Shown: one piece after another, positions 1-64,000 of the stretch
Layout of the letters: the number at the start of each line of letters is the position of its first letter
How positions within the stretch are numbered: position 1 is the stretch's first letter
NCBI RefSeq assembly: GCF_012371325.1
Contig: NZ_JAAZQX010000014.1
Location: forward strand, 1 to 64,000
Origin: Acinetobacter sp. A2
Lineage (GTDB): Bacteria > Pseudomonadota > Gammaproteobacteria > Pseudomonadales > Moraxellaceae
Length of the DNA stretch: 64,000 nt
Direction: 5' to 3'
Position numbers and translations under genes: made by a program
The notes under the pieces: generated by a model
What the model was told of the DNA's origin: nothing
The model's input: the letters and a program-made list of their open reading frames with translations, nothing else
Database searches by the model: none

Positions 1-110
1 GTTACACGCTTGGCAACAAGACATTAACAGAGTGCGAATTAGTCCTTGACTATGTTTGATTACATTTTAAGGAACAGGTCCGTAGACCTCTTTGAGCATC
101 TCAGAACCAA
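1..110. other. Non-coding edge downstream of hisA
   Basis: No convincing gene. On the minus strand, just after the hisA stop, a short hairpin (5-bp arms, TACG loop, about 79-92) has the UNCG-type tetraloop seen in stable RNA hairpins, but no T-run follows. It could be an RNA stabiliser or a chance palindrome. hisF, a usual neighbour of hisA, is not visible before the edge. Confidence 0.3.
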
Positions 111-842
111 TTACAAGGCTTGTTCATCTAACAGCAATTGCGCTTCACGCAGGCTTAAAGTGCCTTCATAAATTGCACGACCTGTAATAGCGCCTAGAAT
201 GCCTGGCTGACCTTTTAAGTTGCGTACGTCATCTAAGTTGGTTACACCACCCGACGCAATCACAGGCAAGCCTGAATATTGCGCCAAGTTCACGGTTTGC
301 TCAACGTTTACACCTTGCATCATGCCGTCACGGGCAATATCGGTATAGACAATGCTAGATACGCCTGCATCGGCAAAACGCTTGGCTAAATCTATTGCTT
401 TAACGTCTGTAACGTTGGCCCAGCCATCGGTAGCCACCATACCATTCATGGCGTCAATTCCGACAATAATGTGTCCTGCAAACTTTTTGCATGCTTCTTC
501 TACAAAAGCAGGCTCTTGCACGGCTTTAGTGCCAATAATCACAAAAGACACGCCAGCATCTAAATAGTGTTCAATGGTTTCGAGTGAACGAATACCACCA
601 CCAATTTGAATTGGAAGCTCAGGTTGTGATTTTGCAATGGCTTCGACCACAGGTTTATGGATTGGCGTACCTGCGAAAGCACCGTTTAAATCGACTAAAT
701 GCAAGCGACGCGCGCCTTCATTTACCCAGTGCTGTGCAGTCGCCACTGGATCGTCAGAAAATACAGTATCATCTTCCATACGACCTTGTTTTAAACGAAC
801 ACACTTGCCATCTTTCAGGTCAATTGCAGGGATGATCAGCAT
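111..842 (-). CDS. hisA: Phosphoribosylformimino-5-aminoimidazole carboxamide ribotide isomerase (HisA)
   Basis: Cytoplasmic TIM-barrel isomerase for the fourth step of histidine synthesis, converting ProFAR to PRFAR, which HisH/HisF then uses. 243 aa, the usual length. The start of the protein reads [12 protein letters not shown] with the catalytic Asp8; the second catalytic Asp lies in VGIDAMNG, and the phosphate-binding loops QIGGGIR and VIASGGV are present. The ATG at 842 is preferred over an in-frame TTG six codons upstream because AAGGAG sits 7 nt before the ATG. A 67-nt gap separates it from the upstream exonuclease gene, so the two may be co-transcribed. Identification is secure. Confidence 0.97.
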
Positions 843-909
843 GCTTTCGCTCCTTGCCAAAAACTTATTGAATTCAATCTGTGCATCTTAACAAAGTATT
901 GTTAAATCT

Positions 910-1587
910 CTAAGCATCTGTTGCAGGTTTTGTTTTAGATGGGCGAATCCGCAATTTGAGTGAGCTGTTGGGAATGTGATCGGGCAATAAACCTAAACGC
1001 CCTAATTCTTCAAATACCAATACAGGTGCGTAGGCATCGGCTGCGGCATAGGCAATTTGCGCTTCGCTAAGTGATTGACGTGCCCAGTTTGAGGTGCTGA
1101 TGCTTTTACTTTTGGGAAAATTCACATGAAATAACAGGGCCATGGCATTTTTGAGCCCCAATGGACTTTTAAAGCCAAAACTGCCAAAACATTTGGATAA
1201 TTCAATCACGCTATTCAACTGCATGCCTTTTTTACGAAATAAATGGGCATCATTTTTAAGCCCAAAACCGACTTTAATTTGATCCCGATTGGCAAAAATC
1301 GGTTGTAAAAATTGCCAAATATCGGCATTGACCTGAAATAAATAGGCTTTTTCTAGCGTTGCCAGTTGAATTAAATGCGGGCCCGTAGACACTTCACCGA
1401 CATTAAAGGTGGGTTTAGATTCGGAGTCGAAACCCAAAACGGCTGCGGTTTTTAATTCTGCTTCCACTTCAAGGCATTGTTCCAGCGTTTGAATCAGCAT
1501 AATCTGCGCGCGGGGCAGATTTTCAAAGTGTGGTAATTGTTGAATTTGCTCAGGGCTTGGCAGGGTGCGCAAACGGGTTTGATCCAT
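910..1587 (-). CDS. 3'-5' exonuclease domain protein (DEDDy, RNase D-like)
   Basis: A 225-aa single-domain 3'-5' exonuclease of the DnaQ-like/RNase D superfamily. The first acidic pair is in FDSES, a later Asp in LKNDAHLF, and the C-terminal YAAADAYAP supplies the Tyr and Asp of the DEDDy type. There is no HRDC domain, so it is shorter than RNase D and resembles stand-alone DNA_pol_A_exo1 proteins; substrate (RNA or DNA) cannot be told. The ATG at 1587 is chosen over a TTG three codons earlier. No strong ribosome binding site is visible. It lies upstream of hisA on the same strand and is probably a bystander to histidine synthesis. Confidence 0.85.
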   Translation of the reverse strand: MDQTRLRTLPSPEQIQQLPHFENLPRAQIMLIQTLEQCLEVEAELKTAAVLGFDSESKPTFNVGEVSTGPHLIQLATLEKAYLFQVNADIWQFLQPIFANRDQIKVGFGLKNDAHLFRKKGMQLNSVIELSKCFGSFGFKSPLGLKNAMALLFHVNFPKSKSISTSNWARQSLSEAQIAYAAADAYAPVLVFEELGRLGLLPDHIPNSSLKLRIRPSKTKPATDA

Positions 1588-1689
1588 AATATTCAAAGCG
1601 GTAAAGAAGCCGTTTTAGCCTAAAGAATTTTGCAGAATTTGGCAAAGTCTAAAATATTGAAATATCACTTTGCTTGAAAATTTTAAAAG

Positions 1690-1722
1690 TTAAAAAATAG
1701 CCCAAGCGGTGTGGACTATTTT
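1690..1722 (-). terminator. Intrinsic terminator after the DUF805 gene
   Basis: On the minus strand an 11-bp stem with one G-T wobble (1694-1704 with 1712-1722) is followed by a run of T. It ends the DUF805 transcript before the exonuclease gene. Confidence 0.7.
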
Positions 1723-1750
1723 AAACTTCAATGGGGTATGATTTAGGCCG

Positions 1751-2215
1751 CTATGCCATAAAGCCAGAAAATAAGCCGCCAAGGATTGCCAAAATAATCA
1801 GGACAATGAAAATCCAAGCCAGTACTTTTTCCCAACCTGCGGTTGGACGTGGCGCACCATAGCTATTCTGACGGTCATCGCCCGGGGCAAAGATCAGATA
1901 TAAACCCAGAATAATATTGACCACAGGCACTAAAATCAGCAAAGACAACCAACCCGTATGATTGCGGTCATGTAGGCGGCGGATGGTAAAAATAAAGCTA
2001 AAGTAGAATGCAACGATATAAATAATAACAAGTAAGATCATGCCAATGCCCATAGAGCCTGAGCTTAGATCGACCAAAAGATTAGGTGCAATAATTGCAA
2101 TGACTAAAATAAGCAGGGTCAGTGCGAAACTGAGTAAGCAGTTCCAAGCTAAAAAAGACATGCGACCAAAACGCCCCGCTGCACTCAGTGCAGAATCTTC
2201 TACATATTGACTCAT
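1751..2215 (-). CDS. DUF805 family inner-membrane protein
   Basis: A 154-aa membrane protein with about four hydrophobic segments (approx. residues 21-48, 56-77, 86-110, 132-152). The RRLHDRNHTGW motif between the second and third segments is the hallmark of DUF805, whose function is unknown. The N-terminal RFGRMSFLAWN also fits the family. AAGGA lies 9 nt before the ATG. It has its own terminator and no obvious partner. Family assignment is firm; function is open. Confidence 0.88.
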   Translation of the reverse strand: MSQYVEDSALSAAGRFGRMSFLAWNCLLSFALTLLILVIAIIAPNLLVDLSSGSMGIGMILLVIIYIVAFYFSFIFTIRRLHDRNHTGWLSLLILVPVVNIILGLYLIFAPGDDRQNSYGAPRPTAGWEKVLAWIFIVLIILAILGGLFSGFMA

Positions 2216-2327
2216 TGTTGTAATTCCTTGTTTTTTAAATTGAGTTAAATTTTTTTTGAATTAAAGGTATAAAAAACATGCTAATTTTAAACAATAAAAT
2301 AGCAGATGAAAAGTGAAAAACATTCAC

Positions 2328-2358
2328 GCAAAAATAAAGCCGAGATTCACTCGGCTTT
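2328..2358 (-). terminator. Intrinsic terminator after hisB-hisH
   Basis: Perfect 9-bp stem (2336-2344 with 2350-2358) and a T-rich tail on the minus strand just past the hisH stop. Confidence 0.8.
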
Positions 2359-2384
2359 AGAAAAAATTCAGTGCTTTTAAAAAC

Positions 2385-3002
2385 TTAAATTTTCCATTCC
2401 ACAAAATTTTTAAGTAGCTGTAAGCCCGCAGTATGGCTCTTTTCAGGGTGGAACTGCGTTGCAAACAAGTTGTCTTGATGCAGTGCAGTACAGAAGGTTA
2501 GACCGTAATCACAGGTTGCAGCCACAATGCTGTCATCTTGCGGTTCAACATAGAAACTGTGCACGAAGTAGAAACGCGCATCTTGTTCAATGTTGTTCCA
2601 CATAGGGTGGCTCGGGTCATGTTGATGTACCTGATTCCAACCCATGTGCGGTACTTTTAAGCCTTCCACTTCTGGAAAGCGTTTAACCGTACCTGCAAAA
2701 ATACCCAACGCATCTGCACCGCCATTTTCTTCAGAACGCTGCATCAAGGCCTGCATGCCCACACAAATAGCGAGTACAGGCTTATTAAAGACTGCGTTGC
2801 GTACCACTTCATCAATTCCTGCTTCATGCATGCCTTGCATACAGTCACGCATGGCACCCACGCCAGGAAAGACGATTTTATCGGCTTGAGCAATCAGTTT
2901 TGGATCATTGGTGACATCCACCGTGGCACCCACATGCTCTAAAGCTTTGGCTGCCGAGTGTAAATTTCCCATGCCATAGTCAAGAAGGGCAATTCGGGTC
3001 AT
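2385..3002 (-). CDS. hisH: Imidazole glycerol phosphate synthase glutaminase subunit (HisH)
   Basis: Class I glutamine amidotransferase that releases ammonia from glutamine and channels it to HisF, forming imidazole glycerol phosphate and AICAR. 205 aa. The nucleophile Cys80 sits in LAICVGMQ and the His185/Glu187 pair in QFHPEKSH; the N-terminal LDYGMGN loop is typical. Its ATG overlaps the hisB stop by one base (TAATG), so translation is likely coupled. hisF is not in the window. Confidence 0.97.
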
Positions 3003-3595
3003 TAGAGTGTCCCTTTGGTCGATGCCACAGTATTTTCAGCACGTGGGTCAACTTCACATGCCATGCGTAAAGCACGTGCAAATGCTTTAAATACGCTTTC
3101 AATTTGGTGGTGGCTGTTTTTACCTTTAAGGTTGTCAATGTGCAGCGTCATTAATGCGTGGTTGACGAAGCCTTGGAAGAATTCTGAGAATAAATCTACA
3201 TCAAAGCTACCAATGCGGGCACGGGTAAATGGAATATCCATAAATAAACCTGGACGACCTGATAAATCCACCACGACACGGCTTAAAGATTCATCGAGCG
3301 GTGCATAAAAGTGACCGTAGCGTTTTAAACCTTTTTTATCACCCAAGGCTTGAGCAAAAGCTTGTCCAAGCGTGATCCCGCAGTCTTCTACGGTGTGGTG
3401 ATCATCAATTTCCAAGTCGCCATCACAATGAATATCAATATCAAACAAACCGTGTCGCTTGATTTGATCAATCATATGGTCTAAAAATGGAATGCCAGTA
3501 TTGAGTGTGCCTTGACCCGTACCGTCCAGATTCACACGAACTCGAATTTTAGTTTCGTTGGTATTTCTTACCACTTCACTGATACGTTGGGTCAT
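3002..3595 (-). CDS. hisB: Imidazoleglycerol-phosphate dehydratase (HisB, monofunctional)
   Basis: Mn-dependent dehydratase making imidazole acetol phosphate. 197 aa: only the dehydratase domain, without the N-terminal phosphatase domain of the enteric bifunctional HisB. The metal-binding His clusters DDHHTVED and NSHHQIE are both intact. The ATG at 3595 is preceded by GAGGA at about 8 nt and is preferred to the in-frame TTG at 3610. First gene of a hisB-hisH pair, divergent from the acetyltransferase gene. Confidence 0.97.
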
Positions 3596-3692
3596 AGACA
3601 CGTTCCTCAAAAAACGTCAAAAATGATTGATGTAAATATGTTTTCGCTGTGACGAAGTCTCAGCATATTAGATTGCTCAGGAGGGTTAATCA

Positions 3693-4070
3693 ATGCCTAT
3701 TACCGTACATGCCTATACTTCACTAGAAAATAACGAAGTGCGCAGCCAGCTTGAGCGACTGTATGATACCAGCCCTGAGTTTGGCGATGGGCAAGATGCG
3801 GTAAGCCAACTTGAGCAGAACTTAGCTCAGTATACCCTACTTTACACGGCAGAATTTAATACTAAAGTGATTGGGGCGATTTGGTGCACGGGACAAGAGG
3901 ACAGTCGGACGCTTGAATATATCGTGGTACATCCTGCAAACCGTGGGCGAGGGGTGGCAGACCGTTTGGTGAGTGAGGTATGCCGTATGGAAGAAGCCAA
4001 AGGGGTGCAGCATTTCCAGCCGGGTTGTGGCGCAATTCACCGTTGTTTGGCGCATTTGGGTAAGTTGTGA
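3693..4070 (+). CDS. GNAT-fold acetyltransferase-like protein, possibly PanZ/PanM family
   Basis: A 125-aa protein with a GNAT acetyl-CoA binding core: the strand EYIVVHPANRG followed by RGRGVADRLV forms the pyrophosphate loop. Size and weak resemblance suggest the PanZ/PanM group (acetyl-CoA sensor that triggers PanD maturation), but this is inference; an ordinary N-acetyltransferase is equally possible. An excellent ribosome binding site (AGGAGG) precedes the ATG. Monocistronic, divergent from hisB. Confidence 0.7.
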   Translation: MPITVHAYTSLENNEVRSQLERLYDTSPEFGDGQDAVSQLEQNLAQYTLLYTAEFNTKVIGAIWCTGQEDSRTLEYIVVHPANRGRGVADRLVSEVCRMEEAKGVQHFQPGCGAIHRCLAHLGKL

Positions 4071-4328
4071 GTTTTTAAAAAGCTGACGTTGTGTCTGTCT
4101 TTTCAGTTTATCCGTATAGGTCAAAATTAAATTAGTATCGAAAATCCCTTCTCTTGCGCCATATATGGCTCAGGGATGAGGAATATCTTCCGTAAGAGGA
4201 TGATGGGGGATTGAAGTATGGTTTTAATCGGATTTGTGAAAGAAGTTTATCTAAATCCTATATTGTTTTTTGTGCTTGCACAGCCACAATTTTTAGCTAA
4301 GGTTTAAATAGCTTTGCGTAGGCATCTT

Positions 4329-4423
4329 CCTACTTTGGCAAGACCCAAAGTAGGCAAAAGTCTTTTGTTACCCATACACGACATCCTTGTCGTGATGGGT
4401 AACGTGGGGCATCCGTGCCCCAC
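4329..4423. repeat. Compound palindromic element: three consecutive hairpins
   Basis: Three palindromes within 95 nt: 4329-4354 (10-bp perfect arms, 6-nt loop), 4367-4403 (15 paired bases per arm with one bulge, 6-nt loop) and 4404-4423 (8-bp perfect arms, 4-nt loop). The last two abut. No coding potential. Such clusters are typical of dispersed REP-like intergenic elements; the number of copies in the genome cannot be seen here. The rest of 4071-4556 is AT-rich with no gene I can support. Confidence 0.6.
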
Positions 4424-4556
4424 ATTCGCGTATCGGAAGTTTGTCAAAATTTAATTGGAAAAGAACTCATTTTTAAATTTTTGGGTGATATTTCAGCAGA
4501 AATAGAATGAGGTTGCTGTAAAAGTAAACATTTGCACTGAAAAGCGAAAAAGACTA

Positions 4557-4585
4557 TTGACGATTTACAGCTGAAACTGTTTAAT
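4557..4585 (+). promoter_or_regulatory. Sigma-70 promoter of tRNA-Phe copy 1
   Basis: TTGACG (4557-4562), 17-nt spacer, TTTAAT (4580-4585), then a GC-rich discriminator (ACGCG) as in stringently controlled stable-RNA promoters. Ends 10 nt before the mature tRNA. Confidence 0.7.
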
Positions 4586-4595
4586 ACGCGTCATT

Positions 4596-4671
4596 GGCGT
4601 GATAGCTCAGTCGGTAGAGCAACGGATTGAAAATCCGTGTGTCCCCAGTTCGATCCTGGGTCTCGCCACCA
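4596..4671 (+). tRNA. tRNA-Phe (GAA), copy 1
   Basis: 76 nt with encoded CCA. Anticodon GAA in the loop TTGAAAA, D-arm AGCTCAGTCGGTAGAGC, T-arm with GTTCGATCC. One acceptor-stem position (5/68) is T-T; all other acceptor pairs match. Identical to the copy at 4805-4880. Confidence 0.97.
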
Positions 4672-4695
4672 TATTCAAAACGATTTAACGTTTTC

Positions 4696-4723
4696 AATCC
4701 CTGATCCCATCAGGGATTTTTTT
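4696..4723 (+). terminator. Terminator of tRNA-Phe copy 1
   Basis: Perfect 10-bp stem with a CCC loop (4696-4705 and 4709-4718) followed by a T-run. Confidence 0.85.
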
Positions 4724-4765
4724 GCATAAAATTTATGCGATCAAATAAAAAAGTCATGATTTATA

Positions 4766-4794
4766 TTGACTATTCAGCCGAGATACGGCTTAAT
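4766..4794 (+). promoter_or_regulatory. Sigma-70 promoter of tRNA-Phe copy 2
   Basis: TTGACT (4766-4771), 17-nt spacer, CTTAAT (4789-4794), then ACACGG. Same arrangement as copy 1 though the spacer sequence differs. Confidence 0.7.
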
Positions 4795-4804
4795 ACACGG
4801 CATT

Positions 4805-4880
4805 GGCGTGATAGCTCAGTCGGTAGAGCAACGGATTGAAAATCCGTGTGTCCCCAGTTCGATCCTGGGTCTCGCCACCA
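4805..4880 (+). tRNA. tRNA-Phe (GAA), copy 2
   Basis: Identical in all 76 nt to copy 1, 209 bp downstream, in the same orientation and with encoded CCA. A few bases of flank on each side (CATTG-like leader, CATATTCAAAA tail) are also shared, consistent with a tandem duplication. Confidence 0.97.
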
Positions 4881-4885
4881 TATTC

Positions 4886-4918
4886 AAAAAGCCTCAAACA
4901 TTGTTTGAGGCTTTTTTT
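4886..4918 (+). terminator. Terminator of tRNA-Phe copy 2
   Basis: Perfect 11-bp stem (4889-4899 with 4903-4913) with an ATT loop and T-run. Its sequence is unrelated to the copy 1 terminator. Confidence 0.88.
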
Positions 4919-5034
4919 ATGCCCAAATAAAAATGTTGAATACAAATCGGTTCTCTCTCGCTTCATCCAAAGTACACACTACTCATTTTAAAAGCTGTAT
5001 TAGAATCAAATGGTCAGGGTGAGGGAGTTGCAGC

Positions 5035-5769
5035 ATGAAAGATTTGTTTTCGCAGGGAAGTGCGTTGTATCGTCAGGCGCGTCCACAGTATTCAACAGAA
5101 ATCGTCGATACGATTTTGCAGCATGTACCCGAGCGCCGTTTGGCGTGGGACTGTGGTGCTGGTTCAGGGCAGTTTACCCAGTTATTAACGCCACATTTTC
5201 AGCAGATTTTAGCCACGGATTTAAGTCAGGCACAGCTGGATCAAGCACCACAGTGGGAAAATGTGCGTTATCGCGCTTGTTTGGCGCAAGACAGCGGATT
5301 GGCAGATGCGAGTGTGGATTTAATTACCGTTGCACAAGCGATTCACTGGTTCAAGTTTGATGCCTTATATGCCGAAGTGCATCGGGTGCTAAAACCGAGT
5401 GGTATATTTGCTGCGGTGGGCTACGGTCTGATTCAAGCTGTAGATCCTGAGGTGAATACCGCAATTCAACGCTTGTATTTTCAGACCTTAAAAGGTTGTT
5501 GGGATGCTGAACGTCGTTATATTGATGACTTATATCGCACGATTCCTTTCCCATTTCAAGAAATCGTGACACCCGAACTTTGCCTGAAATATCGTTGGTC
5601 GGCAGCACAATTGCTGAATTATTTAAACACTTGGTCGGGACTGCAGCATTATTTAAAGCAACATACTGATACGCCCTTGCTTGAATTACAGCAATTGTTG
5701 CAGCAGCAACCTGCTCAGGGCTTGGAAATTCAGTTTCCAGTTTTGCTGCGTTTAGGTCGTTTGGTATAA
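5035..5769 (+). CDS. Class I SAM-dependent methyltransferase
   Basis: A 244-aa Methyltransf_11-type protein. The SAM-binding motif I is DCGAGSGQF (about residues 40-48), followed by the acidic end of strand 2 (ATDLS) and motif IV DLITVAQAIHWF; RVLKPSG is the usual post-motif turn. The substrate is unknown; the AIHWF signature is common in trans-aconitate-type or small-molecule methyltransferases. Monocistronic; AGGGAG precedes the ATG. Confidence 0.85.
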   Translation: MKDLFSQGSALYRQARPQYSTEIVDTILQHVPERRLAWDCGAGSGQFTQLLTPHFQQILATDLSQAQLDQAPQWENVRYRACLAQDSGLADASVDLITVAQAIHWFKFDALYAEVHRVLKPSGIFAAVGYGLIQAVDPEVNTAIQRLYFQTLKGCWDAERRYIDDLYRTIPFPFQEIVTPELCLKYRWSAAQLLNYLNTWSGLQHYLKQHTDTPLLELQQLLQQQPAQGLEIQFPVLLRLGRLV

Positions 5770-5867
5770 AAAGTCAATGTATTGAGTGATTTTTGAACTT
5801 AAAATATAAGTTGGTGAAAAAAGGATGTTTCTCCACAGGTGTAATTTACCTATGTGCGAGGTGTCCA

Positions 5868-6263
5868 ATGTTAAAATTTTCTCTCCCTATTTTATTCAGT
5901 CTTGCGCTGAGTCTCCCTGCGACTGCTTTTGCCAATCTTGATCAGCCTTTACAGGTCTTGGATGATTGTGCATTAAGTGCAGAATATGGGCAATCCAACA
6001 GCTTAAATTTGCTGCATGATCAATACCGCTTTACCGCGCAAGATGTGGTGAATCAAGTTCGAGCTGAACAAAACCTAGACTTAGCAAGCAAATTTGCAAC
6101 TTTGGGTTCTCGTTTTTATATCAACCCGCAAGGTCAAACCGTGCTGCAAATTCAACGTGATGTCGTGTCTTTAGGTGTGATTGAAACCACACTCAGTGTG
6201 GATGGTTTGCGTCAGTTAGGACAGCATTTTATAGATGAATTTAAAGCTTTGGCATTTGAGTAA
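5868..6263 (+). CDS. Small periplasmic protein of unknown function
   Basis: 131 aa from the ATG at 5868, chosen because GAGG lies 6 nt before it and because the protein then begins with a clean signal peptide (MLKFSLPILFSLALSLPATAFA, cleavage after AFA). An in-frame TTG upstream would bury that peptide. The mature ~109 residues have one Cys near the start and no family I recognise. Followed by a strong terminator shared with the converging CoA-transferase gene. Confidence 0.7.
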   Translation: MLKFSLPILFSLALSLPATAFANLDQPLQVLDDCALSAEYGQSNSLNLLHDQYRFTAQDVVNQVRAEQNLDLASKFATLGSRFYINPQGQTVLQIQRDVVSLGVIETTLSVDGLRQLGQHFIDEFKALAFE

Positions 6264-6323
6264 AGTCGAGTGCGTTGTCACAAATGACGTTGTGATAATT
6301 TATGAGACGTAAAAACTTAAGAC

Positions 6324-6359
6324 ATAAAAAAACGCCCTGAAAAATCAGGGCGTTTTTTA
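6324..6359. terminator. Bidirectional terminator
   Basis: AACGCCCTGA stem with an AAAA-containing loop, flanked by A-run and T-run, between the converging small periplasmic protein gene and the CoA-transferase gene. Confidence 0.88.
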
Positions 6360-6370
6360 TTGCACATGAA

Positions 6371-7894
6371 TTACGCTGGTTGCGCAGATTCTTGTTGTGC
6401 AGGAGTCAACATGTGACCATGTTCTTCGAAGTTTGCATGCCAAGACAATGCTTCACGAAGTAGGTGAGGAGTGTGACCACCTTTTGCACATGCACGCTCG
6501 AAGTAATCGTTCAAGGCATTGCGGTACATTGGGTGTACACAGTTGTCGATAATCGCACGAGCGCGTTCACGTGGTGCAAGACCGCGTAAATCTGCTAAAC
6601 CTTGCTCAGTAACCAAAATGTCAACGTCGTGTTCGTTGTGGTCTACGTGCGCAGCCATTGGAACGATAGATGAAATGTCACCGCCTTTCGCAATTGATTT
6701 AGTCACGAAAATCGCCAAGTGTGCGTTACGCGCGAAGTCACCTGAACCACCAATACCGTTCATCATTTTGGTACCGCATACGTGTGTTGAGTTCACGTTA
6801 CCGTAAATATCAAACTCAAGTGCAGTGTTAATACCAATGATGCCTAAACGACGAACTAACTCTGGGAAGTTAGAAATTTCTTGTGGGCGTAAAATGAATT
6901 TGTCTTTGTAGTGTGAAAGATTGCCAAATACGCGATCACCACATTTTTCAGACAAAGTCATTGAACAGCCAGAAGCGAACTTCATTTTGCCTGCATCAAT
7001 CAATTCAAAGGTACAGTCTTGAAGTACTTCTGAGTACATGACCAAGTCTTCAAAGTTAGAGTGTTTGAAGCCTGTTAATACTGCGTTTGCAATTGAACCG
7101 ATACCTGCTTGTAATGGTGCAAGGTTTTTCGGTAAACGACCTTGTGCAACTTCATTTTCAAAGAATGCAATTAAGTGATCTGCAATTGCTTGAGTTTCAT
7201 CATCTGGATCAGTCACGTTAGATGGAGAGTCAAGCAAAGTATCGTTAAATACAATACCTACAACTTTCGCTGGGTCTAACTGAATACCTTTGGTACCAAT
7301 GCGTTGGTCAACGTGAGTTAACGGTACTGGACCACGTGTTGGGCGTGCTTCAGGGATGTAAATGTCGTGTAGACCTTCAAATTCTGTGCTTACCGTAGTG
7401 TTGATTTCAATAATGACTTTATCTGCAAATTCAACAAAGCTTGCAGAGTTACCTACAGAAGTTGTTGGAATAATTAAGCTGTCTTCAGTAATTGCTACTG
7501 CTTCAACAATAGCGATGTCTGGGCGTTTAAGCGTATTGTTACGCATTTGCTCAACAGTTTCAGACAAGTGCTGGTCAATAAACATAACTTGACCTTGGTT
7601 AATTGCTTTACGCAAAGTGTTGTCTACTTGGAACGGCATACGACGTGCCAAAACACCTGCTTCAGTCAATTGCTTGTCTAAATCGTTACCTAGACTTGCA
7701 CCTGTAATTAAATCAATTTTTAAAGGATTGGTTTTTGCACGTGCAACCAATGCAAGTGGAACTGCTTTTGCTTCACCCGCACGAGTAAAGCCACTCATAC
7801 CTACGGTCATACCATCATGAACGAATTCAGCAGCTTGTTCTGCGCTGATTACTTTGTCGTGGAGGGAGGCTAAACGGATGCGATCTAAAGACAT
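6371..7894 (-). CDS. Acetyl-CoA hydrolase/transferase family: succinyl-CoA:acetate CoA-transferase-like
   Basis: 507-aa cytoplasmic enzyme of the class I CoA-transferase family, closest in my reading to AarC/Cat1, which moves CoA between succinyl-CoA and acetate. The catalytic Glu is in YSEVLQD, the oxyanion/CoA region in GIGSIANAV, and the MMNGIGGSGDFARN and AAHVDHNEHDVD motifs of the family are intact; length is normal. The ATG at 7894 (MSLDRIRLA) is taken as start because the 21-codon upstream extension does not resemble the family and a GAGAG site lies upstream. A hydrolase activity cannot be excluded. The promoter is in the AT-rich 307-nt gap upstream. Confidence 0.9.
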   Translation of the reverse strand: MSLDRIRLASLHDKVISAEQAAEFVHDGMTVGMSGFTRAGEAKAVPLALVARAKTNPLKIDLITGASLGNDLDKQLTEAGVLARRMPFQVDNTLRKAINQGQVMFIDQHLSETVEQMRNNTLKRPDIAIVEAVAITEDSLIIPTTSVGNSASFVEFADKVIIEINTTVSTEFEGLHDIYIPEARPTRGPVPLTHVDQRIGTKGIQLDPAKVVGIVFNDTLLDSPSNVTDPDDETQAIADHLIAFFENEVAQGRLPKNLAPLQAGIGSIANAVLTGFKHSNFEDLVMYSEVLQDCTFELIDAGKMKFASGCSMTLSEKCGDRVFGNLSHYKDKFILRPQEISNFPELVRRLGIIGINTALEFDIYGNVNSTHVCGTKMMNGIGGSGDFARNAHLAIFVTKSIAKGGDISSIVPMAAHVDHNEHDVDILVTEQGLADLRGLAPRERARAIIDNCVHPMYRNALNDYFERACAKGGHTPHLLREALSWHANFEEHGHMLTPAQQESAQPA

Positions 7895-8201
7895 GGTGAA
7901 CTCTCGTAAAATACTAAACTGATACCGATTGTACCGATCAAAAAAGGTATTTTGCATAGGTGTTAGGCTAAGGTCTAATTTTTTGCCTAAATGGTGGTAT
8001 AAAAATATTAAATAATATATAAATAGTTGAATTTAATAGTTTATTTATATATCGCTTGATAAATGTAAAAATTTACTTGATATATTTTTATACAATTTTG
8101 ATATGCGCTGTGAGAAGTTTTTGCTTTGATTGCACTTAAGATTTGCTGTTGGTCTGAATTTGGTATATAGCCATTTCAACAGCATACAAAGCTGAGGGCA
8201 A
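7895..8201. other. AT-rich gap between envZ and the CoA-transferase gene
   Basis: 307 nt of low-complexity AT-rich DNA upstream of the CoA-transferase gene and downstream of envZ. I see no gene, no clear terminator for envZ and no well-matched promoter. Confidence 0.5.
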
Positions 8202-9662
8202 TTAAAAGTGCTCGCTCAGGCTTTGCTTGATTTTTTCTAGTGTGCCAAGGCTGTTTTTTTCCTCAACCTGTTCGGGTTGTAGTGGCAAGGTAATAATGGC
8301 TTCTAATCCGCCTTGTTCGCGGTTTTGAATGGTCAGTTCGCCCTGATGAATATCGACAATACGTTTTACAATTGCTAAGCCTAAACCACTGCCTTGTACG
8401 GTGCGCGCTTCATTGCCACGTACAAACGGCTGCATTAAATCAGCAATCTGGTCTTCAGGAATTCCTGTGCCGTTGTCGGCAACACTAATCCGAATCTGAT
8501 CCTCCAGCACTTCTGCAGAAAGTTCAATTGGTTCTGCCCCATAGCGTTTAGAGTTGTTAATTAAGTTACCAATCAGACGTTTTAGTGACAAACTACGAGC
8601 CTGAATTAGAGGTAGTTCCTGTGCGGTATAGCGAATATCCAAAGGTTTAAACTGAATAATCAATTCCTGCAACAACACATTTAAATCAGTTTCTTGTAAT
8701 TCTTCATCGGAACCATCTCGCATATAAGAAATGAATTGATTCAAAATCGCATCCATATCTTCTACATCGTAAATTAAGCCTTCTTTTAAAAAGTCTTCAT
8801 CAGGCATCATTTCGGCACTTAAGCGAATTCGTGTGAGTGGCGTGCGCAGGTCGTGAGAAATACCCGCCAGCATGATCCGACGATCACGTTCAGTCTGTTC
8901 CAAGGTATAAATCATTTGGTTAAAAGCTTGGTTGACCTCGCGAATTTCCTGCGGGCCGTGATTGGTTTCCAAATAGGGTGCTTTGCCTGTTTTACTGTAG
9001 CTGTTAGCAGCATTTTGCAGACGACGCAAAGGGCGGTTCAGCTGACGCACCAAAGTTAAAATAATAGCGGCTGCGAAAAGTGGGATACCCAAGAGCCAGC
9101 CAAACACAAGTTCAGGACTGTAATTGGCATAGGTTTTAAGTGGCTCACGTACCCAGTTGCCATTCATTTCTGGGGTTTGAATCCAAATGCGCGGGCTTGG
9201 TTTGAATTGGAAATAAACCGTGACATCCTGCATTTTTAACTCAGTTGCCAGTTTCTTTTCAATTTGTCGGGTAAAAAATTCCGCAATGACTTTTTCCCGT
9301 ACATTGGGAAACTCACGTGGATCGGTCACATACTCAATGCCGACCCGATTTTTGAGCCATGCATCAACATCGACTTCGGCTTCATTGTGAAAAATGCGCA
9401 AATCTGGATTGTTTAAAATTTCCAGTTCAACCGCTAAATAGCGGGCGTGTTGTTGAATTTCAGGTAAATATAAGGTGCGCCAAAAGAACCACAACGACAT
9501 AAACAGGCTAAACAACACCACAAAGACCACCAGTACCGTGGTACGCATGGCTGCAGAGCGTGGCTTGATTTTGTCCAAAAAACGCTCCCAGCGGGTACGT
9601 TTCTTTTCAGAATACGCCACATAGTCGGTAAACTCTTGTGGGTTGATGGGTTCGAGTTTCAC
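8202..9662 (-). CDS. envZ: Sensor histidine kinase EnvZ
   Basis: 486-aa inner-membrane osmosensor-type kinase that phosphorylates OmpR. Two transmembrane segments (about 41-65 and 186-207) enclose a ~120-residue periplasmic domain; HAMP follows, then the H-box GISHDLRTPLTR with phospho-acceptor His270, N-box NLINNSKRYG, G1 VADNGTGIP and G2 GSGLGLAIVKR. Start is GTG with AGGA upstream; an ATG two bases earlier is out of frame and stops at once. Unlike the enteric operon it does not overlap ompR: 169 nt with a hairpin separate them. Confidence 0.95.
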   Translation of the reverse strand: MKLEPINPQEFTDYVAYSEKKRTRWERFLDKIKPRSAAMRTTVLVVFVVLFSLFMSLWFFWRTLYLPEIQQHARYLAVELEILNNPDLRIFHNEAEVDVDAWLKNRVGIEYVTDPREFPNVREKVIAEFFTRQIEKKLATELKMQDVTVYFQFKPSPRIWIQTPEMNGNWVREPLKTYANYSPELVFGWLLGIPLFAAAIILTLVRQLNRPLRRLQNAANSYSKTGKAPYLETNHGPQEIREVNQAFNQMIYTLEQTERDRRIMLAGISHDLRTPLTRIRLSAEMMPDEDFLKEGLIYDVEDMDAILNQFISYMRDGSDEELQETDLNVLLQELIIQFKPLDIRYTAQELPLIQARSLSLKRLIGNLINNSKRYGAEPIELSAEVLEDQIRISVADNGTGIPEDQIADLMQPFVRGNEARTVQGSGLGLAIVKRIVDIHQGELTIQNREQGGLEAIITLPLQPEQVEEKNSLGTLEKIKQSLSEHF

Positions 9663-9798
9663 ATCTTGTCCTGTGGCAGAGGTTGTAAAGCGAATTTGGT
9701 GAGTGAAATTTTATGATGAATATACTTTTTATTGGAGTGTTTGTTCTTTAAATCATTGCACAATGATCGGTATGTATAAATTTTGATCATTGTATGAA

Positions 9799-9822
9799 GA
9801 TGTGAGGCTGAAGCCTCACATC
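9799..9822 (-). other. Intergenic hairpin between ompR and envZ
   Basis: Perfect 11-bp inverted repeat (9799-9809 with 9812-9822), 2-nt loop as written, 9 nt past the ompR stop. No T-run follows on the minus strand, so it is not a classic terminator; it may be a weak attenuator or an mRNA-stability element. Confidence 0.65.
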
Positions 9823-9831
9823 ATTTCTAAC

Positions 9832-10596
9832 TTATTCCGCGCCATCTGGAACAAATACATAACCTACCCCCCAAACCGTTTGAATATAACGTGCACGGGC
9901 AGGGTTTTCTTCAATTAAACGACGTAAACGAGAAACTTGAACATCAATCGAGCGTTCCATCGCACCCCATTCACGGCCACGCGCCAAATTCATTAATTTG
10001 TCACGGGTCAAAGGTTCGCGTGGGTGTTGTACCAACGCTTTGAGTACCGCAAATTCACCTGTAGTCAGTGTTACAACCTGACCTTCACGCGTTAAAGTAC
10101 GGGTCGATAAATCTAGCGACCATGGGCCAAAACCGACCACTTCCATTTGCTGACTTGGTGCGCCCGGTACTTCTCGCACTTGACGACGCAATACGGCACG
10201 AATACGTGCTAACAGCTCGTTTGGATTAAATGGTTTTGGCAAATAATCATCTGCACCTGCTTCAAGTCCTGCAATACGGTCTGAATCACTGCCGCGAGCG
10301 GTCAGCATAATAATTGGCGTATCGATGTTGGACTGACGTAAACGACGGCAAATACTTAAACCATCTTCCACAGGCAGCATAAAATCTAGCACGATTAAAG
10401 AGAACAGTTCACGCTGCAACAAACGATCCATTTGTGTGGCGTCGTGGGCAGTTTTCACCACAAAGCCTTTATCTTCCAAAAAGCGCTGTAAAAGGGTACG
10501 TAAACGCACATCATCATCGACGACGAGAATGCGTTCGACGCGGTCAGTTTCGGTGTGTACGGCATCTGTTTTTTCAGCAGGTACAACTAAACTCAT
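9832..10596 (-). CDS. ompR: Two-component response regulator OmpR
   Basis: 254-aa regulator: receiver domain with acidic pocket VVDDD, phosphorylated Asp71 in VLDFMLP, Thr in LTARG and Lys in YLPKPFNP; then a winged-helix DNA-binding domain with the OmpR-type runs TGEFAVLKALV, RDKLMNLARGRE and VWGVGYVFVPDG. It carries about 16 extra N-terminal residues relative to the E. coli protein. AAGGAG precedes the ATG. Expected to control porins and envelope genes with EnvZ. Confidence 0.96.
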   Translation of the reverse strand: MSLVVPAEKTDAVHTETDRVERILVVDDDVRLRTLLQRFLEDKGFVVKTAHDATQMDRLLQRELFSLIVLDFMLPVEDGLSICRRLRQSNIDTPIIMLTARGSDSDRIAGLEAGADDYLPKPFNPNELLARIRAVLRRQVREVPGAPSQQMEVVGFGPWSLDLSTRTLTREGQVVTLTTGEFAVLKALVQHPREPLTRDKLMNLARGREWGAMERSIDVQVSRLRRLIEENPARARYIQTVWGVGYVFVPDGAE

Positions 10597-10671
10597 GATG
10601 TGCTCCTTTATTCTTTATTGTCATCGTAAACAAAAAGTTGAGTTGGCTTTGAGTATACGATTCATTTGTAT

Positions 10672-10764
10672 CTATTGCCTATGTTCTAAAGCAACAAATA
10701 TTGCAGATAAAATCAAGACATAGATACCAAATATATACAGCATTCCTGTGTGAAAATCTGACAT
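10672..10764 (-). CDS. Possible 30-aa single-span membrane peptide
   Basis: A short frame upstream of ompR starting MSDFHTG, with one predicted transmembrane helix (about residues 8-26) and a charged tail EHRQ, the look of a small bacterial membrane protein. No good ribosome binding site is visible, and the region would also be the ompR leader. Evidence is only the hydrophobic pattern; it may be chance. Confidence 0.3.
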   Translation of the reverse strand: MSDFHTGMLYIFGIYVLILSAIFVALEHRQ

Positions 10765-10943
10765 ATTTGCCCGTTTCAGTCTAACATGGGCCTGAATTTT
10801 ATTTAGATTTATAAAATTCTGTCGAATTGGCAAAATCCACCAAAAAACCGCCATTTATAAAATTCATAAAACAATTGTGGATTTTATAGTCTTGGTCTTT
10901 ATAATCATGGCTTTTAGTACTTATCCTTGTAGGATCACACACG

Positions 10944-13280
10944 ATGACTGACTTAGTTCAGCAGTTAGCAAAAGAACTTGCCGTACGACCAAATCAAGTA
11001 GAAGCTGCCATCAAACTGATTGATGAAGGTGCTAGCGTTCCATTTATTGCACGTTACCGTAAAGAAGTAACGCAAGGTTTAGATGATACGCAGCTACGTC
11101 AGCTCGATACACGTTTATCGTATTTACGTGATTTATATGAGCGTCGCGAAAAAGTAATAGAATCACTCAAAGAACAAAATAAATTGTCTGATGATTTATT
11201 GGCACGTGTAAATGCTGCTGAAACCAAGAATGCGCTAGAAGAAATTTACGCGCCTTACCGTCCAAAACGCACCAGTAAATCGTTTAAAGCTAAAGAAGCA
11301 GGTTTAGGCCCAATTGCCGCGCAAATTTTTGCAGAAGCACTTGAGCCAAGTGCAGCATTGGTAGGCTTTAGTCATGCAGACTACCCAGATTTAGACAGTC
11401 AGCTTGATGCTGTACAGCATATTCTGATTGATGAATGGGCACAAAATATTGCCTTGACCACCGAATTAAAAGCCATTTTTGCCAAAACAGCACTGCTAAA
11501 AAGTTTAGTAGCGTCTGAAGATAAAAAAGAAGTGGGCAAAAAATTCCGTGATTACTTCGACTTTTCTGAAAACTTGAACAAAGTCCCTTCACATCGTTTA
11601 TTGGCGATGCTGCGTGGTCGTCAGGAAAACGTCCTAGGCTTAAAAGTCGATGGTGAAGACAGCGCACCATTGGCACGTATTGAAACTGAATACAATTTAG
11701 ATCAAATTCAGCCGCAAGCACGTCAAGACTTTTTAAAGCAAACTGCAAAACTGTTCTGGTTGGGTAAAGTTCGCCCGCAAATTGAACATTCGTTATTGAC
11801 TGAAAAACGTCTTGCTGCCGAAGCAGAAGCAATGGATGTATTTGCAGAAAACTTACGCCATTTGCTGTTGTCTGCACCTGCAGGTGCACGATGTACGCTA
11901 GGCGTTGACCCTGGTATCCGTACAGGTGTGAAACTGGCAGTCGTGAATCAATCTGGCGATGTGGTTGCACATAGTACGGTTTATCCATTTGCACCAAAAG
12001 AAGATAAAGCGGGTGCGATTGAAGAACTTGCGCGTTTATGTCGTGAACACAATATCGATTTAATTGCGATTGGTAACGGTACAGCGAGTCGTGAAACTGA
12101 AGCTGTTGTGGCTGAAATGATGGCTGCGCACAGCGATTTGAAGCTGACGCGCGTGTCTGTGTCTGAAGCGGGTGCATCGGTGTATTCAGCTTCTGAATTG
12201 GCTTCACAAGAATTGCCAGAGCTAGATGTGTCGATTCGTGGTGCAGTGTCTATTGCACGCCGTTTACAAGACCCATTGGCTGAGTTGGTTAAAATTGATC
12301 CGAAATCGATTGGTGTGGGTCAGTATCAACACGACGTGAATCAGGCAGGTTTGGCAAAAACACTGGAAGCCGTGGTTGAAGACTGTGTGAACTCGGTGGG
12401 TGTAGATGTGAATACAGCATCTTCAGCTATTCTGGGCTATATCGCGGGTTTGAATAAATCAATTGCACAGCAAATTGTAGATTACCGTAAAGAGCATGGT
12501 CGTTTTGATAACCGCCAAGCTTTGAAAAATGTACCACGCTTAGGCGAACGTACCTTTGAACAAGCAGCAGGTTTCTTGCGTATTCAAGCCGGTTCTGAGC
12601 CTTTAGATGCCTCTGCTGTTCACCCAGAATCTTATGGTTTGGTGGAAAAAATCGTTGCAGCGAAAGCAACCACAGTCAAAGACATCATTGGCAATACTGA
12701 AATTATTCGTTCAGTGAATGCGGAAGAATTTGTAGATGAGCAAGTCGGTTTACCAACGATTCAGGATGTTTTGTCTGAATTGGAAAAACCAGGTCGTGAC
12801 CCTCGTCCTGAATTCCGTACTGCAAAATTCCGTGAAGATGTGACTGAAGTGGCACAGCTGACTGAAGGCATGCAGCTTGAGGGCGTGGTGACCAATGTAA
12901 CCAACTTCGGTGCTTTTGTGGATGTGGGTGTGCATCAGGATGGTTTGGTTCACATTTCTGAATTGGCCAATGAATTTGTGGCCGATCCGCATAAAGTGGT
13001 GAAACCAGGTCAAATTGTTCAAGTGCGTGTGTTACAGGTTGATGTAGAGCGTAACCGTGTAAACTTGTCAATGCGTCCAGAAGGTTCGGCTGCACCTGTT
13101 AAAGCGGCACGTCCAGCACGTCGTGATCAAGAGCAACGTACAGAGCGTAAGCCACAGGCGAAGCGTCTACAGCAGTCGCGACCTCAGGCTAAAAAGCCAC
13201 AAACTGCTAAACCACAAGAGAATAAAATTGGTGGTTTAGGTGCCTTGTTGTTACAAGCAGGGATTAAAGGTTCGAAGTAA
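10944..13280 (+). CDS. tex: Tex family transcription accessory / S1 RNA-binding protein
   Basis: 778-aa cytoplasmic nucleic-acid-binding protein of the Tex/Spt6-like family. N-terminal helical Tex domain (VPFIARYRKE, ETKNALEEIYAPYRPKRTS), a YqgF/RNase H-like domain beginning TLGVDPGIRTG, a helix-hairpin-helix region (residues about 490-560), and an S1 domain (about 650-720, GVVTNVTNFGAFVDVG). The tail is a Lys/Arg/Gln/Pro-rich extension. AGGA precedes the ATG. Monocistronic with its own terminator. Confidence 0.96.
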   Translation: MTDLVQQLAKELAVRPNQVEAAIKLIDEGASVPFIARYRKEVTQGLDDTQLRQLDTRLSYLRDLYERREKVIESLKEQNKLSDDLLARVNAAETKNALEEIYAPYRPKRTSKSFKAKEAGLGPIAAQIFAEALEPSAALVGFSHADYPDLDSQLDAVQHILIDEWAQNIALTTELKAIFAKTALLKSLVASEDKKEVGKKFRDYFDFSENLNKVPSHRLLAMLRGRQENVLGLKVDGEDSAPLARIETEYNLDQIQPQARQDFLKQTAKLFWLGKVRPQIEHSLLTEKRLAAEAEAMDVFAENLRHLLLSAPAGARCTLGVDPGIRTGVKLAVVNQSGDVVAHSTVYPFAPKEDKAGAIEELARLCREHNIDLIAIGNGTASRETEAVVAEMMAAHSDLKLTRVSVSEAGASVYSASELASQELPELDVSIRGAVSIARRLQDPLAELVKIDPKSIGVGQYQHDVNQAGLAKTLEAVVEDCVNSVGVDVNTASSAILGYIAGLNKSIAQQIVDYRKEHGRFDNRQALKNVPRLGERTFEQAAGFLRIQAGSEPLDASAVHPESYGLVEKIVAAKATTVKDIIGNTEIIRSVNAEEFVDEQVGLPTIQDVLSELEKPGRDPRPEFRTAKFREDVTEVAQLTEGMQLEGVVTNVTNFGAFVDVGVHQDGLVHISELANEFVADPHKVVKPGQIVQVRVLQVDVERNRVNLSMRPEGSAAPVKAARPARRDQEQRTERKPQAKRLQQSRPQAKKPQTAKPQENKIGGLGALLLQAGIKGSK

Positions 13281-13290
13281 TCTTTAATTA

Positions 13291-13334
13291 CAAAAACAAA
13301 AAGCTCCCGAATTGAGGGAGTTTTTTGTTTTTGT
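13291..13334 (+). terminator. Terminator of tex
   Basis: Long stem: CTCCC paired with GGGAG, extended by A-rich and T-rich arms, immediately after the tex stop. Confidence 0.85.
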
Positions 13335-13370
13335 ATTCAGTATATTAAATAAAAATATCGTAGTCAGAAG

Positions 13371-15344
13371 ATGTTAAGAAGTTATTATCAAAGTGAGTTT
13401 GCAAGGTTCATAGAAACAACGGATGAATTTATTCTTGGAAGCTTGACGGCAGCGCATGAGTTTGCATTAGATGAATTGCAGAAAAATGCATGGTTAAAAC
13501 AAATTCAAATATTGAAACAGCATTTAGCCGTTTTTAATCATGGGCAGATTTTTTTTGAATTTAGTATCCCGCGTATGGGCAAGCGGGTAGATAATATTCT
13601 TATTATTCGTGATTTAATTTTTGTAGTTGAATTTAAAGTAGGAGATCGGCAATTCACCTCGCAAGCAAAAACGCAGGTGATTGATTACTGTCTAGATTTA
13701 TTAAACTTTCATGCGGGGAGTCATCATCAAAAAGTAATTCCAGTTTTGATTGCAACACAAGCCAACTCAGTTGGGCAGGATTGGCGAGCGATTCGAGAGT
13801 TAAATGATGCTTTATGTTGTAATGCGGAGCAACTAGCTAATTATTTACTACAAGCAATACAGCAATTTTCTGAATCTGACCATTTTGATGTCTCGACGTG
13901 GATTAACTCAACCTATAAACCCACACCCACAATTATTGAAGCTGCGCAGGCACTTTATCAAGGGCATCGTGTTGAAGATATTTCGCGAAGTGATGCAGGT
14001 GCAATTAATTTAGAAATCACATCAAAGCGAATTGAGCAGATTATCGAACTCACTAAGCTGAATAAACATAAAGCCATTTGCTTTCTAACGGGTGTGCCTG
14101 GAGCAGGAAAAACCTTGGCAGGTTTAAATATTGCCAATCAGCGCTTAAAAGTAGATGAGTCTGAGCACTCTGTATTTTTATCAGGAAATGGCCCACTTGT
14201 GGATGTGCTACGAGAGGCCTTGATACGTGATACTGTGAATAGTGCTAAGCAAAATAACCAATTGATCAAGCGTACAGATGCTGAGCGTCATGCTAAAACA
14301 TTTATTCAAAATATTCATCACTTTCGTGATCATTATTTAAAATCATCAGAAGCGCCGATTGAGAAAGTCGTTGTTTTTGATGAGGCTCAACGTGCTTGGC
14401 AAAAAGAGCAAGTTTCTAATTTTATGAAACAAAAAAAGGGCATTGAAAATTTTTCGATGTCAGAGCCAGAATTTTTGATCAGTGTCATGGATCGGCATTC
14501 AGATTGGTGTGTGATCGTATGTTTAATTGGTGGTGGACAAGAGATTAATACTGGAGAGGCGGGTGTTTCTGAGTGGATTTCCACTTTGCAGTATAGTTTT
14601 AAAGATTGGACCGTCTATTATTCAGATCAAATTTTACAGCAGAAAGTTTATCTTGAGTCAAATGAACAGATTGCTTGGTTGAAAGCTTTTGGACAGCATG
14701 AGCCAAACCTACATTTAGCTGTTTCTGTCCGTTCATTTAGAAGTGAACGTGTGTCTAATTTAGTTCAGGCGATATTAGATAATCAGCCGGACATCGCAAA
14801 GCAAATTTATCAGGAGATTAAACAGGATTATCCAATTGTTATATGTCGTAATTTAAAACGAGCAAAAGATTGGCTAAAAGAAAAAGCGAAAGGTTCAGAG
14901 CGTTACGGCATTGTGGCAAGTTCGGGCGGGCGTCGTTTAAAGGCAGAGGGCTTGGATGTTAAAAACAAAATGGTGCCATCGGATTGGTTTTTAAATAACA
15001 ATTTTGATGTGCGTTCCTCTTATTATTTAGAAGACGTTGCAACTGAATTTGATATACAGGGCTTGGAAATTGACTATACCTGTGTGGCTTGGGATATTAA
15101 CTTTTATTTTGATCAACAATGGTTTTACCAGAATTTTAGGGGCAGTAGGTGGCAGCAAATTCATAATGAAGCCAATAGGAAATACTTATTGAATGCCTAT
15201 CGCGTTTTATTAACGCGTGCCCGTCAAGGTATGGTGATTTTTGTGCCATGTGTTAGCGAAGATGATTGGACACGGCCTGCACGACAATATGATTCGACCT
15301 ATGAATTTTTACTGAGCTGTGGATTCGATGTGTTAAAAAACTAA
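13371..15344 (+). CDS. Nuclease-helicase fusion: PD-(D/E)XK-like N-terminus plus Schlafen group 3 / DUF2075 helicase
   Basis: 657 aa. The N-terminal ~200 residues show a PD-(D/E)XK pattern: Asp74 after GKRV, then Glu87-x-Lys89 in VVEFKVG. The C-terminal two thirds is a superfamily 1-like helicase of the DUF2075 family (Schlafen group 3 helicase): Walker A GVPGAGKT (241-248), Walker B VVVFDEAQ (333-340), EFDIQGLE and the arginine-finger motif RVLLTRAR near the C-terminus. It stands alone between tex and small membrane protein genes, with its own terminator and a weak ribosome binding site. Bacterial Schlafen-like and nuclease-helicase proteins often act in phage defence; that role here is inference. 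A house-keeping DNA repair role is the alternative. Confidence 0.85.
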   Translation: MLRSYYQSEFARFIETTDEFILGSLTAAHEFALDELQKNAWLKQIQILKQHLAVFNHGQIFFEFSIPRMGKRVDNILIIRDLIFVVEFKVGDRQFTSQAKTQVIDYCLDLLNFHAGSHHQKVIPVLIATQANSVGQDWRAIRELNDALCCNAEQLANYLLQAIQQFSESDHFDVSTWINSTYKPTPTIIEAAQALYQGHRVEDISRSDAGAINLEITSKRIEQIIELTKLNKHKAICFLTGVPGAGKTLAGLNIANQRLKVDESEHSVFLSGNGPLVDVLREALIRDTVNSAKQNNQLIKRTDAERHAKTFIQNIHHFRDHYLKSSEAPIEKVVVFDEAQRAWQKEQVSNFMKQKKGIENFSMSEPEFLISVMDRHSDWCVIVCLIGGGQEINTGEAGVSEWISTLQYSFKDWTVYYSDQILQQKVYLESNEQIAWLKAFGQHEPNLHLAVSVRSFRSERVSNLVQAILDNQPDIAKQIYQEIKQDYPIVICRNLKRAKDWLKEKAKGSERYGIVASSGGRRLKAEGLDVKNKMVPSDWFLNNNFDVRSSYYLEDVATEFDIQGLEIDYTCVAWDINFYFDQQWFYQNFRGSRWQQIHNEANRKYLLNAYRVLLTRARQGMVIFVPCVSEDDWTRPARQYDSTYEFLLSCGFDVLKN

Positions 15345-15360
15345 AATACAGCGTTTATAC

Positions 15361-15396
15361 GTATCTTAGCCCTTTTGAGATAAAGGGCTATTTTAT
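15361..15396. terminator. Bidirectional terminator
   Basis: TAGCCCTTT / AAAGGGCTA perfect 9-bp stem (15367-15375 with 15382-15390), T-rich on the plus side, between converging genes. Confidence 0.8.
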
Positions 15397-15704
15397 ATCA
15401 ACGGCACAATCCAACTCACTAAAATCAGCATAATACCCAAATGTCCAAGTTTACGTGTGACGGCCACTAATTTAGAGGGCGGTGCTTCAAGTTGGCGGGC
15501 ATATTCCTGAAGATTTAAACCTTGCGAGGCTTTACTGCTAAATAAAAACACGCCCAAATCAATACAAATTAAAATCGTGCCGATATCTGCAACAATCTCC
15601 AGTAATTCATATTCTTGCTGATAAAGCACCATTGCAACCTGATAACTCAGAAACAAGGCAAAGGCAAAACAGCCATATTGTAAAATGAGGGCTAGGGCTC
15701 GCAT
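15393..15704 (-). CDS. Small inner-membrane protein (103 aa), unknown function
   Basis: Three hydrophobic segments (approx. 5-27, 37-56, 84-102) with a hydrophilic stretch between the second and third. No recognised domain. Its layout matches the 96-aa protein encoded upstream, suggesting diverged paralogues. Start ATG at 15704 with GAATGA upstream. Confidence 0.65.
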   Translation of the reverse strand: MRALALILQYGCFAFALFLSYQVAMVLYQQEYELLEIVADIGTILICIDLGVFLFSSKASQGLNLQEYARQLEAPPSKLVAVTRKLGHLGIMLILVSWIVPLI

Positions 15705-15810
15705 AATTCATTCAAACGACTTAAAACAGCTGTGTTATAGCATAAAACAATCCATCAATTGAATGTTTTGTCGGAATACACGTGGTAGTTTAGATTGTTG
15801 GAGGAATATT

Positions 15811-16101
15811 TTAAGTCATCCAGCTTTGCACAATAAAACAGGTAGCAATACTGCCTGCTGCCAATTTAGAATACATATAGGCATAGTCTGTTGGAGCATC
15901 TGCTTGTGTTGCAGAGCTTGCAGGAGCAGAAGTTGTAAGCCGACTACGATAGCCGAGCTCCAATAGCACCACAATTAAGCCTGCCAAAGTAATCACTTGG
16001 AAAATATTTATAGGATTGTGCATCAGCTCAGCATATAAATGGTAGGCGCTCAAAGGCGCAGCAGAAAAACAAAACAGCTTAAAAAAATACAGTGTTTTCA
16101 T
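15811..16101 (-). CDS. Small inner-membrane protein (96 aa), unknown function
   Basis: Three hydrophobic segments (approx. 5-25, 32-50, 78-94) split by an Ala/Ser/Thr-rich linker. AAGGGA precedes the ATG. No family recognised. The second segment followed by LELGYRS aligns by pattern with IDLGVFLFSS in the neighbour, and both have a Tyr/Lys-Leu start to the last helix. Confidence 0.6.
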   Translation of the reverse strand: MKTLYFFKLFCFSAAPLSAYHLYAELMHNPINIFQVITLAGLIVVLLELGYRSRLTTSAPASSATQADAPTDYAYMYSKLAAGSIATCFIVQSWMT

Positions 16102-16253
16102 TTTATTGTCCCTTTCATTCTTGCACTTATTGTGATGTCGCTTTCTTAAGCCAAGATTAAAATTTGCTTAAATTTGCATGAAAACAAAGCTTGAAACCAT
16201 TCAAGAACTGTTGAATTGATGTTGTGGTATTGCAAGGGATGTAAAAAATGAAG

Positions 16254-16282
16254 CTATAAAATAGGCGACCGATTGGTCGCCT
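16254..16282 (-). terminator. Terminator of acr1
   Basis: Perfect 8-bp GC-rich stem (16263-16270 with 16275-16282) with a GATT/AATC loop and a modest T-rich tail on the minus strand. Confidence 0.7.
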
Positions 16283-16306
16283 AAATTCAAATTTGAGCAG
16301 GTTGAA

Positions 16307-17194
16307 TTACCAGTGTTCACCTGGGAATAAACGTGCATACGCTTTTTGTACCCAGTTGAGTTTTTGCTGTTCGCCGACTGAAGCGGTTGAACTTGGGAAC
16401 AGGTTATAACCAATTGACATGAGTTTGTTGTTGATGTCTGGTGCAATTGCATAAGTGATTGAAGCCAAACGACCCAAATGAGTCGCAATTTTCTTCGGAC
16501 GTTTCACAATTGCATAAGCAATTAAATCTGCAGCTTGTTCAGGTGAAAGTGTTGGCACGTACTTATAAATTTTGGTTGGTGCGATCATTGGGGTACGCAC
16601 CAATGGCATATACACCGAAGTAATTGCAATTTTATGCGTATGCGCTTCTGCAGATAGACAGCGACTAAATGCGTCTAGCGCAGCTTTAGATGCAACATAA
16701 GCAGAGAAGCGAGTTGCGTTGGCCAATACGCCAATCGAGCTGATATTGATGATATGACCATCTTTACGATGCATCATCTGCGGTAAAATATTTAGCACCA
16801 AACGTACCGCGCCAAAATAGTTCAATTGCATGGTACGTTCAAAGTCGTGGAAACGGTCAACCGACTCGTGTACTGCACGACGGATTGAGCGACCTGCGTT
16901 ATTGATCAGAATATCAATATGGTCGACTGAAGCAAGAATCTGTTGTGATACCGCATCAATCGATTGCATATCGTTTAGGTCGCAAGGGAAAACTGATGCT
17001 TTACCACCACGGGCTTCAATTTCAGCTTTGACTTGTTCTAAGGTTTCCTGAGTACGTGCAACTAAAAGCACATGCGCACCCGCATCGGCCAGTTTATGTG
17101 CCACTGTTAAACCGATACCACTTGATGCACCTGTAATAAGGGCAACTTTACCATTTACACGCTTTTGAAAAAGTTTCTCTAATTTTGGCTTCAC
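16307..17194 (-). CDS. acr1: Fatty acyl-CoA reductase Acr1 (aldehyde-forming, wax ester pathway)
   Basis: 295 aa, the same length as Acinetobacter Acr1, which reduces long-chain acyl-CoA to fatty aldehyde with NADPH, the first committed step of wax ester synthesis. Short-chain dehydrogenase fold: TGASSGIG cofactor loop, NNAGRS, catalytic Ser in ISSIG and the pair Tyr-x-x-x-Lys in SAYVASKAALD. The C-terminal run APTKIYKYVP and tail LFPGEHW are characteristic of Acr1 as I remember it. GTG start, AGGA about 8 nt upstream. Monocistronic with a terminator. Confidence 0.9.
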   Translation of the reverse strand: MKPKLEKLFQKRVNGKVALITGASSGIGLTVAHKLADAGAHVLLVARTQETLEQVKAEIEARGGKASVFPCDLNDMQSIDAVSQQILASVDHIDILINNAGRSIRRAVHESVDRFHDFERTMQLNYFGAVRLVLNILPQMMHRKDGHIINISSIGVLANATRFSAYVASKAALDAFSRCLSAEAHTHKIAITSVYMPLVRTPMIAPTKIYKYVPTLSPEQAADLIAYAIVKRPKKIATHLGRLASITYAIAPDINNKLMSIGYNLFPSSTASVGEQQKLNWVQKAYARLFPGEHW

Positions 17195-17431
17195 GCTAAT
17201 ATTCCTGATTTAAGTTCCCAGATTGTCGTTTTTATTGAAATTGCTCATCCAAATCCTACCGTGATCTGGACTGATTTACTTGGCTTTATGATAGCCGATT
17301 GTGTAAAAAAAGCTATGAAATAAGTGATTGAATTTTCAGATGAATTTAGAGTAATTGCTCTATTTTAATACGCTGGCTATTCTTATTTTTACCATGAAAT
17401 AAAGCTAATGCAAAGACATTCAAGGAAAAAT
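17195..17431. other. Intergenic region upstream of acr1
   Basis: AT-rich; should hold the acr1 promoter (minus strand), but I see no well-matched -35/-10 pair and no gene. Confidence 0.4.
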
Positions 17432-17474
17432 TAAAATAAAAAGGCATCCTGTTGAAATAAATCAGCAGGATGCC
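17432..17474 (-). terminator. Terminator of metY
   Basis: On the minus strand a 13-bp stem with one wobble around GGCATCCTG, then a T-run. Confidence 0.85.
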
Positions 17475-17500
17475 AGTATAAAGCTTGAACTGATGAGTTT

Positions 17501-18778
17501 TTATACAGCAGCGAGAGCCTGTTCCAAATCGGCAATTAAGTCATCGGCATGTTCAATCCCGATAGATAAACGCACCATATCTTCACTTACGCCTGCGGCT
17601 TTCAGTTCATCGGCATTTAGCTGACGGTGTGTGGTGGTCGCAGGGTGGCATGCTAAGCTCTTGGCATCACCAATATTTACCAAACGAGTGAACAGTTGTA
17701 AGGCATCAATAAAGCGGGTGCCACCTTCACGGCCATCTTGTACACCAAAAGACAGAATTGCCGATGGCTTGCCTTTTACGTATTTTTGCGCCAATGCATG
17801 TTGAGGGTGGTCTTTTAAACCTGCGTAATTGACCCATTTTACTTTTGGATGAGCCTGTAAATATTCCGCTACTTTTTGCGCATTTTCGGTATGGCGTTCC
17901 ATGCGCAAGCTTAGGGTTTCTAGGCCTTGCAAAATCAGGAATACGTTGTGCGGGCTAATGGCTGCACCCGTGTTGCGCAGTGGTACCACACGTGCACGTG
18001 CGATATAAGCCGCAGCACCTAAGGCTTCTACATAGTTGACACCGTGATAGCTTGGGTCTGGTGTGTTGAGTGCTTTAAAGCGTTCAGGATATTTGCCCCA
18101 AGGGAATTTACCGCTATCGACAATAATGCCACCAATAGAGGTACCGTGACCACCAATATATTTGGTCAGTGAGTGGATGATAATGTCTGCACCGAAATCA
18201 AATGATTTTTGCAATACAGGTGTTGCCACAGTGTTATCCACCACTACAGGAATACCGTATTCGTGTGCAATTTTGGCAATCGCTTCAAGGTCAATAATAT
18301 TGCCCAGTGGGTTACCAATGGACTCTACAAAGACCAGTTTTGTTTTGTCATCAATCAAGTCACGCAGTGCTTCTGGATTCTGATAATCGAAGAAGCGCAC
18401 TTCAATGCCTTGTTTTGGCAAAGTATGAGCAAATAAGTTGTACGTTCCGCCATATAACGTCGATACTGAAGCAATGTTGTCACCTGCTTCGGTAATGGTC
18501 TGAATCGCATAAGTGATAGCAGCCATACCTGATGCCAAAGCCAAGGCACCAATCCCGCCTTCAAGCGCAGCAACACGTTGCTCCAACACCGCAGTGGTCG
18601 GGTTCATAATACGGGTATAAATATTGCCTTGTACTTTTAAATCGAATAAATCGGCACCATGTTGTGTATTATCAAAGGCATACGATGTGGTTTGGTAAAT
18701 TGGCACAGCCACTGCTTTGGTGGTCGGTTCTGGGCTATATCCTGCATGAATCGCCAAGGTTTCGTCTTTATAGGTCAT
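17501..18778 (-). CDS. metY: O-acetylhomoserine (thiol)-lyase / aminocarboxypropyltransferase (MetY)
   Basis: 425-aa PLP enzyme of the Cys/Met metabolism family that makes homocysteine from O-acetylhomoserine and sulfide. The PLP lysine is in HSLTKYIGGHG; ALASGMAAI, YGGTYNLF and VDNTVATP are family signatures, and the ~425-residue length and IEHADDLIADL end fit MetY rather than the shorter MetB/MetZ. Monocistronic, divergent from ettA. Confidence 0.94.
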   Translation of the reverse strand: MTYKDETLAIHAGYSPEPTTKAVAVPIYQTTSYAFDNTQHGADLFDLKVQGNIYTRIMNPTTAVLEQRVAALEGGIGALALASGMAAITYAIQTITEAGDNIASVSTLYGGTYNLFAHTLPKQGIEVRFFDYQNPEALRDLIDDKTKLVFVESIGNPLGNIIDLEAIAKIAHEYGIPVVVDNTVATPVLQKSFDFGADIIIHSLTKYIGGHGTSIGGIIVDSGKFPWGKYPERFKALNTPDPSYHGVNYVEALGAAAYIARARVVPLRNTGAAISPHNVFLILQGLETLSLRMERHTENAQKVAEYLQAHPKVKWVNYAGLKDHPQHALAQKYVKGKPSAILSFGVQDGREGGTRFIDALQLFTRLVNIGDAKSLACHPATTTHRQLNADELKAAGVSEDMVRLSIGIEHADDLIADLEQALAAV

Positions 18779-18975
18779 GTTTACTTCATCTTCGTGAGTT
18801 AAATTGGCTTGAGTCTAGCATTTTTCAATATGAAAGAAAGCGTCAAAATATTGCAATATTTAGCGTGAAAGTTGATATAGCACTTAAGTAGATGGGCGGG
18901 TTGCAAGCTTAAAGACGGAGTTGTAACAAAGCATGCAAGATGTTTGAGGTGTCTTATTTTTTCTCTGTATTCAGG

Positions 18976-19031
18976 TATAATACCCGATTATTTTTTCGCT
19001 CATTAGAGCAGGGGCTGCTCATCTGAGCCCC
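18976..19031 (+). promoter_or_regulatory. ettA promoter -10 and structured leader
   Basis: TATAAT at 18976-18981 with only a weak -35. The leader then holds two overlapping, mutually exclusive hairpins: GAGCA/TGCTC (19006-19010 with 19016-19020) and GGGGCT/AGCCCC (19011-19016 with 19026-19031), 30 nt before the GTG start. Confidence 0.5.
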
Positions 19032-19060
19032 AGATTTGGTTTTCTATTGAGGAGTCCTAC

Positions 19061-20722
19061 GTGGCCCAATATATTTATACGATGAACCGAGTGTCCAAAA
19101 TGGTTCCGCCTAAGCGCGAAATCCTGAAAGACATCTCTTTATCATTTTTCCCAGGTGCGAAAATTGGTGTGCTTGGTTTAAACGGTGCAGGTAAATCGAC
19201 GTTGCTCCGTATTATGGCGGGCGTAGACAAAGATTTCTCGGGTGAAGCACGTGCGCAGCCAGGCATCAAAATTGGTTATCTTGAGCAAGAACCACCTTTG
19301 GACGAGAGTAAAGACGTTCGTGGTAACGTGGAAGATGGCTTGCGTGAGCCACTTGATGCTTTGGCTCGTCTTGATGAAGTCTTCGCTGAATATGCGGCTG
19401 AAGATGCAGACTTTGACGCACTAGCCAAAGAGCAAGAAAAGCTTGAAGCTATTATTCAAACTTGGGATGCGCACAACCTTACAAACCAGATGGATCAAGC
19501 TGCTGCAGCACTGAACCTGCCTGCTTGGGACGCAGACGTTTCTAAGCTTTCTGGTGGTGAACGCCGTCGTGTAGCACTTTGCCGTTTGCTTTTGTCTAAA
19601 CCAGATATGTTGCTACTAGACGAACCGACCAACCATTTGGATGCCTCATCTGTTGCATGGTTAGAACGTTTCTTGAAAGACTTCCCGGGTACCATCGTCG
19701 CGATTACGCACGACCGTTACTTCCTAGATAACGTGGCTGAATGGATTCTAGAACTTGACCGTGGACATGGTATTCCATACCAAGGTAACTACTCTTCTTG
19801 GTTAGAGCAAAAGAACGCACGTCTAGAGCAAGAACAGAAGCAGGAAGAGTCTTTTGCTAAAGCATTGAAAAAAGAACTTGAATGGGTTCGTTCTAATGCC
19901 AAAGGCCAGCAAAAGAAAAACAAAGCACGTATGGAACGCTTTGAAGAGCTTAACTCGCGTGAATTCCAGCAACGTAATGAAACTTCTGAAATCTACATTC
20001 CACCTGGTCCACGTCTGGGCAACAAGGTGATTGAAGTTGAAGGGATCAGCAAATCGTTCGGCGACCGTACTCTGTATAAAGACCTAAGCTTCTCAGTACC
20101 ACCATGTGCCATTGTGGGTATTGTCGGTGAGAACGGTGCAGGTAAAACGACGTTATTCCGTATGATGACTGGCGAACAGCAACCAGATTCTGGTACGGTA
20201 ACGCTGGGTGAGTCGGTTAAAGTGGCTTACGTGGGTCAGATTCGTGACACCTTAGACGACAACAAAACCGTATGGGAAGAAGTGTCTGGCGGTTTAGACA
20301 TCTTGCGTATTGGTGAATACGAAATTGCATCTCGTGCCTATATCGGTCGCTTTAACTTCAAAGGTCAAGATCAGCAAAAACGTGTGGGTCAATTGTCGGG
20401 TGGTGAGCGTAACCGTTTACAACTTGCCAAAATCCTGCAAATGGGCGCTAACGTGATCCTGCTGGATGAGCCATCAAACGACTTGGATATCGAAACTTTA
20501 CGTGCACTTGAGGATGCCATTTTGGTATTCCCAGGTACTGTAATGGTGATCTCGCATGACCGTTGGTTCCTAGACCGTATTGCAACGCACATTTTGTCAT
20601 TTGAAGGTGAAACACCAGAATTCTTCACTGGTAACTATACTGAATTCGAAGAATATCGTCGCAAACGTGATGGTGATGACTTAGTAACCAAGCGTCAAAA
20701 ATATCGCAAAATCGGTGTGTAA
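19061..20722 (+). CDS. ettA: Energy-dependent translational throttle protein EttA (ABC-F)
   Basis: 553-aa soluble ABC-F ATPase that binds the ribosomal E site and gates the first peptide bond according to ATP/ADP. Two ABC domains: Walker A GLNGAGKST and signature LSGGERRRV with Walker B LLLDEPTNHLD in the first; GENGAGKTT, LSGGERNRL and ILLDEPSNDLD in the second. The inter-domain P-site tether (ELEWVRSNAKGQQKKNKAR) and arm are present; no transmembrane segments. GTG start with GAGGAG 7 nt upstream. Confidence 0.96.
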   Translation: MAQYIYTMNRVSKMVPPKREILKDISLSFFPGAKIGVLGLNGAGKSTLLRIMAGVDKDFSGEARAQPGIKIGYLEQEPPLDESKDVRGNVEDGLREPLDALARLDEVFAEYAAEDADFDALAKEQEKLEAIIQTWDAHNLTNQMDQAAAALNLPAWDADVSKLSGGERRRVALCRLLLSKPDMLLLDEPTNHLDASSVAWLERFLKDFPGTIVAITHDRYFLDNVAEWILELDRGHGIPYQGNYSSWLEQKNARLEQEQKQEESFAKALKKELEWVRSNAKGQQKKNKARMERFEELNSREFQQRNETSEIYIPPGPRLGNKVIEVEGISKSFGDRTLYKDLSFSVPPCAIVGIVGENGAGKTTLFRMMTGEQQPDSGTVTLGESVKVAYVGQIRDTLDDNKTVWEEVSGGLDILRIGEYEIASRAYIGRFNFKGQDQQKRVGQLSGGERNRLQLAKILQMGANVILLDEPSNDLDIETLRALEDAILVFPGTVMVISHDRWFLDRIATHILSFEGETPEFFTGNYTEFEEYRRKRDGDDLVTKRQKYRKIGV

Positions 20723-20742
20723 TTATTCCCGACGTTTGTAAA

Positions 20743-20773
20743 TAAAAAAACCAGCCTTAGGGCTGGTTTTTTG
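20743..20773. terminator. Terminator of ettA
   Basis: AACCAGCC/GGCTGGTT stem with a TTAG loop, A-run before and T-run after, so it could work in both directions. Confidence 0.88.
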
Positions 20774-20845
20774 TGTTCATTCAATCATGTTGATTGAGTA
20801 TCAAGACAACAGCATGATGTGAAATCTGAAAAAGACTAGCAGCGT

Positions 20846-21187
20846 TTAAACTTCCCACTCATGTGAACATTCACGGCACTTCCATTGTTTTTGCGACTGC
20901 ATAAAAGCTTGCATGGAAATTTTAAAATCAGGCAAATCACGGTAGAACAAGAAGCCTGCAATCACGCACACAACAAATACCGCTACAGTAATGCTTTGTA
21001 AGGTTGTGCCTGCACCATCGCCAAAAATCCACATGGCAATACTAATTAAAACCAGAAGCAATAATACAAATACCGCAGGAATGAGCATCACCAAGCTTTT
21101 AGGCACAACAGGACGTGGCGTTGCTTGACCTGCCTGTGCAACAGGCATGATTTTTGGGCTTTGACATTTAGGGCATCGGTATTGCAT
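20846..21187 (-). CDS. Two-span membrane protein with split zinc-ribbon motif
   Basis: 113 aa. CPKC at residues 5-8 and CREC near residue 103 flank two transmembrane helices (about 29-52 and 60-80). In a hairpin topology both ends face the same side, so the two Cys pairs could form one zinc ribbon. No family name recognised. GGAG lies 6 nt before the ATG. Monocistronic, convergent with ettA. Confidence 0.65.
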   Translation of the reverse strand: MQYRCPKCQSPKIMPVAQAGQATPRPVVPKSLVMLIPAVFVLLLLVLISIAMWIFGDGAGTTLQSITVAVFVVCVIAGFLFYRDLPDFKISMQAFMQSQKQWKCRECSHEWEV

Positions 21188-21340
21188 TACAACTCCAAAA
21201 TTCTGATCTAATTGTTATTCTAACGAAATGTGCGACAAATAAAAAACAGTCTGTCAGAAAACAGGGCAATAAAAAAGCCCAAGTCGTTGCTTGAGCTTCT
21301 TTATAAGATGAAGATAAGTGCTTTATATTCATCTTGAATA

Positions 21341-21416
21341 TGGCGTCCCTACGGGGATTCGAACCCCGGTTACCGCCGTGAAAGGGCGATGTCCTAGGCC
21401 TCTAGACGATAGGGAC
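21341..21416 (-). tRNA. tRNA-Glu (TTC)
   Basis: 76 nt with encoded CCA; anticodon TTC in the loop CTTTCAC, acceptor stem GTCCCTA/TAGGGAC fully paired, T-arm GGTTCGAATCC. Lies downstream of gltX, whose product charges it. Confidence 0.97.
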
Positions 21417-21452
21417 TTGATGAGGCAACACAGGTAAAGCCTTATTTAAACT

Positions 21453-21528
21453 TGGTGGAGTCAAGCGGGATCGAACCGCTGACCTCTACAATGCCATTGT
21501 AGCGCTCTACCAACTGAGCTATGACCCC
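21453..21528 (-). tRNA. tRNA-Ala (GGC)
   Basis: 76 nt with encoded CCA; anticodon GGC in AATGGCATT, acceptor stem GGGGTCA/TGACTCC, T-arm GGTTCGATCC. 36 nt upstream of tRNA-Glu on the same strand, likely one transcript. Confidence 0.96.
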
Positions 21529-21533
21529 AGTCT

Positions 21534-21573
21534 GTGTGAGCGCAATATTAGGGCTATTGCGTTCACACGTCAA
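21534..21573 (-). promoter_or_regulatory. Promoter of the tRNA-Ala/tRNA-Glu unit with overlapping palindrome
   Basis: On the minus strand TTGACG (21568-21573), 17-nt spacer, TAATAT (21545-21550). A 13-bp inverted repeat with one G-T wobble (21534-21546 with 21556-21568) covers the -10 and spacer. Confidence 0.65.
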
Positions 21574-21585
21574 CAAAAAAATGAA

Positions 21586-23094
21586 TTAAGCAGGATCAAT
21601 TGCATCATTTTTCGGCAATTTGATGCTTTCATTCAGTTTTTCCCAGACTTTGACTTCTTTTTTGCTTGGGCCGCCTACAACTTCTAAGGCATTGCGCAAA
21701 CGTGCAAAAGTTAGGTCAGGGCCAATGGTGACCATGGTTTGCATGACTGGCGTAGACGCAGTTGAACCTGCAATAGCAATAAAGAAAGCAGGCATGAAAT
21801 CACGCAATTTGATTTCCATTTGGTTGGCCAAATCCATGAGAGTTTGGCTCACGGTGTCATTGTTCCAAGTAAATAGGCTTTCTAAACGCCAAATGGCAAA
21901 TTGCAGACTTTGACGCACTTGTTCTTCAGATAGCTTTTTGCTTTCAAACTGTTCTTTGCTCAAGCTTGGGAAATGGTTGAAGTAATGAGCAGACCAATTC
22001 ACCGCTTCAGACAACAAGTTAATACGTGGTTGAATTGCAGCCGCAATATCTTCAAGCTTGGCACGATCTGCTTTCCATGCAAGCAAGGTATCCAGCAGCT
22101 CAGCAGGAGATAATGCTTTAATCCATTGACCATTCAGCCAGTTCAATTTTTCTACATCAAAAATTGGGCCACCTAGTGATACACGCTGAATATCAAAGTG
22201 TTCAATCATTTCGGCCAACGTGAATTTTTCACTTTCATCTGGCATTGACCAACCCATACGGCCTAAGTAGTTCAGTAAGGCTTCTGGCAGTACCCCAATA
22301 TCTTTGTAGTAGTTAATTGAAGTTGGGTTTTTACGTTTAGATAATTTAGATTTATCTGGGTTACGCAACAATGGCATGTGACACAACACAGGCATATCCC
22401 AACCAAAATATTGATATAGCAATTGATGTTTGGGTGCAGATGGAATCCATTCTTCGCCACGAATTACGTGAGTGATTTGCATTAAATGGTCATCTACCAC
22501 GTTGGCTAGATGGTAAGTTGGTAAGCCATCGGTTTTGAGCAAAATTTGCATGTCGACCTGCGCCCATGGAATTTCCACTTCACCACGCAGCATATCGTTA
22601 AATTTACATACGCCTTCGGTTGGGACTTTCATGCGGATCACATGCGGTTCACCTGCAGCTAAACGACGCTGTACTTCATCTGTAGAAAGATTCAAGCCAC
22701 GACCATCATAGCGAGGGCTTTCACCACGTGCTTGCTGTTCTGCACGCATCTGATCCAGTTCTTCTGCAGTTGCGAAACAGTAAAAAGCATGGCCTTGTTC
22801 AACCAGTTGCAAGGCATATTGCTTGTAAATGTCCATACGTTCAGATTGGCGGTATGGTGCATGAGGACCACCAACATCTGGACCTTCTGCCCAGTTTAAG
22901 CCTAACCAACGCAATGAATCCAAAATCATTTTTTCAGATTCAGGTGTTGAACGCAGTTGGTCGGTATCTTCAATACGAAGAATAAACTCACCGCCATGCT
23001 GTTTGGCAAAACATAAGTTAAATAAGGCGATATAAGCCGTTCCCACGTGCGGGAAGCCAGTAGGAGATGGGGCAATACGAGTACGAACAGTCAT
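21586..23094 (-). CDS. gltX: Glutamyl-tRNA synthetase
   Basis: 502-aa class I aminoacyl-tRNA synthetase. HIGH-type motif in [18 protein letters not shown]-type motif [19 protein letters not shown] and the C-terminal anticodon-binding helical region all present. The ATG at 23094 is used rather than an in-frame TTG two codons earlier. No terminator separates it from the tRNA genes downstream, but they have their own promoter. Confidence 0.97.
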
Positions 23095-23134
23095 AACCAA
23101 AAATAATTCAAAATGTAAATTGAAACTATTATAA

Positions 23135-23185
23135 CGAAAAAGCCCAAGTACTTAATGTTAAATTCAACATTCTGTACTTGGGCAG
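23135..23185 (-). terminator. Terminator of the 98-aa secreted protein gene
   Basis: Long hairpin: 10-bp outer stem (23142-23151 with 23174-23183), an inner 6-bp AATGTT/AACATT stem, and TTTTT on the minus strand. Confidence 0.85.
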
Positions 23186-23234
23186 TTCGGCTGCTTTTGA
23201 AAAGGGGATCAAAGGCAGTGAAATTGGGTGTTGC

Positions 23235-23531
23235 TTATGAGTTGCCTTGCGGGAATAAGGCTTGCACAAAACGGCTGAAACGTTGGTTTTGCAAAGCAAA
23301 GAAGCTTTGTGTCGGTGCAACATTAATCGAGGTCAGTACTTTTAAATCATTATTTGATTCAAATTTTTGCTTGTCTGCCTGTTTTTGCTGGGTAATGGCT
23401 TTTTCAATTAGGGAGTTTTTTGCAGGTGCAAGGCTGCTTTTAGTTTCAGCCGACTTTATGACTGCAGCATGGCTAACCGTAGCAAGTGAGCTTAAGCTAA
23501 TGAGTGTTGCCAAGATCAGTTTAGATGTCAT
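23235..23531 (-). CDS. Small secreted protein of unknown function
   Basis: 98 aa with a signal peptide (MTSKLILATLISLSSLATVSHA, cleavage near SHA-AV). The mature part is Lys/Gln/Ser-rich with a Phe-rich end (FFALQNQRFSRFVQALF). No Cys, no recognised family. Own terminator. Confidence 0.65.
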   Translation of the reverse strand: MTSKLILATLISLSSLATVSHAAVIKSAETKSSLAPAKNSLIEKAITQQKQADKQKFESNNDLKVLTSINVAPTQSFFALQNQRFSRFVQALFPQGNS

Positions 23532-24013
23532 TCTGATTTCCCCCTTTGTTTATGAATGCACTGACAATTTATAAGTTGTTCTAATACCGTTACCATTTAA
23601 TCACAAAAAAGCATCCAAAAAGTAGACTTGCGTCACACTTTTTTCAAAATAGTAAATAATCAGGATTGACTATATACCGATTTTGCAGATGATCTGTCAT
23701 TTAGAACATGTTGTAACAAACAAGTGTGGAGAGATCGTGAAGATTGTTACAAAAGTCACAATAAAAATAGTGTTAGAACAATTGTGATGAGCTTGATGGA
23801 GATTAAAAATACGAAATAGCCTGAAATCATTATTCGATTTTTGTATATCCAATTCACAAAAAAGGTATAAATTTGGAATAAGCGAGATTTTAAACTTTAA
23901 AGTGAATAAAAATAAATGCTTAAGCTGAAATGATTTAATTATTTGGATATTTTGCCTCATTTTACTGAATTGCGCAGCGTGATGGGATTGCATATATTGG
24001 CGGCAGTTTAAAG
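23532..24013. other. AT-rich divergent intergenic region
   Basis: 482 nt between the small secreted protein gene (minus) and the sulfate-binding protein gene (plus). Contains an 8-bp inverted repeat TTGTAACA/TGTTACAA (23711-23718 and 23745-23752), a possible regulator site. No gene supported. Confidence 0.4.
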
Positions 24014-25042
24014 ATGATGTGTGCTGTAATGAAAACTCAATTCAAAGCTTTATTGGCTGCTGCGCTATTGGCAACAGGTTTTGCTGCAACGACTGCTCAG
24101 GCTGCAGATCGTCAGTTTTTAAATGTATCTTATGATGCAACCCGCGAATTTTATGATGAATTTAACCAGTCGTTTGGTCAGTACTGGAAAAAACGTACGG
24201 GTATCACTGTAAATTTCAAGCAGTCGCATGGTGGTTCGGGCAAGCAAGCCCGTTCGGTGGTAGATGGCTTAAAGGGCGATGTGGTGACTTTGGCCTTGGC
24301 TAACGACATTGAAGAAATTGTAAAGTCAGGGCAAATCCAAGCAGGTTGGCAAAAAGAGTTCCCACATAACTCTGCGCCATATACCTCAACCATCGTATTT
24401 ATGGTACGTAAAGGTAACCCAAAACAGATTAAAGACTGGAAGGACTTAACCAAACCGGGCGTAGAAATTATTACGCCAAACCCGAAAACTGGCGGCTTGC
24501 CACGTTGGGTGTATTTGTCGGCTTGGGGTTATGCAGAGAAGCAACCGGGTGGTTCTAAAGCCAAAGCACAGGAATTTGTGGGCAAGATGTACCACAATGT
24601 GAAAGTGATGGACTCTGCGGCACGCGCTTCTATGACGACATTTGCTGAGCGTGGCATTGGTGATGTGCTTTTAACTTGGGAAAACGAAGCCTTAGTGACC
24701 TTAAAAACTTTAGGTAAAGACAAGTTTGATATTGTTTATCCTTCAATTTCTATTTTGACTGAACCTTCAGTGGCTGTGGTAGACCGTACGGTAGAGAAAA
24801 ATGGCAATAAATGGTTGGCGACAGGTTATATCAACTATTTATATTCACCTTTAGGTCAGGAAATGGCAGCTAAGCATTTCTACCGCCCACGTAATGAAAA
24901 AGTGTTGGCAAAATATGCAGCACAATTTCCAAAGCTAAAAACGTTCACTATTGATGAAGTTTTTGGTGGTTGGGCAAATGCACAAAAAACACACTTTGTG
25001 AATGGTGCGATTTTTGACCAAATTTATAATTCTAAGCGTTAA
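24014..25042 (+). CDS. Periplasmic sulfate/thiosulfate-binding protein (Sbp/CysP family)
   Basis: Up to 342 aa. Signal peptide KTQFKALLAAALLATGFA... cleaved near AQA-ADRQ. Family runs: SYDATREFYDEFN, QSHGGSGKQARSV, LANDIEEI, TPNPKTGGLPRWVYLSAWG, LLTWENEA. Captures sulfate for an ABC importer (CysTWA), but no permease or ATPase gene is adjacent. The start is uncertain: ATGs at 24014, 24017 and 24029; the last gives the neatest signal peptide, none has a good ribosome binding site. Confidence 0.93.
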   Translation: MMCAVMKTQFKALLAAALLATGFAATTAQAADRQFLNVSYDATREFYDEFNQSFGQYWKKRTGITVNFKQSHGGSGKQARSVVDGLKGDVVTLALANDIEEIVKSGQIQAGWQKEFPHNSAPYTSTIVFMVRKGNPKQIKDWKDLTKPGVEIITPNPKTGGLPRWVYLSAWGYAEKQPGGSKAKAQEFVGKMYHNVKVMDSAARASMTTFAERGIGDVLLTWENEALVTLKTLGKDKFDIVYPSISILTEPSVAVVDRTVEKNGNKWLATGYINYLYSPLGQEMAAKHFYRPRNEKVLAKYAAQFPKLKTFTIDEVFGGWANAQKTHFVNGAIFDQIYNSKR

Positions 25043-25080
25043 GCAATACTTCGCTGTCGCCTGATTGATCATCAGATCAA

Positions 25081-25115
25081 CACACAAAAAAATCTCTACG
25101 GAGATTTTTTTGTGT
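25081..25115 (+). terminator. Terminator of the sulfate-binding protein gene
   Basis: AATCTC/GAGATT stem with a TACG loop, extended by CACAAAAA/TTTTTGTG arms and a T-run. Confidence 0.88.
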
Positions 25116-25230
25116 CTAAAAAAAGCCAAAAACGGATTTCCCTATGAAAAGTAATATTTATCTACAAAAAGACGTTTGGAGCTTTGTCAAAACAAGGTAA
25201 TAATGTGCAGTTACATTTTAGCTGTATTGA

Positions 25231-26151
25231 ATGAACCCTATGTCGCATATTTCTGTATTACTTCATGAAACTGTTGATGCCATGTTGGCAGATCGCAATA
25301 CAGGAATTTATGTCGATGCTACCTTTGGTCGTGGTGGTCATACTCGTTTGTTATTGTCCAAACTTGATGCACAGGCACGGGTCTATGCATTTGATAAAGA
25401 CCCGCAAGCATTGGCAGTGGCAGCGGAATTGGCTCAGCAAGATTCTCGTTTTCAGATTATTCATGCCAGTTTTGCCGACCTACAGCAAGAATTGAATGCT
25501 TTAGGCATTACACAGGTAGATGGTGTGATGGCCGATTTAGGTGTGTCTTCACCGCAATTGGATCAGGCCGAGCGTGGCTTTAGTTTTATGAAAGATGGTC
25601 CACTCGATATGCGTATGGACAACTCTCAGGGGCCAACTGCAGCAGAATGGTTAGTCGATATTGCAGAAGAAGCTTTGGCCAATGTGATTTTCCAATATGG
25701 CGAAGAGCGCTATAGCCGCCGTATTGCCAAAGCCATTAAACAGGCAGGCTATATTGAGACCACGGCACAATTGGCTGAAATTGTAAAAGTGGCGCACCCG
25801 AAATGGGAAAAGAACAAACACGCTGCTACTCGCACCTTTCAGGCCATTCGTATTGCGATTAATAAAGAATTAGAAGATATTGAAACCTTCTTGCCGCAGG
25901 CGGTCGAGGTGTTAAAGCCCCAAGGCCGTTTGGCGGTGATTAGCTTCCACTCTTTGGAAGATCGTTTAATCAAACAGTTTATTCAAAAAGAATCGAGCTT
26001 GCCTGAAGATACGGGCTGGGGCTTGCCACAACAGCAACAAGATACGAGACGCCTGAAAAAAATTGCGCGGGTACGTGCCAGTGATGCTGAAGTGAAAGCC
26101 AACCCACGCTCACGCAGTGCATGGTTACGTGTTGCAGAACGATTAGCTTGA
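25231..26151 (+). CDS. rsmH: 16S rRNA (cytosine1402-N4)-methyltransferase RsmH (MraW)
   Basis: 306-aa SAM-dependent methyltransferase acting on C1402 in the ribosomal P site. Motifs: SVLLHETVDAM, DATFGRGGHTRLLL (SAM loop), DKDPQAL, GVMADLGVSSPQLD, FSFMKDGPLDMRMD and AVISFHSLEDR. First gene of the division/cell-wall block; mraZ, which usually precedes it, is absent. Either the ATG at 25231 or the one at 25240 could be used; neither has a strong ribosome binding site. Confidence 0.97.
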   Translation: MNPMSHISVLLHETVDAMLADRNTGIYVDATFGRGGHTRLLLSKLDAQARVYAFDKDPQALAVAAELAQQDSRFQIIHASFADLQQELNALGITQVDGVMADLGVSSPQLDQAERGFSFMKDGPLDMRMDNSQGPTAAEWLVDIAEEALANVIFQYGEERYSRRIAKAIKQAGYIETTAQLAEIVKVAHPKWEKNKHAATRTFQAIRIAINKELEDIETFLPQAVEVLKPQGRLAVISFHSLEDRLIKQFIQKESSLPEDTGWGLPQQQQDTRRLKKIARVRASDAEVKANPRSRSAWLRVAERLA

Positions 26152-26162
26152 AAAGGCCAATA

Positions 26163-26489
26163 ATGAAAACAGACGCTGTAGAAAAAAATCTAACGCCATC
26201 ACGACTAAAAAAAATGGTCGCTTATTTTATTTTGTTGGCACTGGTGTTTATTAGTGCAATTATGGTGGTATTTCAAGTGTTTGAGTATCGTCATGATTAT
26301 CGTCAGCTCAGTTCGTTTAACCGCGAGCGTGACGACTTAAATGCAGAATGGGGGCGTTTACTGATTGAGCAACAAACCTTTGGGGCAACAGCACAAATTG
26401 GTACCCGTGCTGTGACGCAGCTGCGCATGTATTCTCCGCCTGCAGCACAAACGGTGGTGATTTCTTTGCCTACAACTTCAGAACAATAA
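26163..26489 (+). CDS. ftsL: Cell division protein FtsL
   Basis: 108-aa bitopic division protein that joins FtsB/FtsQ and activates FtsWI. Short cytoplasmic N-terminus, one transmembrane helix (about 19-41), then a periplasmic coiled coil (RQLSSFNRERDDLNAEWGRL). The ATG at 26163 has AAGG upstream; the upstream GTG within rsmH is not needed. Position between rsmH and ftsI supports the call. Confidence 0.92.
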   Translation: MKTDAVEKNLTPSRLKKMVAYFILLALVFISAIMVVFQVFEYRHDYRQLSSFNRERDDLNAEWGRLLIEQQTFGATAQIGTRAVTQLRMYSPPAAQTVVISLPTTSEQ

Positions 26490-26501
26490 GGCGGCTGGCA
26501 C

Positions 26502-28325
26502 ATGGTTGATGCGCGTAAAAAGCAAACCCGAAAGAAACAACAATCGGTCACTGGAAAAAATGCCATTCATGTTGAAATGTGGCGTTTTTACTTAATGTGG
26601 AGCGTGGTTCTACTGGTGTTCGTGGCACTGGTGGGGCGGGCATTCTATGTGCAAATTATCAACCATGATTTTTTACAAAACAAAGCCAATGCCAATATTT
26701 TAAGAACTGAAAAACTAAAAGCCATGCGTGGGGTGATTTATGACCGCAATGGCGTGCCTTTGGCAATTAGTACCCCAATTATGAAAGTGGTGATTGATCC
26801 ACGTGATTATTTTGACAATAAAAAGTTGTTTGATGAAATTACCGCAGAGCTGGAGAAAAATCCGACTAGCCGTAAATTGCGTCGTCAGTTACCAGATAAA
26901 AACTTAAATTTAGATGAACTGGCCGATGCGGTTGGCATGGATCGTCAGGAACTCAAACAAAAAATGAATGAGCGTCCACGCTCACGTTATTTGGTGCTGC
27001 AAAAAGAAGTGCCACCGCAACAGGCAGAACTGATTTTAAAACGCAATTTCCAAGGGGTATATACCGAAAAAAACTATAAGCGTTATTACCCACAGCCGCA
27101 GCCGAATGCACAAATTATTGGTTTGACCAACAGTGAGGGCACAGGTATTGAAGGCTTGGAAATGCAGCTGAATACCCGTTTGGCTGGTGTAGATGGCGAA
27201 CAGCAAATCATCCGTGACAAAAAAGGTAACCGAGTTAAAGACCCTGAAGTCATTAAAGAAGTAGAACCGGGTGAAAATATCACCTTAAGTATTGATTCAC
27301 GTTTGCAGTACATTATGTACCGTGAATTAACCGCAGCAGGTGTCGCCAATAATGCACGTTCGGCAACTGCTATTGCGGTAGATGTCAAAACAGGTGAAAT
27401 TCTGGCAATGACCAGTTGGCCATCGTATAACCCGAATGACAAAAAAAGCTTATCGAACAAAGATGCGATGCGTAACCGTGGTGCGGTCGATTCTTTTGAG
27501 CCGGGTTCGACCATGAAACCGATGACAGTGGCAATGGCACTGGAAAGCGGTAAATATTCACCGAATACCGTGGTTAATTTAAGCGGTGGTTCAATGCGGG
27601 TGGGTAATCACACCATTCGCGATACGCATAACTATGGGTCACTGACTTTGGCGGGGATTATTCAAAAATCATCTAACGTAGGTGTAGCGAAAATTGCCTT
27701 GTCGTTACCTTATGCAACTTTACCAACTTTTTATAAACGTCTCGGTTTCGGTGCACGTTCTGCCGTTAAATTCCCGGGTGAAAGCGCAGGTTTAATCTTG
27801 CCGCCAAGTAAATGGAATGTGTCAGAAGTGGCGACCATGTCCTATGGCTATGGTTTAAATGCCACTGTGCTGCAATTGGCAGATGCCTATGCCATGCTGG
27901 CCAATAAAGGCGTTAAAATGCCGCTTAGCCTATATAAGCTGGAAGAACAGCCCAAAGGCGAACAAATTGTGGATGCCAAAATTGCCGATCAAGTGATGCT
28001 GATGATGGAAGCGGTGACCTTGCCAGGCGGTACTGCTCGTCAAGCCAATATTCCTGGGTATCGGGTTGCAGGTAAAACAGGGACGGCACATAAACTTCGC
28101 GCAGACCGCAAAGGTTACTCACAAACTGAATATCGTGCTTTATTTGCAGGGGTTGCTCCAGTGAGCGATCCACGTTTGGCGATGGTGGTGGTCGTAGAAA
28201 ACCCAACGGGTCAGTATTATGGTGGTTTGGTGGCAGCGCCTGTGTTTGCTCGTGTGATGCAAGAATCGTTACGTTTAATGAACGTACCTTTAGATAAACC
28301 TTTAGAAACTCCCAACACTCCATAA
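26502..28325 (+). CDS. ftsI: Septal peptidoglycan transpeptidase FtsI (PBP3)
   Basis: 607-aa class B penicillin-binding protein. Cytoplasmic tail, one membrane anchor (about 27-48), pedestal domain with RGVIYDRNG, then the transpeptidase domain: acyl-serine Ser336 in GSTMKP, SxN motif SSN, and KTGTA. Target of beta-lactams such as aztreonam in the family. Spacing to ftsL and murE is 10-12 nt, so one operon. Confidence 0.97.
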   Translation: MVDARKKQTRKKQQSVTGKNAIHVEMWRFYLMWSVVLLVFVALVGRAFYVQIINHDFLQNKANANILRTEKLKAMRGVIYDRNGVPLAISTPIMKVVIDPRDYFDNKKLFDEITAELEKNPTSRKLRRQLPDKNLNLDELADAVGMDRQELKQKMNERPRSRYLVLQKEVPPQQAELILKRNFQGVYTEKNYKRYYPQPQPNAQIIGLTNSEGTGIEGLEMQLNTRLAGVDGEQQIIRDKKGNRVKDPEVIKEVEPGENITLSIDSRLQYIMYRELTAAGVANNARSATAIAVDVKTGEILAMTSWPSYNPNDKKSLSNKDAMRNRGAVDSFEPGSTMKPMTVAMALESGKYSPNTVVNLSGGSMRVGNHTIRDTHNYGSLTLAGIIQKSSNVGVAKIALSLPYATLPTFYKRLGFGARSAVKFPGESAGLILPPSKWNVSEVATMSYGYGLNATVLQLADAYAMLANKGVKMPLSLYKLEEQPKGEQIVDAKIADQVMLMMEAVTLPGGTARQANIPGYRVAGKTGTAHKLRADRKGYSQTEYRALFAGVAPVSDPRLAMVVVVENPTGQYYGGLVAAPVFARVMQESLRLMNVPLDKPLETPNTP

Positions 28326-28335
28326 CAGGTGACGC

Positions 28336-29829
28336 ATGTCGATTCGCTTTCAAGATATTTACCGCACAGCAAGCGTTGCAGATTGGATGACACAAGAATT
28401 TCAGGGCTTTCAACTGGATAGCCGTCATGTACGTGCAGGTCAAATTTTTATCGCCCTGACCAGTTTGTCACAGCCTGAAAAAACCGTTGCATTTGCCCAA
28501 GCCGCTTTAGCACAAGGTGCATTGGCGGTGATTTCAGAAATACCCTTGGCGGTAGCGCATAATTTGGTGGTGTCAGATGTGCGTCAGCGCATGGGGCAGT
28601 GGCAAAAACAATATTTACAAGCCGTGCAGCCTGTACGTTTGGCACGCATACTTGCGGTCACAGGCACCAATGGCAAGACCACCATTTCACGTTTAATTGC
28701 TGAATTGTTGATGTTGCAAGATCAACGCTGCGCGGTCATGGGCACAATAGGTAACGGCATTTTACCGAATTTAGAAGCTTCAACGCACACGACGTTGGAT
28801 GCCTTGCAACTACAAAATGCTTTGCACAATTACGCCCAGCAAGGGGCAGCATTTGCTGCAATTGAAGCCAGTTCACATGGCTTAGAGCAAGGTCGCTTAA
28901 ATGGTTGCGACATCGAAATTGCGGTATACAGTAACCTGAGCCGTGATCATTTGGATTATCACGGCACTTTGGGAGCCTATGCTGCCGCTAAAGCCATGTT
29001 GTTTCAGTTTGCCAGTTTAAAAGTCGCGATTATTAATTTGGATGATGAATATGCTGAGATCATGCTGCAAGCTGCGCAGCAGAATCCTGCACAACCGAAA
29101 ATTTTGACTTATTCAACTCAGCAAGCGGCTGATTATCAAGTACAGCAAATTGAATACAGTCTGAATGGCGTACGTTTCCATTTACAAACTGCTACGGCAG
29201 AATATGTGGTGCAAAGTCCATTGCTCGGGCATTTTAATGTTGAAAACTTGGTGGCGAGTTTAATTGCGGCTGAGCAGGCAGGTTTTGAGTTGGCTGACTT
29301 GATTGCGACTGTACTACAACTGAAAGGTGCACCTGGCCGTATGCAAGTGCTGCGTGATGCAGAGCGTCTGTTTGTGGTGGATTATGCACATACCCCAGAT
29401 GCCTTGATTCAAGTACTGCAAACCCTAAAACGCCATGTCAGCGCACAGCTTTGGGCAGTATTTGGTTGCGGTGGTGACCGTGACCGTGGCAAGCGTCCAC
29501 TCATGACCCAAGCAGCACTAGATTATGCCAATGTTGTGCTCTTGACCTCAGATAACCCACGCACAGAAGATCCTTTACAAATTTTTGCCGATATGCAGGC
29601 AGGTGTAGATTTATCAGTAGTACAAACGCATGAAATTCATGATCGCCGTGAAGCGATTAAATATGCCGTTCAACATGCTCAATCAGGTGATATTGTGTTG
29701 ATTGCAGGCAAAGGTCATGAAAATTATCAAGAAATAGATGGGGTAAGACACTGGTTTGATGATGTGATTGAAGTGCAAGCTGCGATAGATGCACAACATT
29801 GCTCACCTTCTGCTTACCCTGCGCAATAA
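28336..29829 (+). CDS. murE: UDP-MurNAc-tripeptide synthetase MurE
   Basis: 497-aa Mur ligase adding meso-diaminopimelate to UDP-MurNAc-L-Ala-D-Glu. N-terminal UDP-binding domain (FQLDSRHVRAGQIF), ATP loop TGTNGKTT, central HGLEQGRL and NLSRDHLDYHG, and the DNPRTEDP motif whose Arg selects meso-DAP over lysine. GTGA-type site before the ATG. Confidence 0.97.
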   Translation: MSIRFQDIYRTASVADWMTQEFQGFQLDSRHVRAGQIFIALTSLSQPEKTVAFAQAALAQGALAVISEIPLAVAHNLVVSDVRQRMGQWQKQYLQAVQPVRLARILAVTGTNGKTTISRLIAELLMLQDQRCAVMGTIGNGILPNLEASTHTTLDALQLQNALHNYAQQGAAFAAIEASSHGLEQGRLNGCDIEIAVYSNLSRDHLDYHGTLGAYAAAKAMLFQFASLKVAIINLDDEYAEIMLQAAQQNPAQPKILTYSTQQAADYQVQQIEYSLNGVRFHLQTATAEYVVQSPLLGHFNVENLVASLIAAEQAGFELADLIATVLQLKGAPGRMQVLRDAERLFVVDYAHTPDALIQVLQTLKRHVSAQLWAVFGCGGDRDRGKRPLMTQAALDYANVVLLTSDNPRTEDPLQIFADMQAGVDLSVVQTHEIHDRREAIKYAVQHAQSGDIVLIAGKGHENYQEIDGVRHWFDDVIEVQAAIDAQHCSPSAYPAQ

Positions 29830-29838
29830 GGAATTTGT

Positions 29839-31248
29839 ATGCACACTTCCACCACCAGTACTGCAATTTTAGAACCTTGGACTGCAGAACAACTGCAACA
29901 GGCAACACAAGGTTATTGGCTGAACGGACAAACACCACAGGGCGAGATTAAACGTATTTTGACTGATTCACGGCATGCAGAAGCAGGCGATGCCTTTTTG
30001 GCATTAAAAGGTGAGCGTTTTGATGCACACGACTTTGTGGCTCAAGTGGCGACCCAGGGCTGTTCAATGGCGATTGTCAGCCAGCCTGTCGACGCAGATA
30101 TTTGTCAGCTCGTGGTATCTGACACCCGTTTAGCCTTAGGACACTTGGGTGCCTTTCGTCGTCAGCAACATCCACAATTAAAAGTGATTGCTTTAACAGG
30201 CAGCAGTGGTAAAACCACCACCAAAGAAATGCTCGGCAGTATTTTGTCACGTTTGGCACCGACCTTAATTACCCGTGGCAACCTGAATAATGATTTGGGA
30301 GTGCCGATGATGTTGCTGGAATTGAACACAAGCCATCAATATGCCGTAATGGAATTGGGTGCCAGTCATCAAGGTGAAATCGATTACACTTCAAACTTGG
30401 TGCAGCCGCATGTGGCAGGCATTATCAATATTGGTACGGCACATTTGGGTGAATTTGGTGGACGTGAGGGCATTTGTCGGGCGAAGTCAGAAATCTATGC
30501 ACATCTTGCACCACAAGGTACTGCCATTGTGCCTGCTGCCGATGATTTTGCTGAACAGATTCAACAAGCCGTTCAGTCAGAACAGCGTCTAAGTTTTGGT
30601 GAAGGCGGTGATGTTTTTGCCACAGAGATTCAGTTGCAGCCACAATCGGCAAGTTTTTGCTTAAATACCGCACAAGGCACACGTCAGGTCAATTTACCTT
30701 TTGCCGGCGAACACAATGTACAAAATGCCACGGCTGCTGCAGCCTTTGCACTGGCAATTGGCGTGAGTTTAGATGATATTGTGGCGGGCTTGGAGCAAGC
30801 GCAAGGGGCCAAAGGCCGTTTAAACTTTATTCAGCAAGGCGCACATTTGTTCATTGATGACACCTATAATGCCAATCCAACTTCAATGCGTGCTGCAGGT
30901 GAAGTTTTGGCACAGCAAACGGGCGTGCGGGTCATGGTGATAGGTGATATCGGTGAGCTTGGCAACAGTGCGGCACAGCAACACTATATGCTAGGACGGG
31001 ATTTAGTTTCTATTCGTGGCATTAATTTTGTGGTGGCTGTGGGTGAATTTTCACCTGCGACTCAAGAGGGCGCGCGTAGTACCCAATTTGGAAAAAAATT
31101 ACAGGCCTTTGTAACGCAGGAACAAGCCTTGCCGTTTTTAATTGATCTGGTAAAAACACATCAACCTCAGTCCATGAGTTTCCTATTTAAAGGTTCTCGT
31201 TATACCCATATGGAAACGTTGATGGCTGCATTGATGGAGAAAATTTAA
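29839..31248 (+). CDS. murF: UDP-MurNAc-tripeptide--D-Ala-D-Ala ligase MurF
   Basis: 469-aa Mur ligase that adds D-Ala-D-Ala, completing the pentapeptide precursor. ATP loop TGSSGKTTTKEM, NLNNDLGVP, MELGASHQGEI, INIGTAHLGEFG, and DDTYNANPTSM in the C-terminal domain. AAGGAA precedes the ATG. Its stop codon directly abuts the mraY ATG. Confidence 0.97.
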   Translation: MHTSTTSTAILEPWTAEQLQQATQGYWLNGQTPQGEIKRILTDSRHAEAGDAFLALKGERFDAHDFVAQVATQGCSMAIVSQPVDADICQLVVSDTRLALGHLGAFRRQQHPQLKVIALTGSSGKTTTKEMLGSILSRLAPTLITRGNLNNDLGVPMMLLELNTSHQYAVMELGASHQGEIDYTSNLVQPHVAGIINIGTAHLGEFGGREGICRAKSEIYAHLAPQGTAIVPAADDFAEQIQQAVQSEQRLSFGEGGDVFATEIQLQPQSASFCLNTAQGTRQVNLPFAGEHNVQNATAAAAFALAIGVSLDDIVAGLEQAQGAKGRLNFIQQGAHLFIDDTYNANPTSMRAAGEVLAQQTGVRVMVIGDIGELGNSAAQQHYMLGRDLVSIRGINFVVAVGEFSPATQEGARSTQFGKKLQAFVTQEQALPFLIDLVKTHQPQSMSFLFKGSRYTHMETLMAALMEKI

Positions 31249-32367
31249 ATGCTGTTATGGTTATTTGAACAGCTTGCGGGCTATCACAGTTCGTTTCAAG
31301 TGGTTCGTTATTTAACATTACGTTCATTACTGAGTGTATTGACTGCACTTGGCATTGGCTTGGTGCTTGGCCCTGTGATGATTCGTAAACTGCAAGCATT
31401 GAAATACGGTCAAGCAGTTAGTTCATATGCACCAGAAGGACATGCCAAAAAGATGGGTACACCTACCATGGGTGGGGTATTAATCCTGCTCTCGATTGGT
31501 ATTTCCACGTTGTTATGGGCAGACTTATCTAACCCTTATGTCTGGATTGTACTTGCGGTCATGGTGATCTTTGGCGCTGTAGGCTGGGCGGATGACTGGA
31601 TTAAAATTCGCTACAAAGACAATGCTGGCTTGCCAGCACGTAAAAAGTTCTTCTGGACTTCGGTGGCATCGTTAGGGGCAGGTATTGCGTTGTATGTGAT
31701 TGCAACCCAACAGCCAAACCCTGCGCAAACTGCAGATATGCTGGATGTCTTGATCCCATTTTTTAAAGATTTCAGTATTCCATTGTCACTGATTCCATTG
31801 GGTATAGGTTTCATTATCTTTACCTATTTAGTTATTAATGGTGCCTCAAATGCAGTTAACCTGACCGATGGTTTAGACGGTTTAGCGATTATGCCAATCG
31901 TGCTAGTTGCAGCAGGTTTGGGTGTATTTGCCTACTTGGCGGGGGATGTTCGCTTTGCAGATTATTTACATATTCCTTATGTGAAATATGCCTCTGAACT
32001 GGTGGTGATCTGCGCAGCAATGATTGGTGCTGGCTTGGCATTCCTGTGGTATAACGCGCATCCTGCACAAGTGTTTATGGGCGATGTGGGCGCACTGTCT
32101 TTGGGGGCAATGCTGGGTACGATTGCTGTAATGGTACGTCAGGAAATCGTCTTTGCGATTATGGGCGGTGTATTTGTGGTGGAAGCCATTTCAGTATTCC
32201 TGCAAATTGGTTCACTGCGTATGCGCAATAAACGTGTCTTTTTAATGGCGCCGTTGCATCACCACTACGAAAAGAAAGGCTGGCGTGAAACCCAAGTGGT
32301 GATTCGCTTCTGGATTATTACAATTATGCTGGTGGTTTTAGGCCTAATGACCTTAAAATTACGCTAA
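31249..32367 (+). CDS. mraY: Phospho-MurNAc-pentapeptide transferase MraY
   Basis: 372-aa polytopic membrane enzyme making lipid I from UDP-MurNAc-pentapeptide and undecaprenyl phosphate. About ten transmembrane helices; motifs [14 protein letters not shown], the catalytic Asp-rich [17 protein letters not shown] and [12 protein letters not shown]. Zero spacing to murF implies coupled translation. Last gene of this block: murD, ftsW, murG and murC are not here. Confidence 0.97.
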
Positions 32368-32390
32368 GCCAAAAGAACCGAAAAACCTTG

Positions 32391-32416
32391 AAAAGTCGGC
32401 ACCTGCCGACTTTTTT
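32391..32416 (+). terminator. Terminator after mraY
   Basis: AAAAGTCGGC/GCCGACTTTT stem, 4-nt ACCT loop, T-run. Ends the rsmH-mraY operon. Confidence 0.9.
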
Positions 32417-32440
32417 ATGCCGCCTGCTTTGGAGAAAATC

Positions 32441-33244
32441 ATGAATCTGCTGATGTGTCCTGTGTGTCGTCAGGTCTTACAACTGCATGACAGAACGTGG
32501 CGCTGTGCCAGCAACCACAGTTATGATGTCGCGAAACAAGGCTATGTCAACTTGCATGTCGTGCAGCATAAACACAGTAAAAACCCAGGAGATACACCTG
32601 TTTCGGTACAGGCACGCCGTGCCTTTTTAAGTGCGGGGCACTATGCACCTTTGCAACAGGCAGTGGTACAAAAATTGCGTGAACTACGTATAGAAAATCT
32701 GTTGGATATTGGCTGTGGCGAAGGTTATTACACTGCAGCTATGCAAGCTGAAGTCATGCAATGTGTAGGGGTAGATATTGCCAAAAATGCAGTACAAGTG
32801 GCGGCTAAACTGAATTCAGAAGTGACTTGGGTGGTGGGTACAGGTGCAACTTTGCCTGTGTTGGATCATTGCATTGATGTTTGCAGCAGTTTGTTTAGTC
32901 CAATACCTAAGCAGGAAATTTTACGGGTACTCAAGCCACAAGGTTATTTGCTGGTGGTTACGCCAGCGCCTGAACACTTGCTGACCATGCGTCAGGCCTT
33001 GTTTGAAGATGTCAAACCGCATGAGCCTGAAAAATTTGTTACTCAATTACAAGATGCTTTTGAATTGGTGGATGCCAGTGTGGTGAAGACACCGTTACAG
33101 CTCAGTCAAACAGATTTAAAACATTTGATTGCGATGACACCTTATGCCTATAAGGCCAAACCTGAGCGTCGTCAGGCATTAGAGCAACATGCTCAATTTG
33201 AACTATCTGCACAACATCAAATTTACCTGTTCCAAAAAAAGTAA
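32441..33244 (+). CDS. rlmA: 23S rRNA (guanine745-N1)-methyltransferase-like protein RlmA
   Basis: 267 aa from the ATG at 32441, chosen for its GGAG 7 nt upstream and because the zinc finger then sits at the family position: Cys6, Cys9, Cys22, His26. Rossmann SAM motif LLDIGCGEGYY, VGVDIAK, and LFSPIPKQEILRVLKPQG follow. RlmA methylates G745 in helix 35 of 23S rRNA; the Gram-positive relative acts at G748, so the exact base is inferred. Confidence 0.9.
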   Translation: MNLLMCPVCRQVLQLHDRTWRCASNHSYDVAKQGYVNLHVVQHKHSKNPGDTPVSVQARRAFLSAGHYAPLQQAVVQKLRELRIENLLDIGCGEGYYTAAMQAEVMQCVGVDIAKNAVQVAAKLNSEVTWVVGTGATLPVLDHCIDVCSSLFSPIPKQEILRVLKPQGYLLVVTPAPEHLLTMRQALFEDVKPHEPEKFVTQLQDAFELVDASVVKTPLQLSQTDLKHLIAMTPYAYKAKPERRQALEQHAQFELSAQHQIYLFQKK

Positions 33245-33293
33245 GCGCTAGGTTTTAAAAATCGGGCTGCTATTTAAGTCCAAGCTGTGCTCA

Positions 33294-33329
33294 TAAAAAA
33301 GCCCTCATCATTGCGAATGAGGGCTTTTT
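33294..33329. terminator. Bidirectional terminator between rlmA and mrcA
   Basis: GCCCTCAT/ATGAGGGC stem (33301-33308 with 33317-33324) with an A-run before and T-run after, between converging genes. Confidence 0.88.
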
Positions 33330-33350
33330 GCTAGCTGATGGTGTCTGTGC

Positions 33351-35909
33351 TTACAAGACTTCATCAATTAAGTTTTCCAAAGCATCGGGTGCAGGTTTTG
33401 GTGCAGGCGTTGGTTTAGTCGGTGTATTTTCTGGCGTTTGCATCGGTGGTGGCGTATTGTTGTCTGGTATCAACACTTCCTCGCCTGGCAAGTCATCAAA
33501 ATCACGTTCAGGTGCACGTACCGGTGCAGCAGGTGCAGGGCGATACAACGGACGTGCCAGAGGTGGAGAGGCGCGATAATCTTGTTGCTGTTCTGCGGTC
33601 AGTTGATTCAGCTCACGCTGTGGTGCTTTGGCTTTGTTGTCCAAGCTTACCCAAGCTTCAGGTGTTCCTTTGAGCGCATTGCCCATAAAGTCCGTCCAAA
33701 TTGGTAAAGCAGCCACACCGCCGTATTCACGACGACCTAAAGTGGTCGGTTGGTCAAACCCGACCCAGGCCACAGTCACCAGCTTGCTGTTAAAGCCCGC
33801 AAACCATGCATCTTTGGCATCATTGGTGGTTCCTGTTTTGCCGCCAATATCACCACGGCCAATTCTGAGCGCGGCACGACCAGTGCCGTGTTGAATCACA
33901 TCACGTAAAATGTTGGACATATCATAGGCAGAACTAGATTTTAAAATACGCTGTGCTTGTTTGTACTGACTGCGTTCTGCCAAAATTTTTGAATCTTGCG
34001 CAACTTCTGCCTCTGCCAATTTTTGATTGGTGACTTCAATCACTTCATCATCAGGGGTTGTGGCTTCGGCACTTTCTATGGTTTGTTCTTTGGCATTAAT
34101 ACAGGCAATGCAGGCATATTCAGGATTAGCTTGGTAAATCACCTTGCCATAGGCATCTTCAATGCGGTTAATGAAGTGTGGCTGAATACGGTAACCGCCA
34201 TTGGCAAAGGTGGCATAACCTGTCGCCATTTGAATAGGCAAGACTTGTGGTGTGCCTAATGCAATGGTGTAGTTGCGCGGAATCTGATCTTCCTGCAAAC
34301 CAAAATCCATAAACAACTGACGGGTACGTTCAATCCCAACGTCCTGCAATAAACGTACAGATACCGTGTTACGTGATAAATACAACGCGCGACGCAATGG
34401 TATCATACCCAAATGGCGACCATCGGAGTTACGTGGCGACCATTTTCCAATGGTAATCGGGCTGTCATTGACCATGGTGTGTGGGGTCATGCCACGCTCT
34501 AAAGCCAGTGCATAAACAAAGGGTTTAATGGTAGAACCTGGCTGACGCCAGCCTTGTAAGGTGCGGTTAAATTTAGATTGATAGAAATTATAACCACCGA
34601 CCAACGCTTCAATAGCACCGTTGTTGGGGTTGATTGCAACCAATTGTCCTTGCACTTTGGGTACTTGAACCAAGGCCCATGCAGTTTTATTGTCATTTGG
34701 ACGTAAACGGACAATATCTTTGACTTTTACAATCTGTGATGCACGACTTGGCGCATTGCCTACACTGTTGGCATTGCGGTAGGGACGTGCCCAAGACATT
34801 CCAGACCAAGGTACCGTTACAGTTGAACCATCCTGCATTAAGGCTTCAAAAGAATTGTTTAGCACTTTCGTGACTTGGGCTGGGTAAGTATTGGCATAGG
34901 CACGAAATTCTGTCAGAGGCTTGTCATGCGCTTCAGCGCCACGCCAGCCATGTCGACGGTCATAGGCCTCCAAACCTTCCTGTACGGCTTGTTCTGCGTA
35001 CATTTGACGCTTGCTGTCTACTGTGGTGTAGACTTTGTAGCCAGAATCTACCGCTTGTTCACCAAACTTTTTCACCAATTCTGAACGAACCATCTCGCCA
35101 ATATATGGATGTTTATTGCTGATACTGCGATCAGGCATATCTAGATTAATGGGTTCAGCAATCGCTTTTTGGTACTCATTTTGGTTGATATACCCTAATT
35201 GCAACATGCGTCCTAAAATCCAGTTGCGACGCTCTAAAGCACGTTCAGGATTGACGACAGGGTTATAGCGTGATGGTGCTTTGGGTAAACCTGCAATCAT
35301 TGCCATTTGTGCAATAGAGAGTTCTTCTAAGCTTTTGTTGTAATAAATTTTTGCAGCTGCCGCGATACCATAAGCATTTTTACCCAAAAAGATTTTATTG
35401 ACGTACAAGGTCAAAATTTCTTCTTTACTCAGGTTCTGTTCAATTTTTCGTGCTAAAAAAATTTCGGTCAGTTTGCGTTTTAGGGTGCGTTCAGGGCTTA
35501 AATAATAATTTTTCGCAACTTGCATGGTAATGGTAGAGCCACCTGTTTGCACATTAGAGCCCGTTACCGCTTCACTCACAGCACGCCCAAGGCCTTTGAA
35601 GCTAATACCACTGTGTTCAAAGAAGGCAGAATCTTCGGCAGCCAAAAAAGCTAAAATAAATTTTTCAGGAATATGTTCGTAATCAACAGGTACAGAAAGT
35701 TTGCCACCGTACTCCGCAATCAGCTCATTATCGGCACTGTAAACCTGTAATGGCTTTAGTAATGGTGCTTTTTTTAAGGTGGTCATTTCTGGCAAAGATG
35801 GGGCAATATAGAGATACATGCCATAGAAACCCATCGGTATTGCGACCAAAATTATAATAATGATCAAAAAAAATGGATGAACACGACCCGAACAAGATAG
35901 CTTTTTCAT
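33351..35909 (-). CDS. mrcA: Bifunctional peptidoglycan synthase PBP1A
   Basis: 852-aa class A penicillin-binding protein. N-terminal membrane anchor (about 13-34); glycosyltransferase domain with catalytic Glu92 in AAEDSAFFEHSG and GGSTITMQVAKN; an OB-like insertion; transpeptidase domain with GSTIKPF, SRN and KTGTTND. The C-terminus is a Pro/Ala-rich low-complexity tail. Divergent from pilMNOPQ, a common gammaproteobacterial arrangement. The ATG lacks a strong ribosome binding site. Confidence 0.97.
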   Translation of the reverse strand: MKKLSCSGRVHPFFLIIIIILVAIPMGFYGMYLYIAPSLPEMTTLKKAPLLKPLQVYSADNELIAEYGGKLSVPVDYEHIPEKFILAFLAAEDSAFFEHSGISFKGLGRAVSEAVTGSNVQTGGSTITMQVAKNYYLSPERTLKRKLTEIFLARKIEQNLSKEEILTLYVNKIFLGKNAYGIAAAAKIYYNKSLEELSIAQMAMIAGLPKAPSRYNPVVNPERALERRNWILGRMLQLGYINQNEYQKAIAEPINLDMPDRSISNKHPYIGEMVRSELVKKFGEQAVDSGYKVYTTVDSKRQMYAEQAVQEGLEAYDRRHGWRGAEAHDKPLTEFRAYANTYPAQVTKVLNNSFEALMQDGSTVTVPWSGMSWARPYRNANSVGNAPSRASQIVKVKDIVRLRPNDNKTAWALVQVPKVQGQLVAINPNNGAIEALVGGYNFYQSKFNRTLQGWRQPGSTIKPFVYALALERGMTPHTMVNDSPITIGKWSPRNSDGRHLGMIPLRRALYLSRNTVSVRLLQDVGIERTRQLFMDFGLQEDQIPRNYTIALGTPQVLPIQMATGYATFANGGYRIQPHFINRIEDAYGKVIYQANPEYACIACINAKEQTIESAEATTPDDEVIEVTNQKLAEAEVAQDSKILAERSQYKQAQRILKSSSAYDMSNILRDVIQHGTGRAALRIGRGDIGGKTGTTNDAKDAWFAGFNSKLVTVAWVGFDQPTTLGRREYGGVAALPIWTDFMGNALKGTPEAWVSLDNKAKAPQRELNQLTAEQQQDYRASPPLARPLYRPAPAAPVRAPERDFDDLPGEEVLIPDNNTPPPMQTPENTPTKPTPAPKPAPDALENLIDEVL

Positions 35910-36078
35910 AACAAGTGCGTTTTAATAAGCGCTAATAGCAAACTAATTGCTGGTCAGTATAGCGAGTAGATTTACGGATTGTTAGATGAATTATTGTATC
36001 CGTAAAAAATTATAGACCAGCGCAGATTAGTAGGTTAAATTTTTTTGGGGATAAAAAAATAATAGGAATGGTACTATT
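35910..36078. promoter_or_regulatory. Divergent promoter region, mrcA / pilM
   Basis: 169 nt, AT-rich, between genes transcribed away from each other, so it must hold promoters for both. I do not see unambiguous -35/-10 pairs. Confidence 0.4.
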
Positions 36079-37137
36079 GTGCGTAGGTTATATCGTAAGC
36101 CAAGTAAGGGGTTAATAGGTGTAGATATTAGTTCTACTTCTGTTAAGTTATTAGAACTCTCTGTTAAGAATGGGAGATATTGGGTCGAAAGCTATGCGCT
36201 GGTCCCTCTTCCAGAAGGCAGTGTGGTCGAAAAAAACATTCTCAATCCAGAAGCAGTCGGGGATGCGCTTGAACGTGCATTGAACTTAGCAAACACGCAA
36301 TCTACATCTGCAGCCTTAGCAATTCCAACATCAATGGTAATTACCAAAATCATTGAAATGGATGCAGATATGACTAGCGATGAGCGTGAAGTTCAAATTC
36401 GTATGGACGCCGAGCAATATATTCCATTCCCATTAGACGAAGTCAGTCTGGATTTTGAAGTTTTACCAGATCGCTTAGCCAATCCAAACCGTGTCAATGT
36501 GTTACTGGTGGCCACCCGTTTAGAAAACGTGGAAGCACGAGTTGAAGCATTGGATTTAGGTGGATTGACCGCCAAAATTGCTGATGTTGAAAGTTTTGCA
36601 ATTGAAAATGCCTTTAAAGTGTTCTCCGATACCCTGCCTATGGGTGTGAACACAATTGGTATTCTAGACATTGGTCACACCATGACCACATTGTCGGTTC
36701 TGCAAAATAACAAAATTATTTACACCCGTGAGCAAACCTTTGGCGGCAAACAGCTGACTCAAGAAATTCAAAACCGTTATGGTTTATCGTATGAAGAAGC
36801 GGGACGTGCCAAAAAGAGCCGTACCTTGCCAGATGATTACGACGTTGAGGTGTTAGAACCGTTCTTGGAGGCTGTGGTACAACAAGCCGCACGTTCATTG
36901 CAGTTCTTCTTTTCATCTTCACAATTTAACGAAATTGATCACATTTTATTGGCAGGGGGGAATGCCAATATTCCAGGTCTTGCGAAATTATTGCAGCAAA
37001 AACTGGGCTACCGTGTGACCATTGCCAATCCATTCTTGCAAATGGGCTTCTCTCCACAAATCGACATTAAAAGAATTGAAAGTGATGCACCATCCTTGAT
37101 GGTGGCATGTGGTTTAGCAATGAGGAGTTTTGATTAA
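36079..37137 (+). CDS. pilM: Type IV pilus assembly protein PilM
   Basis: 352-aa actin-like cytoplasmic ATP-binding protein that binds the PilN N-terminus and links the pilus machine to the inner membrane ring. LIGVDISSTSVKLLEL is the phosphate-1 motif, ILDIGHTMTTL phosphate-2 and LAGGNANIPGL the adenosine motif. GTG start after AGGAA. First gene of a tightly packed pilMNOPQ operon. Confidence 0.96.
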   Translation: MRRLYRKPSKGLIGVDISSTSVKLLELSVKNGRYWVESYALVPLPEGSVVEKNILNPEAVGDALERALNLANTQSTSAALAIPTSMVITKIIEMDADMTSDEREVQIRMDAEQYIPFPLDEVSLDFEVLPDRLANPNRVNVLLVATRLENVEARVEALDLGGLTAKIADVESFAIENAFKVFSDTLPMGVNTIGILDIGHTMTTLSVLQNNKIIYTREQTFGGKQLTQEIQNRYGLSYEEAGRAKKSRTLPDDYDVEVLEPFLEAVVQQAARSLQFFFSSSQFNEIDHILLAGGNANIPGLAKLLQQKLGYRVTIANPFLQMGFSPQIDIKRIESDAPSLMVACGLAMRSFD

Positions 37138-37772
37138 TGGCAAAGATTAACTTACTCCCTTGGCGCGATGAGCTAAGAGAAAAACGTAAAAAAGAATTTA
37201 TTGTATTTTGTGTTGCAGCAGCTGCTGTAGGGGTGTTGGCTGTCGCATTGGCGTGGTTTTTCTACAATGCAAAATTGGCAGATCAAGAACAAGCCAATCA
37301 ATTGGTTATCAGTACCAACCAAAACCTAGATGTACAACTAAAATCTTTGGAAGGCTTACAAGAACAGCGTAATGCAATTGTAGAGCGTATGAAGCTGATT
37401 CAGGGCTTACAAAGCCAACGTCCAATTGCGGTACGTTTGGTGGATGAGCTCGTGCGTGTGACACCAAGCAATATGTATTTGACCAAAGTGACGCGTACTG
37501 GCAATAAATTTACCTTTGAAGGCAAGGCAGAAAGTCCAAATACGGTTGCAGAATTTTTACGTAATTTGGAAGCATCGCCGTGGTATCGCAATGCATTTAT
37601 GAATTCATTCTTAGCCAAAGAAGAAAATAAAGATAAAGCACCAAGTTCTGTAGTTCCTCGTGTTGAGGAAAGTTATGGCACATTTGTGGTGACTTCTGAT
37701 TTAGAAGAAATCGCAATTCCAGTGACCGCTACAGATCCTAATTCAACATCAGCAGCGGGGGCAGCACAATGA
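37137..37772 (+). CDS. pilN: Type IV pilus assembly protein PilN
   Basis: 211-aa bitopic inner-membrane protein. The N-terminal INLLPWRDELR is the PilM-binding motif; one transmembrane helix (about 22-44), coiled coil, then a periplasmic ferredoxin-like domain that pairs with PilO. Start overlaps the pilM stop (TAATG). Confidence 0.95.
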   Translation: MAKINLLPWRDELREKRKKEFIVFCVAAAAVGVLAVALAWFFYNAKLADQEQANQLVISTNQNLDVQLKSLEGLQEQRNAIVERMKLIQGLQSQRPIAVRLVDELVRVTPSNMYLTKVTRTGNKFTFEGKAESPNTVAEFLRNLEASPWYRNAFMNSFLAKEENKDKAPSSVVPRVEESYGTFVVTSDLEEIAIPVTATDPNSTSAAGAAQ

Positions 37773-38479
37773 GTCTCGATGAATTTGATGAAGTAAATCA
37801 GGAAGCTGCTGTTGCTCCGAAAAAGAAAATGACCGTTGAGAAGTTTTTTCAGCAGTTTAATACCCTTGATCCAAATAACTATGGTGGTTGGCCACTTTCG
37901 GTCAAAATTACCTGCTGGATTTTCATTATTTTCTTAATTGCGGCACTAGGCTATTTTGTCGTAATTAAGCCGAAGTTAGATGCCATTGCTGCAGCGCATG
38001 CACAAGAACAGAATTTATTAAACGAGTTCCGTGAAAAAGATTCTAAATTGCGTAATTTGCAGCAATATCAAGCGCAATTACAAGAAATGGAAGCTAACTT
38101 TAACCAGCAGCTTGAGCAATTACCGAAAGAAACTGAAATTCCAGGCTTAGTTGAAGACATCAACGTAACAGGTGTTAATTCAGGCTTGAAGTTTAAAAAC
38201 ATTCGCTTAGAGAATGAAATTAAACAAGAGTTCTTTATTGAGCAGCCAATTTCGATTGAAGCAACAGGTGACTATCACGCTTTTGGTTCATTTGTAAGTG
38301 GTACTGCAGCATTGCCGCGTATTGTGACCATGCATGATTTTGAAATTGTGGCGACTGAAAATAAAGACAAGAAAACAGATATTCCACAAGTGACATATAA
38401 AGCGCAAGCGAAGACATATCGTTATGTGGGTAGTGCAGATACACAAACTGCGGCTAACACTGCTGGAGGGGCACAGTAA
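37769..38479 (+). CDS. pilO: Type IV pilus assembly protein PilO
   Basis: 236-aa bitopic inner-membrane partner of PilN. Cytoplasmic N-terminus, transmembrane helix (about 47-68), periplasmic coiled coil (residues about 75-115) and an alpha/beta domain. Start overlaps the pilN stop by four bases (ATGA). Confidence 0.95.
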   Translation: MSLDEFDEVNQEAAVAPKKKMTVEKFFQQFNTLDPNNYGGWPLSVKITCWIFIIFLIAALGYFVVIKPKLDAIAAAHAQEQNLLNEFREKDSKLRNLQQYQAQLQEMEANFNQQLEQLPKETEIPGLVEDINVTGVNSGLKFKNIRLENEIKQEFFIEQPISIEATGDYHAFGSFVSGTAALPRIVTMHDFEIVATENKDKKTDIPQVTYKAQAKTYRYVGSADTQTAANTAGGAQ

Positions 38480-39003
38480 TGAAAATTGAAAAGCTTTCGT
38501 TGGCTCTACTGGCAACTGTGTTAATGGTAGGCTGTGATTCTCGAATTGATGCAGTCAATGCACAAATGGCTGAAATCCGTAATCAGCCACCATTGCCGAT
38601 TGAACCTGCCCCCGTGTTTGAGCCTGCGCCAACATTCAACTATGCAGCGCATCAGCTGAAAAGCCCATTTATGCCAAGTTCTTTGGCTGCTGAACTTAAA
38701 ATTATGGCAGGGAAGCGTGTTTATCCGAACCTTGCTCGCCAGTTACAACCACTGGAAAACTACGCACTTGAATCACTGACCATGAAAGGTAGTATGCGTC
38801 AAAATGGTCAAATTTTGGCATTGATTCAAACACCAGATGGTGAGATTGAGCGTATCCAGCGTGGCAGTTATATGGGGGTAAATCATGGTCGTGTGGTGAA
38901 CATTACACCAACGCAAATTGATTTAATCGAGATTATTCCAGATGGTCGTGAAGGTTATGTAGAACGTCCAAGAAGTTTGGTTTTAATTGGGCCTGCGCCA
39001 TAA
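38479..39003 (+). CDS. pilP: Type IV pilus lipoprotein PilP
   Basis: 174-aa inner-membrane lipoprotein: lipobox VGC with Cys19, a Pro-rich disordered linker, then a beta-domain (LKSPFMP, LTMKGSM) that contacts PilN/PilO and the N-domains of PilQ. Start overlaps the pilO stop (TAATG). Confidence 0.95.
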   Translation: MKIEKLSLALLATVLMVGCDSRIDAVNAQMAEIRNQPPLPIEPAPVFEPAPTFNYAAHQLKSPFMPSSLAAELKIMAGKRVYPNLARQLQPLENYALESLTMKGSMRQNGQILALIQTPDGEIERIQRGSYMGVNHGRVVNITPTQIDLIEIIPDGREGYVERPRSLVLIGPAP

Positions 39004-39018
39004 ATTAAAGGAATAAAA

Positions 39019-41202
39019 ATGAATAACAGTGTGAAAGATTTTATTTTTGGGGATGGTAATACAATGAACAATTTGTTCCGTCAGTTTTCAATGGGTGCAG
39101 TCGCAATGGCGGTGATGCAAGTGGCCAATGCCCAAGTGAGCATTACCAATATTGTACCAATGCAAATTCCAGGACAAGGCACGGAAATTCGTGTCATGTT
39201 CAATGGCTTACCACCACAGCCAGCGGCATATCAGTTGGAACAACCTGCGCGTTTGATTCTAGACTTTGATAAAGCACAACAAACGCTGAAACAAAACAGT
39301 ATTGCAGTGGCGACCAAAGAAGCGAGTTCTGTAGAGGTCAGCTCAGATGCGCAGCGTTCACGTTTAACTGTGAACTTGGCTGATGCAGGTGCGTTTACGA
39401 CACGTGTTGAAGGCAATACCTTTATTTTAAAGATCAACTCAACTACAGCCACACCTGTTGCAGCAGTGACTGCACAACGTAGCGCACAAGGAATTTCCAA
39501 TATTGGTTTCCAACGTGGTGGCGAAGGTGAAGGTCAGGTGGTAATTGACCTATTGGGTAGCAACACCCCTGTAGATGTACAGCAACAAGGCAGCAAAATT
39601 GTCGTACGTACTTTGGGCAATAAAGTCCCTGCGCATTTGGCTCGTCGCCTGAATGTGAATGACTTTGCAACCCCAGTATCAACCATTGATGCGCATAATG
39701 ATGGTAGCAATGGCGTGATCACCATTCAGGCTGCAGGTAGCTATGAATATATGGCCTATCAGGCAGAAGACAAGCTCACCATCAGCTTAAAACGCCCAGT
39801 TGATAAAAACCCGTTTAAGCCACGTGCAGCACAAAGCTACACAGGTAAAAAGATTTCATTGGACTTCCAAGATATCGAAGTGCGTCGTGTATTACAGCTG
39901 TTGGCAGACTTTACAGGCATCAATATGGTGGCTGCAGATACAGTACAAGGTAATATCACCTTACGTTTAAAAGATGTGCCTTGGGATCAAGCCTTAGACA
40001 TTATTCTGAAAACCAAAAATTTAGACAAGCGCCGTAATGGTAATGTGATCTGGATTGCGCCAGTTTCTGAGTTGATTAAGGCGGAAGAAGAAGAAGCCAA
40101 AGCGATTGCACAAAGTGTTAAATTGGCACCACTGCAAACTGAATATATTCAGTTGAACTATGCTAAAGCCGCAGATATTGAGAAGCTTATTACTGAAGGT
40201 AAAAATGCATCACGTAGTGGTAGTTCAAATACAGGTTCTGGAGCTGACCCATTAGGTGATAGCGTGGGGAGCTTGCTCAGCCCTCGCGGTACAGTGTCTG
40301 TAGATCCACGTACCAATACCTTAATTATTAATGATACTTCAGCAAAAATTGATCAGATTCGTCAGATGATTGATTTGCTTGATGTGTCTGTGAAACAAGT
40401 GATGATTGAAGCACGTATCGTACGTGCAACCACAGATTTCACCAAAGAGATGGGTGTGAAGTGGGGTATCTTGTCACAAGGGATCACCAACAATAATCAC
40501 TTGTTGGTGGGTGGTAGTGATACCACTTTGTGGAACTTGCGTGAGCCAGCAGAGAATAGCGAGTTAGGCGGCTATACTTATGATATTGAGCGTCCGCAAA
40601 ACCTCAATGTCGATTTAGGTGTGACCAGTCCAGGTGCCAGCCGTATTGCGTTTGGTTTAATCAGTTTATCTGACTTTATGTTGGATTTGGAATTGTCTGC
40701 ATTACAAGCCGATGGCTATGGTGAAGTGATTTCAACACCAAAAGTACTGACTGCAGATAAGCAAAATGCCAAAGTTGCATCGGGTACTCAAATTCCATAC
40801 CAATCTTCTGAAGGTGGCGGTGTTAATGCTGTCTCGACCACAGAATTTATTGATGCGACTTTAAGTTTGGATGTGACGCCAAGTATAACGCCAGATGGCA
40901 AGGTGCAAATGCAATTGGATATCACCAGTGACTCACCAGGTGCGCCTACACCAACCGGTCAGCTCACGATTAACAAGAATGCAGTCAATACCAATGTCTT
41001 GGTAGATAATGGTGAAACTGTGGTCTTGGGTGGTATTTTTGAGCAGCAAACTGCCAACTCACAAACCAAGGTTCCGTTCTTGGGCGATATCCCTTATATC
41101 GGACGTTTATTCCGTAAAGATATCAAGTCAGATAACAAACGTGAGTTGCTGATTTTTGTTACACCACGAATTGTTAATGACAGTGTTTCAAGAAATCATT
41201 AA
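39019..41202 (+). CDS. pilQ: Type IV pilus secretin PilQ
   Basis: 727-aa outer-membrane secretin. Signal sequence ending near ANA-QVS, two AMIN domains (peptidoglycan binding, within about 45-270), STN-like N0 domain starting ISLDFQDIEVRRVL, N1 domain, then the secretin core with VEVISTPK-like GEVISTPKVLT, GTQIPYQS and the end VPFLGDIPYIGRLFR. AAGGA precedes the ATG at 39019; a second ATG 15 codons in would give a shorter signal peptide. Confidence 0.96.
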   Translation: MNNSVKDFIFGDGNTMNNLFRQFSMGAVAMAVMQVANAQVSITNIVPMQIPGQGTEIRVMFNGLPPQPAAYQLEQPARLILDFDKAQQTLKQNSIAVATKEASSVEVSSDAQRSRLTVNLADAGAFTTRVEGNTFILKINSTTATPVAAVTAQRSAQGISNIGFQRGGEGEGQVVIDLLGSNTPVDVQQQGSKIVVRTLGNKVPAHLARRLNVNDFATPVSTIDAHNDGSNGVITIQAAGSYEYMAYQAEDKLTISLKRPVDKNPFKPRAAQSYTGKKISLDFQDIEVRRVLQLLADFTGINMVAADTVQGNITLRLKDVPWDQALDIILKTKNLDKRRNGNVIWIAPVSELIKAEEEEAKAIAQSVKLAPLQTEYIQLNYAKAADIEKLITEGKNASRSGSSNTGSGADPLGDSVGSLLSPRGTVSVDPRTNTLIINDTSAKIDQIRQMIDLLDVSVKQVMIEARIVRATTDFTKEMGVKWGILSQGITNNNHLLVGGSDTTLWNLREPAENSELGGYTYDIERPQNLNVDLGVTSPGASRIAFGLISLSDFMLDLELSALQADGYGEVISTPKVLTADKQNAKVASGTQIPYQSSEGGGVNAVSTTEFIDATLSLDVTPSITPDGKVQMQLDITSDSPGAPTPTGQLTINKNAVNTNVLVDNGETVVLGGIFEQQTANSQTKVPFLGDIPYIGRLFRKDIKSDNKRELLIFVTPRIVNDSVSRNH

Positions 41203-41239
41203 TATATTTTCAATTTAAACAAAATTTATAGGTGACTCC

Positions 41240-41782
41240 TTGCTAAGCAAAGAGTTTGAAACCCTACCAAATATCTATTTGGTAGGGCCGATGGGGGCAG
41301 GCAAAACCACTGTAGGACGACATTTAGCAGAATTGTTAGGGCGTGAATTTCTAGACAGTGATCATGAAATTGAGCGTAAAACAGGTGCAACGATTCCCTG
41401 GATCTTTGAAAAAGAAGGGGAATCAGGGTTTCGTAGTCGTGAAACAGCGGTCATTGATGAGTTGACTACGCGACATAAACTTGTGCTGGCCACAGGTGGT
41501 GGTGCAGTAACTCAAGCCCCTAATCGTGAATTTTTAAAACAACGCGGTATTGTTGTTTATCTGTATACTCCTGTCGAAATTCAACTCCAGCGAACCTATC
41601 GCGACAAAAACCGTCCTTTACTTCAAGTCGAAAATCCCGAACAGCGACTACGTGATTTGCTTGCAATACGTGATCCGTTGTATCGTGAGGTAGCACATTA
41701 TATTATTGAAACCAATCAGGGTGCTGCGCGAGATTTGGCGCAAAAAATCTTAAATACGATTGTTTCAGAGCAAATATCTTAG
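41240..41782 (+). CDS. aroK: Shikimate kinase AroK
   Basis: 180-aa P-loop kinase for the fifth step of the shikimate pathway. Walker A GPMGAGKTT, DSDHEIERKTG substrate site, RSRET and TGGGAV. TTG start at 41240, supported by AGGTGA 5 nt upstream and by the conserved sequence beginning almost at once; no ATG is available. pilQ-aroK-aroB linkage is conserved in gammaproteobacteria. Confidence 0.95.
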   Translation: MLSKEFETLPNIYLVGPMGAGKTTVGRHLAELLGREFLDSDHEIERKTGATIPWIFEKEGESGFRSRETAVIDELTTRHKLVLATGGGAVTQAPNREFLKQRGIVVYLYTPVEIQLQRTYRDKNRPLLQVENPEQRLRDLLAIRDPLYREVAHYIIETNQGAARDLAQKILNTIVSEQIS

Positions 41783-41801
41783 GTAGAAAGCGACTCTTTT
41801 C

Positions 41802-42881
41802 ATGCAAACTTTACATGTTGAACTCGGCGATCGCCGTTATCCCATTTTCATAGGTAGTGACCTTCAACCCAAAGACTTATTGGCTCCTTATATTAAGGGG
41901 CAGCAAGTGATGATTGTCACCAACACCACAGTTGCACCCTTGTATTTGAGTCATTATGTGACTGCCGTTGAAGCACTTGGAAAGAAAGTGGCAACATGTA
42001 TTTTGCCTGATGGGGAAAAATACAAAGATATTCAGCATTTGACCCTTATTTTTGATGCGCTGTTGGAAGCAGGCTTTAACCGTGATTGCACCGTGTTGGC
42101 TTTAGGCGGTGGTGTGATTGGTGATATGGCAGGTTTTGCATCGGCAAGTTTCCAGCGTGGGGTGTATTTTATTCAAGTACCAACCACCTTATTATCGCAG
42201 GTCGATTCTAGTGTCGGTGGTAAAACAGGGATTAATCACCCGCTAGGCAAAAATATGATTGGTGCATTTCAGCAGCCACAAGTGGTGTTGGCAGATATGT
42301 CTCAGCTGAATACCTTGCCAGAGCGTGAACTGTCTGCAGGTTTGGCTGAGGTCATCAAATATGCACTGTTGGGTGATCTTGAGTTTTTAACATGGTTGGA
42401 AACGCACATGGAGGCTCTGGTGGCGCGTGATCCTGTGTTGTTGGCAGAAGCGGTTTATCGCTCATGTGCGCATAAGGCTCGAATTGTCGCCAATGATGAA
42501 AAAGAACAGGGCGAACGTGCTTTACTGAATTTAGGTCATACCTTTGGGCATGCCATTGAGTCATATTTAGGCTATGGTGAATGGTTGCATGGTGAAGCTG
42601 TGGCAACTGGGATGGTGATGGCAGCAGATTTATCACAGCGAATGGGCTGGATTTCTGCAGCAGATGTGCAGCGTACAAAAAATATCATTGCACGAGCCAA
42701 TTTACCGATAGTATGTCCGCAGATTCCACTGGACCAGTTTTTGGCTTATATGGCACACGATAAAAAAGTGCTGAATGGTCAATTACGTTTGGTCTTGATG
42801 AAGCAATTGGGTCAAGCCATCATCACCAAAGAGTTTGATCTAGAATTGATGAAACAGGCAATTTTAGCTAACCAAGTATAA
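41802..42881 (+). CDS. aroB: 3-dehydroquinate synthase AroB
   Basis: 359-aa NAD- and metal-dependent enzyme converting DAHP to 3-dehydroquinate. [11 protein letters not shown] and [19 protein letters not shown] bind NAD and substrate; the metal ligands include Glu in GLAEVIKY and the His of [12 protein letters not shown] and HGEAVA. 20 nt after aroK. Confidence 0.97.
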
Positions 42882-42891
42882 AAGGCAGCTT

Positions 42892-43746
42892 ATGACAGCA
42901 CTGCGTACACACTGGCAAAAAATTCAACAGTCGATTTGGTTGCTGGGCGCAGTGCTGTGTTTATTGGCAGCCCTTATTTTCTGGGCAGTGACTGACCGTG
43001 AAGAACTGGTTGAAATTGAAAAACAGCCTGAGTCTGAAATTGAATTACAAATTCAGCCTGAAAAAGTGGCAGCAACAACTTACTTAGGTGGGTTGCTTGA
43101 AGAAGTTCGTCCATTGGAATTGACTACACGCTTAACAGCATCAGGTGTGCATGAAGCTGAATTTCGCGGCACAAAATTCATTCAGGAACAAAAGAATAAC
43201 AGTAGCATTGAGCTGTTTCGAGTCAGTGACGAAAATGTCATTAAAAGCTTTATCAAAAAACAGTCTGAACGCAGTAAATTATTTTATATTCGTTTAAGTG
43301 GCGAGGGGCAGGCAGAACAATATGTGATGCTGTATGGCAACTATAAAAATAAACGTGAAGCCACTCAAGACCTTGCGAATTTACCTTTCCAGTTTCCTGA
43401 AACCATTCAGCCTGTTGTTGTGCAATGGGAAGATTATATTCCTTATGTGAATGACTTAGGGGCAGATGAGATGGGGCTAAATACCAAATTACATGCGGTA
43501 AATTTACGGCCTGCTGCTGTGCCAAAAATAGATGAAAGTGTCTTAACACGTCCGCGAGCGACACCAAATACAGCACCAAGTACCCAGCCTACTTCTCCGC
43601 AAAATAGCACCACCAGTACCACAATTACACGCCGTGATCAGGCAGGTAATGTAGTGGATGTGCAGCAATCTCAAAGTGGTACTGTCCCTGCTCAGGTTCA
43701 GCCTGATGCACCAGAATCTGAAGAAGTCCACGACCCTTTTAATTAA
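42892..43746 (+). CDS. DamX/SPOR-like membrane protein
   Basis: 284 aa. Short cytoplasmic N-terminus, one transmembrane helix (about 14-34), acidic stretch, then a ~75-residue domain (about 110-185) whose FYIRLSG...YVMLYGNYKNKREA pattern resembles a SPOR peptidoglycan-binding domain, and a Thr/Ser/Pro-rich tail. DamX occupies the same place after aroB in enterics and acts at the septum. Here the SPOR-like domain is central rather than C-terminal, so the match is tentative. Confidence 0.7.
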   Translation: MTALRTHWQKIQQSIWLLGAVLCLLAALIFWAVTDREELVEIEKQPESEIELQIQPEKVAATTYLGGLLEEVRPLELTTRLTASGVHEAEFRGTKFIQEQKNNSSIELFRVSDENVIKSFIKKQSERSKLFYIRLSGEGQAEQYVMLYGNYKNKREATQDLANLPFQFPETIQPVVVQWEDYIPYVNDLGADEMGLNTKLHAVNLRPAAVPKIDESVLTRPRATPNTAPSTQPTSPQNSTTSTTITRRDQAGNVVDVQQSQSGTVPAQVQPDAPESEEVHDPFN

Positions 43747-44331
43747 TAATTTAAATTCTTCTCAGCTTTTTGCTGCAATATAGTAATTAAGCGACTACTT
43801 AAGCTTCAGTTTTACTCGTCTTTTTTATTTATTTTCAAGTTGAGCTATTTTGGCTCCATTGCACCAATTTGATCTAAAAAATTGATCATCCTGAATTAAA
43901 AATACGTTCTAAAATGGCGCAGCATGGTGTATAAAAATAATGAAGTGCACAAAAATAGTGCGAATTTATAGCAAAAATGTGAACTAACGACGATTTTTCT
44001 TGAATGATGCTGATGTTTAGCGCGTGTATAACTAAAAATTAAAGTTGGCATTGTTTTTGCTTTTATTGGTGCGTGAATTGAGTTGTTGTCCCTATTTTGG
44101 CGCAAAAAAGATTCAATGATTGTGCGAAACTGTCAAATTTGCCTGCTACATTAAAGTGTAAAAGTTGTGTAAATGATGAATGACACGTTTGAGGTTTAAG
44201 CCAAATCAGACTTAAACAAATGCGTGAAACTTCATTTACACAAGATTGATGTTTAGAGAAGTAAATTGAGTTAAATCGCAAAACTAGATTGTTTAATTGG
44301 CCCAATTGGGCAAGTAAAAGAAGGGTACGCT
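43747..44331. other. Long AT-rich leader region of gltB
   Basis: 585 nt without a supportable gene. It holds the large imperfect hairpin described separately at 44166-44242 and presumably the gltBD promoter. The rest is AT-rich with no clear terminator for the preceding operon. Confidence 0.5.
44166..44242 (+). promoter_or_regulatory. 77-nt imperfect hairpin upstream of gltB
   Basis: Nested inverted repeats: outer 11 bp (44166-44176 with 44232-44242), a 4-bp CACG/CGTG middle stem (44084+100: 44184-44187 with 44223-44226), and an inner 7 bp GTTTAAG/CTTAAAC (44194-44200 with 44211-44217). 90 nt before the gltB ATG. Could be a regulator site or an RNA element. Confidence 0.55.
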
Positions 44332-47300
44332 ATGCACATGCCATCGCCTAATACTGTAGCTCCCGCTCAAGGTTTATACCAACCGGATGAGTTTAAAGAT
44401 AACTGTGGTTTCGGTTTAATTGCCCATATGCAGGGTGATGCAAGCCATGATCTCGTCAAAACGGCTATTCATAGTTTAAGTTGTATGACCCACCGTGGCG
44501 GGATTGCCGCAGATGGTAAAACAGGGGATGGCTGTGGTTTGCTGTTGGCAATGCCAAAGCAATTTTTCCGTGAAGAGGCAAAACGCTTAAGTGACATTAC
44601 CCTAAGCGAAATCTTTGCAGTAGGTACAGTGTTTTTAAACCTAGACCCTGCCTTGGCGACTCACGCTAAAAATATTCTGACTAAAGAAATTGAAGCTGAA
44701 GGCTGTAAAGTTTTGGCTTGGCGTGTGGTGCCAACCAATAATGAGGCATTGGGCGAAATTGCGATGCAATCTTTGCCTGCCTTTGAGCAAATTATTGTCA
44801 ACTGCCCAATTGGCGTGACAGAAGTTGAGTTTAACCGCAAGTTATTCTTGGCACGTCGTCGTGCAGAGCAGCAATTAACTGCTGATCCGTATTTTTACGT
44901 GACCACCTTGTGTTCAACTGTGATCAGTTATAAAGGTTTGATGATGCCTGCTGCGATTGCAGACTTCTATACGGACCTTGCCGATGAGCGTTTGGCATCA
45001 CATATTGTGGTATTCCACCAGCGTTTTTCGACCAACACCTTACCACGTTGGCCATTGGCGCAACCGTTCCGTTATTTGGCACACAATGGTGAAATCAACA
45101 CCATTACCGCAAACCGTAACTGGGCGATGGCACGTACGCCAAAATTTGAAAACCCACTTTTACCAGGTTTAACTGAGCTGAAACCTATTGTGAACCGTAC
45201 AGGTTCTGACTCTTCTAGCTTAGACAACATGCTGGAAATTCTGGTGGGTGGGGGAATGGATTTATTCCGTGCCTTGCGTATGCTGGTTCCGCCTGCATGG
45301 CAGAACGTAGAAACCATTGATGCCGATTTACGTGCTTTCTATGAGTTCAACTCTAAGCACATGGAAGCGTGGGATGGCCCTGCAGGTTTAGTCATTCAGG
45401 ATGGTCGTCATGCAATCTGTATGCTGGACCGTAATGGCTTACGTCCTGCACGTTGGGTGATTACCAAAAACGGCTACATCACCTTGGCCTCTGAAATTGG
45501 GGTGTGGGGTTATGAGCCTGAAGATGTGATTTCTAAAGGACGTGTTGGTCCAGGTCAAATTTTGGTAGTCGATACCTTTACTGGCAAAGTGCTAGATACG
45601 CAGGATGTGAATAACCATCTGAAAAGAATGCGTCCTTATCGTGAATGGTTACGTGAAAATTCAATCCGTTTACAAGGTAGCCCAGAGCTTGAAGAATATT
45701 TATGTGATCACGGTTTAAAAGGCGATGCCTTAAAAGCTGCACAAAAAATGTTTATGGTGACCTTTGAAGAACGTGACCAGTTATTGCGTCCAATTGCAGA
45801 AAGTGGTCAGGAAGCTGTGGGTTCAATGGGGGATGACACCCCAATGGCGGTATTGTCGCGTCAGGTACGCCATGTGTCGGATTATTTCCGTCAGCAGTTC
45901 GCACAGGTAACCAATCCACCGATTGACCCATTGCGTGAATCTATCGTGATGTCTTTGGAAACCTGTTTAGGCCGTGAACAAAACGTATTTGAGCAAGGCC
46001 CAGAACATGCAGACCGCTTGATTATTTCAAGCCCTGTACTGACCAATTCCAAAATGCATCAGATTCGCACTTTAGGGCGTAAAGGCTATGAAATTGCCGA
46101 CATCGATCTGAACTATGCAGAAAGTGAAGGTTTGCAAGCTGCTATTCAGCGTATTTGTGAAGCAGCTGCGCAAGCAGTGCGTGATGGAAAAACTTTATTG
46201 GTGCTTACCGATAAAAAAATCCGTGAAGGCTATTTACCTGCCAATGCCGTCATGGCCACAGGTGCAGTACATCACTACTTAATTCAAGTCGGTTTACGTA
46301 CCGATGCCAACATTATTGTCGAAACGGGCTTTGCTCGTGACCCACATCAATTTGCAGTATTGCTCGGTTTTGGTGCAACAGCGGTATATCCATATTTGGC
46401 TTATGATGTGATCAATGACTTGATTGCCAAAGGTGAGTTATTGGGCGACCCAGTCTATGCACAAAGCAATTTCCGCAAAGGGATTGAAAAAGGCTTGCTC
46501 AAAGTCTTATCAAAAATGGGTATTTCAACTGTAGCTTCTTACCGCGGTGGACAATTATTTGAAGCGGTTGGTTTGTCTGCTGAAGTGGTGAATACCTGCT
46601 TTATTGGTGTACCGAGCCGTATTCAGGGCGCTACTTTTGCCGACCTTGAAAATGATCAGAAAAAACTGGCAGATACTGCGTGGAAATCACGTAAGCCAAT
46701 TGATCAGGGTGGTTTGCTGAAATTTGTCTTTGGCAAGGAATACCATGCTTTTAACCCAGATGTGATCAATGCGTTACATAAAGCGGTACGTTCAGGCAAT
46801 TATGCAGATTTTAAAGAATATGCAGAAATCGTGAACAATCGCCCTATTGCGACTATTCGTGATCTATTTAAATTGAAAACAGACAATTCAATTGCCTTAG
46901 ATCAAGTTGAATCGGTTGAGCAAATCCTGCCACGTTTTGACTCTGCGGGGATGTCTTTAGGTGCTTTGTCGCCAGAAGCGCATGAAGCTATTGCTATTGC
47001 CATGAACACCATTGGTGGACGTTCAAACTCAGGTGAGGGTGGTGAAGACCCAGCGCGTTACGGCACAATTCGTAACTCGAAAATTAAACAGATTGCTTCA
47101 GGGCGTTTTGGGGTAACCCCTGCTTACTTAACCTCTGCAGAAGTATTGCAGATTAAAGTAGCGCAGGGTGCAAAACCGGGTGAAGGTGGTCAGTTACCAG
47201 GCGGTAAAGTGAATGGCTTGATTGCACGTTTGCGTTACTCTGTACCGGGTGTGACTTTAATTTCTCCACCACCACACCACGATATTTATTCGATTGAAGA

Positions 47301-48813
47301 CTTGTCACAATTGATTTTTGATTTAAAACAAGTCAATCCACAAGCCATGGTGTCAGTAAAACTGGTATCTGAACCGGGTGTAGGTACGATTGCCGCAGGT
47401 GTCGCTAAAGCCTATGCCGATTTCATTACCATCTCAGGTTATGATGGTGGTACAGCAGCATCGCCGTTGTCATCTATTCACCATGCAGGTTCGCCATGGG
47501 AATTAGGTTTAAGCGAGGCGCATCAGGCTCTACGTGTGAATGATTTGCGTGGCAAAGTTCGTGTACAAACCGATGGCGGTTTAAAAACTGGCCTAGATGT
47601 GGTTAAAGCTGCAATTTTAGGTGCAGAAAGCTTCGGTTTTGGTTCAACACCAATGATTGCTTTAGGCTGTAAATATTTGCGTATTTGCCACTTAAACAAC
47701 TGTGCTACTGGTGTAGCAACGCAGCAAGATCACTTGCGTCAGGAACACTATATTGGTGAACCACAAATGCTGATCAACTTCTTCACTTTCATTGCAGAAG
47801 AAACCCGTGAATGGTTAGCTGCACTGGGTGTTGCGAGCTTGAAAGACTTGATTGGTCGTACCGACTTGCTAGAAATTTTACCGGGTGAAACCGAAAAACA
47901 TGCGCACTTGGATTTAAGTGCCTTGTTGGAATCGCACCCTGCGGCAGAAGGCAAAGCACAATATTGTCAGGTTGAAGGCAATGCACCGTTTGACAAAGGC
48001 GTTTTGGCTGAAAAAATGATTGCAGAAATGTTGCCTGCAATTGAAGCAGGTACAGGGGGCGATTATTACTTTAATGTGAGCAACTGTGACCGTTCAATTG
48101 GTGCGCGTATTTCAGGTGAAATTGCGCGTCGTTATGGTAACTTGAGCATGGAACACCATCCTGTCAAATTGAACCTTACGGGTACTGCGGGACAATCTTT
48201 AGGTGTTTGGAATGCAGGTGGTTTGCATATCAAACTTGAAGGCGATGCCAATGACTATGTGGGTAAAGGCATGGCGGGGGGACGAATTTCCATCTTCCCA
48301 CCAAAAGGTTCGCCTTTCCAAACTCAAAACACAGCGATAATTGGTAATACCTGTCTCTATGGTGCAACCGGTGGTAAATTATTTGCTGCAGGTACGGCAG
48401 GTGAGCGTTTTGCGGTTCGCAACTCGGGCGCGTTTGCAGTCATTGAAGGCGCAGGCGACCATTGCTGTGAATACATGACAGGCGGTATTGTGACTGTACT
48501 TGGCAAAGTGGGACATAACTTCGGTGCAGGTATGACCGGTGGTTTTGCTTATGTACTCGATTTAGATAATGACTTCGTTGACCATTACAACCATGAACTC
48601 ATTGAATTGAACCGTATCTCAACTGAATCGATGGAAGAACATAAAGAGTTCTTGTGCCGTATTTTAGATGAACATATTAAAGAAACAGGCAGTGCGTGGG
48701 CATACAAAATCCGCCATGAGTTTGATTTCTATAGCCGTAAATTCTGGCTGGTGAAACCAAAAGCTGCAAACTTGCAGACTTTGTTGAAAACCACCCAAGC
48801 AGATCCACAATAA
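44332..48813 (+). CDS. gltB: Glutamate synthase (NADPH) large subunit GltB
   Basis: 1493-aa ammonia-assimilation enzyme making two glutamates from glutamine and 2-oxoglutarate. Class II glutaminase domain whose nucleophile is Cys25 in DNCGFGLI, exposed after propeptide removal; central domain; FMN-binding synthase domain ([12 protein letters not shown]); a 3Fe-4S cluster Cys-x5-Cys-x4-Cys in [13 protein letters not shown]; and the C-terminal GXGXG beta-helix. Full length. Followed by gltD. Confidence 0.97.
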
Positions 48814-48868
48814 TCCACGACTCAGCATTCGGCAGATGTGGATAACTTTAGACTTATACCCAGCGTAA

Positions 48869-50326
<1,458 letters not shown>

Positions 50327-50352
50327 ACGAGTTTCTTTTGCTTGGATCTTGA

Positions 50353-50392
50353 AAGGGCTGAGTTTTAAGGAATTCAGTCCTTTTTTATTGGA
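50353..50392 (+). terminator. Terminator of gltBD
   Basis: AAGGGCTGA/TCAGTCCTT stem with one wobble, followed by TTTTTT. Confidence 0.8.
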
Positions 50393-50617
50393 TATTTTAT
50401 CCAGCTCATCTTCATGTGGAATACATTGCCATCTCTGATTCATATAAGGTTTAAGAGCTGAAACTTCAATATCAATTCAATCTGCTGTACAAGGTTATTT
50501 TTTGATGTAAACAGTTTGGTGATTCGCTCGATTAAACAAAATACACAAACAGGTCAGAATTTCACGTTAGAATGAAATCATTTCAAACAAATACAAAGAA
50601 AATTTAGAGGTTAATGT

Positions 50618-51208
50618 ATGAATTTCACAAAAAAAACCATACTCGCAGTGGCTTTAACCAGTACTTTGACTTTAAGCGGCTGTGGCTATAACACCTTACA
50701 AGTGAAAGATGAAGCCGTGACTGCCTCTTGGTCAGAAGTCCAAAACCAATATCAACGCCGTGCTGACTTAGTGCCAAACTTGGTGAATGTGGTCAAAGGC
50801 TATGCCAAGCATGAAGAACAAGTCTTGACTGAAGTCACTCAGGCACGTGCCAATGTCGCAGGCTTAAAAGTGGATAAGTCGGTATTAGAAGACCCTGCGT
50901 TATTCCAGAAATATCAGGAAGCACAGGCGCAAATGACCAGTGCCTTATCACGTTTAATTGCGGTGTCTGAAAATTATCCAGACTTAAAAGCCAATGAGCA
51001 ATTCCGTGATTTACAAGTACAACTAGAAGGCACAGAAAACCGTATTGCCGTGGCGCGTAACCGTTACATCAGCACAGTGCAAGATTTTAACAGCTATGCA
51101 CGTCAATTCCCGCAAGTGATGACCGCCAAAGTGATTGGTATGGACACCAAACCAAACTTCAGTGCCGAACAAAGCGCACAAACAGCACCGAAAGTTTCGT
51201 TTGAATAA
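50618..51208 (+). CDS. LemA family lipoprotein
   Basis: 196 aa. Lipobox LSGC with Cys22, so an anchored lipoprotein rather than the usual membrane-spanning LemA start. The LemA signature follows: SWSEVQNQYQRRADLVPNLV, then a long helical region and ETRIAVARNRY-like ENRIAVARNRY. Function unclear in the family. First gene of a lemA-TPM-TPM operon, a widespread arrangement. Confidence 0.92.
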   Translation: MNFTKKTILAVALTSTLTLSGCGYNTLQVKDEAVTASWSEVQNQYQRRADLVPNLVNVVKGYAKHEEQVLTEVTQARANVAGLKVDKSVLEDPALFQKYQEAQAQMTSALSRLIAVSENYPDLKANEQFRDLQVQLEGTENRIAVARNRYISTVQDFNSYARQFPQVMTAKVIGMDTKPNFSAEQSAQTAPKVSFE

Positions 51209-51227
51209 CGCATAGGAGAATGTCTGG

Positions 51228-52343
51228 ATGCTGCAAATGCACAGCAAGACCCACATGAGTCTAGCGCAGATGCTGCTGCTCATGGCAGTTATGTGTTTCA
51301 GCTGCTTTGCATATAGTGAAGTTGCCACTGCAACTGATGAAACCGCCGAAGCTGTGGTGCTGGGTAAAATTGTGCAGCAACAGCATCCTCAAAATGCCAA
51401 CCCTATCCCAGATCTTGCAAACTCACGCCAGTCTACATCCAGCACTCAGCAAGCACCTGTAGAAACACCTGTTCAGCAACCGCAAATTGCCAATGATATG
51501 GCAGAGGGTGAATCTATCCGTGCTTTGCCGACATTGAATCAGCCCGTAGTAGATCAAGCCAATTTGCTCACTGCTGCAGAAAAACAGCAAATCAGCCAGC
51601 GGATTTTAAATTTACATCAACACGCCAAAGCGCAAATTGGGGTGGTGATTGTACCGACCACAGGGCAGGAAGATATTTTTGATTTTGCTATGCGGGTCGC
51701 AGAACAATGGCAGTTGGGTTCTGCCAAGCAAGATAATGGTGTGTTAATGGCAATTGCAGTCAATGACCGCCGTATTCAAATTTTAACGGGGTATGGTTTA
51801 GAGGGTGTGCTACCCGATATTGTGATCAGTCGGATTATTAACCAACGCATTACGCCATATTTTAAGCAAGCGCAATATGCACAAGGCATTGACGCAGGCT
51901 TGGCAGAAATTGAACGAATTTTAAACCTAGACCCCGAAGTTGCTGCACAGGCGGCGCAAGAACTGAAACAGCGTCAGGAACAAGCTTTGCAAGAACAACA
52001 GGCACGTGAAAAAACCTTGAGCACTGCTTTATTTATTTTAATTGCAGGGGTAATTGGCTCACTGATTGTTGGAAAACGCTTAAGTGCTTCAACCGCTGCC
52101 GTGGCAGGTACAGTGGCAGGTTTGGTCAATGGTGCAGGCTTAATCACCAGTTTAATGATTGGCGCGGGAATTTTCTTTTTACTCATCACTGCCATTGCAC
52201 AGACTATTTTCCAAATTTTCTTGTCCTCTGCAGGGCGTGGAGGCGGACGTGGTGGTGGTTTTGGCGGCGGCGGTTTTGGTGGCGGTGGCTATAGCGGCGG
52301 CGGTGGTGGCTTTGGTGGGGGAGGAGCATCAGGATCATGGTAA
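51228..52343 (+). CDS. TPM domain protein with Gly-rich C-terminus (YgcG-like)
   Basis: 371 aa. Signal peptide (about 1-33), low-complexity Gln/Pro linker, TPM domain (about 105-225; VVDQANLLT, DNGVLMAIAVNDRRIQI, GYGLEGVLPD), helical stretch with two hydrophobic segments, and a poly-Gly/Ser tail. TPM domains include phosphatases and photosystem II repair proteins; in this operon type they are implicated in envelope homeostasis. AGGAG precedes the ATG. Confidence 0.9.
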   Translation: MLQMHSKTHMSLAQMLLLMAVMCFSCFAYSEVATATDETAEAVVLGKIVQQQHPQNANPIPDLANSRQSTSSTQQAPVETPVQQPQIANDMAEGESIRALPTLNQPVVDQANLLTAAEKQQISQRILNLHQHAKAQIGVVIVPTTGQEDIFDFAMRVAEQWQLGSAKQDNGVLMAIAVNDRRIQILTGYGLEGVLPDIVISRIINQRITPYFKQAQYAQGIDAGLAEIERILNLDPEVAAQAAQELKQRQEQALQEQQAREKTLSTALFILIAGVIGSLIVGKRLSASTAAVAGTVAGLVNGAGLITSLMIGAGIFFLLITAIAQTIFQIFLSSAGRGGGRGGGFGGGGFGGGGYSGGGGGFGGGGASGSW

Positions 52344-52897
52344 CCAAAACAGATACAACAGAAATTATTACTCAACCGAAAATTGACATTGAAGCGCGTC
52401 CGAGTGTAAAGCGTTGGCTGAAGCATTTCTTTTATTTACCTGCCACCAAACGTTTTTTTAATGCGCAGGATCAACATGCCATTGCAGAAGCAGTGACTGC
52501 CGCCGAGCATGGGCATGTGGGTGAAATTCAGGTGGTGATTGAAGGCTGTTTACCCTCGCGTTTGGCGTATGCGGTAGATACGCATACCCGCGCGCGCCAA
52601 TTATTTGCAGAATTGGGTGTTTGGGATACTGAACTGAACAGCGGGATTTTGCTGTACCTGAATTTGTGTGAGCGTAAAGTGGAAATTGTCATAGACCGTG
52701 GCATTAAAAGCGCGACCATGCAACAGGTGTGGGATGAAGTCTGTGCGCATATAGTGCAGGGTTTGGCACAGCAACAATATCGGCAAGCTGTAATCACAGG
52801 TGTGCAAGAAATTGGTGAAATTTTGGATGTATTTTATGACCGCCAGTTGCTCGATCAGCAAAATGAATTGAGCAATGCGCCGATTATTTTGGGATGA
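52337..52897 (+). CDS. TPM domain protein, soluble
   Basis: 186 aa, overlapping the preceding gene by 7 nt. A second, divergent TPM domain without a signal peptide: ITA-like EAVTAAEHGHVGEIQVVIEG, ELNSGILLYLNLCERKVEIVIDRGI. Probably acts on the cytoplasmic face. Third gene of the lemA operon. Confidence 0.85.
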   Translation: MVTKTDTTEIITQPKIDIEARPSVKRWLKHFFYLPATKRFFNAQDQHAIAEAVTAAEHGHVGEIQVVIEGCLPSRLAYAVDTHTRARQLFAELGVWDTELNSGILLYLNLCERKVEIVIDRGIKSATMQQVWDEVCAHIVQGLAQQQYRQAVITGVQEIGEILDVFYDRQLLDQQNELSNAPIILG

Positions 52898-52933
52898 GGG
52901 TTGTTGGTGTTTTTCTCTTTTTTTAATCCTTTT

Positions 52934-52975
52934 CTTGAGCACAAATTTAAGCACGGCTTTAAGTTTGTGCGCAAG
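52934..52975. other. Long imperfect hairpin after the TPM operon
   Basis: Arms of about 17 nt with two or three mismatches (CTTGAGCACAAA... with TTTGTGCGCAAG). It may stop or stabilise the lemA operon transcript; no strong T-run. Confidence 0.5.
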
Positions 52976-52990
52976 AAAGAGAATGCAACG

Positions 52991-53036
52991 AGGGTTCCTC
53001 TCTTTTCTAAAGAGAGGCTAGGAGAGATTTTTTAAA
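52991..53036 (-). repeat. Palindromic repeat copy A
   Basis: Core CCTCTCTTT/AAAGAGAGG hairpin (52997-53005 with 53009-53017) plus a GGAGAGATTT arm. Reverse complement of this unit recurs at 58279-58312, on the far side of the pilin cassette. The rest of 53037-53347 is AT-rich with no gene. Confidence 0.65.
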
Positions 53037-53347
53037 CATGGGTGGTTTTCACTACATTTGACTTACTTTTTCAAAAAGGGAAACCACATCAGCACAAAAG
53101 ATAATCACCGCACACAAGCTAAATTTGCTGAAATTTAGATCAAAAATACAAATAGATGTGTGATAGGTTTATTTTAAAATTATAAAACGTGACTCATAGC
53201 TCTAAAATTGACAAAATTTGTTAAATTTACAATTTCCACCTGACAATATTTGTCACTTTTTAACAAAAATACACAGTCGAATTAAAAGTTCTAAATTTTT
53301 TATGTGTAAGATGCTGTTTTTTTATGAGAATTATCTATAATAAAAGT

Positions 53348-53363
53348 TGGCACGTTTAGTGCT
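53348..53363 (+). promoter_or_regulatory. Sigma-54 promoter of pilA
   Basis: TGGCAC-G-N4-GTGCT: GG at 53349-53350 and GC at 53361-53362 with the exact -24/-12 spacing. Expected to need RpoN and the PilSR system, as known for pilA in Pseudomonas. About 60 nt before the ATG. Confidence 0.88.
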
Positions 53364-53422
53364 AAGATTAAAATAGCTTACAAAGCTTATAAAAAATTAA
53401 CAAAACATTTGTGGAGAATGTT

Positions 53423-53980
53423 ATGAAAACTGCTCAAAAGGGTTTCACCCTAATCGAATTAATGATCGTTGTAGCGATTATTGGTATTTTGGCTGCGGTA
53501 GCGCTACCTGCTTATCAAGACTATACAGTTCGTGCAAAAGTTTCTGAAGCTATTTTAGCTGGTTCATCTTGTCGAACAGCAGTAACAGAAGCTGTGGATT
53601 CTGGAGTGCTACCTGCTGCTGGTGGGTGGGGCTGTGAGCAAAATATTAATAATACTGGTGTAATTAATGCAAGTGGTGATCCAGCAACAAAATATGTTCA
53701 AGGTGTTACTGTCTCTAGTGCAAATGCTACAGTTGGTCAAATTTCAGTATTACTAACTAATAGTTCAGAGTTAAAGGGTGCAGCTACAAAAACAATTCTT
53801 ATGACACCTATTGCTGCTGATGGTGAGCCTTTAAGTACTAAGACAGTTTCAAAAGCAGGTGGAAATGTTAATATTCAGGCATCACAAGCAACCATTAAAT
53901 CTTGGGAATGTGGTTTTGCTGCAGCAGATGCTCCAGCTTTGTCTAAATACTTACCAGCTTCTTGTCGTAATCAACAATAA
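53423..53980 (+). CDS. pilA: Type IV major pilin PilA
   Basis: 185 aa; the ATG at 53423 has GGAG 7 nt upstream. Class III leader MKTAQKG cleaved before [16 protein letters not shown] by PilD, with Glu5 of the mature pilin. The globular domain has four Cys; the last two (SWECG and PASC) fit the C-terminal disulfide loop. The protein ends in RNQQ, not the C-terminal Ser used by TfpO in some Acinetobacter and Pseudomonas pilins. Mature domain is Ala/Thr/Ser-rich. Confidence 0.93.
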
Positions 53981-53990
53981 TTTCTTTATA

Positions 53991-54020
53991 TGGAAAAGCT
54001 GATTTAGGTCAGCTTTTCCA
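53991..54020 (+). terminator. 12-bp hairpin between pilA and tfpO
   Basis: Perfect stem (53991-54002 with 54009-54020), 6-nt loop, no T-run, ending 8 nt before the tfpO ATG. Likely attenuator/stabiliser that keeps pilin expression far above the downstream genes and may block the tfpO ribosome binding site. Confidence 0.75.
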
Positions 54021-54028
54021 TAATTACA

Positions 54029-55687
54029 ATGATATTTATAATTTTTATTAGTTTAATTTGTTTGGGAGCACCTTATTTTGTAGGTATATCTCCTTACCCG
54101 TGGACATCTTCTTTACAAGATTTACTAAGTTTTTTAGGACTTATATTATTTGTTATTTTGTATTATAAAAAGCAGTTTAAGATTCCAAAATTAGCTATTC
54201 CAATTTTTTTTATCTGTTTAATTCCATTTATACAATTTTTATTCAATCAGATTTATTACTTTTCTACTGCTTTTTTTAGTTTCTGTTTTTTATTTGGTTT
54301 TCTGGTTTCTCTTCTTTATGGTTATAACAGTCATCACTTGGCTGATAAAAATAAAATTATTCAATATATTGCATATTTTTTTACGCTTATTGGTTTGATC
54401 AGTAGTCTATTCGCCATTGCGCAATGGCTCCAAATCTATCATCCCTACATTTTAAATTTAGCTCATAATCGACCTTATGCAAACTTAGGACAGCCGAACC
54501 ATTTAGCAACACTTTTAATGATGAGTATTTGTAGTGTTGTATTTTTATATGATCGTTATGGATATAAATGGTTTTTATGTGTGCCTTTGCTTATTTTAGA
54601 GATTCATGCACTTAGCCTGACACAGTCGAGAACGACATGGGTTGTTATCATTCTCTTAATCATTGTGTATGTATTCAAAAAAGTAAATTTTGAAAGAAGA
54701 TCAACAGTAAATCTCATTTATTTAGCTCTTGTATTGTATGTACTTCTTTTTACCTTTAATACTGAAATTGCTGAATACTTAAAATTAGTTGCACCGATTC
54801 CTTTAGAAGATCGCATCAATGGTGGTTTTGCTCGTATAGAAATGTGGAAGCATATGTACTATGCAATTATGCAACATCCTTGGTTTGGTTATGGATGGTA
54901 TCAAACTACTATCGCTCAACTAGAGGGTGTACTGATATTTAAAAATGAAGGTAATGCAACAAGTGCACACAATATTATTATTGATTTAATACTATGGGTA
55001 GGCATTCCATTCGGTATTCTTTTGATTTTTTATAGTTTGTACTTAATCAAGGTGATTATTTGTAATATTAAAACATTAGCTGAACTTTATATTTTTATGA
55101 TGCTACTATGTATATTGGTGCATGCTCAGCTTGAATATCCATTATATTATAGTTATTTTTTATTCCCTTTAGGTTTTTTTATTGGAATATTATTGATAGA
55201 TTGTAAGAGTAAGAGCGTCTCAATAAATGAAAAATTAAAGCAAGTTACATTTTTATTTTCAATTATATTTTATGCCTTGATATTTCAACAATATGATCAA
55301 TGGTTGACGAACTTTGGCTATGTATCTGGTATGGAAAATACAGGTGAATCACAACATAAAAAATCAATTGTTTTTTCTCAATTTGCAGACCGAGCTGAGT
55401 TTATTATTGCAAAAATTGATAAGCGGTATGCAGAAGATGAATTAAAGGTATTTGAGTATTACGTGGTTAGCCAACCGAGCTACTATAATTTATTTAAAAT
55501 GGCACAAATATTCTACTTTAATGAGAATTTTGAGAAGGCAAATCATTATTTTGAGGTGTCAAATGCCTTGTATAATAAAAATGCTTTATTTGAAGATTTA
55601 TCTAAAATTCCTACAAAAAATAGCAATGATATTGCATCACTATTTTTAAAAAATCAAGATGATCTATCAGCCCCAAATGTGAAGTAA
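54029..55687 (+). CDS. Pilin-type O-oligosaccharyltransferase (TfpO-like, Wzy_C family)
   Basis: 552-aa membrane protein with about 12 transmembrane helices and the O-antigen-ligase/Wzy_C core: RPYANLGQPNHLATLL, TQSRTTW, PWFGYGWYQT, SAHNIIIDLILW and HAQLEYPLYYSYFL. Such enzymes transfer a lipid-linked glycan to pilin in the periplasm. Position directly after pilA points to pilin as substrate. Strikingly AT-rich by eye, unlike the paralogue 2.5 kb downstream. No ribosome binding site is visible before the ATG. Confidence 0.85.
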   Translation: MIFIIFISLICLGAPYFVGISPYPWTSSLQDLLSFLGLILFVILYYKKQFKIPKLAIPIFFICLIPFIQFLFNQIYYFSTAFFSFCFLFGFLVSLLYGYNSHHLADKNKIIQYIAYFFTLIGLISSLFAIAQWLQIYHPYILNLAHNRPYANLGQPNHLATLLMMSICSVVFLYDRYGYKWFLCVPLLILEIHALSLTQSRTTWVVIILLIIVYVFKKVNFERRSTVNLIYLALVLYVLLFTFNTEIAEYLKLVAPIPLEDRINGGFARIEMWKHMYYAIMQHPWFGYGWYQTTIAQLEGVLIFKNEGNATSAHNIIIDLILWVGIPFGILLIFYSLYLIKVIICNIKTLAELYIFMMLLCILVHAQLEYPLYYSYFLFPLGFFIGILLIDCKSKSVSINEKLKQVTFLFSIIFYALIFQQYDQWLTNFGYVSGMENTGESQHKKSIVFSQFADRAEFIIAKIDKRYAEDELKVFEYYVVSQPSYYNLFKMAQIFYFNENFEKANHYFEVSNALYNKNALFEDLSKIPTKNSNDIASLFLKNQDDLSAPNVK

Positions 55688-55693
55688 TTGGTT

Positions 55694-56428
55694 ATGACAA
55701 AGCGTATACATTTTTTTATCAAGCATCTAACGTTGTCCTTTATCGTTGCTCTGGTGTTGCTTGGACTCATTTTTTATTGTTGGTATCCTACACCACTTGC
55801 AAAAACTGTTGGTGTAACTCATATCATTTTAATGTTATTTGCTATTGATATTATTATTGGTCCATTACTTGGGTTGCTTGTCTATAAAGAACATAAAAAA
55901 ACCTTAAAATTTGATTTGTCGGTCATTATTTTGATTCAAATCTCGGCTTTGATGTATGGTGTTTATAGTTTGGAGCAAGGTCGTCCTGCATGGCTAGTCT
56001 ATAATGTGGATCGTTTTGAATTAGTACGAAAGAATGACATTATTTTAGTAAATATTGATCAAGCCCAGCCTCGATTTCAACAGGTGTCATCGGTTGGTCC
56101 AAAATTTGCTGCAGTAAAATTGGCAGTTAGTGCACAACAACGTCAAGATGATATGTTTACTGAAGTATTAGGTGGAATCTCTCTTGCTCAGCAGCCTGAG
56201 CGTTATATAGAACTCACGCAAGCCAAAACCCAAATCCAACAACGCGCATTACCACTGAAGGAATTAGAACAGTACAACTCAAAAGCAGACGTTGAAAAAG
56301 CTTTAGCAAAATATCCAAAGGCTGACGCGTGGCTACCTTTAAAAGCTAATGTGGTAGATATGGTGGTTTTAGTCAATAAAGAATCTGCATCTATCATCAA
56401 AATAGTAGACCTAAGACCGTGGAAATAA
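55694..56428 (+). CDS. TfpX/TfpZ family type IV pilin accessory protein
   Basis: 244 aa. Four hydrophobic segments in the first ~100 residues (WYPTPLAKTVGV, DIIIGPLLGLLVYK, SLEQGRPAWLVYNVDRFE are recognisable TfpZ-like runs), then a soluble periplasmic-type domain. In Pseudomonas, TfpX/TfpZ proteins accompany particular pilin alleles and aid their assembly. ATG at 55694 preferred over the TTG two codons earlier; 6 nt after tfpO. Confidence 0.82.
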   Translation: MTKRIHFFIKHLTLSFIVALVLLGLIFYCWYPTPLAKTVGVTHIILMLFAIDIIIGPLLGLLVYKEHKKTLKFDLSVIILIQISALMYGVYSLEQGRPAWLVYNVDRFELVRKNDIILVNIDQAQPRFQQVSSVGPKFAAVKLAVSAQQRQDDMFTEVLGGISLAQQPERYIELTQAKTQIQQRALPLKELEQYNSKADVEKALAKYPKADAWLPLKANVVDMVVLVNKESASIIKIVDLRPWK

Positions 56429-56443
56429 TTTCTTAAGTTAAAA

Positions 56444-56467
56444 ATGGGGAATTTAAGTATTCCCCAT
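56444..56467. other. Hairpin after tfpZ
   Basis: Perfect 9-bp ATGGGGAAT/ATTCCCCAT stem with a 6-nt loop; no T-run. May partly end the pilin cassette transcript. Confidence 0.5.
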
Positions 56468-56580
56468 GCGATCATCCCATTTTAAGACTGGCAGAATTCC
56501 AATCAAACTTGCCACACAAAGCACTATCATCTTGCCTAAAAAAATATAAGATAGAGCCAGTTTTTTGGTCTATTTTTCTT

Positions 56581-58212
56581 ATGAAATCTGCATTGCTATT
56601 TTTGGCTGCCATCCTCATCTCCCTTGCATGGCTTTTGCCCATTCACTACCGCCCATGGGTCACCTATACAGGTGAACTCTACGCATTTTTTGCCCTGTTT
56701 GCCCTTGCAGCCTGCCTTTTAAAAGAAAAATTACAGATACCTGAAATCAGCCTGCCATTACTAGCACTGTGTAGTGTTCCACTTATTCAGTGGGGCTTTG
56801 GCTTGGTCTACTTCTTTGACAAAGCTCTGCTCAGCAGCGTGTACATCTTCAGTTTTTGGTTAGCAATCATTTTTGGCTATAACCTCACTCAAAACAGCAT
56901 CGAACGTGAACGCATCTTTACAGGCCTTAGTTATGTGCTGCTTGGCGTGGGAAGTATTACCGCACTCATGGCCATTTGCCAGTGGCTCACACTCGATCAA
57001 TACCTGCCAATGATGGTGGATATAAAAATTGGACAGCGCCCTTATGCCAACTTCGCCCAACCCAATAACATGGCGACCTTTTTGGTGATGTCACTCATGG
57101 CATGCCTATATTTATACGAAAAACAAAAACTTAAAACCGTGTGGATTGTGATTGCTGCTGCCATGATTTTGGTCGGTGTGGTACTGAGTCAATCGCGGAC
57201 TTCATGGTTGGCGTCGCTGTGTCTCTTGACCTATTTGAGCTATCAACAATACCGTGGCGTGATGCGGATTAAATGTCGCTATAGCTTGCTGTGGTTTGCC
57301 GCATTTATCGGGCTGATTTTTATCGCACCTGCTTTTAGTCAAATGCTCTCACAAAGTGCAGACCTTTCGGTGCAATCTCGTGACGTGGTACAGCGCGCCA
57401 CAGGTGATATGTCACGCTTGGCAATTTGGCAGCAAATGCTCGCTGCGATTGAGCATCAACCGTGGTGGGGCTACGGTTGGCATCAAACCAGTGTGGCGTA
57501 TGTCACGATTAGCGAATTTGTCCAAGGCCCTGTGTGGATTCGCAGCGCACACAATTTTATTTTGGACTTTTTACTCTGGAATGGGGTGTTACTAGGCGTA
57601 CCATTTTTGGCGTATCTTGGTTATTGGGGCTACCAGTTGCATAAATATACCCAATCGGTGGAATCGGTTGTGGGGATTTTAATGGTCGGTGCATTTAGCG
57701 TACATGCCATGCTGGAGTTTCCGCAAAATTATGCCTACTTCCTGCTGCCTGCAGGTTTTATCATCGGTATGATTCAGTCACAGCGCGTTGTGAAAGGTCT
57801 TACTTTATCTCCACTATATTTGCGCAGCACTTTTGTGGTGGGTGCATTGTTACTAGTGCTGATTTATCGTGATTATGAAGTGATGGTGCCAAAACTAAAT
57901 CAGTCGGTGCGCTATGAACACACACCTGAAAAAATCACCCATCAAGATCGTATTTTGGTACTCGAAGAATTTAACCGCCGCATTGCGTGGATTCGATTAA
58001 ATCCGTATAGCCTACAAACGCCTGAACAATTGCAGGACATTCATGAAATTGTGTTGAATTATCCAACCCGCTACGATTTATTGAAATATGCACGCGTATT
58101 AGCATTTAACGGTTATGAAGCAGAAGCCAAAAAGCAATTATGGTTGTTAAGCACTTTGTGGCAGGTCAATGTAGATTATGCGACTTTATTGGATGAGGCA
58201 AAGCCGCGCTGA
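56581..58212 (+). CDS. General O-oligosaccharyltransferase (PglL-like, Wzy_C family)
   Basis: 543 aa from the ATG at 56581, where the first transmembrane helix follows at once; a longer frame from 56509 adds 24 residues with no family look. Same motifs as TfpO: QRPYANFAQPNNMATFL, SQSRTSWL, PWWGYGWHQT, SAHNFILDFLLW, HAMLEFPQNYAYFLLP. In Acinetobacter the second such enzyme glycosylates many envelope proteins. Base composition is much less AT-rich than tfpO. No good ribosome binding site. Confidence 0.85.
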   Translation: MKSALLFLAAILISLAWLLPIHYRPWVTYTGELYAFFALFALAACLLKEKLQIPEISLPLLALCSVPLIQWGFGLVYFFDKALLSSVYIFSFWLAIIFGYNLTQNSIERERIFTGLSYVLLGVGSITALMAICQWLTLDQYLPMMVDIKIGQRPYANFAQPNNMATFLVMSLMACLYLYEKQKLKTVWIVIAAAMILVGVVLSQSRTSWLASLCLLTYLSYQQYRGVMRIKCRYSLLWFAAFIGLIFIAPAFSQMLSQSADLSVQSRDVVQRATGDMSRLAIWQQMLAAIEHQPWWGYGWHQTSVAYVTISEFVQGPVWIRSAHNFILDFLLWNGVLLGVPFLAYLGYWGYQLHKYTQSVESVVGILMVGAFSVHAMLEFPQNYAYFLLPAGFIIGMIQSQRVVKGLTLSPLYLRSTFVVGALLLVLIYRDYEVMVPKLNQSVRYEHTPEKITHQDRILVLEEFNRRIAWIRLNPYSLQTPEQLQDIHEIVLNYPTRYDLLKYARVLAFNGYEAEAKKQLWLLSTLWQVNVDYATLLDEAKPR

Positions 58213-58278
58213 TTTGTGTAGCGCAAGGAGGGGGATTTGAAAATAGTGAGCCAAATATGGTGAAAATTTTCAATGTTG

Positions 58279-58312
58279 AAAATCTCTCCCAACTTCTCTT
58301 TAAAAAGAGAGG
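58279..58312 (+). repeat. Palindromic repeat copy B
   Basis: Starts AAATCTCTCC, then TCTCTTTA and AAAAGAGAGG, matching the reverse complement of 52991-53036 at about 31 of 34 positions with one gap. Lies 70 nt after pglL. Confidence 0.65.
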
Positions 58313-58360
58313 GGGTATTCATTATAAAATTGATTTCATGTGCGAAAATTTAAAGAAATG

Positions 58361-58376
58361 CTGAACTTTTGTTCAG
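58361..58376. promoter_or_regulatory. Candidate parDE operator
   Basis: Perfect palindrome CTGAAC-TTTT-GTTCAG overlapping a weak -35; a TAGAAT -10 follows at 58393-58398. Placement fits autorepression by ParD. Confidence 0.5.
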
Positions 58377-58430
58377 ATAAAGGGAGTTGTGTTAGAATTG
58401 TATGATCTATTCAAACAATAAGGCATGCTG

Positions 58431-58673
58431 ATGGCGAGAACTACAAGTGTAACAATTGGCCCACAACTCGATAACTTTGTGAGCAAACTGATTGAATCTG
58501 GACGTTATGGTTCAACCAGTGAAGTGATGCGATCTGCACTAAGATTATTGGAGCAGCAAGAAAATCAAACTGCAGCTTTAAAGCAAGCGATTGAAGCAGG
58601 TGAGAACAGTGGAGAAAGTACACTTAGCCTAAAAGATATTGCGGCTCAAGTGAAGCAGAAGCATCGTGTATAA
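58431..58673 (+). CDS. parD: ParD-type antitoxin (ribbon-helix-helix)
   Basis: 80 aa. MARTTSVTIGPQLDNFV is the RHH beta-strand, then ESGRYGSTSEVMRSALRLLE, the ParD/CopG helix pair; the C-terminal half binds the toxin. AAGG lies 7 nt before the ATG at 58431. Intact, unlike its toxin gene, which it overlaps by 8 nt. Confidence 0.9.
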   Translation: MARTTSVTIGPQLDNFVSKLIESGRYGSTSEVMRSALRLLEQQENQTAALKQAIEAGENSGESTLSLKDIAAQVKQKHRV

Positions 58674-58960
58674 GCTATCAAATTTAGCTGTCGACGACTT
58701 CACTGCTATTTATGAATACACCTTACTTAATTTTTGGTGTAGCTCAAGCTGACCAATACACGCAACATTTGGAAAATACCTTTCATTTGTTAGTGAGTTC
58801 ACCGCTGATTGGTTATGCATGTGTAGATATTGGCGAGGGAATACGCCGTCACGATCATCATCAACATGCTATTTTTTATAAAAAACAGGATTATGGAATT
58901 TTTATTATTCGGATATTGCATCAACAGATGCAACCCATGAAACATTTTTTTGCGTTATAA
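58666..58960 (+). pseudogene. parE: ParE-type toxin gene, frameshifted
   Basis: Reading from the GTG at 58666 gives MYKLSNLAVDDFTAIYEYTLLNF, then WCSSS and a stop. Dropping one T from the run 58731-58735 restores GVAQADQYTQHLE through IIRILHQQMQPMKHF to the stop at 58960, a ~97-aa ParE/RelE-fold gyrase-type toxin. The downstream part is an open frame from ATG 58712 but lacks the N-terminal helix. Either a true inactivating insertion or a base-calling error. Confidence 0.85.
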
Positions 58961-59080
58961 ATACTTTTTTATAAATCCAAGAATTTAAAATGCGCATAAG
59001 TAAAATATATTGATATTGAGAGCTTCTTCATTAGAGATAGGCAAGATACTGAATTTTAGGTAAAGTGCTTCTCTAAAAAC

Positions 59081-59106
59081 AAAAGACTGGAAAACCAGTC
59101 TTTTGA
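59081..59106 (-). terminator. Terminator of bfr
   Basis: Perfect 10-bp AAAAGACTGG/CCAGTCTTTT stem with an AAAA loop, just past the bfr stop on the minus strand. Confidence 0.88.
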
Positions 59107-59127
59107 GTTATCTAAACCAGATGAATC

Positions 59128-59592
59128 TTAGAGTTGGCTTTGAATATAGTTTTCAATACCCACAGTTTCAACCAAATCAAGCTGTGTCGTTGCCCAATCT
59201 AAATATTCTTCTTCTTTCTCTAAAATTTCCTGAACCAAATCACGGGTTACATAGTCCAATTGTTGCTCTGCTAAAACCACCGCTTTTTGAATCGCTTCAA
59301 TATTTTCTTGGACTTTACGCGCATCGCAGTTCAAAACTTCAACTGTATGCTGACCGATATACAATTTGCCCAAGTGTTGTAAGTTTGGTAGCCCTTCTAA
59401 AAATAAAATACGTTCAATAATTTTGTCAGCATGTTTCATTTGACGAATCGACTCTTTATATTCAGCCGAGCCGAGTTGTTCAATGCCCCAATCATTAAAC
59501 ATACGTGAATGTAAAAAATATTGGTTAATTGCAGTCAGGTGATGATACAAAACTTGGTTGAGTTGATTAATCACATCACGATTGCCTTTCAT
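59128..59592 (-). CDS. bfr: Bacterioferritin, haem-type subunit with degenerate ferroxidase centre
   Basis: 154-aa ferritin-fold protein aligning without gaps to E. coli Bfr over the first 133 residues (MKHADKIIERILFLEGLPNLQ). The haem ligand Met52 is kept. Of the six di-iron ligands only His54 and Glu127 remain: positions 18, 51, 94 and 130 are His, Gln, Val and Tyr instead of Glu, Glu, Glu, His. It probably needs a ferroxidase-active partner subunit encoded elsewhere. bfd lies 250 nt upstream. Confidence 0.93.
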   Translation of the reverse strand: MKGNRDVINQLNQVLYHHLTAINQYFLHSRMFNDWGIEQLGSAEYKESIRQMKHADKIIERILFLEGLPNLQHLGKLYIGQHTVEVLNCDARKVQENIEAIQKAVVLAEQQLDYVTRDLVQEILEKEEEYLDWATTQLDLVETVGIENYIQSQL

Positions 59593-59751
59593 TGCAGCAC
59601 TCCATCAACAATTTCTGCCTTAAACCGCTTAAGGCAATCTATATTTCTATCTTAAACAAGACTGGGCAAAATGGCGAGTGATTTATAGAACGGCAAATGA
59701 AAATCGCAATCAAAAACAATTAGCTAGGTGGTGTGAAGAAATGTAAGACAA

Positions 59752-59779
59752 GAAAAACCCGCTGTAGTCGAAAGCGGGA
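59752..59779 (-). terminator. Terminator of bfd
   Basis: CCCGCT/AGCGGG stem with a 9-nt loop and TTTTT on the minus strand. Confidence 0.75.
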
Positions 59780-59839
59780 GAGGAAACACTGAGTATAAAT
59801 TATAATACTGAAATGCGGGAGAGCAATAAAACGGCAGCT

Positions 59840-60034
59840 TTAGGCAGCAACGGCAAGACGAGACGCAATTTGTGCAATTTCATCGCTAATGATGGCGCGA
59901 GTTTCAGGCGCACAGCGACCGCAACAGGTGCCCAAGTCAAACATATCGCGAATTTCACGATAGCTGTCTGCACCATTAGCAACGGCTTCTTTGATGTCTT
60001 GATCTGTAATACCACGGCATAAGCAAACGTACAT
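59840..60034 (-). CDS. bfd: Bacterioferritin-associated ferredoxin Bfd
   Basis: 64-aa [2Fe-2S] protein that reduces bacterioferritin haem to release stored iron. YVCLCRGITD supplies Cys-x-Cys and GTCCGRCAP the Cys-x-x-Cys pair. ATG at 60034 fits the family start; a GTG four codons upstream is less likely. A Fur box lies 40 nt upstream, so it should be induced by iron starvation. Confidence 0.95.
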   Translation of the reverse strand: MYVCLCRGITDQDIKEAVANGADSYREIRDMFDLGTCCGRCAPETRAIISDEIAQIASRLAVAA

Positions 60035-60072
60035 GAATGCAACCACAATAATGAAATAAGATAAGTGTTATT

Positions 60073-60091
60073 ATTGATAATTATTATCGTT
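60073..60091 (-). promoter_or_regulatory. Fur box of bfd
   Basis: Contains the perfect palindrome GATAAT-T-ATTATC (60076-60088) within a 19-bp site close to the Fur consensus, just upstream of bfd. Confidence 0.88.
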
Positions 60092-60143
60092 TGTCAATAA
60101 AAATCATTTGAAAAGCCATTTATTGTAATTGGGTTTTTGAATT

Positions 60144-60172
60144 AAAAAATGCCACTTAATAGGTGGCATCGT
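60144..60172. terminator. Terminator of ridA
   Basis: ATGCCAC/GTGGCAT 7-bp stem (60149-60155 with 60163-60169) with T-runs on the minus side. Confidence 0.8.
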
Positions 60173-60204
60173 TTATTTTTTTTAAGTATTTGAATGATAA
60201 TGAC

Positions 60205-60588
60205 TTATGAATTGATAATCACCACGCCATCCATTTCAACTAAAGCACCTTTAGGTAAGCTGGCAACACCTAAGGCTGCACGCGCAGGGTAAGGTTGTGC
60301 AAAATATTCACCCATAATCTGATTGACCAATTGGAAGTGTGATAAATCCGTCAGGAAAATATTGAGCTTGGCAATATCGGCCAAAGAGCCTCCCGCCGCT
60401 TCGCAAACGGCTTTTAAGTTATCAAATACGCGGCGAATTTGCGCATCAATGCCTTCTACCAATTCCATGCTGTATGGGTCTAAACCAATTTGACCTGATA
60501 AATAAACAGTATTGCCCACTAAAATGGCTTGAGAGTAAGTACCAATTGCTGCAGGTGCATTTTCAGTATGGATGACTTGGCGAGACAT
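60205..60588 (-). CDS. RidA family enamine/imine deaminase
   Basis: 127-aa trimeric YjgF/YER057c/UK114 protein that hydrolyses reactive 2-aminoacrylate-type intermediates from PLP enzymes. [18 protein letters not shown], the catalytic Arg in YPARAALGV and the Glu in VEMDGVVI are intact. Monocistronic, downstream of spoT on the same strand. Confidence 0.93.
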
Positions 60589-60709
60589 TGATTTCTCCTA
60601 AAATAATGTACGAACATCATAGACCATCCGACTAGCTTTCAGTAGCCTGATGAGTCAGTTAAGCAAAAGCGCTTGAATGTGCGGCAATATCACCATGCAG
60701 CGCATTGAA

Positions 60710-62812
60710 TTAACAAGCTTTGGCTTCTTCTGCGATGCTGATGGGACGCGCTAAGCGGCTAATTCGTGGAAAACCGAAGTGCATACGCAAATCACGAATA
60801 ATTTTGGCAATTTGCTTACGGTTATTCACCACAATATTCACGTGGGTTTTACCATCATGGCTGCGCACCATTTCTACTCCCGTTTTGGCCTTACGACATT
60901 GATAGATCAAATCGGAAATTTGTTCGTCATTCATATCCATATCAATGCTGAGGTAAGCCGTAAAACTCACGTCATCGACATCTTCTGAAGTCCATTGTAG
61001 TGGCATGATGTTTTCAGGATGTTGATGCTGCTCATGCAGTAAGTTGTTGCAGCGCGCACGATGCACAATCAAACCACGACGTGACAAGTTGCCCTGAATC
61101 GGGTCGCCCAGCACAGGATTGCAACAGTGTGCATATTTCACGTCAATGCCTTCTGTGCCCTGAATTAGACGGTCAGAATGTTCGCTGCTATCCTGATCGA
61201 GAGCGTAAATGTGGTTCGCCACCAACTGCGGCAATAAATCACCGACTGCAATTTGCTCAAATAAACGGTCTTTGGAGTCGATATGACGCCATTGCAACAC
61301 ATTTAACCAATCTGCTTCGGTTAGGTCTTGAATCGAGTGATTAAACAATTTTAGCGCACGGTTCAGGGCTTGCTGCCCCACCAAACGCTGTTCTTCAATA
61401 TCTTGATCGCGCAGAATGTTTTGTAAGGCACGACGGGCTTTTTGGGTATTAATAAAACTCAGCCAGTCTGGGTTTGGTGTGGCTAAAACATCGGTGATGA
61501 TTTCGACCACTTGCCCGCTAATTAGTGGCGTCGAAAGTGGTTTGCTTTCGCCATTAATTTTTGTGCCGACTGCGTGGTTACCTAAGAACAAACTGGCTGC
61601 ATAGGCAAAATCTACTGCCGTTGCACCTTGTGGTAATTCATGTAAATGCCCATGTGGGGTATAGACATGAATTTTCTCTTGATGCAGATAATCCAGCAAA
61701 TCGCTAAATGTGGTTTTGGCACACTCTCCATCAATCAACACGTTCAAACTTTTCATAGAGGCTTGAATGGCAGAACGACAGGCTTGAGGCGCATTTTCAC
61801 CCAAGACCACGCCAAAACGTGCAGCTTTACGCATCAATTCAGTTTGAATGGTGAGTGATAAGGTGGTTTGTTCACCTTTTAGACGCATCATGAGTGATTG
61901 GTTACCGCCTGGCAGAGGGCGACGAATATGATCTTCATAATGCAAGACCTGAAAGCTGTCACGTAAAATATCAGCCAAACGGTCACAGTCGGCAATGCTT
62001 TGTAAAATAATTTCGAAGGCGTGGCTGTGGGTCAGTTCTTGTAGATCAATATCGTTTTTAACAAAGTGGCGCAATAATTCAATGTTGTTATTTTTCTTTT
62101 TAATACGACCTGCAATTTGATTGTCTTGCAGCAGGTCGGCAAGGTTTTGTTCCCATTTAGATTGGTATTCGCAGCGTTTTGGCTTGGTGTGCAACAGGGC
62201 GGCTTGCACATCGTTATACATATCTAAATCAAGGTTTTGATAACACAGATGTTCGAGGTTATCTGCCATTTCATTCATACCCACGATACGTGCCATAGGT
62301 ACAAACACATCAAAGGTTTCTTGGGCAATACGGGCACGTTTATCTGGTCGCAGCGCATCTAGTGTGGTCATGTTGTGATAGCGGTCTGCCAGTTTCACAA
62401 TAATGACACGTGGATCCTGTAAGGTCGCTTGCAGAATTTTACGGAACGATGCGGCTTTGTTGTATTCCTTGTCGCTGGAATGGCTAAGTTTGGTCACACC
62501 ATCGACCAGTTCGGCAACGGTGCGTCCAAATTTTTCTGTGATGTCATCTTTGCTGTAGTCAGTATCTTCAATGACGTCATGCAATAGGGCAGCAATGAGC
62601 GTGTCGGCATCCAAACGCATGTGCGCCAAAATACAACTGACCGCAATCGGGTGTAACACATACGGTTCACCACTTTTACGGGTAACGCCATCATGCGCAT
62701 GCTCGGCATAATCGCAAGCCGTAAGCACCTGTTCGACTTCACTTACACTCAGGTAAGGTTCGATCATGGCTTGAAGCTGTTGTTTGGCTTGGCTAACCTC
62801 TACGCCTGGCAT
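60710..62812 (-). CDS. spoT: SpoT, (p)ppGpp hydrolase with degenerate synthetase domain
   Basis: 700-aa RelA/SpoT protein. HD hydrolase intact: His78-Asp79 in LLHDVIEDT with Glu82-Asp83, and KLADRYHNM. The synthetase region (about 200-340) has lost its motifs: the GREKHLYSI site reads GRIKKKNNN and the QSLHT loop reads QSLMM. TGS (about 385-450) and C-terminal ACT domains remain. Matches what is known of Acinetobacter SpoT as a monofunctional hydrolase. ATG at 62812 preferred (AAGG upstream). Confidence 0.95.
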   Translation of the reverse strand: MPGVEVSQAKQQLQAMIEPYLSVSEVEQVLTACDYAEHAHDGVTRKSGEPYVLHPIAVSCILAHMRLDADTLIAALLHDVIEDTDYSKDDITEKFGRTVAELVDGVTKLSHSSDKEYNKAASFRKILQATLQDPRVIIVKLADRYHNMTTLDALRPDKRARIAQETFDVFVPMARIVGMNEMADNLEHLCYQNLDLDMYNDVQAALLHTKPKRCEYQSKWEQNLADLLQDNQIAGRIKKKNNNIELLRHFVKNDIDLQELTHSHAFEIILQSIADCDRLADILRDSFQVLHYEDHIRRPLPGGNQSLMMRLKGEQTTLSLTIQTELMRKAARFGVVLGENAPQACRSAIQASMKSLNVLIDGECAKTTFSDLLDYLHQEKIHVYTPHGHLHELPQGATAVDFAYAASLFLGNHAVGTKINGESKPLSTPLISGQVVEIITDVLATPNPDWLSFINTQKARRALQNILRDQDIEEQRLVGQQALNRALKLFNHSIQDLTEADWLNVLQWRHIDSKDRLFEQIAVGDLLPQLVANHIYALDQDSSEHSDRLIQGTEGIDVKYAHCCNPVLGDPIQGNLSRRGLIVHRARCNNLLHEQHQHPENIMPLQWTSEDVDDVSFTAYLSIDMDMNDEQISDLIYQCRKAKTGVEMVRSHDGKTHVNIVVNNRKQIAKIIRDLRMHFGFPRISRLARPISIAEEAKAC

Positions 62813-62991
62813 ATAACACCCTTTAAAATACAAGTGATAACGAATTTACAGTTAGACCTTATAATGAAAAGCATATTGCATGACTTGTCAATTTTTTTCG
62901 TACCAAAACATAAGGTCATTAGACCATTTAAAATTAGGTCTTAATCCTTATGTTATAACGGTTTTTAGCGCAAGATTAAAGTTCAGACAAC

Positions 62992-63021
62992 AAAAAAGCC
63001 TAGTAAAAAACTAGGCTTTTT
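62992..63021 (-). terminator. Terminator of rpoZ
   Basis: AAGCCTAG/CTAGGCTT stem flanked by A- and T-runs, just past the rpoZ stop; separates it from spoT. Confidence 0.88.
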
Positions 63022-63034
63022 CAGAAAGTCGTTC

Positions 63035-63316
63035 TTATTGGAAAGAAAAACCATCTAAATTCAAATTATTTGCAGAAAGTGCAAGGTCAAGACTCGAAGT
63101 TTGATAATCTTGATCACGTTGTTTCAAAATGTCTTTAGAAACGTGACCTTCTGCAATTTCACGTAAAGCAACAACGGTAGGTTTGTCGTTGTCCCACTCA
63201 ACGGTAGGTTCTATGCCTTGACGTGCCAATTGACGCGCGCGCTTGCTTGCCACTAGTACAAGCTCAAAGCGGTTGTCTACATGGTCTAAACAATCTTCAA
63301 CGGTAACGCGTGCCAT
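63035..63316 (-). CDS. rpoZ: RNA polymerase omega subunit RpoZ
   Basis: 93-aa omega subunit. [30 protein letters not shown] is the conserved omega N-terminus that wraps the beta' C-terminus; quoted in parts here: [26 protein letters not shown]. gmk-rpoZ-spoT order is as in enterics, though a terminator splits rpoZ from spoT. Confidence 0.97.
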
Positions 63317-63392
63317 AAGAATTCTCGTTCGAATAATAAATTTAAACAGACTGTGCAGTATAAGGTGCTTTGCCTATAGACTCAAGTTTTAA

Positions 63393-64000
63393 TCACGCGC
63401 TTGGCGGGCTAATTAACTTTTGAATCAAGGCTTGATGACGATGTGCCTGCTGCGCCATCACCAAACGATTAGCCGTAATCACCGATTCTAAATCGTGCAG
63501 AGCCTTATTAAAGTCATCATTAATAATCACATAGTCAAAATTGACATATTGCTGCATATCTTCAACTGCGCAGCCTAGACGATGCTCAATCACATCGACA
63601 GCATCGGTGCCACGGTTAGATAAACGCTCGCGTAAATCAAACTGACTTGGTGGAAGAATAAAAATTTGCTTCGATTCAGGAAAAAGATTGCGTACTTGCT
63701 GAGCGCCTTGCCAGTCAATTTCAAGTAACACATCGTGACCTTTGGCTAACTGCTCTTTAACCGTGGCTTGCGCGGTACCATAATAGTTGCCAAACACTTC
63801 TGCATATTCAATAAAACCGCCTTGCTCTACCAAGTCGATAAAATCTTGTTTTTGCGTGAAGTGATAATGCACACCATCGAGTTCGCCGGGACGCTGACCG
63901 CGTGTTGTGTGAGAAACTGAAACGTGTAAATTATTCACACGCTCAAGCAGGGCTTTAACGAGGGATGTTTTGCCTGTTCCTGAAGCGGCAGAAACGACAA
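63393..64000 (-). CDS. gmk: Guanylate kinase Gmk, 5' end cut by the window
   Basis: About 202 codons visible; the N-terminal few residues lie beyond 64000. P-loop SAASGTGKTSLVK is coded at about 63958-63996, followed by SVSHTTRGQRPGE, EIDWQGAQQVR and the lid/NMP regions, and it ends LISPPSA. Phosphorylates GMP to GDP. The open frame runs to the edge without a stop. Confidence 0.96.
   Translation of the reverse strand, partial: VVSAASGTGKTSLVKALLERVNNLHVSVSHTTRGQRPGELDGVHYHFTQKQDFIDLVEQGGFIEYAEVFGNYYGTAQATVKEQLAKGHDVLLEIDWQGAQQVRNLFPESKQIFILPPSQFDLRERLSNRGTDAVDVIEHRLGCAVEDMQQYVNFDYVIINDDFNKALHDLESVITANRLVMAQQAHRHQALIQKLISPPSA

What the first reader, a model, noticed from the sequence alone, without database searches (positions are those of the whole stretch)
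13371..15344. Lone nuclease-helicase of the Schlafen group 3 / DUF2075 type: candidate defence gene
The sequence shows a PD-(D/E)XK pattern (Asp74, Glu87, Lys89) fused to a helicase with Walker A (241-248), Walker B (333-340) and motif VI (RVLLTRAR). DUF2075 is now grouped with Schlafen helicases, and nuclease-helicase fusions recur in phage defence. It is monocistronic among core genes, so it would be a single-gene system. The defence role is inference.
Basis: partly seen in the sequence, partly recalled or inferred. Interest (0 to 1): 0.66.

Follow-up and report, generated by a model that had tools for sequence, protein, structure and literature searches.

The report
Roaming nuclease-helicase, probable phage defence gene
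A single Acinetobacter gene encodes a predicted DNA-cutting domain joined to a Schlafen-type helicase; it comes and goes at one spot beside the tex gene, and some of its relatives are wired to restriction-enzyme style control switches or to Nudix domains, so it is most likely an untested anti-phage gene rather than a housekeeping gene.

Summary
Confirmed: window 13371-15344 (+) is an intact 657-aa ORF, a PD-(D/E)XK nuclease (E63, D74, E87, K89, Q102xxxY106) joined to a Schlafen-group-3 helicase. It matches PADLOC's unvalidated single-gene candidate PDC-S41 over its full length (957 bits).

A homologue is found in 16 of 175 Acinetobacter genomes, tex in 175 of 175; two close relatives (tex 97% identical) show the empty site; 5 of 15 close Acinetobacter copies are broken; the copies lie in two to four lineages among Bacteroidota genes. 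The N-terminal model is a nuclease fold.

New at family level: 19 of 80 loci have a restriction-modification controller-like (C-protein) HTH gene directly upstream, mostly with a C-box-like element about 48 nt before it and no methyltransferase motif nearby. A NUDIX domain is adjacent or fused in 14 loci. The window copy has neither, and neighbours in general were not richer in defence families than distant genes.

Most likely: an acquired helicase-nuclease that degrades invading DNA (inferred; no phage or enzyme test). A new member of a known candidate kind; the C-protein and NUDIX wiring is the surprising part.

The parts
10944..13280 (+). tex, the core gene upstream; anchor of the insertion site (not part of the system)
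   Evidence: present in 175 of 175 Acinetobacter genomes
13304..13320 (.). stem of the tex terminator; the accessory gene begins behind it
13371..15344 (+). PDC-S41-type nuclease-helicase, 657 aa, intact
13371..13880 (+). N-terminal PD-(D/E)XK nuclease domain (about residues 1-170)
   Evidence: AlphaFold2 model pLDDT 91.6; fold matches
13557..13688 (+). catalytic stretch: E63, D74, E87, K89, Q102, Y106 (QxxxY)
   Evidence: invariant in 44 of 44 rows; E63, D74, E87 and K89 kept in two relatives of about 30% identity
14070..15248 (+). Schlafen-group-3 SF1 helicase domain, residues 234-626
   Evidence: PF09848, E 1.4e-80; place
14091..14114 (+). Walker A, GVPGAGKT (241-248)
14367..14390 (+). Walker B, VVVFDEAQ (333-340)
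15201..15227 (+). helicase motif VI, RVLLTRARQ (611-619)
15367..15390 (+). terminator-like stem-loop after the gene (consensus match only)
15393..15704 (-). convergent small membrane-protein gene ('mem1', name mine); far side of the insertion site (not part of the system)
   Evidence: in L107 and L108 it follows tex directly, about 95 bp away

Best explanation
The gene is a horizontally acquired, self-contained helicase-nuclease of the PDC-S41 candidate family. Shown by sequence: a PD-(D/E)XK nuclease domain (with a QxxxY motif as in RecB/Cas4) fused to a Schlafen-group-3 SF1 helicase; a patchy, frequently broken gene placed behind the tex terminator; some relatives behind R-M-type C-protein-like genes, joined to NUDIX domains, or next to defence genes. 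Inferred: the helicase loads on and moves along invading or abnormally replicating DNA, and the tethered nuclease cuts it, blocking phage or plasmid establishment. Self-damage is limited by controlled expression (C-protein loop in some Bacteroidota; a solo copy behind a terminator here), not by DNA methylation. The NUDIX partner, where present, probably gates or supports the enzyme through a nucleotide.
For: PDC-S41 full length, E 8.4e-289. Nuclease motifs and fold. Patchy: 16 of 175 Acinetobacter; 10 of 199 in a family sample, 8 of the 10 being Acinetobacter; 17 of 291 and 7 of 296 in the orders of two Bacteroidota genomes, at E 1e-100. Empty site in G167 and G168, tex 97% identical. The tex-downstream site is variable and holds RmrT/RmrA (RosmerTA, name recalled) in one genome and a 'cll'-like gene plus a RES-domain gene in another. 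Acinetobacter copies nested among Bacteroidota genes. dN/dS 0.117 against 0.026 for tex. Five of 15 close Acinetobacter copies broken. HTH directly upstream in 19 of 80 loci; 11 of 150 nearest neighbours match PADLOC Control_protein; C-box-like elements. HsdR (L027, L028), PDC-S14 (L074), PDC-S70 (L075) directly before S41.
Against: No phage, toxicity or enzyme data exist here. Most of the 80 loci show a solo gene. The window copy has no C-protein, NUDIX or defence neighbour. As a control, the 150 nearest neighbours matched no more PADLOC families than 150 genes five or six places away (108 against 133 families), so a general defence-island enrichment is not shown; of 10 neighbours that I picked as promising, only 3 matched PADLOC. 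PADLOC PDC families are themselves inferred by context, so that match is not independent proof. DNA rather than RNA as substrate rests on fold and motif only; Foldseek's first whole-model matches are human Schlafens, which cut RNA with a domain that this protein lacks.
Confidence: 0.65

Rival explanations
1. Abortive-infection effector acting on RNA: like animal Schlafens, the protein would sense infection and cut tRNA or other RNA, killing the cell.
For: The helicase belongs to the Schlafen-group-3 family, and human SLFN14/11 are the first whole-model Foldseek matches. A passage in PMC12839542 says that several prokaryotic Schlafen-linked systems can act by tRNA cleavage.
Against: No Schlafen core RNase domain was found by Pfam. 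The nuclease domain resembles Can2/Card1/Cdn1, McrBC, EndoMS and Holliday-junction resolvase structures, mostly DNA-cutting enzymes (recalled).
Confidence: 0.16
2. DNA repair or replication helicase-nuclease (Dna2/AddAB-like) with no immune role.
For: Same two activities as RecB/Dna2-type enzymes; a QxxxY motif; purifying selection; neighbours not generally defence-like.
Against: No homologue found in 159 of 175 Acinetobacter genomes; nested in another phylum's tree and often broken, unlike repair genes; C-protein-like genes upstream in some relatives.
Confidence: 0.1
3. Selfish element: a restriction-like addiction gene kept by post-segregational harm, not by phage protection.
For: C-protein loops belong to R-M systems, which are often on mobile elements (PMC4824078 passages and PMC3850674 abstract; abstract start of PMC3695507); found on two Persicobacter plasmid records.
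Against: No methyltransferase motif beside it and no known antitoxin; its absence or breakage at the tex site in relatives argues against addiction.
Confidence: 0.09

Closest known systems
PDC-S41 (PADLOC-DB phage defence candidate, single gene)
   Same: Full-length profile match, residues 1-655 of 657, 957 bits: this is a member.
   Different: The candidate is listed as one gene (its name, by my reading). Here relatives often carry an upstream C-protein-like gene with C-box-like elements and/or a NUDIX domain. No paper in the library names PDC-S41.
Human group III Schlafens (SLFN11, SLFN14)
   Same: The Schlafen-group-3 helicase; in six of the seven SLFN rows of VIA-align the model from residue 1-19 to 625-644 pairs with chain residues about 392-912, linker plus helicase; first in Foldseek.
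   Different: No Schlafen core RNase; instead an apparently intact PD-(D/E)XK nuclease at the place of the linker domain. The whole-model superposition is loose (TM 0.24-0.31, rmsd 9.6-15 A), and other helicases (DSH9, HelD) rank above the SLFN rows in VIA-align.
Nhi, Hna and other single-protein helicase-nuclease defences
   Same: A nuclease and a helicase in one polypeptide (general knowledge; start of an Hna abstract seen).
   Different: Only a weak PADLOC Nhi match (E 0.057, helicase part) and no Hna entry among the four PADLOC matches; a different helicase family.
C-protein-controlled type II restriction-modification
   Same: In 19 of 80 relatives a C-like HTH gene directly upstream of the nuclease gene, with GACT/AGTC-type elements (PMC4824078 and PMC4321490 passages).
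   Different: No methyltransferase motif beside it, and the regulated protein is a helicase-nuclease. The window copy has no C gene.
AbiO (lactococcal abortive infection)
   Same: Weak alignment spanning nuclease and helicase, residues 42-354 (E 0.0017, 15 bits).
   Different: Too weak to claim kinship.

Membership tests
PDC-S41 | Full-length match to the PADLOC profile | tested here: met
   E 8.4e-289, residues 1-655 to profile 1-653 of 657
PDC-S41 | Demonstrated anti-phage activity | not testable with these tools
   No experiment; a 'PDC-S41' paper search returned 0
Schlafen group 3 helicase (PF09848) | Profile match over cut-off, with Walker A, Walker B and motif VI | tested here: met
   271.7 bits against cut-off 24; motifs near-invariant
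Schlafen proper | Schlafen core RNase domain | tested here: not met
   No such Pfam match among the 14 families at E 1
PD-(D/E)XK nuclease superfamily | Catalytic D...E-x-K in the core fold | tested here: met
   D74, E87, K89; model pLDDT 91.6; such nucleases lead the fold lists
PD-(D/E)XK nuclease superfamily | Nuclease activity | not testable with these tools
   Needs purified protein
Cas4/RecB-type nucleases | QxxxY motif after E-x-K | tested here: met
   Q102 and Y106 invariant in 44 of 44 rows; lost in one of two distant relatives (L101); the motif definition is recalled
Cas4/RecB-type nucleases | Significant profile match | tested here: not met
   PADLOC Cas4_II only E 0.023; no nuclease family among the Pfam matches at E 1 for residues 1-200
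Type II restriction-modification | Cognate methyltransferase beside the nuclease | tested here: not met
   No [DNS]PP[YFW]-bearing protein over 180 aa within two genes of S41 in the 19 HTH loci (motif only, 5-methylcytosine enzymes not covered); none recognised by eye among the window gene's neighbours
C-protein-controlled operon | C-like gene with C-boxes upstream | tested here: not met
   Not met for the window copy (no HTH hit, best C-box score 12 of 26); an HTH was found in 19 of 80 relatives
Nhi | Profile match over most of the protein | tested here: not met
   E 0.057, residues 230-360 only

The most novel reading that the evidence does not exclude
PDC-S41 is a methyltransferase-free, restriction-like system: a nuclease-helicase timed on entry into a new host by a genuine C-protein/C-box switch and gated by a NUDIX domain that binds or hydrolyses a nucleotide. 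The solo Acinetobacter gene would be a stripped form. As a corollary, the linker-helicase half of animal group III Schlafens would descend from such proteins, its linker being a decayed PD-(D/E)XK nuclease.
Probability: 0.25. Interest if true: 0.8.

Novelty: new member of a known kind. Interest (0 to 1): 0.55.

Why it matters
Bacterial Schlafen-type proteins are being linked to immunity, but this branch is only a label in a defence catalogue. The work here gives it a testable active site, a natural empty site, natural broken copies, and a regulatory clue: C proteins are known for holding back self-damaging restriction enzymes, yet in many relatives one sits in front of a helicase-nuclease with no methyltransferase motif nearby. 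How such an enzyme spares its own chromosome becomes a direct experimental question. A possible structural tie between the nuclease domain and the unexplained linker of human Schlafens would also matter if confirmed.

Tried and rejected
Housekeeping gene: disfavoured by patchiness against universal tex. Chance ORF: rejected by invariant residues and dN/dS 0.117 (one of the two copies compared is broken, its stop codon was skipped; L010 against L011 gives 0.094). General defence-island enrichment around the family: not shown. At E 1e-8 the 150 nearest neighbours matched 108 PADLOC families, 150 genes five or six places away 133 (only the first 25 families of each are listed, and several models name the same system). 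What is specific is the recurrence of the HTH and NUDIX.

Dedicated defence hotspot at tex: only partly borne out. I looked at 105 of 175 genomes (110 loci, 5 genomes twice), taken roughly in order of tex similarity: 8 hold S41, 38 are empty (mem1 within 200 bp of tex), the rest hold other genes or lack mem1, commonly with a gene of about 730 aa that I take by eye for a SulP transporter (recalled). Of 21 inserted proteins listed, 10 were scanned and three matched PADLOC: RmrT, RmrA and 'cll'. L121 and L125 had only 121-152 bp downstream; L125 is counted as empty, L121 among the rest.

Sequence kinship with solved structures: phmmer and the profile gave potassium-channel chains over the P-loop region, which I regard as spurious, and an uncharacterised protein, 2r2a; the N-terminal profile gave nothing. 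NCBIfam gave no model over its cut-off. C-terminal extensions of 144-245 aa in L027, L028, L056, L066, L074 and L251: of the four scanned only L056 had a match over cut-off, a GreA/GreB C-terminal domain. The canonical C-box score against shuffles was at or below 0.05 in 13 of 19 upstream regions, not all. Thirteen of the 19 score only 14-17, within the range of the 463 control genes; in L038 and L081 the best-scoring place was elsewhere, although the clade's palindrome is at the usual place. Recurrence among related species is not independent; I lean on the spread over tree clades and on the fusions. The SLFN14 linker match is middling (Z 6.4) and not among the 50 Foldseek rows shown. The tree used the quick method with SH-aLRT only; the two forks that separate three of the Acinetobacter groups have support 92, below the starred level, and L012, L013 and L098 lie in MAG contigs that could be misbinned.
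Full report
OBSERVATION. The ORF at 13371-15344 (+) is real: 657 codons from ATG. Residues 234-626 match Pfam SLFN-g3_helicase at E 1.4e-80. In its own genome it is by far the strongest match of that family (273.5 bits, next 27.6). In 44 rows (the window and 43 homologues from Pseudomonadota, Bacteroidota, Campylobacterota, Bacillota and others, 55-69% identity) E63, R68, D74, E87, K89, Q102 and Y106 never vary, nor do the residues of Walker A apart from V242, or the DEAQRAW box. Two relatives of about 30% identity, L101 and L136, keep E63, D74 and the E-F-K triplet; Q102 is kept in L136 only. The spacing D74-x12-E87-x-K89, then Q102-x3-Y106, is what I recall of the RecB/Cas4 branch of PD-(D/E)XK nucleases; the profile match to Cas4 is insignificant (E 0.023), so I call it PD-(D/E)XK and no narrower.

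STRUCTURE. A model from the 44-row alignment has mean pLDDT 84.3; residues 1-200 alone reach 91.6. For the N-terminal domain the VIA-align rows include Cdn1 and Can2 (Z 7.5-8.8), a McrBC chain 8.0, the CRISPR nuclease 6sce 8.0, EndoMS 7.4, Card1 6.9, NucC 6.4, a Holliday-junction resolvase 6.2, SSO0001 6.1, SduA 5.5, LmuA 5.4 and DdmD 5.2. The tool warns that Z under 8 can be a common arrangement; what persuades me is that most rows belong to one superfamily and that the catalytic residues are invariant. For the whole model Foldseek ranks human SLFN14 and SLFN11 first (TM 0.24-0.31). In VIA-align the helicases DSH9 (Z 13.6) and HelD (13.5) come first; six of the seven SLFN rows (Z 11.3-12.8, rmsd 9.6-15.3) pair model residues from 1-19 up to 625-644 with chain residues about 392-912, and the seventh pairs the helicase only. 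That is linker plus helicase by the domain limits in PMC9482658 and PMC12499436 (passages). The N-terminal model alone matches SLFN14 401-554 at Z 6.4, rmsd 3.9 over 123 residues. So the nuclease sits where animal Schlafens have a linker, which PMC8789055 calls 'of unknown function' (passage). The passages that I saw did not call that linker a nuclease fold; I did not read these papers whole.

DISTRIBUTION. 16 of 175 Acinetobacter genomes have a homologue; tex is in 175 of 175. Comparing places, eight of the 16 copies lie directly behind tex (G000, G117, G079, G028, G042, G170, G103, G107). Five are on another contig or far away (G021, G172, G166, G158, G037). The contig of G129 (as L013) shows other neighbours; G148 was not resolved; G151 is a distant homologue (34%) on another contig. 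A family sample had 10 of 199, eight of them Acinetobacter, and the orders of two Bacteroidota genomes 17 of 291 and 7 of 296 at E 1e-100. Four plasmid records (two at 56%, two at 28-31%) and one unverified phage-labelled scaffold carry a relative, as do 9 viral contigs, five of them only 28% identical.

INSERTION SITE. G168 and G167, whose tex is 97% identical to the window's, have tex followed at about 95 bp by the small membrane-protein gene, with no S41. G117, whose tex is closest (98%), has a broken S41 there. The window has the tex terminator, the gene, a terminator-like stem, then the same membrane gene. In L007, L009 and L014, and less exactly L008, terminator-like copies of the CCTCCC...GGGAGG type flank the gene on both sides, which suggests exchange by recombination at terminators (inference). 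Over 105 of the 175 genomes examined at this site, 8 hold S41 and 38 are empty. Other occupants include RmrT and RmrA (E 3.5e-11 and 1.1e-130, L144; RosmerTA, recalled), and in L190 a 'cll' match (E 2e-22) near a RES-domain gene.

DECAY AND EVOLUTION. Of 15 close Acinetobacter copies (59% identity or more, the window's included), five are broken: G117 (stop at codon 44), G042 (codon 37), G107 (a stop about codon 295 and a split frame), G103 (two stops) and G037 (split frame). The window's copy is intact. Against the nearest copy dN/dS is 0.117 (stop codon skipped), against 0.026 for tex between the same two genomes: under constraint, but looser than a core gene. In a tree of 86 rows the Acinetobacter copies lie in four groups: the tex clade (5 rows, support 100), a clade of 6 rows (100) whose L010 and L011 are flanked by SDR and AtuA genes, L013/L098 in a 4-row clade with two Bacteroidota rows (100), and L099 with Neisseria and another Moraxellaceae genus (98). 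L099 is separate by starred branches; the forks that set the first three apart, with Bacteroidota rows between, have support 92. So I count two to four lineages. Support is SH-aLRT only, from the quick method.

CONTEXT OF RELATIVES. Of 323 relatives found in genome contigs the best 80 were kept. (i) An HMM of the HTH finds it directly before S41, on the same strand, in 19 of the 80 loci; with its stop the HTH gene ends between 8 nt inside and 15 nt before the S41 start. Only two further hits exist in the 80 loci, one 868 nt upstream in L024 and one 4.4 kb away in L063. A few loci have little upstream sequence (L022, L023, L059), so 19 is a lower bound. The 19 fall in several tree clades: Flavobacteriaceae 7, Cyclobacteriaceae 5, Flavobacterium 3, Chitinophagales 2, L018, and a Sulfurovum. 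Of the 150 nearest neighbours scanned, 11 match PADLOC Control_protein (best E 2.5e-23); among 150 distant genes no family but mad2 (3) has more than one member. Against this, the total of PADLOC families matched is not higher near S41 (108) than far from it (133). (ii) Upstream of the HTH there is an operator-like element. Seven Flavobacteriaceae loci carry a 13-bp inverted repeat at the same place, found nowhere else in the 80 loci within 3 mismatches, and absent from L053, which lacks the HTH. Others show GACTATAGTC-GGTG-type elements. The best match to the canonical two-operator C-box starts 47-49 nt before the HTH start in 17 of 19 loci. Six score 18-22 of 26, while none of 463 other genes exceeds 17 and none of 61 S41 genes without HTH exceeds 16; the other 13 score 14-17, within the control range, so for them the fixed place is the argument. 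In one search, 12 of 24 further loci have the HTH (in L241 50 nt before S41), and all 12 have the element at -47 to -49; by comparing sequences, five of these (L233, L241, L244, L245, L250) are new and the rest repeat loci already held. The canonical form, GACT-tat-AGTC pairs around a conserved GT, is from PMC4824078 and PMC4321490 (passages). (iii) A NUDIX gene lies next to S41, convergent, in 8 of 80 loci; the eight PDC-S07 matches among nearest neighbours are presumably these. In L032, L079 and L247 a NUDIX domain is fused to the N-terminus in one reading frame. It is also adjacent on the same strand in L101 (distant Acinetobacter homologue), L245 and the phage-labelled L228. That makes 14 loci among the 135 entries examined, which include repeats. 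L079's NUDIX box seems to lack the usual paired glutamates (my reading). (iv) An HsdR-type gene ends 2 nt before S41 in L027 and L028, PDC-S14 7 nt before it in L074, PDC-S70 11 nt before it in L075; seven other neighbours that I picked had no PADLOC match. No methyltransferase motif of the [DNS]PP[YFW] kind was seen within two genes in the 19 HTH loci.

MECHANISM. Most likely the helicase engages invading or aberrant DNA and the tethered nuclease degrades it. Shown: domains, invariant active-site residues, presence and absence at one site, decay, C-protein-like and NUDIX links in relatives. Inferred: DNA as substrate, ATP-driven action, phage as target, and expression control in place of methylation as protection of self. 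C proteins delay restriction enzymes after entry into a new host (PMC3850674 abstract); finding one before this gene suggests that the product is harmful if made too early. The window copy lacks the C gene, as do the other Acinetobacter loci of the 80, so they must be controlled otherwise or be less harmful.

COMPARISON. It is a member of PDC-S41, a candidate family. PMC12988326 (passages) describes PDCs as candidates found by guilt-by-embedding, with validation pending for most of those in its core set; PDC-S41 was not in the passages shown. No paper in the library contains 'PDC-S41'; searches for DUF2075, bacterial Schlafen and related terms showed nothing on this family in their listings. 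A preprint on bacterial Schlafens in anti-phage defence exists (seen only as a citation in PMC12839542; not read), so the C-protein and NUDIX links may have been noticed there.

VERDICT. Observation confirmed, interpretation supported at the level of a strong candidate. The window gene itself is an ordinary member of a catalogued but untested kind; the family-level wiring is the part that a specialist would not expect.

Noticed in passing
L034, L038, L044, L053, L054, L058, L068, L081 (adjacent); L032, L079, L247 (fused): NUDIX domains adjacent to or N-terminally fused with the nuclease-helicase; the adjacent ones presumably are the eight PDC-S07 matches, another PADLOC single-gene candidate, so the two candidates may be one system.
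   Followed up: partly
Upstream of S41 in L018, L021, L026, L034, L037, L038, L044, L046, L047, L054, L055, L058, L063, L068, L071, L078, L081, L083, L084: C-protein-like HTH genes with C-box-like elements, and no methyltransferase motif within two genes.
   Followed up: yes
model m5e2595e3f025 against PDB 9nyy chain B 401-554: The linker domain of human SLFN14 superposes on the PD-(D/E)XK nuclease domain (Z 6.4, middling); the Schlafen linker may be a decayed nuclease.
   Followed up: partly
L027, L028, L056, L066, L074, L251: Extra C-terminal stretch of 144-245 aa; in the five that were printed it ends in a conserved ICSEWYE...NNDR stretch. L056 also has a GreA/GreB C-terminal domain; no other Pfam match over cut-off in the four scanned.
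   Followed up: partly
tex-downstream site in L144, L190, L200, L191, L198: Alternative cargo behind tex in other Acinetobacter: RmrT/RmrA, a 'cll' plus RES-domain cluster, DUF2806 proteins, and a 564-aa protein without a Pfam or PADLOC match.
   Followed up: partly
L101 (G151): A distant Acinetobacter homologue (34%) on another contig has a NUDIX gene directly upstream on the same strand.
   Followed up: partly
L046, L047, L055, L071, L038, L068: A recurrent small protein (about 80-190 aa, with an E-Y-x-x-x-S-R-T/S-I stretch) lies near S41 in several loci; no Pfam or PADLOC match for the L046 copy.
   Followed up: no
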